Of a DNA stretch of 41,906 bases, positions 1 through 41,906 are shown piece after piece (positions within the stretch are counted from its first letter, which is position 1; every line of letters begins with the position of its first letter). Source of the stretch: a virus; IMG/VR virus record IMGVR_UViG_3300006810_000108, positions 1 to 41,906 of that record; one strand, given 5' to 3'. The notes beneath the pieces are model-generated. The model was not told the origin of the DNA. It made no database searches and saw only the letters and a list, made by a program, of their open reading frames with translations. A program made the translations under genes and the position numbers.

Positions 1-111
1 CGTTGCAACACCAGGATTTTTGACGACTCAAACGAGAATAACTAATAATAGCGGTGGTCCTTTAGATTTATCCGTTATTATTTTTCAAGGCGCTTTTGCT
101 GAAAAGTTAGA
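1..111. repeat. 111-bp exact repeat, partner at 39508-39618
   Basis: Bases 1-111 are identical to 39508-39618, inside fibre genes A and A'. After base 111 the two copies differ every few bases. The repeat may extend further upstream, beyond the window. Confidence 0.9.
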
Positions 112-418
112 CGATCTCGCAGACGTTGCAACGCTCAAGGCTACGACTTCAAACGTTTCCATTAGCGCCGACGTTGTTTTGACGGATAAAGCACTGCATC
201 TTGTTAATACTACCGCAGCTCGTTCTTTAACTTTACCAGCCGCGTCTGCTAACATGTTTTTAACTATCAAGGACATTTCAGGCCAGGCGCAAACAAACAA
301 TATAACTTTGACGACGCCCGGAGCTGAGTTGATCGATGGGGCAGCGACTTACGTTATTGATGCTAATTATAACGCGGTTTCAATTGTAAGCGATGGAACA
401 GACTATTTTGTAATTTAG
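2..418 (+). CDS. Tail fibre protein A, copy 1 (5' truncated by window edge)
   Basis: The reading frame is already open at base 2 and runs to a TAG at 416-418, so the true start lies upstream of the window. The 138 residues match the C-terminal part of the complete 238-residue paralogue at 39209-39925; about 100 N-terminal residues are missing here. The first 111 bases are identical to 39508-39618, after which the copies diverge although the protein stays similar. The composition (short beta-strand-like stretches, many Thr/Ala/Asp, no catalytic motif) fits a phage fibre or fibre-cap domain. It is followed directly by fibre B. The fibre role is inferred from position and from the duplication at the tail end. 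Confidence 0.7.
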   Translation, partial: VATPGFLTTQTRITNNSGGPLDLSVIIFQGAFAEKLDDLADVATLKATTSNVSISADVVLTDKALHLVNTTAARSLTLPAASANMFLTIKDISGQAQTNNITLTTPGAELIDGAATYVIDANYNAVSIVSDGTDYFVI

Positions 419-473
419 TAAACATCCGCAAAATGCGGCTATTCGTTTTAACGCGAAAATTTAAAGGATTATT

Positions 474-2468
474 ATGTCATTTGTGTCAAAAAACCCGAAG
501 TTTAATTCAACAATTTTAAGCGACGTTGCAGCGGGTAGCGTTGATGCTCCTAAACTTGGTTCTCATAAGCTGATTAACAGAAACGGACAAATATTTATCG
601 TTGACGATACGGGCGCAGAAACGGAAGTAGGGAGCGCGGGAAGTGGCGAAATAAACTACATAGAAGAATGGAACGCTGAGACAGCTATTACAGACTGGAA
701 TACTTACAAAGACGCGGCTCAAGCCACACCCGAGGATGGTACGCTAGGAACTGCAAACATTACTTTCACTAGGCAAAACTCTATAGTTTTACGTGGCCGA
801 GAAAGTTTTAAGATTACAAAAGACGCATTTGACAGGCAAGGCGAGGGAGCCAGCTACGACTTTACGATTAAAGCTCAGGATGTTTCTAAAAAGCTTAAAA
901 TACAGTTTGATTTTAAAACCGATGAAGATGCTGGTTACGCAAGCGGTGACTTAACCGTCTACATCTATGATGTGACAAACGCTACTTTAATCACTCCCGT
1001 AGATACCGAGATAATACGCGGGCAAAACATATTTCAGACAAGCTTCAACTCGACTACGTCTACTTCATATCGTCTCATTTTTCATATTGCTACTACAAAC
1101 GCTAGTGCTTGGGATGCTTACATTGATAACGTGATTGTAGGCCCTGGAATGACAAGCCAGGGTGCTGCGATTGGGCCTTGGACTGCGTTTACTCCCTCAT
1201 TTCCTAATGGATTAAATGATGGTGGGGGCGTTACCGAGGGCTGGTTTAGGCAAGTAGGAGACACAATGGAGATTTCCGTTGTTGTTTCCTTCGGTGCATC
1301 ATCTCCAAGTGTTACCAGCTCCCTTGATCTAACCATACCTGATTCTAAGACAATCAACAGTGATCTAGTAGGAACAAATTCTCAAACAACAATAGTGGGA
1401 CAAGCCTGGGGGACTAATGCAGGCGTTGCGCGTTACAATGGCACTATAATTCAGTTAAACACCACAACAGTAAGAGTAGCCGAAGAGGGTGGGGTTAACT
1501 CAAACTGGGATAACAACTCTCCATTTGCTTGGGGATCAGGAGACAGCTTTTCTCTTGCACTTGCGGTTCCCATAACCGAATGGGCTGGCAAAGGCATAGT
1601 ACCTATGCTTGCTCAGGATAATTTATTTAGCGGGACTTGGACGCCGACAAGTGCGACTCATAACAATTTAACTGGCACAGCGGTTTACGGTACAGCCAGA
1701 TACACTAGAACAGGAAACAAAGTATCGGCTACGATCGACGACATAACAGGGTTAACCGTTACATCCGATGCGACGAGGACTTGGATGCGTATAGATGCTT
1801 CAGATCTACCTGGATTAACAAACGATACAGAGTTTTTTGGTTCAGCGAGTGTTGCTACTACTGGGCAGCCAGAGGTAACAGCCTCGATAAAATCGGCATC
1901 AGGTTCAGATAAAACTTTTTTGGTGATATGGAAATCAGATGGTGGCGGCGCTGCTTTAACCGCGGCTTCTATAGACATGCATTACTACACAGAAACAGAC
2001 CAATCTCAAAACTCGCTTGTTGGGTTTTCTGAGGCTACTGAAAGTAACTTAGGGCTGGTTAAGAAAAATAAATGGCAGGTTAAGACCTTAGGCGCGGATA
2101 AGACAACCGCAGGTACATTTATCACATTCAATGGTTTAACCGTGGGCAAAAACTATCGTGTAATATGTCAGGCTAATATTATCCCCGAAGTAGACGACAC
2201 CGTAGGAATCCAAATTGTTCACGATTCTAATATATTGGCAGAAACTAAAACTAGACTAGGGCCCTCCTCGGCAGGACTGTCTTTTGGTGACCTAAATCAG
2301 ACAACGATTGCGGAGGCTATATTTACAGCAACAACAACAACGGCTACATGTGATGCGTTTTCAATCACCTCACCGAGCGTTATAAATGCCGATGGAAGCA
2401 GAAGCCTAACATGGGCTATGATCGAAGAGCTAAACAACTACGAAGCTGAAACAACGGACTTCACATAA
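474..2468 (+). CDS. Tail fibre / receptor-binding protein B, copy 1
   Basis: 664 residues with an AAAGG ribosome site nine bases before the ATG. Residues 1 to about 230 form a conserved N-terminal block that includes a jelly-roll-like, carbohydrate-binding-type stretch; it is nearly the same in the paralogue at 39984-41906. Residues about 235-520 carry two variable beta-rich domains, the first ending in the anchor VPITEWAG. The C-terminal block from the SLVGF motif onward is again shared with the paralogue. Constant ends with an exchangeable middle are typical of modular receptor-binding proteins. No enzymatic motif is visible. It lies between fibre A and lysis genes, a usual place for host-recognition proteins. 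Function is inferred from architecture and context. Confidence 0.7.
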   Translation: MSFVSKNPKFNSTILSDVAAGSVDAPKLGSHKLINRNGQIFIVDDTGAETEVGSAGSGEINYIEEWNAETAITDWNTYKDAAQATPEDGTLGTANITFTRQNSIVLRGRESFKITKDAFDRQGEGASYDFTIKAQDVSKKLKIQFDFKTDEDAGYASGDLTVYIYDVTNATLITPVDTEIIRGQNIFQTSFNSTTSTSYRLIFHIATTNASAWDAYIDNVIVGPGMTSQGAAIGPWTAFTPSFPNGLNDGGGVTEGWFRQVGDTMEISVVVSFGASSPSVTSSLDLTIPDSKTINSDLVGTNSQTTIVGQAWGTNAGVARYNGTIIQLNTTTVRVAEEGGVNSNWDNNSPFAWGSGDSFSLALAVPITEWAGKGIVPMLAQDNLFSGTWTPTSATHNNLTGTAVYGTARYTRTGNKVSATIDDITGLTVTSDATRTWMRIDASDLPGLTNDTEFFGSASVATTGQPEVTASIKSASGSDKTFLVIWKSDGGGAALTAASIDMHYYTETDQSQNSLVGFSEATESNLGLVKKNKWQVKTLGADKTTAGTFITFNGLTVGKNYRVICQANIIPEVDDTVGIQIVHDSNILAETKTRLGPSSAGLSFGDLNQTTIAEAIFTATTTTATCDAFSITSPSVINADGSRSLTWAMIEELNNYEAETTDFT

Positions 2469-2480
2469 ACGAGATACTAA

Positions 2481-2564
2481 ATGGAATTTGAAAGTTTAGG
2501 AGATCTAATTTCAAGCATCGGATTGATGCTTTTCATTTTTTATATATTAGATAGTTCTGGCTAA
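2481..2564 (+). CDS. Tiny single-pass membrane peptide (27 aa)
   Basis: ATG at 2481 with a weak GAGA upstream, TAA at 2562-2564. The peptide begins MEFESLGDLISS and then has a hydrophobic stretch (IGLMLFIFYIL) long enough to cross a membrane. A second peptide of the same design follows at 2588. It starts 12 bases after fibre B, so it is probably co-transcribed. It could be a small lysis or inner-membrane factor, or a chance reading frame; there is no family evidence. Confidence 0.4.
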   Translation: MEFESLGDLISSIGLMLFIFYILDSSG

Positions 2565-2587
2565 AAAAGAAGAGACGAGAACTCTAT

Positions 2588-2680
2588 ATGGACAGTTTTG
2601 AAAAATTAATTTTAACGTATGGATCAATATTATTGATTGCATTGTCAATTTTAACATTTTTAGAAATTATTTTTTTTTAA
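2588..2680 (+). CDS. Tiny single-pass membrane peptide (30 aa)
   Basis: ATG at 2588 preceded by GAGACGAGAA, TAA at 2678-2680, only nine bases before the next gene. The sequence MDSFEKLILTYGSILLIALS continues into a fully hydrophobic C-terminus ending LEIIFF. It resembles its upstream neighbour in design: short acidic N-terminus, then one transmembrane segment. That repetition argues for a real pair of small membrane proteins. Function unknown; a lysis-accessory role is a guess from the nearby lysis cassette. Confidence 0.45.
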   Translation: MDSFEKLILTYGSILLIALSILTFLEIIFF

Positions 2681-2689
2681 GGAAAAAAA

Positions 2690-3148
2690 ATGGCTAACAT
2701 GCTTGTAACAGAACTTGAGGCACAAGAATACGTTTTTTTGACCCTTGGAGCTGGTTTAACGCTACAAAAAGGTGAGAGAGTCATTTTTAAATCTGACCTT
2801 GCAAATAGAATGGTTGAAGAAGCTAGGGGAAAACTGACAGTAAGCAACGATTTTAAATTTGATTTTTTGGATGCAGATGTTGGCGTTGATCCAGCAAATA
2901 CCATAACGGAAACCGCACATGGCATGCTTGACGGAGATCCGGTTAGACTTGAATCGACGGGCGTTTTACCGTCTGGATTAGAGCTAGGTTTGGATTATTA
3001 CGTTGTAAACAAAACCGACGATACGTTTCAACTATCGCTATCAGTGGGCGGTGCGGTTGTTCAAATTACGTCGGCAGCGGGTGGGGGAACTCATAGTGTG
3101 AACAAAATGCGTTCTCGTTTAAAATTTTCAAATTTTGAATTAGTGTAA
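2690..3148 (+). CDS. Small fibre-associated virion protein
   Basis: 152 residues with an AAGGA ribosome site nine bases before the ATG. The N-terminal half is mixed. The C-terminal half (about residues 68-138) has the pattern T-x-T-A-H-G-M-x-x-G-D-P-V-R followed by G-x-x-YYVV and T-F-Q-L-S, a beta-rich domain I know from many phage tail-fibre and virion-surface proteins. This suggests a small decoration or fibre component. It lies at the end of the fibre block, before a transcription factor and the lysis genes. Confidence 0.6.
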   Translation: MANMLVTELEAQEYVFLTLGAGLTLQKGERVIFKSDLANRMVEEARGKLTVSNDFKFDFLDADVGVDPANTITETAHGMLDGDPVRLESTGVLPSGLELGLDYYVVNKTDDTFQLSLSVGGAVVQITSAAGGGTHSVNKMRSRLKFSNFELV

Positions 3149-3176
3149 ATTATGCCTGAAATAGTAACCGAATAAT

Positions 3177-3653
3177 GTGGATGATGTGAATGATAGAAAA
3201 ATAAAAAAATTGAGAAACCAGGCAATTTCATATGGTTTAAAAAGGGGTCTGTCTTTTGAAGAAGCAGAAGACATGGCGCAAATTTTTTTGCTAAAGCAGT
3301 GTATAAAAAAAACCAGGCAAAGATTTGACCAATGTTTTATTGATTTTATCCGAAAAAAACTCGGCGATTCACGATGTCAATATAAAAAGGAGGGTTCGCC
3401 CCAATTAGATTTAACCTTCAATGCAAACGATCCATTGCTGCCCGACGAAATTATCATAAAAAAAGAACACACTAAAAATATATTAAAATTACTAAACACA
3501 CGCCAAAAAAAAGTTATTTTTTACATTTTAAAATATCGCGGCCAAGAATTTGCGGCTAGAAAACTAGGGGTCACGAGCAATCGGATTAATCAAATTTTGC
3601 GCGAAATAAGGGAAATTATTAAGTCACACGATGCAACCCTGCCATTTTCGTAA
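3177..3653 (+). CDS. Sigma-70-like phage transcription factor
   Basis: 158 residues from a GTG start; a second GTG at 3186 is also possible, and an in-frame stop at 3165-3167 limits upstream extension. Residues about 20-60 resemble sigma region 2 (SFEEAEDMAQIFLL). Residues about 107-148 resemble region 4: an L-x-x-R-Q-K-K-V-I-F start, then a helix-turn-helix in which AARKLGVTSNRINQIL is the likely recognition unit. There is no obvious region 1 or 3, as in small phage or ECF sigma factors. Its position before the lysis cassette suggests a role in late transcription. It could instead be a sigma-derived regulator that does not direct initiation. Confidence 0.6.
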   Translation: MDDVNDRKIKKLRNQAISYGLKRGLSFEEAEDMAQIFLLKQCIKKTRQRFDQCFIDFIRKKLGDSRCQYKKEGSPQLDLTFNANDPLLPDEIIIKKEHTKNILKLLNTRQKKVIFYILKYRGQEFAARKLGVTSNRINQILREIREIIKSHDATLPFS

Positions 3654-3767
3654 AATATAGCAAAAAACCGCTAATATAACTAAATATCGCCAATAATAAC
3701 CACGCTAACAAAAAAAAACCGCATACTTTAAAATGGTTATGAACGATATAGGCGTGGGGGGGGTGTC

Positions 3768-4022
3768 ATGGATGCAACAAATTTTATTGGCAAATGGAGT
3801 ACGAGCATTGCTGTAATCACAACGATTTCCGGCGGGGCTGCATGGCTTACAACGACTCGAAATGATGTGCATCATTTAAGTAGTAAAGTGATTTACATGC
3901 AAAAAGAAATGGATACGTTTGTAAGAGATTCGCATCATAAACGAAATATAAATGATAGTCGGCTCAGCAGAATTGAAGCAAAATTGGATATGATATTAAA
4001 TCATATGAAGAGGAAAAATTAA
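3768..4022 (+). CDS. Small membrane protein, putative holin or spanin-like
   Basis: 84 residues, ATG preceded by a run of G (GGGGGGGG at 3753-3763) that acts as a strong ribosome site. One transmembrane helix at about residues 11-28 (SIAVITTISGGAAWL) is followed by a charged, probably coiled-coil tail rich in His, Lys and Asp. Its stop shares one base with the ATG of the endolysin, so the two are translationally coupled. Such single-span proteins beside an endolysin are often holins, antiholins or envelope-disruption proteins; which one cannot be decided here. Confidence 0.55.
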   Translation: MDATNFIGKWSTSIAVITTISGGAAWLTTTRNDVHHLSSKVIYMQKEMDTFVRDSHHKRNINDSRLSRIEAKLDMILNHMKRKN

Positions 4023-4492
4023 TGCTTATTAATCGAATTAACGATATTAATTTGCTTTACCCGCCGTTTATGGAAAAAGTTAAAAAAGGGTTGCGGGCAG
4101 CGATTGCGGCAAAAATCCCCATTGAAATTTTTGAAACCTATCGGACAAACGAGCGCCAAAATTATCTATTTGAGCAAGGACGTACGCGAAACGGTGCTAT
4201 TATAACTAATCGTCGCGGTGGTCTGTCATGGCATAATTACGGGCTTGCCGTGGATGTTGTAATGAGGGTTGATGGTCGTTATAATTGGGACAACACTTTA
4301 TATTATACAGATGCCGCTCAATATTTTGAAGCTCAGGGGCTAAGGTGGGCCGGTCATAGCGGCTTTGAATTAGTGCATTACGAGTTACCGATCAATTACT
4401 CTGTTGACGAGAGTCATAAAATAGTCGAACAATACGGCATGCTTTATTATTGGAAGCTTTTAAATGATTACGAGGGGGAAAATAATGTTTAA
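4022..4492 (+). CDS. Endolysin, M15-type D,L-peptidase
   Basis: 156 residues. The family signature S-W-H-x-x-G-x-A-x-D-V (residues 69-79) and the later F-E-L-V-H-Y-E motif give the expected zinc ligands H71, D78 and H119; R41 in ETYRT is the usual substrate-side arginine. This matches the VanY / L-alanyl-D-glutamate peptidase group of phage endolysins, which cut peptidoglycan peptide stems. There is no signal peptide, so release depends on a holin. It overlaps membrane-protein genes at both ends (one base upstream, eight bases downstream), forming a compact lysis cassette. Confidence 0.88.
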   Translation: MLINRINDINLLYPPFMEKVKKGLRAAIAAKIPIEIFETYRTNERQNYLFEQGRTRNGAIITNRRGGLSWHNYGLAVDVVMRVDGRYNWDNTLYYTDAAQYFEAQGLRWAGHSGFELVHYELPINYSVDESHKIVEQYGMLYYWKLLNDYEGENNV

Positions 4493-4826
4493 ACTTTTTT
4501 TAACAATTGGAATTTTTTTCCTATCTACGTTTGCCTTTGGCGAGGGACAAATATCAGAGATCCCAGACGTTCCAGACGTGGCGCCGTGGTGGCTATCAAT
4601 GTTTACATTTGCGCTAAAACAGTTTCCGGCTTTTAATGCGTGGTTTGCTGCGGCGATGATGTTTGTTATGGCGGGGCTAAGAGCATTATCGGAACTGTTA
4701 AATTTTATCGCGAAAAAAACAGCCACGAAAACAGATGATGAAATGGCTTCTGCATTGGTTAAAATTTTAAAATGGGTTGCGGCAATTATTGGATGGTTTG
4801 GACTTGGAAAACCACGGTCGTCCTAA
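4485..4826 (+). CDS. Holin-like membrane protein
   Basis: Start set at ATG 4485 because GAGGGGGA lies just upstream; an earlier in-frame ATG at 4464 lacks a comparable site. The 113-residue protein opens with a hydrophobic, signal-like segment (MFKLFLTIGIFFLSTFAFG), then an acidic linker, a hydrophobic helix at about residues 45-70 and a last one near the C-terminus (KWVAAIIGWFGLG). Small size, several membrane segments and overlap with the endolysin gene suggest a holin or second lysis membrane protein. The possible cleavable signal peptide is unusual for a holin. Confidence 0.55.
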   Translation: MFKLFLTIGIFFLSTFAFGEGQISEIPDVPDVAPWWLSMFTFALKQFPAFNAWFAAAMMFVMAGLRALSELLNFIAKKTATKTDDEMASALVKILKWVAAIIGWFGLGKPRSS

Positions 4827-4913
4827 CGAAGCATTGAAAGCCATAGCGCTTTTGATTTGCTTTTGACTATTCCTAATTTTTTTTCCCTCCGTCCTGCAAA
4901 CCATTTTTTAAAT

Positions 4914-5414
4914 TTAATTAACATAATTAAAGACCCATTTTCTAGTTTTTAACCCAATTTGATTATATCCGTATAAAGCAATCATTAAACTATCAATCAG
5001 ATTGTTATTGTATTTTTCCTCGCCCATTACAACTCGCGGCTTTATCGGTGCATGTTTAAAAATTTTTTTATATGCCTCTAATGTTCTATGCTTTGTTGAA
5101 CCTTTTGTATCACTAAAATGATTCACCCACGTTTTAGGAAGTACGTCTCGACATTCAAATCCATAGAGATTTAAAGCCATTTTAATCTGCCCGTAGTAGC
5201 TCCCTAATCCAAAATTTGCTTTCGCTGCCCAACCGCCCCTACCGTGTACCTGTTCAACGAAACAAATGTCAATTTTCGGTAACAATTCTATATCCTCATA
5301 TTGCAATATTTTTTTTTGGCAATACCTCAATTTAAGTATCCAGCCGCGACAAGATAACGAGTCTAAAACAGTAATAAAACCTTCCCGCCCCGGATCAATT
5401 CCCGCCACTAACAT
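4914..5414 (-). CDS. RuvC-like Holliday junction resolvase
   Basis: 166 residues on the minus strand. It has the RNase-H-fold RuvC pattern: an N-terminal A-G-I-D-P-G strand with D7, the strand CFVEQVHG with E54, and the C-terminal helix NLIDSLMIALYG with D141, giving the acidic metal-binding set. The G-x-G-S-Y-Y-G-Q motif near residue 70 and a basic patch around K105-R110 fit DNA binding. It would cut branched recombination or replication intermediates before packaging. It is convergent with the lysis genes and divergent from the recombination operon. Confidence 0.78.
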   Translation of the reverse strand: MLVAGIDPGREGFITVLDSLSCRGWILKLRYCQKKILQYEDIELLPKIDICFVEQVHGRGGWAAKANFGLGSYYGQIKMALNLYGFECRDVLPKTWVNHFSDTKGSTKHRTLEAYKKIFKHAPIKPRVVMGEEKYNNNLIDSLMIALYGYNQIGLKTRKWVFNYVN

Positions 5415-5447
5415 AATTTAAGCCTTAAATAATAAATGTTTATAATT

Positions 5448-5465
5448 ACGTTAAACAAAATGCAA
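5448..5465. promoter_or_regulatory. 18-bp shared element in divergent region (copy 1)
   Basis: ACGTTAAACAAAATGCAA occurs here and again, identical, at 11715-11732. Both copies lie between divergently transcribed genes, here between the resolvase and the Sak4-like operon. It overlaps the inverted repeat TGCAAAT/ATTTGCA (5461-5467 and 5472-5478). It is best explained as an operator or promoter part used by a common regulator. Confidence 0.5.
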
Positions 5466-5473
5466 ATTTACAT

Positions 5474-5501
5474 TTGCAAAGTGATTTTTACAAGCTAAAA
5501 T
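5474..5501 (+). promoter_or_regulatory. Candidate sigma-70 promoter for recombination operon
   Basis: TTGCAA at 5474-5479 and TAAAAT at 5496-5501 with a 16-base spacer, 44 bases before the ATG at 5546. It starts within the right arm of the TGCAAAT inverted repeat, so a protein bound there would block it. Confidence 0.4.
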
Positions 5502-5545
5502 CTGCTACTGTTTTGTGATGAATAACGCAGTTGGGAGAACATTTT

Positions 5546-6349
5546 ATGGGTCTAATTCCAGAACCACAAGAAAACGTTTATATACCTCGTTTTGAGGATA
5601 TGACGATGTTAATTTACGGGGAACAAGGAAGCGGAAAAACCTCATTTTTTAGCGGTGAACCAGACCCTTTAATATGTGCGGTTGAGCCTGGGAGTGACTT
5701 CGTTAAAGGTAGAGTTGTAAACGTCAGAAACTGGGAAACTTTTTGCGAGTTGGTTAATGAGGTTTATCAGATTAAACAAAGAGAACCGCACAAGATTTCG
5801 AGCGTAGTTATAGACATTGTTGACGGTTTATACGGACTTTGCGAGGAACATATTTGTAAAATTCACGGGGTCAACACAGTTAAAGACGTGGGCGGCTATG
5901 GAGCTGGTCACGCTGAAGTAAAAAAACTTTTTACGTCGTGGGTAACAAGTCTTTATCATTTAGTACCGATTCGATTTTTAACGCATCAAACAGACGAAGA
6001 ATACGAGGTTGTAAATGATGCTGGTTTGATCGAAAAAAAGATGAAAAAAACCGCGCAATTTGGTGGGAAAAAAGGAGAATTGGTGCGTGGATGGTGTCAA
6101 CTAGTCGGCCATATGTTTGTTAATGCCAACGACAATCACACGATTACTTTCAAAAAATACGGATCAAAACTTACAAAAGACAGGACAGGAATATTTGATC
6201 ACATTGGGGATATTGAATTACCTAATGATAGCGGTTTAGCGGTAAAAGATAAGCTTTTAGGGTATCCCCATGTGGAAAAATTGTTTGAAGACAAGGCTCA
6301 AGAATTGGGTTTTGAACTAATAAATCATAGGAGGAAACGAAATGCATGA
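5546..6349 (+). CDS. Sak4-like RecA-fold ATPase (recombination)
   Basis: ATG 5546 is preferred over an in-frame TTG at 5531 because GGGAGAA lies just upstream. The 267-residue protein has Walker A GEQGSGKTS at about residues 25-33 and a Walker B-like strand (SVVIDIVDGLYG) near residue 90. This is the pattern of phage AAA/RecA-fold ATPases of the Sak4 group, which act with a phage SSB in single-strand annealing or recombination. An SSB-like gene two genes downstream supports this. The C-terminus is rich in basic residues. It overlaps the next gene by eight bases. Confidence 0.7.
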   Translation: MGLIPEPQENVYIPRFEDMTMLIYGEQGSGKTSFFSGEPDPLICAVEPGSDFVKGRVVNVRNWETFCELVNEVYQIKQREPHKISSVVIDIVDGLYGLCEEHICKIHGVNTVKDVGGYGAGHAEVKKLFTSWVTSLYHLVPIRFLTHQTDEEYEVVNDAGLIEKKMKKTAQFGGKKGELVRGWCQLVGHMFVNANDNHTITFKKYGSKLTKDRTGIFDHIGDIELPNDSGLAVKDKLLGYPHVEKLFEDKAQELGFELINHRRKRNA

Positions 6350-6557
6350 AGTAAAAAAATGTGAAGAACAGGAGGAAACAAGAAGGTTGCGTTATCATGT
6401 AGTGCATCATGGTGAAAATGGAGTTGAAACGCATAGCTTTCACACAAAAAGAGATCTTACAAAACACTTAAAACCAGTGCGGCCAGAAAGTATTGTTGCA
6501 ATGTATCGAGGCGCTAAGTTACACGCGATGATATCTAATGATTATCAGATTATTTAA
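6342..6557 (+). CDS. Small hypothetical protein between Sak4-like and SSB-like genes
   Basis: 71 residues, with a strong AGGAGGAAACGA ribosome site inside the end of the preceding gene. The N-terminus is highly charged (EVKKCEEQEETRRL) and His-rich around residues 19-34. No family recognised. The tight coupling to a recombination ATPase and an SSB-like gene suggests an accessory recombination or replication role, but nothing in the sequence shows it. Confidence 0.6.
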   Translation: MHEVKKCEEQEETRRLRYHVVHHGENGVETHSFHTKRDLTKHLKPVRPESIVAMYRGAKLHAMISNDYQII

Positions 6558-6569
6558 GGAAAATACAAA

Positions 6570-7238
6570 ATGACTATAGATTTTTTAAATTCAGTTTCCT
6601 CGAACGTAAAAGCAGCAGAAGCCCCAGACTACAAACCGCATCCGCTAGGCGAATTCCATGGAATTGTGCAAAGCGTTGAGAGTAAATATGTTCGTCAAAT
6701 GTCAAACTCGGTCATCGAGCTTAAAATTGCTACGACCGATCAGAGTGGCGCCCGTGTTGGGGTCGCAAATTATAACGAATGGATGTTTACGGACGAAGAC
6801 ATTGCAAGAGCGCAAAGAAGTCAGGAGGATTTAGATAAGCTAAAAGCGCGTATCGGTCGAATGAAGCGTTTATTTGTTGATTTAAACGTTTTTGAGCATG
6901 ATTTTGTTGACGCTATGCCTTGGAGCAATACTAATCCCAACGAGCCTGGGATTTTGGAAAGCTTTGATAAACTAATGGGGGCGCGTTGCTCGGTGACAGT
7001 CAAAGCAAACACGAAGCCTAATAAGCCCGCGATGGTATTTGTTAACGCGCCGTTGGAAACCGTCGTGGGAGTAACTGGTGCAGCGCCGGAGATTCAGAAA
7101 AAAAGCGCGACTCCGATGGGACAGACACCGATGGGAGGTTACGCGCCGCCGCATCCCCAGCAACCTTACAATTCTGCGCCGATCGGCGGAGGATTGCCGC
7201 AAATGCCCCAGCAAAATTTAAATGGGATACCATTCTAA
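6570..7238 (+). CDS. SSB-like single-strand DNA-binding protein
   Basis: 222 residues, AAGGAAAA ribosome site. The first ~155 residues look like an OB-fold (G-E-F-H-G-I-V strand at about 28-34, then strands through SVTVKANTK and AMVFVNA). A flexible tail rich in Pro, Gln, Gly and Met follows (about 165-215), and the chain ends NLNGIPF. Bacterial SSBs end in an acidic tip closing with Ile-Pro-Phe; here IPF is kept but the acidic residues are not. Together with the Sak4-like gene this supports a recombination or replication SSB. A hairpin terminator follows directly. Confidence 0.68.
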   Translation: MTIDFLNSVSSNVKAAEAPDYKPHPLGEFHGIVQSVESKYVRQMSNSVIELKIATTDQSGARVGVANYNEWMFTDEDIARAQRSQEDLDKLKARIGRMKRLFVDLNVFEHDFVDAMPWSNTNPNEPGILESFDKLMGARCSVTVKANTKPNKPAMVFVNAPLETVVGVTGAAPEIQKKSATPMGQTPMGGYAPPHPQQPYNSAPIGGGLPQMPQQNLNGIPF

Positions 7239-7250
7239 AGCATGCCTATC

Positions 7251-7275
7251 AGCCCCTTTTAGGGGCTTTTTGTTT
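7251..7275 (+). terminator. Intrinsic terminator after the recombination operon
   Basis: AGCCCC and GGGGCT pair around a TTTTA loop, followed by a T-rich run (TTTTTGTTTT). It lies 12 bases after the SSB-like stop codon. Confidence 0.85.
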
Positions 7276-7316
7276 TACCAATTGTTATTTTTGTGTAGAT
7301 TTAGAGGAAGATTTAG

Positions 7317-7431
7317 CCCAAGCATCGCCGTTTCGGAACTTGGCGGTAACTAACTAGCGATGCGTGGGAATTAGTAAGAGGCTCGTGCAGGTTTACCTGG
7401 ACGGGTAACAGCGGCTCTTTGCGTTTTTTTT
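7317..7431 (+). ncRNA. Candidate structured RNA with terminal T-run
   Basis: Two helical domains are visible. Domain 1: CCCA-A-GCATCGC (7317-7328) pairs with GCGATGC-G-TGGG (7357-7368), 11 pairs with one A-G mismatch, enclosing a 28-base loop. Domain 2: AAGAGGCT (7376-7383) pairs with AGC-GG-CTCTT (7410-7419), enclosing the hairpin CAGG-TTTA-CCTG (7388-7399). Eight T follow at 7424-7431. It lies after a terminator and before the replication genes and has no coding potential I can support. It could be a small phage RNA, an origin-linked transcript or a replication primer. No known RNA family recognised. Confidence 0.5.
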
Positions 7432-7516
7432 AACATTTTCCGCCAAAACGATCAATTTATGATTGAGCTAAGAACCGAAGAAAAGAACTTACGACTAAAG
7501 GTAAAAGATTTTCCCA

Positions 7517-7548
7517 TGAGCGTTATCGCTCACATTTACTTCGTAAAT
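7517..7548. other. Two adjacent perfect hairpins near candidate origin
   Basis: TGAGCG-TTAT-CGCTCA at 7517-7532 and ATTTAC-TTC-GTAAAT at 7534-7548. The core TTACTTCGTAA of the second recurs at 7756-7766, just after the 24-bp repeats. They may be protein sites or folded single-strand signals of the origin; there is no T-run, so they are not intrinsic terminators. Confidence 0.5.
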
Positions 7549-7565
7549 AAGTAAGAAAGAATAGG

Positions 7566-7766
7566 ATGCAAAAAACAAACGACAAAATTCACGAACCAAC
7601 ACGTTTGGCTTTAGATTTTTGGATCATAGACAATAAGAAAACATCTCATATCGTTAGGCTATTACGAACACCGCCAACAGTTGACCCCTATTTCCTGGAG
7701 GAAAGACCCCCCTCTTTCCTGGAGGAAAGACCCCCCTCTTTCCTGGAGGAAAGGATTACTTCGTAA
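7566..7766 (+). CDS. Doubtful 66-aa reading frame spanning the 24-bp repeats
   Basis: Open from ATG 7566, with AGG only two bases upstream. The C-terminal third is simply the translation of the DNA repeats (PSFLEER repeated every eight residues). The N-terminal part has no recognised domain. Because 24 is a multiple of three, the repeats keep any frame they start in open, so the frame may be passive. It is kept only because it fills the space before the replication initiator; the DNA repeats are the more convincing feature. Confidence 0.25.
   Translation: MQKTNDKIHEPTRLALDFWIIDNKKTSHIVRLLRTPPTVDPYFLEERPPSFLEERPPSFLEERITS
7691..7753. repeat. Three tandem 24-bp palindromic repeats (candidate iterons)
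   Basis: TTTCC-TGGA-GGAAA occurs at 7691-7704, 7715-7728 and 7739-7752 at an exact 24-bp spacing, the copies separated by ACCCCCCTC. Each copy is a perfect inverted repeat, six pairs in copies 2 and 3. Tandem sites directly upstream of a putative replication initiator, followed by an AT-rich palindrome, resemble iteron origins. An operator array is the alternative. Confidence 0.6.
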
Positions 7767-7770
7767 TTGT

Positions 7771-7789
7771 TATTTATTAATAATAAATA
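7771..7789. promoter_or_regulatory. AT-only palindrome before the replication initiator
   Basis: TATTTATTA-A-TAATAAATA is a perfect inverted repeat with nine-base arms, made only of A and T, 14 bases before the ATG at 7804 and 17 bases after the 24-bp repeats. It could be a DNA-unwinding element of an origin or an operator for the replication operon. Confidence 0.5.
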
Positions 7790-7803
7790 GGTAGAAAATT
7801 CAG

Positions 7804-8940
7804 ATGCATGACAAAAATGAAAAAATCGACAAGAAATTATGGTCGAAAGTTAGTGATTTTTTGATGTGGGATTACAGGCCCTATTTTAAAAAAAATAGTT
7901 TAGAGAGTTACTTCGATGCTTTTTCTAGCTTTGAGACTGCCCATATTTTGACCATAATTCTAGCCGCATCCTTTGATAATCAAGCTCAAGGTAAAGGTTT
8001 CTACGCTGAAAAGGGATTAGGAGAGTTCTCAAATAGGCTTTACAAGATTCTAGGTCCTAATGGAGTAAGAAAAAGGCTTATGCTCTTAGCACGTTATTGG
8101 TTTATTTCCTGTGACAATTCACGAATCGTCAAAATGCCCAACGGGAAAAGTCATCGTGAAAAATGTTTGATTTACCCAAACGCGGCATTTCAAATCATGT
8201 TTGAAGCCAGACAAACCAAAACCAAAAACAATTTCAAGAGATGCTCCGTGGCGATTGGCGATAACAGGGAGGAAAATCACCAAGGTTTAGGCATTACGGT
8301 AAAGTACGGTTATGGTGAATACCCTAATTTTAAAATAGAAGATTTAAATTATGGGGGCCAAAATACTATAGATTATCAACAAAAGACCGCCGAAAACGCT
8401 GAAAAGAAAGCTAACAACGACAAATGGCGTAAATACAACGAAACTTTTGTCGCTTGCGCCGCTAATTTATGGCGTGATGCAAGATCGCGGCTAGGTTTTG
8501 GTCCTGACGTTGCGCCATGGAACGAAGAAACGTCCAAATTAGGCTCCGCACAACGTGACCAAAGGAAAAACCTTACTAGCATATTTGAGAGCCTGGGCGG
8601 TACCGTTGCGGCCCTCTCATGGTACGTATATGTTTTGGGGACACCCCAACTAGACGAAAAGGGTAAATTGGCGTTTGATCCGAAGATACCGCACCGCCAA
8701 TATAAAGGTTCCGACATGAAGCCGAAAAAGTTCGCGAATGAAATATCTGCGATTATTGCCGATGAAGATTTTAAATATTTATCAACGACCGGCTGGCCCC
8801 AAGCCAGAAAACTATTACTTAAATATTTTAGCGAGGAAATTTTAGAAATCGGGCCGAAAGACGGACAAGCTTATAGTGTGAAAGTCGGTTACGTTTTCGG
8901 AGAAAAAAAGTTACCAAATTTACCCAATCAAAACGTTTAG
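7804..8940 (+). CDS. Putative replication initiation protein
   Basis: 378 residues. No catalytic motif recognised. Residues about 40-125 are helical and could form a winged-helix DNA-binding domain (segment from LTIILAASF to ARYWFISC). The middle (about 195-260) is charged. The protein stands first in a replication operon, just after repeats and an AT-rich palindrome, and 13 bases before the primase gene. Many phages place their origin-binding or helicase-loading protein here, lambda O being the classic case. The assignment rests mainly on context. Confidence 0.45.
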   Translation: MHDKNEKIDKKLWSKVSDFLMWDYRPYFKKNSLESYFDAFSSFETAHILTIILAASFDNQAQGKGFYAEKGLGEFSNRLYKILGPNGVRKRLMLLARYWFISCDNSRIVKMPNGKSHREKCLIYPNAAFQIMFEARQTKTKNNFKRCSVAIGDNREENHQGLGITVKYGYGEYPNFKIEDLNYGGQNTIDYQQKTAENAEKKANNDKWRKYNETFVACAANLWRDARSRLGFGPDVAPWNEETSKLGSAQRDQRKNLTSIFESLGGTVAALSWYVYVLGTPQLDEKGKLAFDPKIPHRQYKGSDMKPKKFANEISAIIADEDFKYLSTTGWPQARKLLLKYFSEEILEIGPKDGQAYSVKVGYVFGEKKLPNLPNQNV

Positions 8941-8953
8941 GAGAAAATGCGAA

Positions 8954-9856
8954 ATGGGCAAAAAAACTTATCAGTCTCCCAGCTCCGGAGAAATCGAAAA
9001 CTATTTAACAGCTCACGGGTATACCTTCAAGCGTTATTCGTCCGGATCAGGACACGACAATCTTAAATTAGAAAAAGCGCCATGTTGTGGACACAAGCTG
9101 AGCTTTTCGATAAACCACGTTACCGGACAATTTGAGTGCTGGCATACTGAATGTAGCAAAAGAGGTAATTGGGTGACTTTGAGAAGAATGTTAAACGATC
9201 CGCTTCCATTTGATAAGCAAATCGTAAATTTCAAGCAAGACTGGAAAGACTTTTTCCAGATGCAACAACGTGGACCAGTCACGAGAAATAAATATCCTAA
9301 AGTTTTAAAGTATTTACATGATCGAGGAATGAGCAACGAAACGCTGGACGCTTTTCGAGTATCGAATAAATATGATACAGCCGTGCGGTTTCCCATGTAC
9401 GCCTGGCAAAATGGCGTTTGGGAGATGGTAAACGCAAGAATAATTCAGGTTATTGGGGAAAAGAAAAACTGGTTTGATATAACGGGTGGGCCTACTCATT
9501 TGATGATAGGCAATCATCTAATGGAAGAATCTAGCGAGAAAACTATATATATTTTTGAGGGTCAATGGGACGTGTTAACAGCGTACGAACTTGGAATGAG
9601 AAACGTATTTTCGTTGCCCAACGGCGCGAGTAGCGTTAAACAGGAAATGCTGCAATATATTCCCCAAGATTGGGGTATCTGTATATGTGTTGACATGGAC
9701 CCATCCGGAGACGCATGCGCTGAAAAGTTTTTTAATATGTTTGGTACGCGCGTATCGCGAATACACATGCCATATAAGGATTTAAATGATTGGTATAAAG
9801 AGGAGCCTTCTTTAACAAAAGAGGAAGTTATAAGCCGTCGATCCTACATGATATAA
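8954..9856 (+). CDS. DNA primase (zinc-binding and Toprim domains)
   Basis: 300 residues, AGGAGAAAA ribosome site. An N-terminal zinc-binding module has C44/C45, H47, C62 and C67 (CCGH ... ECWHTEC). The Toprim domain has E202-G203 with D206 (IYIFEGQWDVLTA) and D247-x-D249 (CVDMDPSGDACA); the later KDLNDW motif is also typical. This is the primase half of a T7 gp4-like enzyme, making RNA primers on the lagging strand. The TAA stop at 9854-9856 is followed in the same frame by an open stretch leading into the helicase gene, so primase and helicase may derive from one fused gene. Confidence 0.85.
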   Translation: MGKKTYQSPSSGEIENYLTAHGYTFKRYSSGSGHDNLKLEKAPCCGHKLSFSINHVTGQFECWHTECSKRGNWVTLRRMLNDPLPFDKQIVNFKQDWKDFFQMQQRGPVTRNKYPKVLKYLHDRGMSNETLDAFRVSNKYDTAVRFPMYAWQNGVWEMVNARIIQVIGEKKNWFDITGGPTHLMIGNHLMEESSEKTIYIFEGQWDVLTAYELGMRNVFSLPNGASSVKQEMLQYIPQDWGICICVDMDPSGDACAEKFFNMFGTRVSRIHMPYKDLNDWYKEEPSLTKEEVISRRSYMI

Positions 9857-9922
9857 GCAAGAGAGAAAAAATATAGAAGGATTAAAAGAAATATTTCAGA
9901 GGCAGAAAAGCAAAGGCCTATC

Positions 9923-10654
9923 GTGGAAACTCCATTTGCTGGATTAAATCAGCTTATGGGAGGGGGATTTTTTCCCGCGCAGATGACAAGTATATTAGCC
10001 GCCTCCGGAGCTGGAAAGACAACTCTGGTAAATCAATTAGCGGTTTTTACTGCGAACAAGGGGGTAAAAATTGGGCTAATTTCTTTAGAGGGGTCCGAAA
10101 GGGAACTAGACGAAAAACTAGACAGAACGATTACCGGGGTAGTGGGTGAGGGCTCCGACGAAAACGTGCTTAAAAACCTGCTTGTAAGTTCGCTAAAAGG
10201 CAAATATGTTTCCCATGCACAGATTTTAGAAGAGTGCAATATCATGGTTTATGATGATCGGTGCAAGATTGTGATTGTTGATAACTTGGACTATATCACT
10301 AGCGGCATAGATCAGAAAAAATATGAATCAACAGCGGCTTTGATGGATTTGACCGATAAAGCCAAAATTCATCTAATACAGCTTTGGCAATGCAATAAGA
10401 ACGATCCAAATAAGCGGGTTAATTCTGGAAGTCAAAAGGGAGAAAGCCGAATATTTCAAGATTCGCACAATTATATAAGCATGAATCAGAGATATCCAGA
10501 CGGCAAAGAACTAGAAATGGAAAAAAACAGGGAAAAGGGACGGGGAAAGTTTTTAATCAATTTAGATTATGATGAAAAAACAAACACGTATATTGAAATT
10601 ATCGAGAATAATACTGAAAAACAGCACAATTTAAAACTATTAAATTTACAGTAA
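9923..10654 (+). CDS. Replicative DNA helicase, DnaB / T7 gp4 C-terminal type
   Basis: 243 residues from GTG 9923, with AAAGG eight bases upstream. Walker A is AASGAGKTT (residues 26-34), the motif 1a glutamate is in SLEGSE, Walker B is IVIVDNLDY (D120), and the QLWQCNK strand and the SGSQKGESR segment follow, as in hexameric RecA-fold helicases. It starts directly at the helicase core. The frame is open upstream to 9857 in phase with the primase, with no ATG, GTG or TTG before 9923 in that interval. The likely job is fork unwinding together with the primase. No DnaB N-terminal domain is present. Confidence 0.82.
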   Translation: METPFAGLNQLMGGGFFPAQMTSILAASGAGKTTLVNQLAVFTANKGVKIGLISLEGSERELDEKLDRTITGVVGEGSDENVLKNLLVSSLKGKYVSHAQILEECNIMVYDDRCKIVIVDNLDYITSGIDQKKYESTAALMDLTDKAKIHLIQLWQCNKNDPNKRVNSGSQKGESRIFQDSHNYISMNQRYPDGKELEMEKNREKGRGKFLINLDYDEKTNTYIEIIENNTEKQHNLKLLNLQ

Positions 10655-10698
10655 CGCCTTTTTGTTATACGTTTTTATATCGGAAGTAGCCATTTTAC

Positions 10699-10797
10699 TG
10701 CGGGAAACCTGACGGGGTTTAAGGGTGTCGCCGCCGTCGAGGTAGGCACAAGCGTTTCAGCGAAACGGTGCTGGGTGTTTTGGGAACCAGCCCCGCA
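10699..10797 (+). ncRNA. Candidate multi-helix structured RNA / cis-regulatory leader
   Basis: A closing helix TGCGGG (10699-10704) / CCCGCA (10792-10797) encloses the hairpin AAACC-TGACGG-GGTTT (10705-10720) and a stem GCAC + CGTTTC (10746-10758) / GAAACG + GTGC (10762-10771) with an AGC loop and a three-base bulge. CTGG (10771-10774) could pair with CCAG (10787-10790), competing with the base of the previous stem. The stretch is visibly richer in G and C than its surroundings and lies 22 bases before the ATG at 10819. This could be a riboswitch-like leader, a free RNA or a protein-binding element. No known family recognised. Confidence 0.5.
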
Positions 10798-10818
10798 TTT
10801 AAAAAAAAGGGAAAAAAG

Positions 10819-11166
10819 ATGGTTGATAATCCTCTAACAATTGCTTTGTTTGAGAGCTTCAAACATTGGGGATCAAAAGATAAAATATATAAAAAAACTT
10901 ATAAAAAGTTAGCTGAGCCATGTTTTGATATTATTTTAAGTGCTTTTGACGAATTAAACATACACACGCCGGGGCAATACGACTGGTGGTGGACTAAAGA
11001 GCATATGAGATGGAATAAAAGCGTACCGGATCAACAAAAAAGATTTGTGCATGAATTAATGTATATATTTCTGACAAAATACGCACGGGGGGAATTGCAT
11101 GATGCAACAAGCAAAGGAAAAAAGGCAAAAAGGGCCAGGGCGAATGAGGTTAGAGCCGTCATTTGA
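10819..11166 (+). CDS. Hypothetical protein downstream of structured RNA
   Basis: Start set at ATG 10819 behind AAGGGAAAAAAG; a longer in-frame extension would run through the structured RNA and is less likely. 115 residues, basic, with a Trp-rich centre (YDWWWTKEHMRW) and a Lys/Arg-rich C-terminus (KGKKAKRAR) that could bind nucleic acid. No family recognised. It overlaps the next gene by 68 bases in another frame. Confidence 0.55.
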   Translation: MVDNPLTIALFESFKHWGSKDKIYKKTYKKLAEPCFDIILSAFDELNIHTPGQYDWWWTKEHMRWNKSVPDQQKRFVHELMYIFLTKYARGELHDATSKGKKAKRARANEVRAVI

Positions 11167-11308
11167 AACGGTCATTTTCGGAATAAAAATTCCAAAAAAT
11201 ATAAAAGATGATTTTGAGTCGATAGCTAAAAAAATGGGTTTAAATTCTTCGCATTTAGCAAGAATAATAATAAAAAATTTTGTCGAAAAAAATAAATTAG
11301 TTAGCTAA
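11099..11308 (+). CDS. Ribbon-helix-helix-like DNA-binding protein
   Basis: 69 residues, GGGGGGA ribosome site. After a basic N-terminus, residues about 24-65 show a beta-strand (ETVIFGIKIP) followed by two helices (NIKDDFESIAKKMG and SSHLARIIIKNFVEK), the usual ribbon-helix-helix order. This suggests a small dimeric repressor or auxiliary transcription factor. It overlaps the preceding gene heavily and sits at the start of the accessory region. Confidence 0.55.
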   Translation: MMQQAKEKRQKGPGRMRLEPSFETVIFGIKIPKNIKDDFESIAKKMGLNSSHLARIIIKNFVEKNKLVS

Positions 11309-11428
11309 ATTGTATTCTTCTTCTTCTTCGAGTATCTCTATCGTTTCAGCAATAGATAGGCACAACGAACAATAATAATATATTCCTATTTTATAAACCT
11401 CTGAAGTACATACTAGGCATGTAATCAT
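11297..11428 (-). CDS. Zinc-ribbon miniprotein 1 (43 aa)
   Basis: Minus-strand frame from ATG at 11428 to TAA at 11297-11299, with AAGG upstream. The peptide has two Cys pairs, C4-x2-C7 (MITCLVC) and C20-x2-C23 (YYYCSLC), the spacing of a small zinc ribbon, followed by an acidic run (LEEEEEY). The stop overlaps the end of the convergent RHH-like gene. Two other small proteins in this region share the paired C-x2-C design. Function unknown. Confidence 0.55.
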   Translation of the reverse strand: MITCLVCTSEVYKIGIYYYCSLCLSIAETIEILEEEEEYNLAN

Positions 11429-11513
11429 CTTTAAAAACCTTTTTTTTTTGAAAAACTGATTAGATGATTATATATTATAAAGTAATTTCCATTTGTGATT
11501 GATTGATTTAGGG

Positions 11514-11666
11514 CTATGAAAACGATCGTATTTTACGGTCGTTTTTTTTTACTAAATGATAATTTTTAGAGATATGACAACGTAGACAATGCCAATAATA
11601 AGCCGTTGTATCCTCTTTTTGCTCGCTATATTCTTCCATTTTAAGTTTGCAATAAAAGCAAATCAT
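11514..11666 (-). CDS. Zinc-ribbon miniprotein 2 (50 aa)
   Basis: Minus-strand frame from ATG at 11666 to TAG at 11514-11516, with GAGGGG upstream. C3-x2-C6 (MICFYC) and C27-x2-C30 (WHCLRC) form a likely zinc ribbon; the C-terminus is basic (KKNDRKIRS). The hairpin at 11521-11543 falls inside its last codons, which is odd if that hairpin is a terminator. It is tandem with zinc-ribbon 1 and divergent from the membrane-protein gene at 11804. Confidence 0.5.
   Translation of the reverse strand: MICFYCKLKMEEYSEQKEDTTAYYWHCLRCHISKNYHLVKKNDRKIRSFS
11518..11553. terminator. Strong hairpin with flanking A/T runs
   Basis: AACGATCGTA (11521-11530) pairs with TACGGTCGTT (11534-11543) with one G-T wobble and a three-base loop. 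A-rich sequence precedes it and a T-run follows, so it could stop transcription from both sides. It overlaps the 3' end of zinc-ribbon gene 2. Confidence 0.55.
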
Positions 11667-11714
11667 TGGTTTTTTTCCCCTCTTTCAATGAAAAACATAA
11701 CATTAATTACTAAA

Positions 11715-11732
11715 ACGTTAAACAAAATGCAA
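11715..11732. promoter_or_regulatory. 18-bp shared element in divergent region (copy 2)
   Basis: Identical to 5448-5465. It lies between zinc-ribbon gene 2 (minus, starts 11666) and the small membrane protein (plus, starts 11804), in a divergent setting equivalent to that of the first copy. Read on the minus strand it gives TTGCAT, then 17 bases to TAATTA, a possible promoter for the zinc-ribbon genes. Confidence 0.5.
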
Positions 11733-11803
11733 TATTTCCTAATATGTGGTAGAAATTTTAGAGAGAATGTGAATTTACCATTGAATCACAAGAGGGGAAT
11801 ACA

Positions 11804-11983
11804 ATGATAAAAACAGGATTTTATATTTTTTCATCCATATCCTTAACTGCCTCATTGTTATACAGCTATTACATGAAGTCAACAATCATACAATCGGTAG
11901 CGTTATATGCCTCAATTAGTATGATTTGCTCTTTTTTATCTATAGTTGACGCAGCGATTAACTCAAAAAACGAAAAACATTAA
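11804..11983 (+). CDS. Small two-span membrane protein (59 aa)
   Basis: ATG 11804 with AGAGGGG upstream, TAA at 11981-11983. Two hydrophobic segments (about residues 5-23 and 30-49) with a short polar turn between them, and a charged C-terminus (NSKNEKH). No signal-peptide cleavage motif is obvious. It stands alone after the second divergent regulatory region. Superinfection exclusion is a common role for such proteins, but here that is only a possibility. Confidence 0.5.
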   Translation: MIKTGFYIFSSISLTASLLYSYYMKSTIIQSVALYASISMICSFLSIVDAAINSKNEKH

Positions 11984-12045
11984 AGTAATGAAAAAAACGT
12001 ATTAGCCGCGGTAAAGTTGTAAACGGTTGATATTTGGAGCTTTTT

Positions 12046-12663
12046 ATGGATGATAAAAATAAAAAAAAAATATTGCCGCCGTACGTAGTTAGCGACAAGG
12101 GTAAATCAATTGTCGATTGGGACGCGCTCACCAGAATGTATTTAGATCAAACTCTGACGGCGAAGGATTTTTTAGAACAGTTCAAAGGTATCGACATAAC
12201 TAAGAGAAAAACGCTGGAATTTTTGAAAAGATGGGAAGTCGAAAAAAATAAACAATGGATTAAAAATTATACGATCCGCAGAAACGTAAAAAAATTGTCA
12301 GAAAATGAATTAATCGATCAAAATACTATTTTGCGTCGGATCGAGTTTTTAAAGACACGTCAAGCGGTCGAAGATCACGAAGCGGCAGAATGTGTAAAGC
12401 ATGCTTTGCTTGAAAAAGTGAACCGGGGCAAGGTCAGTACAAATGAACTTGCTGTTATTATTAAGTCACTAGAAGTTGTCCAAAAAATCCAACGTATTTC
12501 GCTCGGTTTGCCGCCAAGCGGCAGCTCCGATGAAAAAACAAAAAATTCAACAGAGGAACAAAAAACAAAAAATTTAAATGCTGAACAGGACATTCCTACC
12601 TTTATCGTTGAAATGAATAAAAACGGAAAATTTAAACGTCTTAAACCGACAAAAAAACCATGA
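12046..12663 (+). CDS. Putative terminase small subunit
   Basis: Start set at ATG 12046, six bases after GGAG; the upstream in-frame TTG is less likely. 205 residues. The N-terminal region (about 20-55) contains DWDALTRMYLDQTLTAKDFLEQF, the usual helix-turn-helix layout of phage small terminases, followed by KTLEFLKRWEVEKN. A helical middle and a basic tail ending KPTKKP complete it. Such subunits bind the packaging site and load the large subunit. The large subunit lies 5.8 kb downstream, separated by accessory genes, so a DNA-binding regulator remains an alternative. Confidence 0.5.
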   Translation: MDDKNKKKILPPYVVSDKGKSIVDWDALTRMYLDQTLTAKDFLEQFKGIDITKRKTLEFLKRWEVEKNKQWIKNYTIRRNVKKLSENELIDQNTILRRIEFLKTRQAVEDHEAAECVKHALLEKVNRGKVSTNELAVIIKSLEVVQKIQRISLGLPPSGSSDEKTKNSTEEQKTKNLNAEQDIPTFIVEMNKNGKFKRLKPTKKP

Positions 12664-12739
12664 TGATATTATCTTGTAGATTTTTTCGGAACTAATAACA
12701 TATTGCTACGGGAGAAAATATTATCAGCGAGGGGGAAAA

Positions 12740-12985
12740 ATGAAACTATCCTATTTAGTTGATTTGCTGCAAGAAATTTTATATGACGAGGGAAATGTTA
12801 ACGTGGCAGTTATTACACAAGAGGAAACTTGGGAAACTTTTTTGTGCGACCCTAGTTTTAAAATTGACATGGTAGCAGTACCAGACGAATCTGGAATTGA
12901 ATATAAATATTTAGGTTTGTTGTCGGGAAGTCTTTTTAGAAATGATAAAGAAATGGGCAAGCCTAATTTGAAGTTGTTAGAATAA
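12740..12985 (+). CDS. Hypothetical acidic protein (81 aa)
   Basis: GAGGGGGAAAAA lies just before the ATG, a strong ribosome site. The protein is acidic with an N-terminal helix (YLVDLLQEILYDEG) and probable beta-strands after it. No family recognised. It ends at a hairpin shared with the convergent protease gene. Confidence 0.6.
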   Translation: MKLSYLVDLLQEILYDEGNVNVAVITQEETWETFLCDPSFKIDMVAVPDESGIEYKYLGLLSGSLFRNDKEMGKPNLKLLE

Positions 12986-13013
12986 TCTTACAAATATTTA
13001 AATTTGTAAGATT
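12984..13013. terminator. Hairpin between convergent genes
   Basis: AATCTTACAAAT (12984-12995) pairs perfectly with ATTTGTAAGATT (13002-13013) around a six-base loop. The stem is AT-rich with only a weak T-run, but its position between convergent genes fits a bidirectional terminator. Confidence 0.6.
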
Positions 13014-13046
13014 AATAAATGATATGAAACTTATGAATTAAAAATG

Positions 13047-13919
13047 TTAAAAGAATTCTCTTTGCTCGCAATTTTCTAAACGTCTATTCCATTTTTCTAG
13101 CTTACGCTTGTAGTGATTAACTTTTTTATTTTCTCTTTTGCATTCTGGTTTTGGATCGGGCTTTAATTTACAATCTGAATTAATACCGCATATTTCAACA
13201 TCGTTTTCATTTGCATATTCATAGGCCCAATTTTGAAACCCATTTAAAAAAGTAGAACTCAACAGACTGCGATCCACGATATTGCCCCGGCTATTAACCC
13301 CGATAACAATATGATTGTCTTTTCTGGGATTTGATATCGATAACATTGCAGGCCCACCGGAATCGCCAAAACACAAAGCTGTATCGTCGTTAGTATAAAA
13401 ATATTGTCCCCCGGCAATGCCGTTGCCAGGTAAACGAGTTACTTTTGCTAGGCCCCATCTTAATTTTCCATCGTTGCCTCCTCTACGTTGCGACCCATCT
13501 GGACGGCGTGGGTAGATACAGCCGTATCCAGATAGAGTTACTTCCTCGTCAATTTCAGGCGATCGTTTACCTATAGACGCCGGTTTAACATCCATGTCTT
13601 GATTAGTTTTACATAACGCAAAATCGTAACTATATAAATTTTCATAATCGGGGTGATGTTCGCATTGAGCAGAAAATACTTGTTGATTGACTACAAATTC
13701 CACCGGATGGACCGAGCCGTTATTTCTAACACAATGGGCGGCGGTTAAAATTGTACGTTTTCCGACTATTGTTGCGCTACAACGTGAACGCCCAGAACTT
13801 ATATATATTACTTCGGGAAACTCTCCCGCATCTGCTATTCTACCGCCAATTAGTGTCGGTGATTCAACAGATAACGCCCCCTTCGATAGAATAAACAATA
13901 GCAAAAATAATCGTCGCAT
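13047..13919 (-). CDS. Secreted S1 (chymotrypsin-fold) serine protease
   Basis: 290 residues. The N-terminal signal peptide (MRRLFLLLFILSKGALS) is followed by LIGGRIADAGEFPEV, equivalent to the IVGG start of mature S1 proteases. The catalytic triad is H62 (TAAHC), D99 (SYDFAL) and S187 (GDSGGP). The residue matching trypsin position 189 is Ala181, not Asp, so trypsin-like Arg/Lys specificity is not expected. A C-terminal extension of about 50 residues carries several Cys and many basic residues. GAAGGGG precedes the start. A secreted protease is an unusual phage cargo; it is divergent from a secreted nuclease. It probably acts in the periplasm or outside the host. Confidence 0.85.
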   Translation of the reverse strand: MRRLFLLLFILSKGALSVESPTLIGGRIADAGEFPEVIYISSGRSRCSATIVGKRTILTAAHCVRNNGSVHPVEFVVNQQVFSAQCEHHPDYENLYSYDFALCKTNQDMDVKPASIGKRSPEIDEEVTLSGYGCIYPRRPDGSQRRGGNDGKLRWGLAKVTRLPGNGIAGGQYFYTNDDTALCFGDSGGPAMLSISNPRKDNHIVIGVNSRGNIVDRSLLSSTFLNGFQNWAYEYANENDVEICGINSDCKLKPDPKPECKRENKKVNHYKRKLEKWNRRLENCEQREFF

Positions 13920-13994
13920 AATATTTTCCCCTTCAAAAGTTGTAATATTTTGACTATTTTATCACGTCTAATTGATGAGACAATGAGGGATAAG

Positions 13995-14450
13995 ATGATT
14001 AAAAAAATAACAATCGCTTTTTTTTTATTGATGCAAACTAATATCCTAGCGATCGATTTTAATAACGTAACATTTTTACAAAATTATGACGGTGACACTA
14101 TTAAAGTTAATATCAAAGATATTCCAGAACTTTTTGGTAAAAAAATATCTGTGCGAGTCAAAGGAATTGATACTCCCGAAATAAGATCCAAAAATAAATG
14201 CGAGAAGTTTCAAGCACAAGCAGCGAAGAAAATTGTTTATATGCAATTGTCTAACGCTAAAAAAATTAATTTGAAAAATTGCGTTAGGGGAAAGTATTTC
14301 AGAATTGTTTGCGACGTGTTGCACGATGATAAAAATCTGGCAACAGAATTGTTAAATAAAAATTTAGCTATTAAATATCAGGGAGGAAAAAAAATAGTTG
14401 TAGATTGGTGCAAAATAAAAAGTTCATATATTTTACAGAAAAAAGGGTAA
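13995..14450 (+). CDS. Secreted thermonuclease-like (SNase) nuclease
   Basis: Start chosen at ATG 13995 behind GAGGGATAAG; this gives 151 residues opening with a signal peptide (MIKKITIAFFLLMQTNILA). Catalytic positions of staphylococcal nuclease are all present: D32 and D34 in YDGDT, R54 and D59 in VRVKGIDTPE with E62, and R103 in KYFRIV as the probable second arginine. Cys at 69, 96 and 106 could form disulfides after export. It would degrade nucleic acid outside the cytoplasm. It is divergent from the secreted protease with a 75-base shared upstream region, so the two could be co-regulated. Confidence 0.82.
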   Translation: MIKKITIAFFLLMQTNILAIDFNNVTFLQNYDGDTIKVNIKDIPELFGKKISVRVKGIDTPEIRSKNKCEKFQAQAAKKIVYMQLSNAKKINLKNCVRGKYFRIVCDVLHDDKNLATELLNKNLAIKYQGGKKIVVDWCKIKSSYILQKKG

Positions 14451-14455
14451 ATAAA

Positions 14456-14608
14456 ATGGATGATATAAAAGAAATCGAGCAAATAAAAAATGAAATACAA
14501 CAAATTAAAAAGTCTTTGAAATTAATTCACGAGCGCATAGATATAGAAGTTGCTATGTTAAAAGAAATAAAAAAGATCAGCGACAAATTATGCGAGACTA
14601 ACAAGTAA
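14456..14608 (+). CDS. Small coiled-coil protein (50 aa)
   Basis: ATG 14456, six bases after the nuclease stop, with AAAGGG inside the end of that gene. The whole chain is predicted helical with hydrophobic residues at heptad spacing (IKEIEQIKNEIQQIKKSLKLI), a coiled coil. The longer frame starting inside the nuclease gene is less likely. Function unknown. Confidence 0.5.
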   Translation: MDDIKEIEQIKNEIQQIKKSLKLIHERIDIEVAMLKEIKKISDKLCETNK

Positions 14609-14727
14609 ACATCCTATTCTTCCACGAAATTTTAATTAACTCTTCTTTCCTATAAACCCCTAATTTTACGTAGCGGGTTTGATGATAATTTATAAAACAA
14701 CAAAAAAAATACATATTATGTTTACAA

Positions 14728-14750
14728 ATATGTATCTATTAGATACATAT
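14728..14750. promoter_or_regulatory. 23-bp perfect palindrome, candidate operator
   Basis: ATATGTATCTA-T-TAGATACATAT has perfect 11-base arms around one central base. It lies 43 bases before the preferred start at 14793 of the accessory operon 14793-15821. Such symmetry fits binding of a dimeric repressor. Confidence 0.55.
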
Positions 14751-14792
14751 AGAGGCGTCGAACGAGCGCAAGAAGAAAAGGATATAAAAAAA

Positions 14793-15104
14793 ATGACAAT
14801 TGCAGATACGATTTATGACCAACTGGGAGCCAATAAATTTATGACAATGACAGGAGCCAAATGGTTTCAGGGACACAAAAACGGTTTAAGCTTCAAAATC
14901 GGTAAAAACAGGACTCAAACTAATCATGTAATTATTAATTTAAACGAGGCTAACGACGATTACACAATGATTTTTGAACGTGTCTCTATTGATAAAAAAA
15001 CTTTTGAATGTAAACAAAAAATAATAGCCAAAAAAGAGGGAGTTTACGCCGACATGTTACAAACAATATTTGCAGACGTAACGGGATTATACACAAGCTT
15101 ATGA
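14793..15104 (+). CDS. Conserved phage protein of unknown function
   Basis: Start set at ATG 14793 (MTIADTIYDQLG), the usual beginning for this family; an earlier in-frame ATG at 14679 would run through the 23-bp palindrome. 103 residues. The motifs NKFMTMTGAK, LSFKIG and the C-terminal YADMLQTIFADVTGLYTSL are ones I know from a common uncharacterised phage and plasmid protein. Its stop overlaps the next ATG in an ATGA, so the two are coupled. Function not known. Confidence 0.7.
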   Translation: MTIADTIYDQLGANKFMTMTGAKWFQGHKNGLSFKIGKNRTQTNHVIINLNEANDDYTMIFERVSIDKKTFECKQKIIAKKEGVYADMLQTIFADVTGLYTSL

Positions 15105-15253
15105 TTGAAATAATAGACAATTGCCAGGGGTGCGCCGCGATTTGGAGACGAATCGTTTCAAAAACGAAACTAAAACAAATGTTTATTTGTCGAATGTGCG
15201 GTTGTGTTGAATCAAAACGAATTGAGAATGTGATAAAAAATGAAAAAATTTGA
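15101..15253 (+). CDS. Zinc-ribbon miniprotein 3 (50 aa)
   Basis: ATG 15101 overlaps the previous stop (ATGA), and its own TGA at 15251-15253 lies inside the next gene, so it is embedded in a coupled operon. C8-x2-C11 (NCQGC) and C30-x2-C33-x-C35 (ICRMCGC) are typical zinc-ribbon spacing, with a basic middle (WRRIVSKTKLKQ). Third small protein of this design in the accessory region. Possibly a nucleic-acid- or polymerase-binding peptide; not shown by the sequence. Confidence 0.6.
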   Translation: MIEIIDNCQGCAAIWRRIVSKTKLKQMFICRMCGCVESKRIENVIKNEKI

Positions 15254-15623
15254 ACTACTAGAAAAAAGCGAAAACGGCATGCACAGAATAAAAGCCCTTC
15301 GAGATTTTGGCGAAGTAAAAAAGGGTGATATAGGCGGGTTTGTGCAGTCAGAAGATAATCTGTCTCACGATGGAGATTGTTGGTTATATAACGACGCTAA
15401 AGTTTCTGGAGATGCTAGGGTTTTTGGAGATGCTAGGGTTTTTGTAAATGCTATGGTTTCTGAAAATGCTAGGGTTTCTGGAGATGCTAGGGTTTCTGGA
15501 GATGCTAGGGTTTTTGGAGATGCTAGGGTTTTTGGAAATGCTATGGTTTATGAAAATGCTAGGGTTTGCAGTTATGCTCGGTTTGAAGGTGAAGCGAAAG
15601 GCAACGAAATAATAACATCATAA
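15240..15623 (+). CDS. Hexapeptide-repeat (left-handed beta-helix) phage protein
   Basis: 127 residues. The N-terminal part (residues 1-45, ending KKGDIGGFVQSEDNLS) is a conserved lead-in common in phage versions of this protein. Residues about 52-110 are about ten six-residue repeats of the type G-D-A-R-V-F / E-N-A-R-V-S, predicted to stack as a left-handed beta-helix. The DNA repeats at 18 bases. Its role in phages is not established. It overlaps zinc-ribbon 3 by 14 bases. Confidence 0.7.
   Translation: MKKFELLEKSENGMHRIKALRDFGEVKKGDIGGFVQSEDNLSHDGDCWLYNDAKVSGDARVFGDARVFVNAMVSENARVSGDARVSGDARVFGDARVFGNAMVYENARVCSYARFEGEAKGNEIITS
15393..15566 (+). repeat. 18-bp tandem coding repeats
   Basis: About ten imperfect copies of an 18-base unit such as GGAGATGCTAGGGTTTTT encode the hexapeptides of the 15240-15623 protein. 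Several neighbouring copies are identical, which suggests recent copy-number change by slippage. Confidence 0.8.
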
Positions 15624-15635
15624 AAAAACTTAGCG

Positions 15636-15821
15636 ATGAAAATATTAAACGATTGCAAAAGTAAAACAATATATATTCATAAAAAAAACATTTATAGCCT
15701 GGATTGTGTAAATAACAAATACACAATCATAATGATAGACGGGGATCATAGAAACATTTTGATACGAGGGTCTAAATCGCAGGCGAAAGATAAAATAAGT
15801 GAGATATTAAAAAAATGTTAG
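15636..15821 (+). CDS. Small hypothetical protein (61 aa)
   Basis: Starts 12 bases after the hexapeptide-repeat gene and overlaps the next gene by seven bases. Predicted beta-strands (KTIYIHKKNIYSL, YTIIMIDG) then a C-terminal helix (SQAKDKISEILKKC). No strong ribosome site and no family recognised. The overlap with the ART-like gene suggests joint expression, possibly as an immunity or partner protein, but there is no direct evidence. Confidence 0.5.
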   Translation: MKILNDCKSKTIYIHKKNIYSLDCVNNKYTIIMIDGDHRNILIRGSKSQAKDKISEILKKC

Positions 15822-16309
15822 AAAAATATTTGATGGCAAATAGTGAAAATAGAATGGATTTATATAACTCATCTGAACTTAACTTTGATGAAATGTTGTT
15901 TCTGCATAATTCTTGCGATATCCCCCAAGCAAGTAAAAAATGGCCAATTTTCTGGAATGATTTTAAACGCCTAGCTCCATCAAATTACGGAGACAACGAC
16001 ATAATTATTTACAGAGGTACTTCTATAGAAACATATACAAAATATGGTTCGGGTTATTGTTGGACCACAGACAAAAATTTAGCTTTGAAATTTTCACAAT
16101 TATGCTGTAGTCCGAGATATACAATTGTTTTCGATGCAATTGATAAAAATCCCTTACTTTTGAACGCAAAAGTCAAACACAGAGATATTATATTTCAGCA
16201 TATAAACGATAGAAACGAGCAGGAAATTTTCATTGATCCTTTGCCTTATTATTATTTTCATAATTTTGTAGAAAATAAAGAAAACAAGTTAATTACAAAT
16301 ACAATTTAA
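15815..16309 (+). CDS. Candidate ADP-ribosyltransferase-fold protein
   Basis: 164 residues. The order of motifs matches the R-S-E type of ADP-ribosyltransferases: R67 in the strand DIIIYRGTS, then G-Y-C-W-T-T-D (83-85 WTT at the S-T-S position) followed by a helix with A90 and F93, and lastly E135-Q-E137 in RNEQEIFID at the catalytic E-x-E position. Spacing and the flanking YRG and EIFI-D patterns resemble phage and toxin members of this fold. If active it would transfer ADP-ribose from NAD to a host protein or nucleic acid, as T4 Alt and Mod proteins do. The assignment is motif-based; similarity is distant. Confidence 0.6.
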   Translation: MLEKYLMANSENRMDLYNSSELNFDEMLFLHNSCDIPQASKKWPIFWNDFKRLAPSNYGDNDIIIYRGTSIETYTKYGSGYCWTTDKNLALKFSQLCCSPRYTIVFDAIDKNPLLLNAKVKHRDIIFQHINDRNEQEIFIDPLPYYYFHNFVENKENKLITNTI

Positions 16310-16330
16310 AAAGTAAAGGAGTAAATAAAA

Positions 16331-16732
16331 ATGAAAAGCGTACATATGAGGATTCCTGAAGAAACTTATCAAAAATTTAAATCTGTTATTGAAGGGGAAA
16401 CAATAAGCGCTGCGGTTAATAGATTGATGAAGGAAGAAATACAATATTTAAGCAATGAGACAAAAAATGAAAATGATAGAGTTATAAGAATCATAAATAA
16501 TAAAAAATATGATACTTCTACGGCTAAAAAGGTTTCCTCAAAAAGATATAACAGCGGTTTAGTAATCAATTTATTTCAAAAAAAAACGGGAGAGTTATTT
16601 ATCTATTGCTACGGTTTAGGTGGTGGAATGATACATTTGCCGGATATAATCACGCAAACCCATGGCCAATTTTCATATTATCTCAGCGATTTAGAAATCG
16701 ATGAAAGTACGGCGGATGCTTTTGATGAATAA
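16331..16732 (+). CDS. Ribbon-helix-helix N-terminal protein
   Basis: 133 residues with an AAAGGAG ribosome site. Residues 1-38 fit a ribbon-helix-helix: strand MKSVHMRIP, helix EETYQKFKSVIEG, turn, helix SAAVNRLMKEEIQYL. The remaining 90 residues are of unknown type with a Gly-rich strand (CYGLGGGMIHL) and an acidic C-terminus. It lies just after the ART-like gene and may regulate it or the accessory operon. Fusion of RHH to an unknown effector domain is also seen in antitoxins. Confidence 0.55.
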   Translation: MKSVHMRIPEETYQKFKSVIEGETISAAVNRLMKEEIQYLSNETKNENDRVIRIINNKKYDTSTAKKVSSKRYNSGLVINLFQKKTGELFIYCYGLGGGMIHLPDIITQTHGQFSYYLSDLEIDESTADAFDE

Positions 16733-16829
16733 TAAAAAATAAAAAAAGTAATATAAAAACAAACTATTGTGTTAAAACAAAATGGGGCAAAAAATTAAAA
16801 CAGGCATATAAAAAAATCGGAAAAATACG

Positions 16830-17108
16830 ATGATAACTAATCCTGAAAAATTAACTATCAAAGATATTATTAATTTATTTTATCAGTACGAATACGAGAT
16901 AGAAAAATGCGAGGTATATTATTTTAATTTAATTGGAGCGATAAAAACGGCAGATAAGCGCAATTTAAAGAGGTTAAATATTGTGTATCCCAATTTTTGC
17001 TATGTTTTCAAGCTTTGGTCGTCTGCTGGGGATTACGGAAACGATCTTTTTAGGGAATACAACATAGGACGTTTTTCGGATCAAAACGTTATTGATATAC
17101 CCTATTAA
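16830..17108 (+). CDS. Hypothetical protein (92 aa)
   Basis: Opens with helical MITNPEKLTIKDIINLFYQY and is rich in Tyr, Asn and Phe. No family recognised. Upstream, 16733-16829 is AT-rich non-coding DNA with no clear signal. It is probably a real accessory gene given length and dense packing, but there is no independent support. Confidence 0.5.
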   Translation: MITNPEKLTIKDIINLFYQYEYEIEKCEVYYFNLIGAIKTADKRNLKRLNIVYPNFCYVFKLWSSAGDYGNDLFREYNIGRFSDQNVIDIPY

Positions 17109-17182
17109 TTTTTATATTAAATATAATGTTAATAACTTTAGATAACACGCCAATTTAAACAAAATAAATTATAGGGTAAATA

Positions 17183-17551
17183 ATGTTAGAACTAATAGAC
17201 GGCATAAGTAAGCTATCCGGATATGATGTTATCGTTATGGACGAATTAAAAGAAAAATATCCCGATAGATTTAATAGTTATGGGGGTATGGATTATAAAT
17301 GGTTTGAAAAAGAAATAAGAGATAAAAATTTTATCTATGTGAGAAAAGACGTTAATTCTATTGCCTTCTCACTGAAAAATGAAAAAAGAAATGGAGCTGA
17401 TTTAAGCGCAGTAATCTCTTTTTTGGTAGAAATGATTCACGCAGAAAAATTAAAAAACGACGACGAGCAAAAAATAGAAAAATATAATAAAATATTGGAT
17501 AATTTACTTTTTTCTTTTAAACATTTAAAAGAATTGCGCGAGGTAAAATAG
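17183..17551 (+). CDS. Hypothetical protein (122 aa)
   Basis: AGGGTAAATA precedes the ATG. The charged, mostly helical protein has no recognised motif; the C-terminal half (from SAVISFLVEMIH onward) is likely coiled-coil. The stop shares one base with the GTG start of the MazG-like gene, so the two are coupled. Confidence 0.55.
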   Translation: MLELIDGISKLSGYDVIVMDELKEKYPDRFNSYGGMDYKWFEKEIRDKNFIYVRKDVNSIAFSLKNEKRNGADLSAVISFLVEMIHAEKLKNDDEQKIEKYNKILDNLLFSFKHLKELREVK

Positions 17552-17778
17552 TGAAGTACAAGCTTGGGATGACTCATTTAAAAATTTTGCAGGAAAGAAT
17601 GTTACACGCAACAAAAAATCATCCAGAGGGGCCCAGTTTTGAAGCGTTGACGGATGAAATTATTGAAGTTAGAAAGGCTATGGACAAAAAAAATAAAAAA
17701 GAAATAATATATGAATTATACGACGTTGCTACAGTTAGCATGCGTTTAATTATGGATTTTGAAGACAAAAATAATTGA
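17551..17778 (+). CDS. MazG-like nucleotide pyrophosphohydrolase-type protein
   Basis: 75 residues, GTG start overlapping the previous stop. The pattern EALTDEIIEVRKAM and then ELYDVATVSMRL matches the E-x2-E ... E-x2-D metal-binding helices of MazG-like all-alpha NTP pyrophosphohydrolases. The lead-in KNHPEGPSF is also seen in small phage members. It could clean the nucleotide pool or lower alarmone levels during infection. Because it is shorter than catalytic MazG, activity is uncertain. Confidence 0.55.
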   Translation: MKYKLGMTHLKILQERMLHATKNHPEGPSFEALTDEIIEVRKAMDKKNKKEIIYELYDVATVSMRLIMDFEDKNN

Positions 17779-17789
17779 TTTGGAAAAAT

Positions 17790-18080
17790 ATGATTGCAAA
17801 CGATATTTATATTTCAAAAATTTTTACTGATAAAATTTATTTAACTGACAAAGAGAAAAAGGTTCTAAGCATTATAAATAATTTTTCTAATGATAAATTA
17901 ATAAAGGTTAATAATTCTATCATGGAAATAGTTGCCGATAAAATCGGTGAAAATGTAGAACAAACTAGAAAGATAATTCTAGGAATCAAATCTAAAAGAA
18001 AATCTTACGAATTAAATAATAGAAATTTTGTGATGAAACAGGCGTTAAAAGATACGTGGGAAAGAATATACGATAAATAA
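17790..18080 (+). CDS. Hypothetical helical protein (96 aa)
   Basis: ATG 17790 (GGA six bases upstream) is preferred over an overlapping TTG at 17775. The middle (LTDKEKKVLSIINNF, then ADKIGENVEQTRKIILGIKSK) has the feel of a helix-turn-helix, with a basic recognition-like helix. No firm family. It ends the accessory operon; the late region begins after a 150-base gap. Confidence 0.45.
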   Translation: MIANDIYISKIFTDKIYLTDKEKKVLSIINNFSNDKLIKVNNSIMEIVADKIGENVEQTRKIILGIKSKRKSYELNNRNFVMKQALKDTWERIYDK

Positions 18081-18158
18081 AAATTTAAATTTTATTGGAT
18101 ATCATCACGTAAATTTTAAGGATACTCTACCTTTAAAATAATATTCTATTTAAGATTC

Positions 18159-18187
18159 TTTACTTTGTGATACCATTTCAATAAAAT
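18159..18187 (+). promoter_or_regulatory. Candidate promoter for the late structural operon
   Basis: TTTACT at 18159-18164 and TAAAAT at 18182-18187 with the ideal 17-base spacer, 48 bases before the first gene of the terminase operon. Confidence 0.4.
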
Positions 18188-18234
18188 CAACAACGTATTA
18201 ATAAATTAATCTTGCCGCCTAAAGTGAGGTAATG

Positions 18235-18459
18235 ATGGAATGGGAAGAAACGGTTAAAGGCATTTGTTGGGAATCTGAGAAATACAAAATTAAACGTACG
18301 AAAAGATTTCGTACAAGTGAGTTAGTGCCAAAATCAATTCAAAACATGGGTCCATATTTGTATCATTGTTACGAAAAAAACGATAAACAAGACAAGTATA
18401 TTGCACAAGGTTCAAGTTTAGACGAGCTGAAGAAACGATTAAAAAAAATGAAGAAATAA
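18235..18459 (+). CDS. Small basic protein preceding terminase (74 aa)
   Basis: ATG 18235 is favoured over ATG 18232 by its distance from GAGG. Very rich in Lys and Arg (YKIKRTKRFRTSEL, then a C-terminal KKRLKKMKK) with a probable small beta-domain (YLYHCYEKN). It ends one base before the terminase ATG, so it belongs to the packaging operon. It may bind DNA or RNA; no family recognised. Confidence 0.6.
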   Translation: MEWEETVKGICWESEKYKIKRTKRFRTSELVPKSIQNMGPYLYHCYEKNDKQDKYIAQGSSLDELKKRLKKMKK

Positions 18460-18460
18460 A

Positions 18461-19861
18461 ATGGGTTTTAACGCCAGGATTGTTTTACCGGCCCCTCATT
18501 CCGGTGGCCAAGATAAATTCGTACATTGGAATGAAAAAACAGGAGTTTCCCAGTGCCTCGTTGCCCCAGCCGGAACGAAGGTGGGAAAATCTTTTGGTTG
18601 TTCGCTGTGGATTGCAAAAGAGGTGCTTTTAAACCCGAATCAGTTTGCGGTATGGGTTGCGCCTACTTATTCAAAAGCTAAAATCGGTTATCGATATTTA
18701 AAATCGATGCTAGATATTCCGGGAGTTGCCCGTTGTGTTGATGGTAAATTAGAAATTAATTTATCTAATGGCTCTACTATTAAGTTTTTGCACGGACGCG
18801 ACGCCGAGGTAACGATAGAGGGTGAGGGCGTTGATTTATTTGTCATAGATGAATCAGGAAAAATTGATAAGCAGGTTTGGTTTTCGCTTTTCACAACGAT
18901 TACGCAAACTGGCGGAATTGGAATTATTACAGGAACACCAAGGGGATTTAACTGGTACTACGATGTATATAATAAGGCTGTAAATGGTGATCCATTCTTC
19001 GACCATCTCACATTAAGAACAATAGACAATCCGTACAACGATCCGGAGGCTATTGCGAGAGCAAAAAGATTATTGCCACCAATGCTTTTTGATCAATATT
19101 ATCTCGCCAAGTTTACGTCAAGCTCAACAATATGGGGATCTTTAGAGGACATTTGGGACGAAACAATTGTTCTTCCAGATCAAAATATTAGATTTTGGGT
19201 GCATCCAGAGGCCGAACAAAGAGGAAAAGAGGTTCATCATGGTATAGATTTAGCAAAAAAGAGAGATTATACCGTGATTTTTTCCACTAATCAGTTGGGA
19301 AGAGTTGTTGGATATGCAAGATTTAAAAGCGTTCCCTATCCACAACAAGCGAAACGAATTGAAAACTATATGAAAAAATTCTTTAGTCATACTGAAGATA
19401 ATTTTATACGTTTTGATTGCACGGGGATCGGTGAGGCCGTAGGAGATTTAATCTACGATTTGAATATAGACGCCTCGATTACCCCCGTTACTTTTACAAA
19501 TGCCTCTAAAGCCGATATGGTAACTCGTCTCACTTTAGCGATTGAGCAAAAATGGTTAAAAGCGCCGAGAATAAAAACATTTGAGCATGAACTGGCGACA
19601 TACGAGGTCAAGGTAACTAAATCGGGCTTGCATTCTTACAATGCATCGCATGGGGAACATGACGATACAGTATGCGCTGCCATGCTATCGGTTCCCGCGG
19701 CTTATCAAAGCTCGATGAGTATGGAAGCAAATGAAATGCTGAAATCCATCGAAGATGATCCTTACGGTGATATAGTAGACAACAAGATTTACGAATTTGA
19801 TGATTTTTTCGAAGACGACGAGTCAGAGGAAGAATTTGAATTAGAGGGGACATACGGATAA
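18461..19861 (+). CDS. Terminase large subunit
   Basis: 466 residues. ATPase domain: Walker A-like APAGTKVGKS (35-44) and Walker B VDLFVIDES (124-132, with D130 and E131), then the coupling motif GIITGTPRG (154-162). Nuclease domain: D263 in HHGIDLAKKRDY, D319 in FIRFDCTGIG and D401/D402 in HGEHDDTVC, the acidic metal-binding set. It pumps DNA into the prohead and cuts it. The stop overlaps the ATG of the portal gene by one base. Confidence 0.93.
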   Translation: MGFNARIVLPAPHSGGQDKFVHWNEKTGVSQCLVAPAGTKVGKSFGCSLWIAKEVLLNPNQFAVWVAPTYSKAKIGYRYLKSMLDIPGVARCVDGKLEINLSNGSTIKFLHGRDAEVTIEGEGVDLFVIDESGKIDKQVWFSLFTTITQTGGIGIITGTPRGFNWYYDVYNKAVNGDPFFDHLTLRTIDNPYNDPEAIARAKRLLPPMLFDQYYLAKFTSSSTIWGSLEDIWDETIVLPDQNIRFWVHPEAEQRGKEVHHGIDLAKKRDYTVIFSTNQLGRVVGYARFKSVPYPQQAKRIENYMKKFFSHTEDNFIRFDCTGIGEAVGDLIYDLNIDASITPVTFTNASKADMVTRLTLAIEQKWLKAPRIKTFEHELATYEVKVTKSGLHSYNASHGEHDDTVCAAMLSVPAAYQSSMSMEANEMLKSIEDDPYGDIVDNKIYEFDDFFEDDESEEEFELEGTYG

Positions 19862-22317
19862 TGTGGCCATTTACCGCACCAAAAACCGCCGAGACTAGAT
19901 ATAACGACGTTGCAACCGCCGACGCATTGGATGAACTAGGACTAGTTCAGATGAATCAAATGAATAAAGCGGTAGAAAATTCCCTAAAAAAGCATCTCGA
20001 TCCCCAGCATTTAGACAATTTTTACGATGACCAGGGCGGCTATTTTCAGCCAGAATTTGACTTAGTATCGACTGCCGGAAGAATGAAAAGCGTTTATAGA
20101 CGAGAGCCGTGGGTTAATGCCTGCGCAAATATTATTGCGAAAACGTTGGCAACGATACCGTTTGAAGTCGTTAACAAGTCAACTGGCGAAGTTGATAACA
20201 ATCACCCCTTGAATCAAGTAATGGGAACAACAAATAGCCTGCAAGACTCGCTGACGCTAGAGTGGTCAGGGGATTTAGATTTAGTGCTATCTGGAAACTT
20301 TTTTCGGGTCATCATCGACAATCAAATTTTTCAGGTGCCGGTAGAATATGTGACGCTCAGAACAGCCACGACGGAGGAAGAATATAAAAAATTTGGCGCC
20401 ATTTTGGGTATCGAAGTCCGTGCGATGCAAAACGCTAGCGTTTTGGAAAATCAATTTATTCCATGGTCAGACGTTATACACCACAAATTGCCCAACCCAT
20501 TTACGCCGTTTATAGGGCTTTCGATGATAGCTGCGGCTTCACGTCCAATACTTTTAGATCGACATAAAAACGAATTTGAGATGGCTTTTTATTTGCGGGG
20601 CGCGACTCATAGCGGCGTTATCGAATGCTCGGAGGATGTCACTAAAGAACGTATGCGTCGACTTATGACAACGTTTGAATCGGCGTTTACGGGTCGACGT
20701 AACTGGTTTAGACAATTATGGCTTCCGAAAAACGCAAAATGGGTAAATTCAGGGCTAACAATGGCAGAAATGCAACACTTGGAGGGCCTACGTGAAAATA
20801 GATTGACTTTGCTAGCAGTTATCGGGGTTCCGCCGCAAAAAGTGGGCATTGTTCAGGACGTAAACCGGAGTACCGCCGAACAGCAAAACAAAACTTTTTA
20901 TGAAAATACAATTATTCCCCTGGCGAAATTAAAAGCCGCCGGATGGAATAACAGTTCACTAGTAAAAACTAAGTTCAAGGGTGAGGTCGAAGTAAGGCCG
21001 AATTTTGACGGAATCGAAGAAATTGAAGGCGGAATTTTAACACGCGCCGAACGAGCTAGAGCGCTCGATAATATAGCAACATTAAATGAGCAGAGAGAAG
21101 TTGCGGGCCTAGCACCGCTTAAATCGACAGATCCGCGCGGAAACATGTTACAAGTCGAACTCACAAGCTTGGGATTTGCCCGCGGTTTGAACGTAGCTGA
21201 AGAGGATTTAGGACCGAAAGATCAACCTGTCGGCGATCTTTCTATCGTAGAAATCGGCCCAGGTGACGGCGAAGAGGCTCATACGCATATGGCAGAAGTC
21301 GACGCAAATGGCAACGGGCGCACAACGTCTACAAGTGACGGCCCCGATCATGAGCATGAAATTTTATCTGGCGATGTTCAGATAAGCGGAATGGATGGCC
21401 ACTCTCACCCGCCAATTGATGAGAGAGAAGAAGACGAAGACGAGAAAAATTTTCAAAAGACTAAATCGGCTGTTATTGCTTCGCAGGAAGATATCGAAAC
21501 GTCACAATCAAAAAAATATATGAGCGCATACCAACGTCATTTAATGATTAAATTGGAGCAATCAAAAAAGGCTCTTCGCAACCAGATTGATGTTCGTTCC
21601 TCGCTTGAGGAAACCCAATCGTTAAGAATTGCCCAATATAGAGCCGACGCGGTTCCTGTTCTCGTTCAAACCCAGGAACGCGCATTTAATAGCGCACAAC
21701 GTCAAACCAAAAGTTTACAAGTCAGCCGCAAGCAGTTTGATTTTAGCCCGCAGGATGAGTTGGCTATAGAGATTATTCAAGATTCTACTAGAGCAGAAAA
21801 AAACAGGCTTTTAGAGCTTCGTAGCATCGAACATTTTTTAGGGATCGAGGAAACAGAAAACAACAATGTGATGAATATCATCGCAGATGGTTTAGAGCGA
21901 GGCGATACAACGGAGCAAATCGCTAAAGATTTGGAAAAATCTTACGGCGAACGCTACGGAGATCAGGCTTTTACGATCGCAAGAACCGAAACGCTTTTCG
22001 CTGTTTCTGATGGTCAAAATTGGCAAAAGGAAACCCTTGAAGTTGTTTTTACTGATGTCAAAAAGCAGTGGTTTCACGTTGGAGATGTTGGCAGTAATCC
22101 CGATGCTAGGGAACGGCACGCAGCGTTTGAAACCGAAGGTGTTAAAGGTGTTGTGCCAGGGGATTATGTTTGGATTGATTCTAATGGGTCTACTTTAAGA
22201 TATCCAAGAGATCCAAACGCAGCGCCTAGCTCGGTCATAAATTGCAGGTGTAGTATTACTAATATTATCCCAAAAAACGCAGATTCAAACGCTTCACAAA
22301 TCATAAATAACCAATAA
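19861..22317 (+). CDS. Portal protein fused to MuF-like head morphogenesis domain
   Basis: 818 residues, about twice a normal HK97-type portal. Residues about 75-440 match the HK97 portal type (YRREPWVNACANIIAKTL, and GVPPQKVGIV near 320). Residues about 470-520 form a His/Asp-rich insert (AHTHMAEVD ... DHEHEI ... MDGHSHPP) followed by an acidic stretch. Residues about 695-805 are a MuF domain (AFTIARTETLFA ... HVGD ... INCRCSI). The portal forms the dodecameric DNA channel; MuF proteins are minor head components. Such fusions are known. The His-rich segment may bind metal. Confidence 0.85.
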   Translation: MWPFTAPKTAETRYNDVATADALDELGLVQMNQMNKAVENSLKKHLDPQHLDNFYDDQGGYFQPEFDLVSTAGRMKSVYRREPWVNACANIIAKTLATIPFEVVNKSTGEVDNNHPLNQVMGTTNSLQDSLTLEWSGDLDLVLSGNFFRVIIDNQIFQVPVEYVTLRTATTEEEYKKFGAILGIEVRAMQNASVLENQFIPWSDVIHHKLPNPFTPFIGLSMIAAASRPILLDRHKNEFEMAFYLRGATHSGVIECSEDVTKERMRRLMTTFESAFTGRRNWFRQLWLPKNAKWVNSGLTMAEMQHLEGLRENRLTLLAVIGVPPQKVGIVQDVNRSTAEQQNKTFYENTIIPLAKLKAAGWNNSSLVKTKFKGEVEVRPNFDGIEEIEGGILTRAERARALDNIATLNEQREVAGLAPLKSTDPRGNMLQVELTSLGFARGLNVAEEDLGPKDQPVGDLSIVEIGPGDGEEAHTHMAEVDANGNGRTTSTSDGPDHEHEILSGDVQISGMDGHSHPPIDEREEDEDEKNFQKTKSAVIASQEDIETSQSKKYMSAYQRHLMIKLEQSKKALRNQIDVRSSLEETQSLRIAQYRADAVPVLVQTQERAFNSAQRQTKSLQVSRKQFDFSPQDELAIEIIQDSTRAEKNRLLELRSIEHFLGIEETENNNVMNIIADGLERGDTTEQIAKDLEKSYGERYGDQAFTIARTETLFAVSDGQNWQKETLEVVFTDVKKQWFHVGDVGSNPDARERHAAFETEGVKGVVPGDYVWIDSNGSTLRYPRDPNAAPSSVINCRCSITNIIPKNADSNASQIINNQ

Positions 22318-22327
22318 GGACCACGCC

Positions 22328-23689
22328 ATGGCTGTTAAGATCGTTGGAAAAAGTAAGGACGTTGACAGGTACAGAAAATACTTATACGAACAGGGGATCA
22401 ATACAAAAAGGTTTGTTAATCATCTTCGCGCAAGCGGTATGCAGATCAAAAATAAACCTGATGATTTTAGAATTTTTAACACGCCCATACAAAAAGTTTT
22501 TGGAGAAAATAAAAAAGGTTTACTTGAAGAAGATCAAAAACTGTTTATTGCGGGAATCGCTAACGAAAAAATAACAGACAGAATGGATGAGGTACTAGAA
22601 CCGTCGGGCGTTGACGTGCGTAACTATTTAAAAAATCGCGTTCTGTTAATGGATCACCTTTACATGACTAGTGCGGTTATTGGCCGCGTATATGATCTAA
22701 AAACGCAAGATAATGGCGTTCATTTTGAGGCATATATCGGCGATCCACAAAAGGCCGTCTTAACGCAACAACAAAAAGATGCTCGTAGCCTTGTGGCACA
22801 GAGGCTTGTGCAGACAGTTTCGGTGGGCTTTATACCTATCAAAATACAGGCGCCAACGTTCGACGATGATTACAAAATGATAGACCCAGCAATAATAATG
22901 GAGTGGGAGCTTTTAGAGCTTTCCATTGTTGCGGTTCCAGCGAATCCTGGCGCTGTTTTCGATTTGAAAAACTGTAATACGTTTAACGAAAAACAAACTA
23001 ATAATAATAGCAATTTGACAAATCAAAAAAACAAATTGAAAATAAACAGCAAGAAGGCAGAGGACGACAATGGCAACATGGTTCAAACGCTAATTTTTGA
23101 CAAAGAATATTTTAACAAAGAGGATGCGTTAACATGGGCCGAAGAACACGATTACAGTGTAAAAGAATGTGAAGAAAATGATAATTCATATATGATTATG
23201 CAACGTCAAAAGGAAGATTTTGAAGAATCATCCTTGAAAACTTTGCAAGTGCAAGACGGTGTAAAAGCTAAAGTTGGTAAACTAAAAACAGATATAAACG
23301 AGGATGAAGAAATGGAACAAAAGCTTGAAGAACTCTTAGAGAGCATGAAAGGAATTAGCACGCAACTAGGGGCTTTAAGCGATTCAATCGGGTCATTAGG
23401 CGACAATCAAAGCACCATACTAAGCAAATTAGAGGCTATTGAACCACCTAAAAAACCAAAAGAAGAGGAAGAAGAAGAAGAAAAAGATAAAATGCCAAAA
23501 GATGAAGAGGAAGAAAAAGAAGAGAAAAAGCCAAAAGAGGAAGAAGAAGAAGACGAAGAAATGAAAAAAGACGTGTCTAAACTTGCAAAAATTGTTAAAT
23601 CACAAGCGCAAACAATAGACAAACTTAGCGAAAAAATGGACGTAATAAGCCAAAGTCTTTTAAAATTATTTGAGGCAAGTAACGGGTAA
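22328..23689 (+). CDS. Prohead protease (S78 type) fused to scaffold domain
   Basis: 453 residues, AAGGACCACGCC before the ATG. Protease domain (about 60-215): catalytic H110 in LLMDHLYMTS, S165 in TVSVGFIP, and an acidic residue in ELLELSIVAVPANP. Residues about 250-325 contain a small domain often seen beside phage proteases (LIFDKEYFNKEDALTWAEEH). The C-terminal ~125 residues are coiled coil flanking long Glu/Lys-rich tracts, the typical composition of scaffolding proteins. An internal ATG at 23312 may produce the scaffold alone. The protease matures the prohead by cutting scaffold and perhaps capsid termini. Confidence 0.87.
   Translation: MAVKIVGKSKDVDRYRKYLYEQGINTKRFVNHLRASGMQIKNKPDDFRIFNTPIQKVFGENKKGLLEEDQKLFIAGIANEKITDRMDEVLEPSGVDVRNYLKNRVLLMDHLYMTSAVIGRVYDLKTQDNGVHFEAYIGDPQKAVLTQQQKDARSLVAQRLVQTVSVGFIPIKIQAPTFDDDYKMIDPAIIMEWELLELSIVAVPANPGAVFDLKNCNTFNEKQTNNNSNLTNQKNKLKINSKKAEDDNGNMVQTLIFDKEYFNKEDALTWAEEHDYSVKECEENDNSYMIMQRQKEDFEESSLKTLQVQDGVKAKVGKLKTDINEDEEMEQKLEELLESMKGISTQLGALSDSIGSLGDNQSTILSKLEAIEPPKKPKEEEEEEEKDKMPKDEEEEKEEKKPKEEEEEDEEMKKDVSKLAKIVKSQAQTIDKLSEKMDVISQSLLKLFEASNG
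23312..23689 (+). CDS. Possible nested in-frame scaffold protein
   Basis: ATG 23312 is in frame with the protease gene and has GAGGA at 23300-23304, seven bases upstream: ideal spacing. Translation from here would give 125 residues (starting MEQKLEELLESMKG) that consist only of the coiled-coil and acidic scaffold part. Lambda produces its Nu3 scaffold from inside the protease gene in this way. The alternative is that the purine-rich coding sequence mimics a ribosome site. Confidence 0.5.
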   Translation: MEQKLEELLESMKGISTQLGALSDSIGSLGDNQSTILSKLEAIEPPKKPKEEEEEEEKDKMPKDEEEEKEEKKPKEEEEEDEEMKKDVSKLAKIVKSQAQTIDKLSEKMDVISQSLLKLFEASNG

Positions 23690-23742
23690 GCCCCGTTAAT
23701 TTTTTTTTGTTTATTTGATTAATCATTATCGAGGGTTTACAA

Positions 23743-25185
23743 ATGACCGATCATGTTCAAGACGATGCAACAAGCAAACTTTTAACAATGCTAGCTTCTA
23801 AATCTGCGCCCGCGCAAACGGGTAAGGCTATATGGGCCAAAGATTTTGAAATGATTAAAATGCTAGCAGTTAAAAAAAATGCGGGGACCGGAGAAAAATT
23901 TGATTTAACTCAGGTTTTTGGAAGAAAGATTGCCGACAACGATTATCAAAGCCACAGTGTACCGTTTAACTACGGTTCGCGTAGCTCCATGGCTTTCTCT
24001 CAGAAAAAATCAGCAGAAGGCTTTTTAACTGATGTTTTGGAAGATGTTCCTAGGCTAAGAATGTTGGCTTGGAAAAAGGCGCTTTCGAACGTGCAAATCC
24101 AGGCTCAAGTAAAAAGTGCTGCCGATGGTGCTTATACTCCCTATCCGAGTTTAGCTTTGATGAAAAGCGTTCCTGCATGGCAAACTTTTGAAAGTATGTC
24201 AAAAGCTTTTGACGTAAGCTCATTTGGGGAATGGATCGACCAAGTGCAAGCTAGATTTTTCTTTGAAGAGTACGAAATTCCATATTTGCTGGCTGACAAA
24301 TTCGACAATATGCCTATGACTAGTCCGCTAGTTCGGGTTCCAGGAGCTTTAGGACTTTTAGAAGGCCAGTTAGAAAGCGACAGTGCTATTTTTAGCGAGC
24401 AGTCAAATACGGAAGCAAGTTTTGTTGTTGAAGCAAAAAACAACGTCGTTCATACAAAAATCACTCAAGATTTATTAGACGATTCAGCTCCGCCGCTTAT
24501 CGAAAAGCAGCGTAAAGAAGTTGTTATGGGGATCGTAAGAGCTTACGAAAGAGCGATGCTTGATGGCGATAGCTCAGGAAGTCATATTGATGATGATACA
24601 CAAGCGGGATCGGCTAAGCTTTTTACAAAAGGATTTAATGGTTTAAGAAAACGAGCTTTCGACAACGAAACAGCCGTAGGCGGTTCGGCAATCGTTTTTG
24701 ACCATAACGACACGCCTTCAAAAGCGATGTTCTCAGGACTTTTGAAGAGAATGAAAAAGCAGGGCGTTGAAAAACGTGATTTAGTTTATATCGTCGGAAA
24801 TACCGTGGGCCACGATCTTGTAACCGGCGCAATCCCAGAATTATTTACCGCGTTTGCTTTTGGCAGCGTTGCGTCAAACGTGACTGGCGATCTTCCCCCG
24901 GTGTTTGGTGTCGATGTTGTAGAAAGCCAATTAGTGCGTGAAGATTTAGAGACAGACGGCAAAGCTGATAATCCGACCGTGGGTACAACAACTTATGCCT
25001 TGCTAGTTCAAAAATCAAGATTCATGAACTTTATTAGACAAGCAGCGAGAGTTTGGGCAGCGCCTAGCCTACCATCTTCCGACAATATGTTAATGACCGG
25101 AAAAGCGAGGCATGCTTTCGACGGCGTACCGCAAAGCGCAGCGGAGCGTAGTGTTGTTATGGCTATCAACGTTAAAACGTCTTAA
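23743..25185 (+). CDS. Major capsid protein
   Basis: 480 residues, preceded by GAGGGTTTACAA. Position right after protease/scaffold and before connector genes identifies it. The composition fits an HK97-fold capsid: a helical N-terminal region (residues ~1-120) and a central and C-terminal region with E-loop and A-domain-like strands, ending AAERSVVMAINVKTS. No separate decoration gene was recognised. A terminator follows, consistent with high expression of this segment. Confidence 0.82.
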   Translation: MTDHVQDDATSKLLTMLASKSAPAQTGKAIWAKDFEMIKMLAVKKNAGTGEKFDLTQVFGRKIADNDYQSHSVPFNYGSRSSMAFSQKKSAEGFLTDVLEDVPRLRMLAWKKALSNVQIQAQVKSAADGAYTPYPSLALMKSVPAWQTFESMSKAFDVSSFGEWIDQVQARFFFEEYEIPYLLADKFDNMPMTSPLVRVPGALGLLEGQLESDSAIFSEQSNTEASFVVEAKNNVVHTKITQDLLDDSAPPLIEKQRKEVVMGIVRAYERAMLDGDSSGSHIDDDTQAGSAKLFTKGFNGLRKRAFDNETAVGGSAIVFDHNDTPSKAMFSGLLKRMKKQGVEKRDLVYIVGNTVGHDLVTGAIPELFTAFAFGSVASNVTGDLPPVFGVDVVESQLVREDLETDGKADNPTVGTTTYALLVQKSRFMNFIRQAARVWAAPSLPSSDNMLMTGKARHAFDGVPQSAAERSVVMAINVKTS

Positions 25186-25226
25186 TCGTGCTATATTAGG
25201 TTGATCAAACTCCGATGGCTCCATTT

Positions 25227-25253
25227 CCAATGCGGGATTGGGGTCTTTTTTTT
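25227..25253 (+). terminator. Terminator after the major capsid gene
   Basis: CCAAT-GCGGG-ATTGG hairpin (25227-25241) followed by GGTC and a run of eight to nine T. Short stem but a good T-run; probably partial, as the neck genes must still be transcribed. Confidence 0.6.
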
Positions 25254-25265
25254 AGGGTTTTTACC

Positions 25266-25379
25266 GTGGACAAAAAAAAACGCCAGTTTTCAACTAAGCG
25301 CTTTTTACGGGGTTTGATTAGAGCAATAAAAGACAATAATTTAGATCAATTTAGGGCGATTAGGCAATGCCGTTTTTAG
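25266..25379 (+). CDS. Possible small basic protein (37 aa)
   Basis: GTG 25266 with AGGG upstream; TAG at 25377-25379 overlaps the start of the connector gene by 13 bases. The peptide is strongly basic (MDKKKRQFSTKRFLRGLIRA). It fills a gap in the dense late operon and is coupled by overlap, but no family supports it. Confidence 0.35.
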   Translation: MDKKKRQFSTKRFLRGLIRAIKDNNLDQFRAIRQCRF

Positions 25380-25999
25380 ATTTGAACAATGACATTAAGC
25401 CATATCTAGGGATTCCAGTAGCGAACACCGAATACGATAGTTTATTAACACTATTTCGCGATAGCGTTGAATCGGCGGTTTTAGCTTATGTTGAAACCGC
25501 TTTCGCGTTAACTCCCGTGACAAATGAAATCCTTGATAGTAATGGATCAGATACAATTGTTCCGCGAAATTCCCCAATTGTTTCCGTACAAGCTATTTAT
25601 ACTTCGGTAGAATCGGACGGTTCTGGTGGTAATTTATTAGACCCGGAATTTTATCGAGTGGACACGGACGGCATTACACTTAGAGCAATTAACCAGCCGC
25701 GCGGGCGTTTTTATGTGCGTATTGATTACACTTATGGATATGACGGGCTTCCGCCCGAAATTAAACACGCTATGCTTATGGCCGTAGATGCGGAGTTTAT
25801 TCGCAAGCAGAAGAAACAGGTGGGGCAAGGAACAAGTTCTCGTTCTAAAAAAGATGAGAGCGAAAGCGGTGGCAATAGTGGCGGCGGAACAGGCTGGGAT
25901 ACAAAAGTCGGATTACCTTTAGAGGTCATAGCTAAGCTGCAAACTTATAAACAGAGTTTTGAATTTCCAGCTAGTCCGATGGCTACGAGGAATTTTTAA
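25367..25999 (+). CDS. Head-tail connector protein (HK97 gp6 type)
   Basis: 210 residues. The N-terminal ~140 residues match the gp6/DNA-packaging connector layout: a helical start (DLNNDIKPYLGI ... YDSLLTLFRDSVESAVLAYV), strands around SPIVSVQAIYT, then RFYVRIDYTYGYDGLPPEIKHAMLM, a typical motif. A Gly/Ser-rich linker (about 155-175) and a short helix end the protein. It would form the ring that extends the portal. The stop shares one base with the next ATG. Confidence 0.75.
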   Translation: MPFLDLNNDIKPYLGIPVANTEYDSLLTLFRDSVESAVLAYVETAFALTPVTNEILDSNGSDTIVPRNSPIVSVQAIYTSVESDGSGGNLLDPEFYRVDTDGITLRAINQPRGRFYVRIDYTYGYDGLPPEIKHAMLMAVDAEFIRKQKKQVGQGTSSRSKKDESESGGNSGGGTGWDTKVGLPLEVIAKLQTYKQSFEFPASPMATRNF

Positions 26000-26607
26000 T
26001 GGCCCGTTCCATAGAGCAGTTAGTCGATTACGTAAAAAAAACCCAAAACGCTACTTTTAAAGCGTATACGCGGGCTTTGCTTTCGATGCTATCCCATGCC
26101 GAGGCAGAAGCGAAAAGAAACATTACGCGGCAGTTTGTGGGAAGAAACGGAAGAAAACTAAGCGGAAGAATGCTTAATTCCGTTTTTTTTGATGTGCAGT
26201 TTGACGCTAGCAAGGGAAATTTGCCTATAGGTGTTTTTGGAACAAGGGGGATCCCATACGGACGCATTCACGAATATGGGGGAGAGATTAGACCTAAAAA
26301 GGCAAAACATTTATGGCTCAAGCAATGGGGTGGACGTGCTGATAAATTTCGGCGTATGACTCCAACGGAATTTATTAAAGAAAAAAATTCTAATCCGAAA
26401 GAATATAAAATTTTTATGTCAAAAAAGAATAATCTTATTGCGGCTTACACTCCGGCAAATGGTGACATAGTTCCGCTTTTTGTACTGCGTCAACGTGTAA
26501 CAATACCGGAGCGTCCTTATCTTAGGCCAGCTCTTGAAACCGCGTTAAAAGATTTCCCCATAGGCATGAAAGCACAAGTTAAAAAACAATTTATGGGGAT
26601 CACATGA
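25999..26607 (+). CDS. Neck / tail-completion protein (HK97 gp10 type)
   Basis: 202 residues. A long N-terminal helix (LVDYVKKTQNATFKAYTRAL), basic segment, then G-R-I-H-E-Y-G-G (residues about 88-95), the hallmark of HK97 gp10-like proteins, and a C-terminal RPYLRPAL motif that also typifies them. The basic content is high. It joins head and tail. It overlaps its neighbours by one and four bases. Confidence 0.78.
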   Translation: MARSIEQLVDYVKKTQNATFKAYTRALLSMLSHAEAEAKRNITRQFVGRNGRKLSGRMLNSVFFDVQFDASKGNLPIGVFGTRGIPYGRIHEYGGEIRPKKAKHLWLKQWGGRADKFRRMTPTEFIKEKNSNPKEYKIFMSKKNNLIAAYTPANGDIVPLFVLRQRVTIPERPYLRPALETALKDFPIGMKAQVKKQFMGIT

Positions 26608-27065
26608 GCGTAAAAACCCAGATACAAACCGACCTAAAGGCGCGTCTGCAAACGATTACCGAAGCCAACGGTTATCCGCTTACTGTTTACAATGTTTTTA
26701 ATGATGCGATTCCCTTGGCTATGGATTTACAGGAATTTGAAGTACCCGCAATTTTAATTTTAAATGGCAAAGACACGCCCAAGCATGAACACCAATGGAT
26801 AAGGGGCCAATGGCTTATCCATCTCCAATTAATCCATAAAAAAGCGGCTACAGATGAGGAAATGTCTATTTTTAAAAATAGCGTTTATCGGGCCATTTAC
26901 GCCGATTCTCCTTCTTTAGTTAGAAATGGGGAATTTAGACGCATTGGAAATGCGACACAATGGCATATCGTGTTAGAAGACCCTGATTTAAATATGATCG
27001 ACGTAAACAGGATGACTGAAATTGTTTTTGAGGTACAATATCACTGTCATCCAACACAAATTTGA
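26604..27065 (+). CDS. Tail terminator protein
   Basis: 153 residues, ATG overlapping the previous stop. An N-terminal helix (VKTQIQTDLKARLQTI), a central beta-sheet (AILILNGKD, WLIHLQLIHKK) and a C-terminal strand ending VFEVQYHCH fit the small alpha/beta fold of siphovirus tail terminators (lambda gpU type). Gene order between gp10-like neck and tail tube genes supports it. Confidence 0.68.
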   Translation: MSVKTQIQTDLKARLQTITEANGYPLTVYNVFNDAIPLAMDLQEFEVPAILILNGKDTPKHEHQWIRGQWLIHLQLIHKKAATDEEMSIFKNSVYRAIYADSPSLVRNGEFRRIGNATQWHIVLEDPDLNMIDVNRMTEIVFEVQYHCHPTQI

Positions 27066-27076
27066 AAGATTACGAT

Positions 27077-27439
27077 ATGGGACACTACATTATATTTATT
27101 GTTGCTGTTTTTTTATCTCAAATTGCTTTTAGTCAAATTGGGAAGCGAGTTGGCAAAGTTGAATATTATCATGCAACCGTTGGCACTGCGGCCCAGGATA
27201 CCCTTCCGGCGATTAATGTCGATGCGAGAAATGTTAAGGGCTGGCGGATTTGTCACGATTCTGATTCAACGGCAAACTATTTGGCGATTTCAATTGGCGC
27301 AGATCCAGCGGCAGACGGAGTTAGAATTGGCGCTGGGCTTTGTTTTGATTGTGATGATTGCGGCGGGGTAGCATTAAAAGATAGTAATGTCAAAGCTGAT
27401 GCGGCGGCGACCGGCTATAGCGTTATACAATTTAAATAA
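27077..27439 (+). CDS. Signal-peptide-bearing protein inside the tail module
   Basis: ATG 27077 is preferred over TTG 27062. 120 residues. It starts with MGHYIIFIVAVFLSQIAFS, a clear signal-peptide-like hydrophobic segment with a plausible cleavage before QIGK. The rest is beta-rich with Cys in WRICHDS and in LCFDCDDCGG, and ends with DAAATGYSVIQFK, resembling small virion-surface proteins. An exported protein between tail terminator and tail tube is unexpected. It may be a virion component whose hydrophobic start has another use, or an envelope-directed accessory protein. Confidence 0.55.
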   Translation: MGHYIIFIVAVFLSQIAFSQIGKRVGKVEYYHATVGTAAQDTLPAINVDARNVKGWRICHDSDSTANYLAISIGADPAADGVRIGAGLCFDCDDCGGVALKDSNVKADAAATGYSVIQFK

Positions 27440-27452
27440 TTAGGAGTGGCAA

Positions 27453-29060
27453 ATGGCACAAAAATACAGAAGTTTGATTGATTTCGCCGCAGTGCTAGCG
27501 GGAAACAGAGAGGGTATAAATTTAGGTTTAGATGCTAGTTTGTTTCTTCGCGAGGAAGCGAGCGAAAGAGTTTTTAACCCGCCGCGAATTGGTACGCAGG
27601 GATCGAGTATTGGTGCAGCCGCAGCATCGACAGATATCAGTGCCGGAAGCGATGATAGTTTAGACGTTGCGGTTGACGGGGGCGCAGTAGTAACCGCACA
27701 ACTTACAAGTTTAGCGGGCCTTAATACCGGCCTTTTAATCGAAGCCGAACTCGAACTTGCTATTAACACCGCACTAATTGCAGACGGTCAAGACGCTCGT
27801 GTTTGGGTTATGTACGATAACGGCGACGATCATTATGAAGTTTATTCGCAAAAAACCGGATCGACCGCTTCAGTTGTCATAACAGACGCGTCCTTAAATA
27901 ACGTTGCTGATGATTTAAATCTTGGCGCAGCAAACGCTGGAACAGAAGCTGCTGGAACTGACGATCAAGACTTTTTTCTTTATACGACTGGCGGCATAAA
28001 TTTTACTCAGCCAATCGAAACCAACAACCATAGAACTGGCCGTTTCCATAGCGGAATTATCAAATCTAAGAAGGTTGTCGAGTTTAGTATGGATGCAATG
28101 CTAAACATGAGCGGCAACGCGGGCGATTCGATCGATACGGCGCTTAAACTTTTATACAAATCTGTTTTTGGTAAGGAAACCACCACCCCGCTTACTAGCA
28201 TCAAATACGAGCAAGGGCTTCCCAATTTAACGTTCTCAGTCGTTAAAGCTTCCACAATTTTTGGGGAATATTACGACGGAGCCTATGCAAAAGATTGGAC
28301 GCTAACAGCTCCCGGTGATTCTCCGGTAACTCAATCATTTACGGGTATGGGATCGGACGGAAAAATAGCGGGAATCGGTGTTTTAAATGGTGCGGTTGCC
28401 GCTTCTGCGAGTGTAGTTCTTGATGCGACTCATTCACAACGATTTGAATCTGGCGCCAGGGTTATGATTGTCGACGCCGATGGCCGGACTATTAAAGCTG
28501 GTTATGATGGATCTCTTGCAATAAATTCCGTCGATACGGGAACCGAAACATTGGTTTTAAGTTCTGCAATTGACGCGAATAATGCCGATTTGTTAGTTTT
28601 CTGGCATCCTGGTGCGGTGCAACAAACTGCTAGAGATGCTATATTTACGGACCTAGAAGGTTCCATTAAACTAAATGCTTCCGGTGCCGCTATTTGCGCG
28701 ACCAATATTGAGTTATCGGCAGTTAATGACCATATCGACTTAAGTAACTGTTTTGGGGATGATAAAAATAAGGGTTTTGCGGCAGGTAATCGCGCAACCT
28801 GGACATTATCAGTCACTTTAGATCTTTCAAATGAAAATATGGCTGATTTGGTACAAGCTAGAAAATTTGGCGGATTTTCCCCGGAAATTATTATCGGTGA
28901 TGTATCAGGTAGACATTTAAAAATTACGGCTCCACGTTGGATTGTATCCGTACCGGCAATTGAACTGCCTGAAAACGGAACAACAAGCTATACATTTGAG
29001 GGTAATTTATATCAAAGCTCGCCTGGCTCTCGTGATCCAATTGCGATAGAATTTTTATAG
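27453..29060 (+). CDS. Major tail tube protein with inserted domain
   Basis: 535 residues, TAGGAGTGG ribosome site. Its place before the chaperone pair and tape measure identifies a tail tube protein. The C-terminal part is all beta (PRWIVSVPAIELPENGTTSYTFEGNLY). Residues about 60-170 contain an inserted domain (SLDVAVDGGAVVTAQL ... VYSQKTGSTASV ... LNLGAANAGT) of a type I know from phage sheath and fibre proteins, likely displayed on the tail surface. The length well exceeds a simple tube protein, consistent with insertions. Confidence 0.72.
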   Translation: MAQKYRSLIDFAAVLAGNREGINLGLDASLFLREEASERVFNPPRIGTQGSSIGAAAASTDISAGSDDSLDVAVDGGAVVTAQLTSLAGLNTGLLIEAELELAINTALIADGQDARVWVMYDNGDDHYEVYSQKTGSTASVVITDASLNNVADDLNLGAANAGTEAAGTDDQDFFLYTTGGINFTQPIETNNHRTGRFHSGIIKSKKVVEFSMDAMLNMSGNAGDSIDTALKLLYKSVFGKETTTPLTSIKYEQGLPNLTFSVVKASTIFGEYYDGAYAKDWTLTAPGDSPVTQSFTGMGSDGKIAGIGVLNGAVAASASVVLDATHSQRFESGARVMIVDADGRTIKAGYDGSLAINSVDTGTETLVLSSAIDANNADLLVFWHPGAVQQTARDAIFTDLEGSIKLNASGAAICATNIELSAVNDHIDLSNCFGDDKNKGFAAGNRATWTLSVTLDLSNENMADLVQARKFGGFSPEIIIGDVSGRHLKITAPRWIVSVPAIELPENGTTSYTFEGNLYQSSPGSRDPIAIEFL

Positions 29061-29099
29061 TATTTCCTCTGTATCCTATCATTCACATTGACCTAATAT

Positions 29100-29135
29100 A
29101 TGCTTGTTTCTAAAATGCTAGAAACAAGCATTTTA
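29100..29135 (+). terminator. Long hairpin after the tail tube gene
   Basis: A 13-base perfect stem (29100-29112 with 29119-29131, ATGCTTGTTTCTA and its complement) with a six-base loop, followed by TTTTAATTATT. Probably an attenuator limiting transcription into the chaperone and tape genes. Confidence 0.7.
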
Positions 29136-29158
29136 ATTATTGAAAAGGGTGATAATTT

Positions 29159-29632
29159 ATGGCTATCCAAATGCCCGAAAAACGTTTTAATAGCATTAGA
29201 TATATTTCAAGAATTGATAGTGCAATCGATAAAGAGGCTAGCGATCGAGAAGCATACGAAAAAGACCCGATGGGGAACGCAGACAAGCTTGTTTTAAAAG
29301 ATGGACAAGAGCCAACTATTTTCGTTTTAAATTTTGAATTGAACTCAAAAGCTCACGAACTTATAAAAAATTCGCGCAGCAAAAGAGCTTCGTCAGATGG
29401 TGTTGAGCTTTCAATGGGTAGCTGGTCACAGAATGTTTGTCGCGTTGTTTTAAAGGATATTATTAACCCCCCAGGTGTTGAGGGGATCAAATTTAAAAAG
29501 GACGGGCGTGGATATGTAGCCGATTCGACTTTAGACATTTTAGAACGGCTAAATATTGTTGATGAAATTTGGACTCTTTACCTCGGCATGACTAACGAAA
29601 CTCAGGAGGAACAAGAACACGCCCCAAACTGA
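29159..29632 (+). CDS. Tail assembly chaperone, unshifted product (gpG-like)
   Basis: 157 residues, AAGGGTGATAA before the ATG. Compact alpha/beta N-terminal domain and a C-terminal segment ending ETQEEQEHAPN. It ends at TGA 29630-29632, directly after a slippery heptamer that sends part of the ribosomes into the -1 frame. It stands between tail tube and tape-measure genes, the standard location of lambda gpG. It would bind tube subunits and tape measure during assembly and be absent from the virion. Confidence 0.8.
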   Translation: MAIQMPEKRFNSIRYISRIDSAIDKEASDREAYEKDPMGNADKLVLKDGQEPTIFVLNFELNSKAHELIKNSRSKRASSDGVELSMGSWSQNVCRVVLKDIINPPGVEGIKFKKDGRGYVADSTLDILERLNIVDEIWTLYLGMTNETQEEQEHAPN

Positions 29633-30051
29633 TTTCGGCTCTGATTGATTTACATTTTGCAGAGCCGAAAGATAAAAAATTACATGATTGTTCAATTTGT
29701 CCGTTATCTCAAAAGAAAGCTCGCAAATGTGAGTTACCCGGATATCAAAACGCCTCTCGGCCAAAATTTTCTGTTGATTCCCGTAGCGCTAAATATACCT
29801 TTTGCCCCGGTAAGGCTACATGGTCGCCTAGAATTGCCAAAACCTTTCTGGAATGTAAACAAGCCTATCTAACTGGTATACTTCCAAATGAGCAACCATT
29901 TTTGGAACAGTCGCCCATGTTTACCGCCAGTTATCCAATTTTCGTTGAAATATGGAAGGAACGTTCTTACGCGCGGGTTTGGGGTGATGTAAATAAATTC
30001 GCGGAAGAAGTTTTTAAGGTAATTGGCAAAATGTTGGGCGGGAAAAAATAA
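29159..30051 (+). CDS. Tail assembly chaperone, -1 frameshift product (gpGT-like)
   Basis: After CCCAAAC (29623-29629) a -1 shift continues as CTG ATT TCG and stays open to TAA 30049-30051, adding about 140 residues to the 157 of gpG, about 297 in total. The added T part starts LISALIDLHFAEPKD and contains C-x2-C (HDCSICP) plus further Cys, perhaps a zinc site, then a helical C-terminus ending GKMLGGKK. There is no good independent start for the T frame, so the shift is probably its only route of expression. The TAA touches the tape-measure ATG. Confidence 0.82.
29623..29670 (+). promoter_or_regulatory. Programmed -1 ribosomal frameshift signal
   Basis: Slippery heptamer C-CCA-AAC in the gpG frame (X-XXY-YYZ form), followed by the zero-frame TGA. 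Three bases on, TTTCGGCTCTG (29633-29643) pairs perfectly with CAGAGCCGAAA (29660-29670) around a 16-base loop, a stimulatory stem of 11 pairs. Confidence 0.88.
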
Positions 30052-33000
30052 ATGGCTATTAGTGAAACTTTTGAAATAAAAATAGCTCCGAATATCGAAA
30101 AAGAAGGTTTTGAACGTACTCAGGTAGCTATAAAAGCAATAGCTAAAGCGATGAAAGAACAAGAAGACGCTTTTAAGTCGATGAATGTAAGCATTAGCTC
30201 TGAAACAGAAAAAAATATTGCTATATCAAACGCCGCATTATTTGAAAATGTCCAATTAATTCATAATGAAATTAAGGGTCACGAAGAATTAAGCAGTAAA
30301 GTTGAACAAACAAACGCCGCTTTTCAAAAAACAATAGATACTTTAGGTATTTTAGCACAAGGCATAGGTTTAGCAGGTTTATTAAGAGTAGCTTCTGATT
30401 TTGAAATGATGGCGAAAGCTGGAAATGCTCTTGGTTCCAAACTCGCTATTTTAATTTGGCGTTTCAAAAATTTTAATGGTATATCAGCGCCAAGCAGTAA
30501 AACATTATTTAAAATCACAGAGTCTATTTTAATATTAACGCCCGTAGTGATTGCATTAAGTAGGACTCTTGCAGAGTCAGAAATAGCAATGATTTCATTC
30601 ATTGGTCAAATCGGTATTGTTACTGGAATCCTTTTAACAGGTTTTACCGTCGCCGTTAATTCAGCGATTTTGTCAGTTTCTAATTTTGCTATCAGCCTTG
30701 GTGATAAATTAATTAGAAGAATGGAAATATTTTCTGCAAGTGCTGAAAAGGCAGAGCAAACAACAAGTGCTTTTACTTTTACAATTTTAGGATTTAATCG
30801 AGTAATAGGAGAATCTACCGGAACCCTTGATTTCTGGAATGAGCAAATTGACAAAATGGTTGATAATACGGCCTTTGGTGTTGCTGATATTCAAAAATCT
30901 GTAGCGCTACTGGTTAAAGAGGGGGCCGCATTAGGTTTAAACTATAAGCAAAACACTAAGCTTTTGAGAATTGCGGCAGACGTCGCCGCAGCTACTGGTC
31001 GGGATTTAAATGATGTAACCTTGCGAATCGTTTCCGGTTTGGCAGGACAAAGTCAGGGCTTGTTAGCGTTAGGTATCAACGTTAAACAATCCGCAATAGA
31101 CCATAGCGTATTTGCTGAAAAACTAGGAAAAACAGCGACAGAGTTAAGCGATACAGAAGCCAAACTTGTTAGATTCAACGAGATTATAAAACAAACCGAG
31201 CCTTTACTTGGTGCTGCCGAAAATCAGCTTGATACGGTAAGAGGCGCAAACGATGCATATGAAAGAACCCTAGAAAATATCAGAATCAAATTAGGTGAAA
31301 CTAATCAGGCTACCAGAGCATACCAACGAACTATAACTCAATTTGCTGAATCAGTTTTGGATTTACCAGATTCTGTTTTAACAATTATTGGCACATTTCT
31401 TGATTTCGGTGGTGTGATTTTAAAAATTATAGGAGTTTTAACAAAATATTCACTTACAATCGGCTTTGCCGTTACTACATTATCATTGTTAAATACTGTA
31501 ATGGGAACTAGTATAACGCTGCAAACTATTTTAGGTAGTCTATTTGGTTTAGTCGCTGCGAAAGTCGGTGTTCAGGCTATTGCGGTTAGTGGTTTAAGCT
31601 CAGTATTTTTGAACCTCGCCATTATAACGAAAGGAACTCTATTAGTAGCAATTAAATTTATAATAAGCTCTATTGTTACCTTAACCATAAAAATTGCAAC
31701 TCTTACAGCAACGATTTTAACTAATCCATTATTTTTAGCTGGGACCGCTATTGCAGCTAGTATTTATTTAATCGTCGAAGCAATTAAAGAGATTATAGAC
31801 GAGCTTGGTTTATTTGAAAAAGAAACCGCTAATACTACAGGAGTATCGAGAGAGTTTACAGGAGTTTTAACGACACTTAAAAACGCTGCAAGGGCTGTTT
31901 TTGGGGTTTTCAAAGATTTAGCTCAGTTGATAGCAGTCGGTTTAACGGCTCCGGTGCTTTTTGCAGTCAAGGCATGGCTTCATATGAAAAAAGCCATGGC
32001 AGACAATAAAAACGAAGCTTTTGGCATACAGCAACAAATCGAAAAGGTAAACGCACAATTAGAAAAGCTTGGGGAAATTAGTTTAAAGGCTCAAGAAGGT
32101 TTTAGGGGTTTGGTTGCCGGAGGCACGGCACAAGCAGCGGAAAACCAACGTATTGAATACGAAAAACTTGGCAAAGCAACAGAGAATTTTGCATCGAAAC
32201 TCGAAAAAGTAAAATCTATAACTTCTGAAGTAGGCGCACAATTTAAGTTATTAAACTTTGGCGATCAATTCGACAAAGCTAAAAACAGTATTGACGTAAC
32301 TAGAACAGCATATAATAAATTGCTCGATTCTTTTATCAACGGCGGAAAAGATTCTAAAGTTTCTGTTGATGATTTAAAAAAAGGTTACGAGGATTTATTA
32401 GGAGCTTTTCAACAGGCTAAGGATTTAAGTCAACAAACTTTCGATGGTTTGATTGCAGGAGCTAAACGGGTAAACCTAGAGTTAATGAAATCGTCTGGTA
32501 ATATTTTACAAGCTACTCGTATGGAAAATGAGGAAAGGCTTAAACTATTTGACAAACAAGTATCAAATTTAGAAAAAATTGGATTATTATCGGAGCAACA
32601 AGAAAAGCAATTAGCAGATGCTAGACTTGCAATCGTTAGAAAAAATCAAGCTGATATAGATAAAATTAAACAAAAAGCGGCGCAAAAAGAGGCCGATTTT
32701 TTTGCAAGAATGCAAAATGAAAACATAAATTTGTTGCAGCAAGAAAAGGAAGCCTCCGGTCAATTTGTAGCAGCTCAAAACATCGCTGGGATGATGGCAT
32801 TACAAGCCCATGATGAAAAAATAAAAAGATTTGTCGAAGAACAAAAATTATTAGATGAAAATTTTAAACTTTCTAAAGCCCAACTTGATATTATCAAACA
32901 ACAAAGAGAAGCAATTATAGCAAAAAACGAAGCAAATGTTGTGGAAGCTGCAAAAAAAGAGCAGGACGCCGCACAAAAAGCCGCAGGACCAGAAGCGCCG

Positions 33001-34785
33001 CAAATTTTCGGCCCCCAACAAGTTGATTTAATCGGAACAGCGTTTGGAGAGGGCGCGGAGGCTATAGCTGGTGCGGCTTCTAGTATGCTTTCGCCGCTTA
33101 CGGCTGTAATGGCCGCGGCACCTATGATTGTAGGAGCTATTCAAGGTTTAATAGATTTTGTTCCAAATCTTTTAGACTCCATTGCGAATATATTTAACAC
33201 CTTAACGGAATTACCGTTGAAGGCCGCGGAAGCTTTTTCAGGCTTAGTTGATTCCTTGGGCAATGTCTTAGCAAATTTAGCGCCAAATATCATTAAAGGT
33301 TTTACTAAAAACATTTCTACGTTAGTAAGATTAATTTTTGAAACATTGCCAGATGCTTTTACCGAAATGCCGGTGCTTTTAATTGAAGCGCTAATGGATT
33401 TTATTGGAAAACTCCCAGAATTCATTAAAAAATTAGCGATTGGATTTATTCGTGGCATTGCTACTGCTCCGATTAAAATAATCAAAGCCTTAGCCGACGG
33501 CGTACCTGTTTTGATTGCGGAATTGCTTAAAGCTATTCCTGAGGTGGCAATCGCCCTGGTTGATGGGTTAATAATTGGTCTAAAAGAAGCCGTGAACGCT
33601 CTAGCTAATTTATTCGGATTTGATGACCTTTTTGATATGCCAGAAATCGAAGAACAAATAAGTAAACTTTCCGACGATATCAAACGTGCTTCCTCGCAAA
33701 TATTCCAAGTTTTAGATTTGGAGGCGTCACAAAGAGGTTTAGATGTAGCCGATCGCATTAGAAATGCGATTATTTCGAGTAGTAGCCGAGGGGCAGATAT
33801 ATTTTCAAAATACTGGAAAAAATTAAAATCCTGGTTTGAAAATAAATTTGGCCCGATTGTTTCCGAAGCTTGGCAGGGTTTTACGCGAAACGTCGAAGAT
33901 CAATCGGAGGGTTTTGGAAGAAATATATCCGATCAATTTAAAGGATTTATTAGAAACGTAACAGACCAAGCCGAAGGATTTGGCCGCAACGTATCCGATC
34001 AATCTAAGGGATTTGCTGATAATATTGCGGTAGCTGCTAAGGGATTTGGTGATAATGTTGCTGTAGCTTGGAAGGGTTTTGCCGATAATGTTGGGGTTGC
34101 CGCCCAGGGATTTGGTGACAATATTAGCGTGGCCGCGAAAGGTTTCGGGCGAAATATTTCCGATCAATTTAAGGGCCTTTTAGACAATATTGCTAATATA
34201 AAAATTCCCGATTTGCCTGATTTGCCTGATTTTCCTGAATTGCCGAGTTTCCCAAGCATTGAAACTCCGAGTTGGCTTCAAAATTTTATCGATGCTGTTA
34301 GCAGTCTTACAAACTGGAGCCTGCCTTTCTCAAGCGGGGGCTTAGTGGGGAAGGTACAAAATAGCATACCTTCACCAGGAGGATACGCGGGTAAAGTAGT
34401 CGATACAATAATGGCATATAGGGCCGAAGGTGGCCCCGTAACGGTTCCAACAGGGACCACAAAAAACGGTATTCTATACGCTCAAACCGGCTCAATGGCT
34501 CAAGGAACGGATACAATCCCCGCAATGCTCACACCTGGGGAGTTTGTTGTAAACCGAGAAGCTACGCGAAATAATTTAGGGCTTCTTAGCTTTATCAATC
34601 AGAATAAAGACGCTGTATCGCCTAGAGCGCCGCAAAACAGCACGTTTAATATTACGATCAATGCTAAAACAAATTTAGACGTAAACACCTTAAGACGGGA
34701 AGTTATACCAGAAATCGAAAAGCAATTAAGGCGCAAATCCCAAGAGGGTAAATCGGTAATTAATGCGGCAGGAATAAGGGCTTAA
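30052..34785 (+). CDS. Tape measure protein
   Basis: 1577 residues, the longest gene. It follows the chaperone pair with no gap. Helical N-terminus; hydrophobic membrane-like segments at about residues 155-215, 440-590 and 1000-1180; long coiled coils between (about 640-960). Residues 1276-1374 are nine tandem 11-residue repeats. A Pro/Asp-rich linker follows (PDLPDLPDFPELPSFP), then the conserved C-terminal tape-measure motif GTDTIPAMLTPGEFVVNREA. It sets tail length and probably helps DNA pass the inner membrane. By the usual rule of about 1.5 angstrom per residue, the tail would be roughly 200 nm or more. Confidence 0.92.
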   Translation: MAISETFEIKIAPNIEKEGFERTQVAIKAIAKAMKEQEDAFKSMNVSISSETEKNIAISNAALFENVQLIHNEIKGHEELSSKVEQTNAAFQKTIDTLGILAQGIGLAGLLRVASDFEMMAKAGNALGSKLAILIWRFKNFNGISAPSSKTLFKITESILILTPVVIALSRTLAESEIAMISFIGQIGIVTGILLTGFTVAVNSAILSVSNFAISLGDKLIRRMEIFSASAEKAEQTTSAFTFTILGFNRVIGESTGTLDFWNEQIDKMVDNTAFGVADIQKSVALLVKEGAALGLNYKQNTKLLRIAADVAAATGRDLNDVTLRIVSGLAGQSQGLLALGINVKQSAIDHSVFAEKLGKTATELSDTEAKLVRFNEIIKQTEPLLGAAENQLDTVRGANDAYERTLENIRIKLGETNQATRAYQRTITQFAESVLDLPDSVLTIIGTFLDFGGVILKIIGVLTKYSLTIGFAVTTLSLLNTVMGTSITLQTILGSLFGLVAAKVGVQAIAVSGLSSVFLNLAIITKGTLLVAIKFIISSIVTLTIKIATLTATILTNPLFLAGTAIAASIYLIVEAIKEIIDELGLFEKETANTTGVSREFTGVLTTLKNAARAVFGVFKDLAQLIAVGLTAPVLFAVKAWLHMKKAMADNKNEAFGIQQQIEKVNAQLEKLGEISLKAQEGFRGLVAGGTAQAAENQRIEYEKLGKATENFASKLEKVKSITSEVGAQFKLLNFGDQFDKAKNSIDVTRTAYNKLLDSFINGGKDSKVSVDDLKKGYEDLLGAFQQAKDLSQQTFDGLIAGAKRVNLELMKSSGNILQATRMENEERLKLFDKQVSNLEKIGLLSEQQEKQLADARLAIVRKNQADIDKIKQKAAQKEADFFARMQNENINLLQQEKEASGQFVAAQNIAGMMALQAHDEKIKRFVEEQKLLDENFKLSKAQLDIIKQQREAIIAKNEANVVEAAKKEQDAAQKAAGPEAPQIFGPQQVDLIGTAFGEGAEAIAGAASSMLSPLTAVMAAAPMIVGAIQGLIDFVPNLLDSIANIFNTLTELPLKAAEAFSGLVDSLGNVLANLAPNIIKGFTKNISTLVRLIFETLPDAFTEMPVLLIEALMDFIGKLPEFIKKLAIGFIRGIATAPIKIIKALADGVPVLIAELLKAIPEVAIALVDGLIIGLKEAVNALANLFGFDDLFDMPEIEEQISKLSDDIKRASSQIFQVLDLEASQRGLDVADRIRNAIISSSSRGADIFSKYWKKLKSWFENKFGPIVSEAWQGFTRNVEDQSEGFGRNISDQFKGFIRNVTDQAEGFGRNVSDQSKGFADNIAVAAKGFGDNVAVAWKGFADNVGVAAQGFGDNISVAAKGFGRNISDQFKGLLDNIANIKIPDLPDLPDFPELPSFPSIETPSWLQNFIDAVSSLTNWSLPFSSGGLVGKVQNSIPSPGGYAGKVVDTIMAYRAEGGPVTVPTGTTKNGILYAQTGSMAQGTDTIPAMLTPGEFVVNREATRNNLGLLSFINQNKDAVSPRAPQNSTFNITINAKTNLDVNTLRREVIPEIEKQLRRKSQEGKSVINAAGIRA
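33877..34173 (+). repeat. Nine 33-bp repeats coding an 11-residue unit in the tape measure
   Basis: Units of the form G-F-G-R-N-I-S-D-Q-F-K or G-F-A-D-N-I-A-V-A-A-K repeat every 11 residues (nine complete, one partial). Two subtypes, R-N-x-x-D-Q and D-N-x-x-V-A, occur in blocks, suggesting internal duplication. Confidence 0.85.
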
Positions 34786-34786
34786 A

Positions 34787-36328
34787 ATGACGACGACGAT
34801 AACGGGATATTGTGAATTTGCTTATCTAAATGAAGTCGCCTATATGGGCGGAAGAATAGATGAGGGGCTGAATACGCAAATTTCTATGAAAATAGAAATT
34901 AAAGAAAATGTTAACGCGCAAAGTTTACTCAAAATAAATGATGCAGATTTATTATTTTCTCAAATTGAAAATATAATCAATAGTGAAAATAATTTAAATC
35001 TACAAACTTTGATGAAAACAGAGTCTCAAAACGATTTAAACCTACAAAATATATTAAAAATAAATGATAGTCTTTCGGCACGATCCCAAATTGAGAATGT
35101 TATTTTTCCGCGTCTTAATTTAAATTCACAAACAGAACTAAAAATAAAATCAGCTAATAATTTAAATAGTCAGATCGAATTAAAAAATATTATTGAGGGA
35201 AGCAATTTAAATAGCCAAGTAAATTTTGGAACGTATCGGATAAAAGGGTGTGGAGGTTATTTAGATGTTTATCCGTATTTACAAGATGACCCATATTTAA
35301 CGCCTAGAAATTGTGCTGAATTAAATAGCCAAGTCGAATTAAGAAAATACACTTTAACGTCGTTGAATTCACAAATTGACCAAAAAATTGAAGATTTAGT
35401 GTCGATATCCTCCCAAGTTTTGGCAATCGTTAACAGGCAAAATAATTTAGGTTCTCAAATTAATTTTCAAGCCGCGTCAAAGATTAACAGTCAAATAAAT
35501 CTGTTTATCTATAATCGTACGCAATTGAGAATCCTATTAGATTTTCCCTCTCGTGGCACAACAGCTCTAGGGGGAAATAATTGGACCAGTGTTCAAGCTA
35601 TAGCGCCAGGGGATTACAGCCCCAGCAATTTGAATACAGATATTATTGAACAGAGAACACAAACGGACGGTATAAATAATCTTTGGCAATTGCGTTGTGA
35701 TACGGGAGAGGCAAATACCTTCATGGATACTGCCGCTATATTAGAGCATAATTTTACAACTAGTGCGCGGGTTGAAATACAGGGTAGCGACGACCCGGCT
35801 TTTGGAACAATAAAATTTACGATTGTAATGGAAACTGAGTTGCAAAATATGTATTACATTGCGCCATCACTGCCAACACAATCAGCAAGATATTATCAAT
35901 TTTCTATCCAAGATCCAACTAATACAGATCCAGACGGATTAAAGATTGGCACTATTTTATTTGGTTCGGCAATCGTTTTAACGAAAAAGGAACAGTTTAT
36001 AAACCCCGTAACTTTTGGAAAACGGCATTACAAAGATACGTTAGAAACGGAAGGTTATACTAGTTCTAGCAACGATCGAGCGCTCAGAAAATTTTTAAAT
36101 TTGACTTTTACGCAGTTAGATATAAACGGAGGTAATTTTAAATCTTTGCAGGACTATATACTAACAGCTAAAACAGATTTAAAATGCTTAGTGATACCAA
36201 GACCAACAAAACCAAGCGCTTTAGCTGTTTTTGCTAAATTAAGCACGCTTCCGGATGAACAACATAACGCTGTAGATGATGATAATTGGAGAGTAGATTT
36301 AACACTAGATTGGGATGAGAGTCTATAA
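34787..36328 (+). CDS. Distal tail protein with 14-residue repeat array
   Basis: 513 residues, starting one base after the tape-measure stop. Residues about 25-240 consist of repeats of exactly 14 residues, each ending near N-L-N-S-Q: conserved Gln at 31, 45, 59, 73, 87, 101, 115, 129, then 182, 196, 210 and 224. A Cys-containing segment (145-180, GCGGYLDVYPYL) interrupts them and resembles the N-terminus (GYCEFAYLNEVAYM). The C-terminal ~270 residues look like a beta-rich virion domain (from TQLRILLDFPS), probably the part joining tape measure to hub. Function inferred from gene order. Confidence 0.65.
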   Translation: MTTTITGYCEFAYLNEVAYMGGRIDEGLNTQISMKIEIKENVNAQSLLKINDADLLFSQIENIINSENNLNLQTLMKTESQNDLNLQNILKINDSLSARSQIENVIFPRLNLNSQTELKIKSANNLNSQIELKNIIEGSNLNSQVNFGTYRIKGCGGYLDVYPYLQDDPYLTPRNCAELNSQVELRKYTLTSLNSQIDQKIEDLVSISSQVLAIVNRQNNLGSQINFQAASKINSQINLFIYNRTQLRILLDFPSRGTTALGGNNWTSVQAIAPGDYSPSNLNTDIIEQRTQTDGINNLWQLRCDTGEANTFMDTAAILEHNFTTSARVEIQGSDDPAFGTIKFTIVMETELQNMYYIAPSLPTQSARYYQFSIQDPTNTDPDGLKIGTILFGSAIVLTKKEQFINPVTFGKRHYKDTLETEGYTSSSNDRALRKFLNLTFTQLDINGGNFKSLQDYILTAKTDLKCLVIPRPTKPSALAVFAKLSTLPDEQHNAVDDDNWRVDLTLDWDESL

Positions 36329-38068
36329 ATGGGAACAAGAGATAGAAGGCCATATTTGTCTGCAACGACTTTGGATCAAAATATTTTGGACCAGTCTCAA
36401 GATTCTCTCGTTCAAAAATTGCAAATGATAGCCGATATAGAAACGCCGACGGGAACTTTGCGAGTATCTGATAGAGCCTTATATGTCGGTTCTACTTTTT
36501 ACCCTAATCGTGCGGTTTTCCCAAACATCGAAAGAACAATAGGCGAATGGTTAGCGGGAACATTGCAATTTTCTAGCTTGGATGTCGTTTTAGCCAATGC
36601 AGATAAATCATACAGTAACATTTTGCCGGGTGGTTCTGATTACAATGGATTTATTAATAGAAGCGTAGTAATAAAAATTGGTTTAGGTGAAATTGAAAGC
36701 AGTTATAAAACTGTTTTCGATGGATTTGTTACCGATGTTGAAGGCTTTGAAAGAAGCTTTTTAAGTTTTAAACTTATTTGTCGCAATAAATTCGATTCAG
36801 TAAATACACAAATTCCAAACCAATCGCTTATAACAGATGATTTTCCAAATTTAGAAGATGAATTCGTTGGTTTAGCCGTGCCATTGGTTTATGGAAATTG
36901 GACGACAGCATTGCGAAGAGAGGGGTCAATGGTTCCCGCTTTTCCTGTGAACGGTTTAGACCCTTTAGTTAATGCAGGACTCGATCCACCCCACCCAAAC
37001 GTAGGGGATAATGATTTAAGACTTGTAATTAGTTCTACTCCCCTTAATTCAGTTGATACCTCAACGGTAACTCTTTTTCGTGGGGATCAATATTATATTT
37101 TTGATTCGAGCGATATTTCTATCGTTCCTGGGTCAAACAATACAATTTTAGATATTGCCCAGGGAAATTTATCGATTGATGGAAACCCATGGATATACGA
37201 ATCAGGAGACGAATTTTTTGTGAGATGCACTGGAACCGATGTTATTGGCAATGATGATAATATTGTGGATCAGGCTAAAGATATTTTGATTAGATTTGGC
37301 GGCGTGACGAGTTTAGAATTTGATTCCTCATGGTCCTATTTTGCCTCTAAAGCCGCTCCAGCCCAATCCGCTATAGCAAACATTGCTTCTCGGCTATGGT
37401 TGCAGGAGTCGAATAAAGTTATCGATACGGTCGCCGCGATGTTAGAACAGGTTCGGTTAGAGCCTTTTATAAATCGAGATAACAAATGGTCATTATCAAG
37501 TTTGCATTTTGATGAGATTCCAACAAATCCTTCATATAAAATTAGAAATTGGGATATAAGTTTAGGCTCTTTAAAAATTGTTACCTCTGAAACAAACAAT
37601 TTTAACCGGGCGCAAGCCGACTATGCCTTCGATCCAGCTAAGGGCGAAAATAGTCGTTCGACGGCAATTTATAAAAATCAAGATGCTATTACGCAGGCAA
37701 ATAATAAGGAAATAAGCAAATTAATTACCTTTCCTCAACTTTACGTTGAATCTGACGTTGAAAATCAATTAATTGAAATTTTAAGATTATCATCGGGATA
37801 TACGGAATTTATCGAGTGCGTATTAACACCAAGATCGTTTTTAAAAGACATCGGCGACTATGTTCAGCTTGGTATTAATATTGGATCAGTGGAATTTAGC
37901 GAGGCATCAAATCCGATCGTTGGTATAATAAGGGATCTTTCGTATTTACCGGGATCGATGGGCATTGGTGCTAAAATTTGGGTTTATCAAATGCTTAATT
38001 TTCCCGGTTACGCAGGCCCATCTGGCACGGTGGCGGGATTTGACCAAACAATAACAAAAGAGGTTTAG
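36329..38068 (+). CDS. Tail hub / baseplate protein
   Basis: 579 residues, directly after the distal tail protein. The N-terminal region has the hub-like order: strand-rich start, NRSVVIKIGLGEIESSYKTVFDGFVTDV split over strands, then FPNLEDEFVGLAVPLVYGNW (about residues 170-190), a motif I associate with central hub proteins of siphophage tail tips. The C-terminus has the beta-rich DYVQLGI ... GIIRDLSYLPGSMG. It probably forms the tip complex that meets the host surface. No lytic domain seen. Confidence 0.62.
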   Translation: MGTRDRRPYLSATTLDQNILDQSQDSLVQKLQMIADIETPTGTLRVSDRALYVGSTFYPNRAVFPNIERTIGEWLAGTLQFSSLDVVLANADKSYSNILPGGSDYNGFINRSVVIKIGLGEIESSYKTVFDGFVTDVEGFERSFLSFKLICRNKFDSVNTQIPNQSLITDDFPNLEDEFVGLAVPLVYGNWTTALRREGSMVPAFPVNGLDPLVNAGLDPPHPNVGDNDLRLVISSTPLNSVDTSTVTLFRGDQYYIFDSSDISIVPGSNNTILDIAQGNLSIDGNPWIYESGDEFFVRCTGTDVIGNDDNIVDQAKDILIRFGGVTSLEFDSSWSYFASKAAPAQSAIANIASRLWLQESNKVIDTVAAMLEQVRLEPFINRDNKWSLSSLHFDEIPTNPSYKIRNWDISLGSLKIVTSETNNFNRAQADYAFDPAKGENSRSTAIYKNQDAITQANNKEISKLITFPQLYVESDVENQLIEILRLSSGYTEFIECVLTPRSFLKDIGDYVQLGINIGSVEFSEASNPIVGIIRDLSYLPGSMGIGAKIWVYQMLNFPGYAGPSGTVAGFDQTITKEV

Positions 38069-38070
38069 AT

Positions 38071-38736
38071 ATGAGCGTTTCTTTGTTAATTTCCAAAACT
38101 TTGACCGGCGGAGCCGTATCCGATCCCCTAGCCGGTGGTTCTACTGGTTTAAATCTTGGACAAACGATTAACGGCGAGTTTGCGCCAATTTTGGATCAGG
38201 GAAGTAATCTAGGACATCAAGATTTATATATTTCTCACGATGCTACAATTGATCCCATACGTGATTTTTCGACATACGTGGGCATTTATTCTGGTGTGTA
38301 CGGCGGGGCCAATAGTGCAGCAGCAGATATAGCGACATTAATTGCGAAAGGACAGGCAGATAACGAAGCGACTGCAAATAATTCTGATGGTTTTAGCTCA
38401 GGATTGCGGATCGAACATGCGGGCATAAACATCGGATCGCTTGGCGCTTCAGCATTTTTGCCTAGCCGCGCCCAGGTTTCCATCTACGGCAATAATGGGA
38501 CTGATGGAATTGACCTAGCAAGCGCTTTCGATTTACATGTTGATGCTTTAGTTTATGATAATGCGGGTGTTGAGCAAGACGCTTCGGCCCCTCAAACCGG
38601 CGAAATAGGAATTATTGGTGATTCGACTTTAGGCGATCACGCTCATATCGGATTGCGATTTTATTTAGAGGAAGCCGCTCCAGATGGGGGCATATTGCAA
38701 TATGATTTTACGTTAAGCTATAGTTTTACAGCTTGA
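38071..38736 (+). CDS. Tail tip / baseplate accessory protein
   Basis: 221 residues, starting two bases after the hub gene stop. Beta-rich and Gly/Ala/Asp-rich, with no transmembrane or catalytic motif. The end LRFYLEEAAPDGGILQYDFTLSYSFTA suggests a jelly-roll or immunoglobulin-like sheet. The role as a virion component is inferred from its place between hub and fibres. Confidence 0.5.
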   Translation: MSVSLLISKTLTGGAVSDPLAGGSTGLNLGQTINGEFAPILDQGSNLGHQDLYISHDATIDPIRDFSTYVGIYSGVYGGANSAAADIATLIAKGQADNEATANNSDGFSSGLRIEHAGINIGSLGASAFLPSRAQVSIYGNNGTDGIDLASAFDLHVDALVYDNAGVEQDASAPQTGEIGIIGDSTLGDHAHIGLRFYLEEAAPDGGILQYDFTLSYSFTA

Positions 38737-38752
38737 TATTTAGGGAATCAAA

Positions 38753-39205
38753 ATGGATTCATTTTCTATTGAGCGGGTGCCAAAAAAACAGGGAATCAGA
38801 CATTTAGGCCCTTTGCGATGGGTGTTTAAATTTGCGGACGGAAGGCCGGACAAAATTGGAGTTTGGAACGGCGCTACTAACAATTTTGAAGAGAGCGCCG
38901 CCTATATTTCAAAAACTGGTATCGTATACGCGGCTATCGAGTGGCAACCAATAGGAAAATGGGTAAATCATAAGTTATTTGAATGTGACGGCCATGATTA
39001 TGTTTCTAGTCGTTGGATTGCGGCGACAAATGCAGGATGTGGAATAGGAATATCATCTGGTAAAAAAAAATTATCGAATGCAATTGTCGGTTTGATGTTT
39101 ATAACGAGAAATAAAAAAGTATCTTGTTTTGTAGATGGTTCAATTTCCCAAAAGAATTTAAACGAGTATGAAAAAAAATTCAATTTACGCGAACATAGGA
39201 TTTAA
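38753..39205 (+). CDS. Small tail-associated protein (150 aa)
   Basis: 150 residues, AGGGAATCAAA before the ATG. Mixed alpha/beta with many aromatic residues (RHLGPLRWVFKFADG, YAAIEWQPIGKWVNHKLFECDG). No family recognised. It ends three bases before fibre A', so it is part of the tail-tip operon; it may adapt the hub to the fibres. Confidence 0.5.
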   Translation: MDSFSIERVPKKQGIRHLGPLRWVFKFADGRPDKIGVWNGATNNFEESAAYISKTGIVYAAIEWQPIGKWVNHKLFECDGHDYVSSRWIAATNAGCGIGISSGKKKLSNAIVGLMFITRNKKVSCFVDGSISQKNLNEYEKKFNLREHRI

Positions 39206-39208
39206 AAA

Positions 39209-39925
39209 ATGCCAACGACTTCAACAGTAATAGGCCGATTAAAATTGGATCATCCAGACTTAGGACATGATCCAGGTTCAGGATTACATACAAAAATAAG
39301 AACAATTTATACTAAGCTTGCTGATAATATCGGGGCTAGATATTTTGAGGTTGATGCTTTAGCCAATGCTGCAAGTATTGATTTTGAACATAATTTTAAG
39401 GATTCGTTTTCCAATTTACGAGTTCATGTTTTTGATAGAAATGTTGGTGATGGGGAGTTAACAAGACTTCAATCCGGTGGCTCTCCCGATTTAGATGATT
39501 TAACAATCGTTGCAACACCAGGATTTTTGACGACTCAAACGAGAATAACTAATAATAGCGGTGGTCCTTTAGATTTATCCGTTATTATTTTTCAAGGCGC
39601 TTTTGCTGAAAAGTTAGATGATCTTTCGGATGTTGGAACGTTAAAAGCTACGCGGTCAAACGTATCGGTTGCTGGAAATGTTGTTTTAACCGATAAGGCT
39701 TTGCATCTTGTAAATACAACAGCAGCTAGAACGTTAACGCTCCCATCGGCATCGGCAGATATGTTTTTAACAATCAAAGACATATCTGGACAAGCTCAAA
39801 CTAACGTCATTACTTTAGAGACACCTGGGGCTGAATTAATAGACGGCGGAGCAACGTTTGTGATGGACTCCAATTTTTCATCCGTTTCAGTTGTAAGTGA
39901 CGGTACAGATTATTTTATAATTTAA
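39209..39925 (+). CDS. Tail fibre protein A', copy 2 (complete)
   Basis: 238 residues, complete. The N-terminal ~100 residues (TVIGRLKLDHPDLGHDPG, then VDALANAASIDFEHNFKDS) probably attach to the tail tip; the C-terminal ~135 are a beta-rich fibre domain shared with the truncated copy at 2-418. Divergence between copies is mostly synonymous or conservative, with changes such as LADVATLKATTSN to LSDVGTLKATRSN. It is followed 58 bases later by fibre B'. Confidence 0.72.
   Translation: MPTTSTVIGRLKLDHPDLGHDPGSGLHTKIRTIYTKLADNIGARYFEVDALANAASIDFEHNFKDSFSNLRVHVFDRNVGDGELTRLQSGGSPDLDDLTIVATPGFLTTQTRITNNSGGPLDLSVIIFQGAFAEKLDDLSDVGTLKATRSNVSVAGNVVLTDKALHLVNTTAARTLTLPSASADMFLTIKDISGQAQTNVITLETPGAELIDGGATFVMDSNFSSVSVVSDGTDYFII
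39508..39618. repeat. 111-bp exact repeat, partner at 1-111
   Basis: Partner copy inside fibre gene A'. Sharp loss of identity after 39618 suggests recent gene conversion or a recombination junction, or an assembly joint at a repeat. Confidence 0.9.
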
Positions 39926-39983
39926 CATCCATGCTTTTTTTGCGTGGCTATTCGTGTAAAAACGAACATTAAAGGAAAGTCAT

Positions 39984-41906
39984 ATGGGTTATACGCCAAA
40001 AAATCCGAAGTTTAATTCAACCATTTTAAGTGACGTTGCAGCGGGTAGCGTTGATGCTCCCAAACTTGGCTCTCATAAGCTGATTAACCGCAACGGTCAA
40101 ATATTTATCGTTGACGATACGGGCGCAGAAACTGAAGTTGGCAGCGCTGGAAGTGGCGAAATAAACTACATTGAAGAATGGAACGCTGAGACAGCTATTG
40201 CAAACTGGAATACTTATAAAGATGCGGCTCAAAGTACGCCCGAAGATGGCACAAACGGCACTGCAAACATTACTTTCACACGTCAAAACTCCATAGTTTT
40301 ACGTGGCCGAGAAAGTTTTAAGATTACGAAAGACGCATTTGACAGGCAAGGCGAGGGAGCCAGCTACGACTTTACGATTAAGGGTCAGGATGTTTCAAAA
40401 AAGCTTAAAATACAGTTTGATTTTAAGACGGATAAAGATGCGGGTTATGCTTCCAATGACTTAACTGTTTACATTTACGATGTAACCAACTCAACTTTAA
40501 TCACTCCGGTTGATACAGGTATTGTACGCGGTCAAAATATATTTCAAACCAGTTTCAATTCGACTACCTCAACTAGTTATCGATTAATTTTTCATATTGC
40601 GACATCAAATGCGAGTGCGTGGGATGCTTACATCGACAACATAATTGTCGGGCCAGGGATGACGAGTCAGGGTGCGGCTGTTGGGCCTTGGGAGCTTTCA
40701 CCTCTAGCAAGTAGTTCGACTATTGCCGGCACCACAATAGCTGGCAGCGTAGCCTACTCATTTAGAGAGTTTAGGCAGAGACGAGTAGGTGACTCGATGG
40801 AGGTACAAGGCAGGTTTGTAATGGGGACGATAACAACGGCTCCGACAGGGACTCTGACTTTTACTAAAATGTTCAACGAAACCGTAGACACCTCTTTGCA
40901 AGGCTCCGCTACAATTATTGGCAATGCTCGCTATCTCGATGTTAGCGCTTCTGTACCAGATTACAGTGGGACTGTTTTACTTGCCGCAGGTGGAAGCACT
41001 TTGCAAGTGGCTTTTGACGGCGCAAATGACGGCGCAATTCCAGTTACAATGTCTTCGGGAGATCAGATTTATATCTATTTTACCGTACCCATAACCGAAT
41101 GGGCTGGCAAGGGCATCGTGCCAATGTTAGCTGAGGACAATTTATCTGAGTGGCAAACGTTTGATTTAACATTGAGTAACTTTAGTATTAAAACTGCTTC
41201 TTCTACTGCTATGTATCGTAGGCTGGGACAAAACGCCGAGATCAAGTTTGTGGCTACTCATAATGGTGCTGGCTCTGGTGGTGATATTATTTTTGATGTA
41301 TCAACCAATCTAGGATTAACACAAGATGTTTCTCAATATGTAGGCTCCAACAATTACTCATTAGGAAGCGGATTCGCTAGAGATCTAAATGGAGCATCCG
41401 CAGCAACAACAATAATCCCCAATGTCTACCCGCCGCTACCCGATAATATTTATTTTATTGAGGCTGACGGTACAGCCATAAATAATATTGATGGTTCGGA
41501 CTTTTCAGATAATGATTATTTTTCCGTTTCCTTTAGTGTGCCAATAGTAGAATGGGCTGGCTCTCAAAACTCGCTTGTGGGTTATGCTGAAGCTACCGAG
41601 GATAATCTTGGGCTGGTTAAAAAGAATAAATGGCAGGTTAAAATTTTAGGATCAGATAAAACCACCAATGGTACTTTTCTTACTTTTAATAATCTGGTTG
41701 TCGGTAAAGCTTATCGTATTATTTGCCAAGCAAACATAATATGCGAGGTAGATGATACAGTGGGAATACAAATAATACATGATAGTAATGCACTGGCAGA
41801 GACAAAACACCGATTAGGGCCTGCAAGTGCTGGCCTTGCATTTGGAGATATGAACTCAACAACTATGGCCGAGGCTATTTTCGTCGCAACAGCCACAACA
41901 GCGACA
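39984..41906 (+). CDS. Tail fibre / receptor-binding protein B', copy 2 (3' truncated)
   Basis: Open from ATG 39984 (AAAGGAAAG upstream) to the last base of the window: 641 codons with no stop. About 40 residues are missing at the C-terminus, judged by alignment with copy 1 (base 41906 corresponds to about 2348). Residues 1-230 and the part after SLVGY are close to copy 1. The two central domains differ entirely in sequence, yet each ends at the same type of anchor, VPITEWAGKGIVPMLA and VPIVEWAGS. This points to domain exchange at conserved anchors. It is likely a receptor-binding protein with different specificity from copy 1. Confidence 0.72.
   Translation, partial: MGYTPKNPKFNSTILSDVAAGSVDAPKLGSHKLINRNGQIFIVDDTGAETEVGSAGSGEINYIEEWNAETAIANWNTYKDAAQSTPEDGTNGTANITFTRQNSIVLRGRESFKITKDAFDRQGEGASYDFTIKGQDVSKKLKIQFDFKTDKDAGYASNDLTVYIYDVTNSTLITPVDTGIVRGQNIFQTSFNSTTSTSYRLIFHIATSNASAWDAYIDNIIVGPGMTSQGAAVGPWELSPLASSSTIAGTTIAGSVAYSFREFRQRRVGDSMEVQGRFVMGTITTAPTGTLTFTKMFNETVDTSLQGSATIIGNARYLDVSASVPDYSGTVLLAAGGSTLQVAFDGANDGAIPVTMSSGDQIYIYFTVPITEWAGKGIVPMLAEDNLSEWQTFDLTLSNFSIKTASSTAMYRRLGQNAEIKFVATHNGAGSGGDIIFDVSTNLGLTQDVSQYVGSNNYSLGSGFARDLNGASAATTIIPNVYPPLPDNIYFIEADGTAINNIDGSDFSDNDYFSVSFSVPIVEWAGSQNSLVGYAEATEDNLGLVKKNKWQVKILGSDKTTNGTFLTFNNLVVGKAYRIICQANIICEVDDTVGIQIIHDSNALAETKHRLGPASAGLAFGDMNSTTMAEAIFVATATTAT

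Follow-up and report, generated by a model that had tools for sequence, protein, structure and literature searches.

A T7 gp4-type primase-helicase probably split by a stop codon in its interdomain linker

In phage T7, primase and helicase activities reside in one polypeptide, gp4, which raises the question why a viral contig should encode the same two parts in the same order and frame with a single TAA between them. The window analysed here is the whole IMG/VR record IMGVR_UViG_3300006810_000108 (41,906 bases). Its primase gene starts at ATG 8954 and finishes with the codons ATG ATA TAA, the stop occupying positions 9854-9856. The same frame (frame 0) is open from 9857 until a TAA at 10652-10654; downstream of the primase stop it reads AREKKYRRIKRNISEAEKQRPI as far as GTG 9923, the first standard start, as ATG, GTG and TTG are absent from the 22 sense codons of 9857-9922. 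The original prediction, made from the sequence, had described exactly this arrangement, which we confirm, and had offered recent splitting of a fused enzyme with a new GTG start, stop codon readthrough or a sequence error as explanations. Taken alone, frame sharing is little proof of anything. With a stop chance of 7.1% per codon, calculated from base composition, 22 open codons are expected with p = 0.20, or p = 0.066 per gene pair once the shared frame (1/3) is included; a shared frame also occurs in 7 of the 29 close same-strand gene pairs of the window, where gaps are mostly very short. The pattern gains meaning because the homologues in related phages are fused.

Both reading frames match consecutive stretches of one family, phrog_239 (DNA primase/helicase), at profile positions 41-299 for the primase and 332-602 for the helicase, and the T7 gp4 structures 5ikn and 6n7i align with the joint profile over both domains. 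The primase (8954-9856, plus strand, 300 aa; phrog_239 E 2.1e-24 over residues 38-284) aligns to T7 gp4 chain 5ikn and combines a T7 gp4/DnaG-type zinc ribbon (residues 44-67, 9083-9154, CCGH...C.H..C), whose cysteine pattern recurs in the fused relatives, with a TOPRIM domain (9548-9790; PF13155, residues 199-279) containing the motifs IFEGQWD and VDMDPSGD and the invariant residues E202, D247 and D249. The helicase, if read from GTG (9923-10654, plus strand, 243 aa; phrog_239 profile positions 342-602, E 9.8e-25), consists of a RecA-type hexameric helicase core only. Its Walker A motif (P-loop, 10001-10023) is evident in the sequence and the alignment, and Walker B and the C-terminal arginine region were recognised by eye in the alignment. 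Toprim_2 in the primase and DnaB_C in the helicase pass the Pfam cut-offs. The window helicase has no DnaB N-terminal domain; its match to the phrog_19 profile begins at position 327 of 621, with the RecA core. Of the traits of gp4-type enzymes, the zinc-ribbon TOPRIM primase and the RecA-type helicase are in place, whereas a single polypeptide with both domains joined by a linker is absent in the window and present in the relatives. Neither half is decaying, because each domain has retained its motifs and the helicase/primase identity ratios between the window and complete fused relatives (0.76-0.89) match those among these relatives (0.68-0.89; ratios for the relative L026 are skewed by the intein it carries and by the end of its contig). 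Judged by these ratios, the helicase appears to be under no relaxed constraint. The split is a small evolutionary change, which was probably tolerated since neither half is damaged.

The nearest relative, IMGVR_UViG_3300049855_000106 (L013), was found via its terminase (66% identical there) and is syntenic with the window. Its primase-helicase forms one open reading frame of 598 aa that contains no stop and has the same operon neighbours. A motif scan recovered three further metagenomic phages, all with fused enzymes: L021 (588 aa; longer locus L031), L022 (589 aa) and L026 (IMGVR_UViG_3300033141_002656), the latter fused through the P-loop. Single-sequence scans of viral and genome contigs returned no close homologues. 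In five remoter phages, primase-helicase is likewise a single CDS, and a maximum-likelihood tree with these as outgroups unites the window and its four fused relatives in one clade (100/100). Given that the window lies inside a clade of fused relatives, the fused enzyme is the ancestral state and the split arose later. The comparison with related phages proposed in the original prediction thus gave fused forms in 4/4 near relatives and 5/5 outgroups; relatives with the two genes in different frames, which were to speak against a split, did not appear. Splitting of a fused enzyme is supported by these phages and by the position of the stop, whereas the word "recent" is not demonstrable with a nearest relative that shares only 44% identity over both parts (52% in the primase, 39% in the helicase). 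As a separate observation, the helicase P-loop of L026 is interrupted by an intein with Hom_end_hint and homing-endonuclease domains (about 387-1394, minus strand).

The TAA at 9854-9856 (plus strand), a position without a stop in the relatives, sits inside a linker of approximately 30 codons, or about 5% of the gene (567 codons). It follows the last conserved primase residues (…LTKEEV) and precedes the helicase core (IVETPF), and the linker is the only site where a stop spares both domains. The alignment of L013 with the window is gap-free from the second codon past the stop to the residues TP. The former linker (9857-9922, plus strand) is open in frame and consists of 52% A and 74% purine. 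Of all coding segments, 99.8% have a higher coding margin than these 66 nt, and the flanks on either side as well as the linkers of the four relatives are normal, which suggests that the linker is a non-coding leader in the window. This sign is not decisive, since the frame-0 score itself is only in the lowest ~5% of coding segments and is not unusually low when compared with dinucleotide-keeping shuffles. In a profile of the relatives, the frame-0 linker beats shuffled linkers by ~10 bits, or by 8 bits if the window is left out of the relatives' alignment. The gain comes almost wholly from the last ten linker codons, mostly …PIV, and in-frame homology reaches about ten codons upstream of GTG 9923, fading short of the stop. 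As these last codons resemble the relatives, the linker may have ceased to code only a short time ago, or only in part. An AlphaFold model of the read-through frame had a mean pLDDT of 60.5, with linker residues 299-318 below 50, which is too low to judge a docking helix.

How, then, might the helicase be started? GTG 9923 is the only standard start ahead of the helicase core. It is preceded by a weak Shine-Dalgarno-like AAAGG (9912-9916, plus strand; -2.6 to -3.4 kcal/mol), its score in a home-made scheme intended for ranking only is equalled by 25% of internal start-like codons, and few initiation regions of the window are as strongly structured as its surroundings. In the fused proteins, the position matching the V codon formed by this GTG is mostly hydrophobic, so that the codon may simply have been inherited. 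The "new GTG start" of the original prediction is thus weakly supported: it is the only standard option before the core, but it has a poor start score and its valine suits this family position. A better ribosome site is found upstream: a Shine-Dalgarno-like AGAAGGA (9875-9881, plus strand; -5.5 kcal/mol at an aligned spacing of 8, in weakly structured RNA) would serve ATT 9893 (9893-9895, plus strand), a candidate non-standard start scoring 0.05, a value that includes an arbitrary penalty for non-standard codons. Initiation there would take in the residual linker homology. AUU start codons are very rare. Reinitiation after termination at the TAA is another possible route to the helicase. Among the fused relatives, the linkers of L021, L022, L026 and L013 are rich in Met and Asp/Glu just ahead of the helicase, and the best sites among their Met codons rank high as internal starts in 3/4. 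We considered a conserved internal start at these Met-rich linkers and dropped it, as a rough combined estimate from the ranks was not significant; with the same reservation, these codons may hint at a helicase-only form like the shorter gp4 of T7.

We consider it probable that a fused primase-helicase of the T7 gp4 type underwent fission in this lineage, as a derived change, and that its two parts are now translated separately. The ancestor would have been a single polypeptide of ~590 residues, as in all four closest relatives, in whose linker the TAA arose, with approximately four codons lost beside it relative to the nearest relative. The primase would end at residue 300 and the RecA core of the helicase would be translated separately from the same operon, by new initiation at GTG 9923, perhaps through termination-reinitiation, or at ATT 9893. 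The two proteins would then cooperate non-covalently. Fission is well supported by homologues that are fused, by the derived placement of the split, by the confinement of the stop to the linker and by two domains that are intact and equally constrained. Counting against it are the poor start at GTG 9923, the in-frame resemblance of the last linker codons to the relatives, a frame-0 linker score that is not low beside dinucleotide-keeping shuffles, and a search across the site that gave no second sequence of the same strain. In addition, a helicase started at GTG 9923 would lack the linker that is required for active hexamers in T7 (PMC9198812, PMC7231222).

Several alternatives have to be weighed against fission. 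The TAA could have come from an error in sequencing or assembly, or from a nonsense mutation private to the sampled genome, in a population that makes the fused enzyme and of which the stop is no stable feature. Every near relative is fused, the last linker codons resemble the family in frame, and a pattern spanning the site found no second sequence in viral contigs, all of which fit this idea. A random error would, however, hit the linker in only ~5% of cases, and the composition past the stop is odder than one changed base would give. In addition, a contig labelled with the metagenome number 3300025853 is identical to the window over 9807 bases without mismatch or gap, so that consensus quality looks high, although this stretch lies off the site. 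Error or private mutation is therefore unlikely, and sequence error in particular is an unlikely source of the TAA. Partial readthrough, yielding some fused primase-helicase beside free primase in a manner akin to the two forms of T7 gp4, would accord with the open frame, with a post-stop region as long as in the nearest relative, with the weakness of the usual helicase start and with the importance of the linker for T7 hexamers (PMC9198812). Yet the hallmarks of readthrough genes, namely a leaky stop context, a suppressor tRNA or a stimulatory RNA structure, were not found at 9854-9856: the record holds no suppressor tRNA, the local RNA fold is unremarkable (z = -0.19), TAA closes 20 of the 31 window genes counted, and the post-stop coding score is low. 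UAA is generally the least leaky stop. Readthrough, as put forward in the original prediction, is thus unsupported and we regard it as quite unlikely. A variant in which the split itself is functional, with the helicase made from AUU 9893 and its good Shine-Dalgarno sequence or by TAA readthrough, and with translation setting how much fused enzyme is made relative to free primase and free helicase, is conceivable though unlikely.

Two further readings are very improbable. If two compensating frameshifts had moved the linker into frame +1 (about 9852-9925), the TAA would be a mere by-product, and frame +1 is indeed open over 9852-9944 with an ordinary coding score. Profiles of the close relatives nevertheless assign it 45.7 bits, as opposed to 46.3 without any linker and 55.8 for frame 0; it adds nothing to the PHROG scores over frame 0 and has no family match of its own. 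By eye, the +1 linker had the look of a DnaB-type helix, a candidate that the profile scores reject and that we take as mostly refuted. Equally hard to credit is that primase and helicase were always separate in this lineage and that fusion happened in the relatives. The T7-like phage phiKMV does have separate genes, but the nesting of the window with four fused relatives, the five fused outgroups tested and the match of both halves to a single fused family oppose this account.

That a phage can encode primase and helicase in separate genes is known from phiKMV; we class the window's enzyme as a T7 gp4-type primase-helicase in split form. The L013 enzyme (T7 gp4-type, PHROG 239) shares its domains, their order, the operon neighbours and a comparable linker length, and differs in being one 598-aa polypeptide rather than two open reading frames parted by a linker TAA. 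In phiKMV, primase (ORF14) and DnaB-like helicase (ORF15) are adjacent and in the same order, whereas the genes lie in different frames with a 43-nt gap and no stop in a fused frame, and belong to other families (phrog_47; phrog_19, profile 192-584, with sequence ahead of the core). Similar to the window helicase, the mycobacteriophage DnaB orthologues D29 Gp65 and the Wildcat Gp80 core comprise the RecA core alone, although they have no origin from a gp4-type fusion adjoining its primase; truncated Wildcat Gp80 without linker and N-terminal domain still unwinds DNA, and D29 Gp65 has been reported as a nuclease (PMC4523182). T7 gp4 itself occurs as 63 and 56 kDa proteins, the shorter, helicase-competent form being made by internal initiation (PMC9198812); in contrast to the window, translation of this form begins at codon 64, within the primase part, and the full form is produced too. 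In the separate primosomes DnaG/DnaB and T4 gp61/gp41, the helicase has its own primase-binding N-terminal domain, which the window helicase lacks. Our literature search turned up no account of such a fission, a weak sign of novelty given the limited collection. Two forms of one enzyme, fused and split, at 44% identity provide a natural test of the need for the covalent link and for the linker that is considered essential for T7 hexamers. Moreover, "missing" helicase starts in phage annotation may signal fission rather than error.

Other parts of the window merit brief mention. Between 16.4 and 27.6 kb, it is matched by L010 (IMGVR_UViG_3300019756_000080), a strain with 93% identity, and by the 9.8-kb contig L002 with 100% identity, and the primase lies outside both. 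Tail-fibre-like genes at the contig ends (1-2468 and 39508-41906) resemble each other at 82-89%, offset by a constant ~39,510 bases, which points either to a duplication in tandem or to a circular map whose assembly ran through, drawing on two strains. A trypsin-family serine protease with an apparent signal peptide (13047-13919; PF00089, E 1.9e-18) is encoded on the minus strand, opposite to its neighbours, and a Staphylococcal-nuclease homologue, also with an apparent signal peptide, is found at 13950-14450. At 15357-15608, 18-nt tandem repeats encode a YdcK-like beta-solenoid of six-residue repeats.
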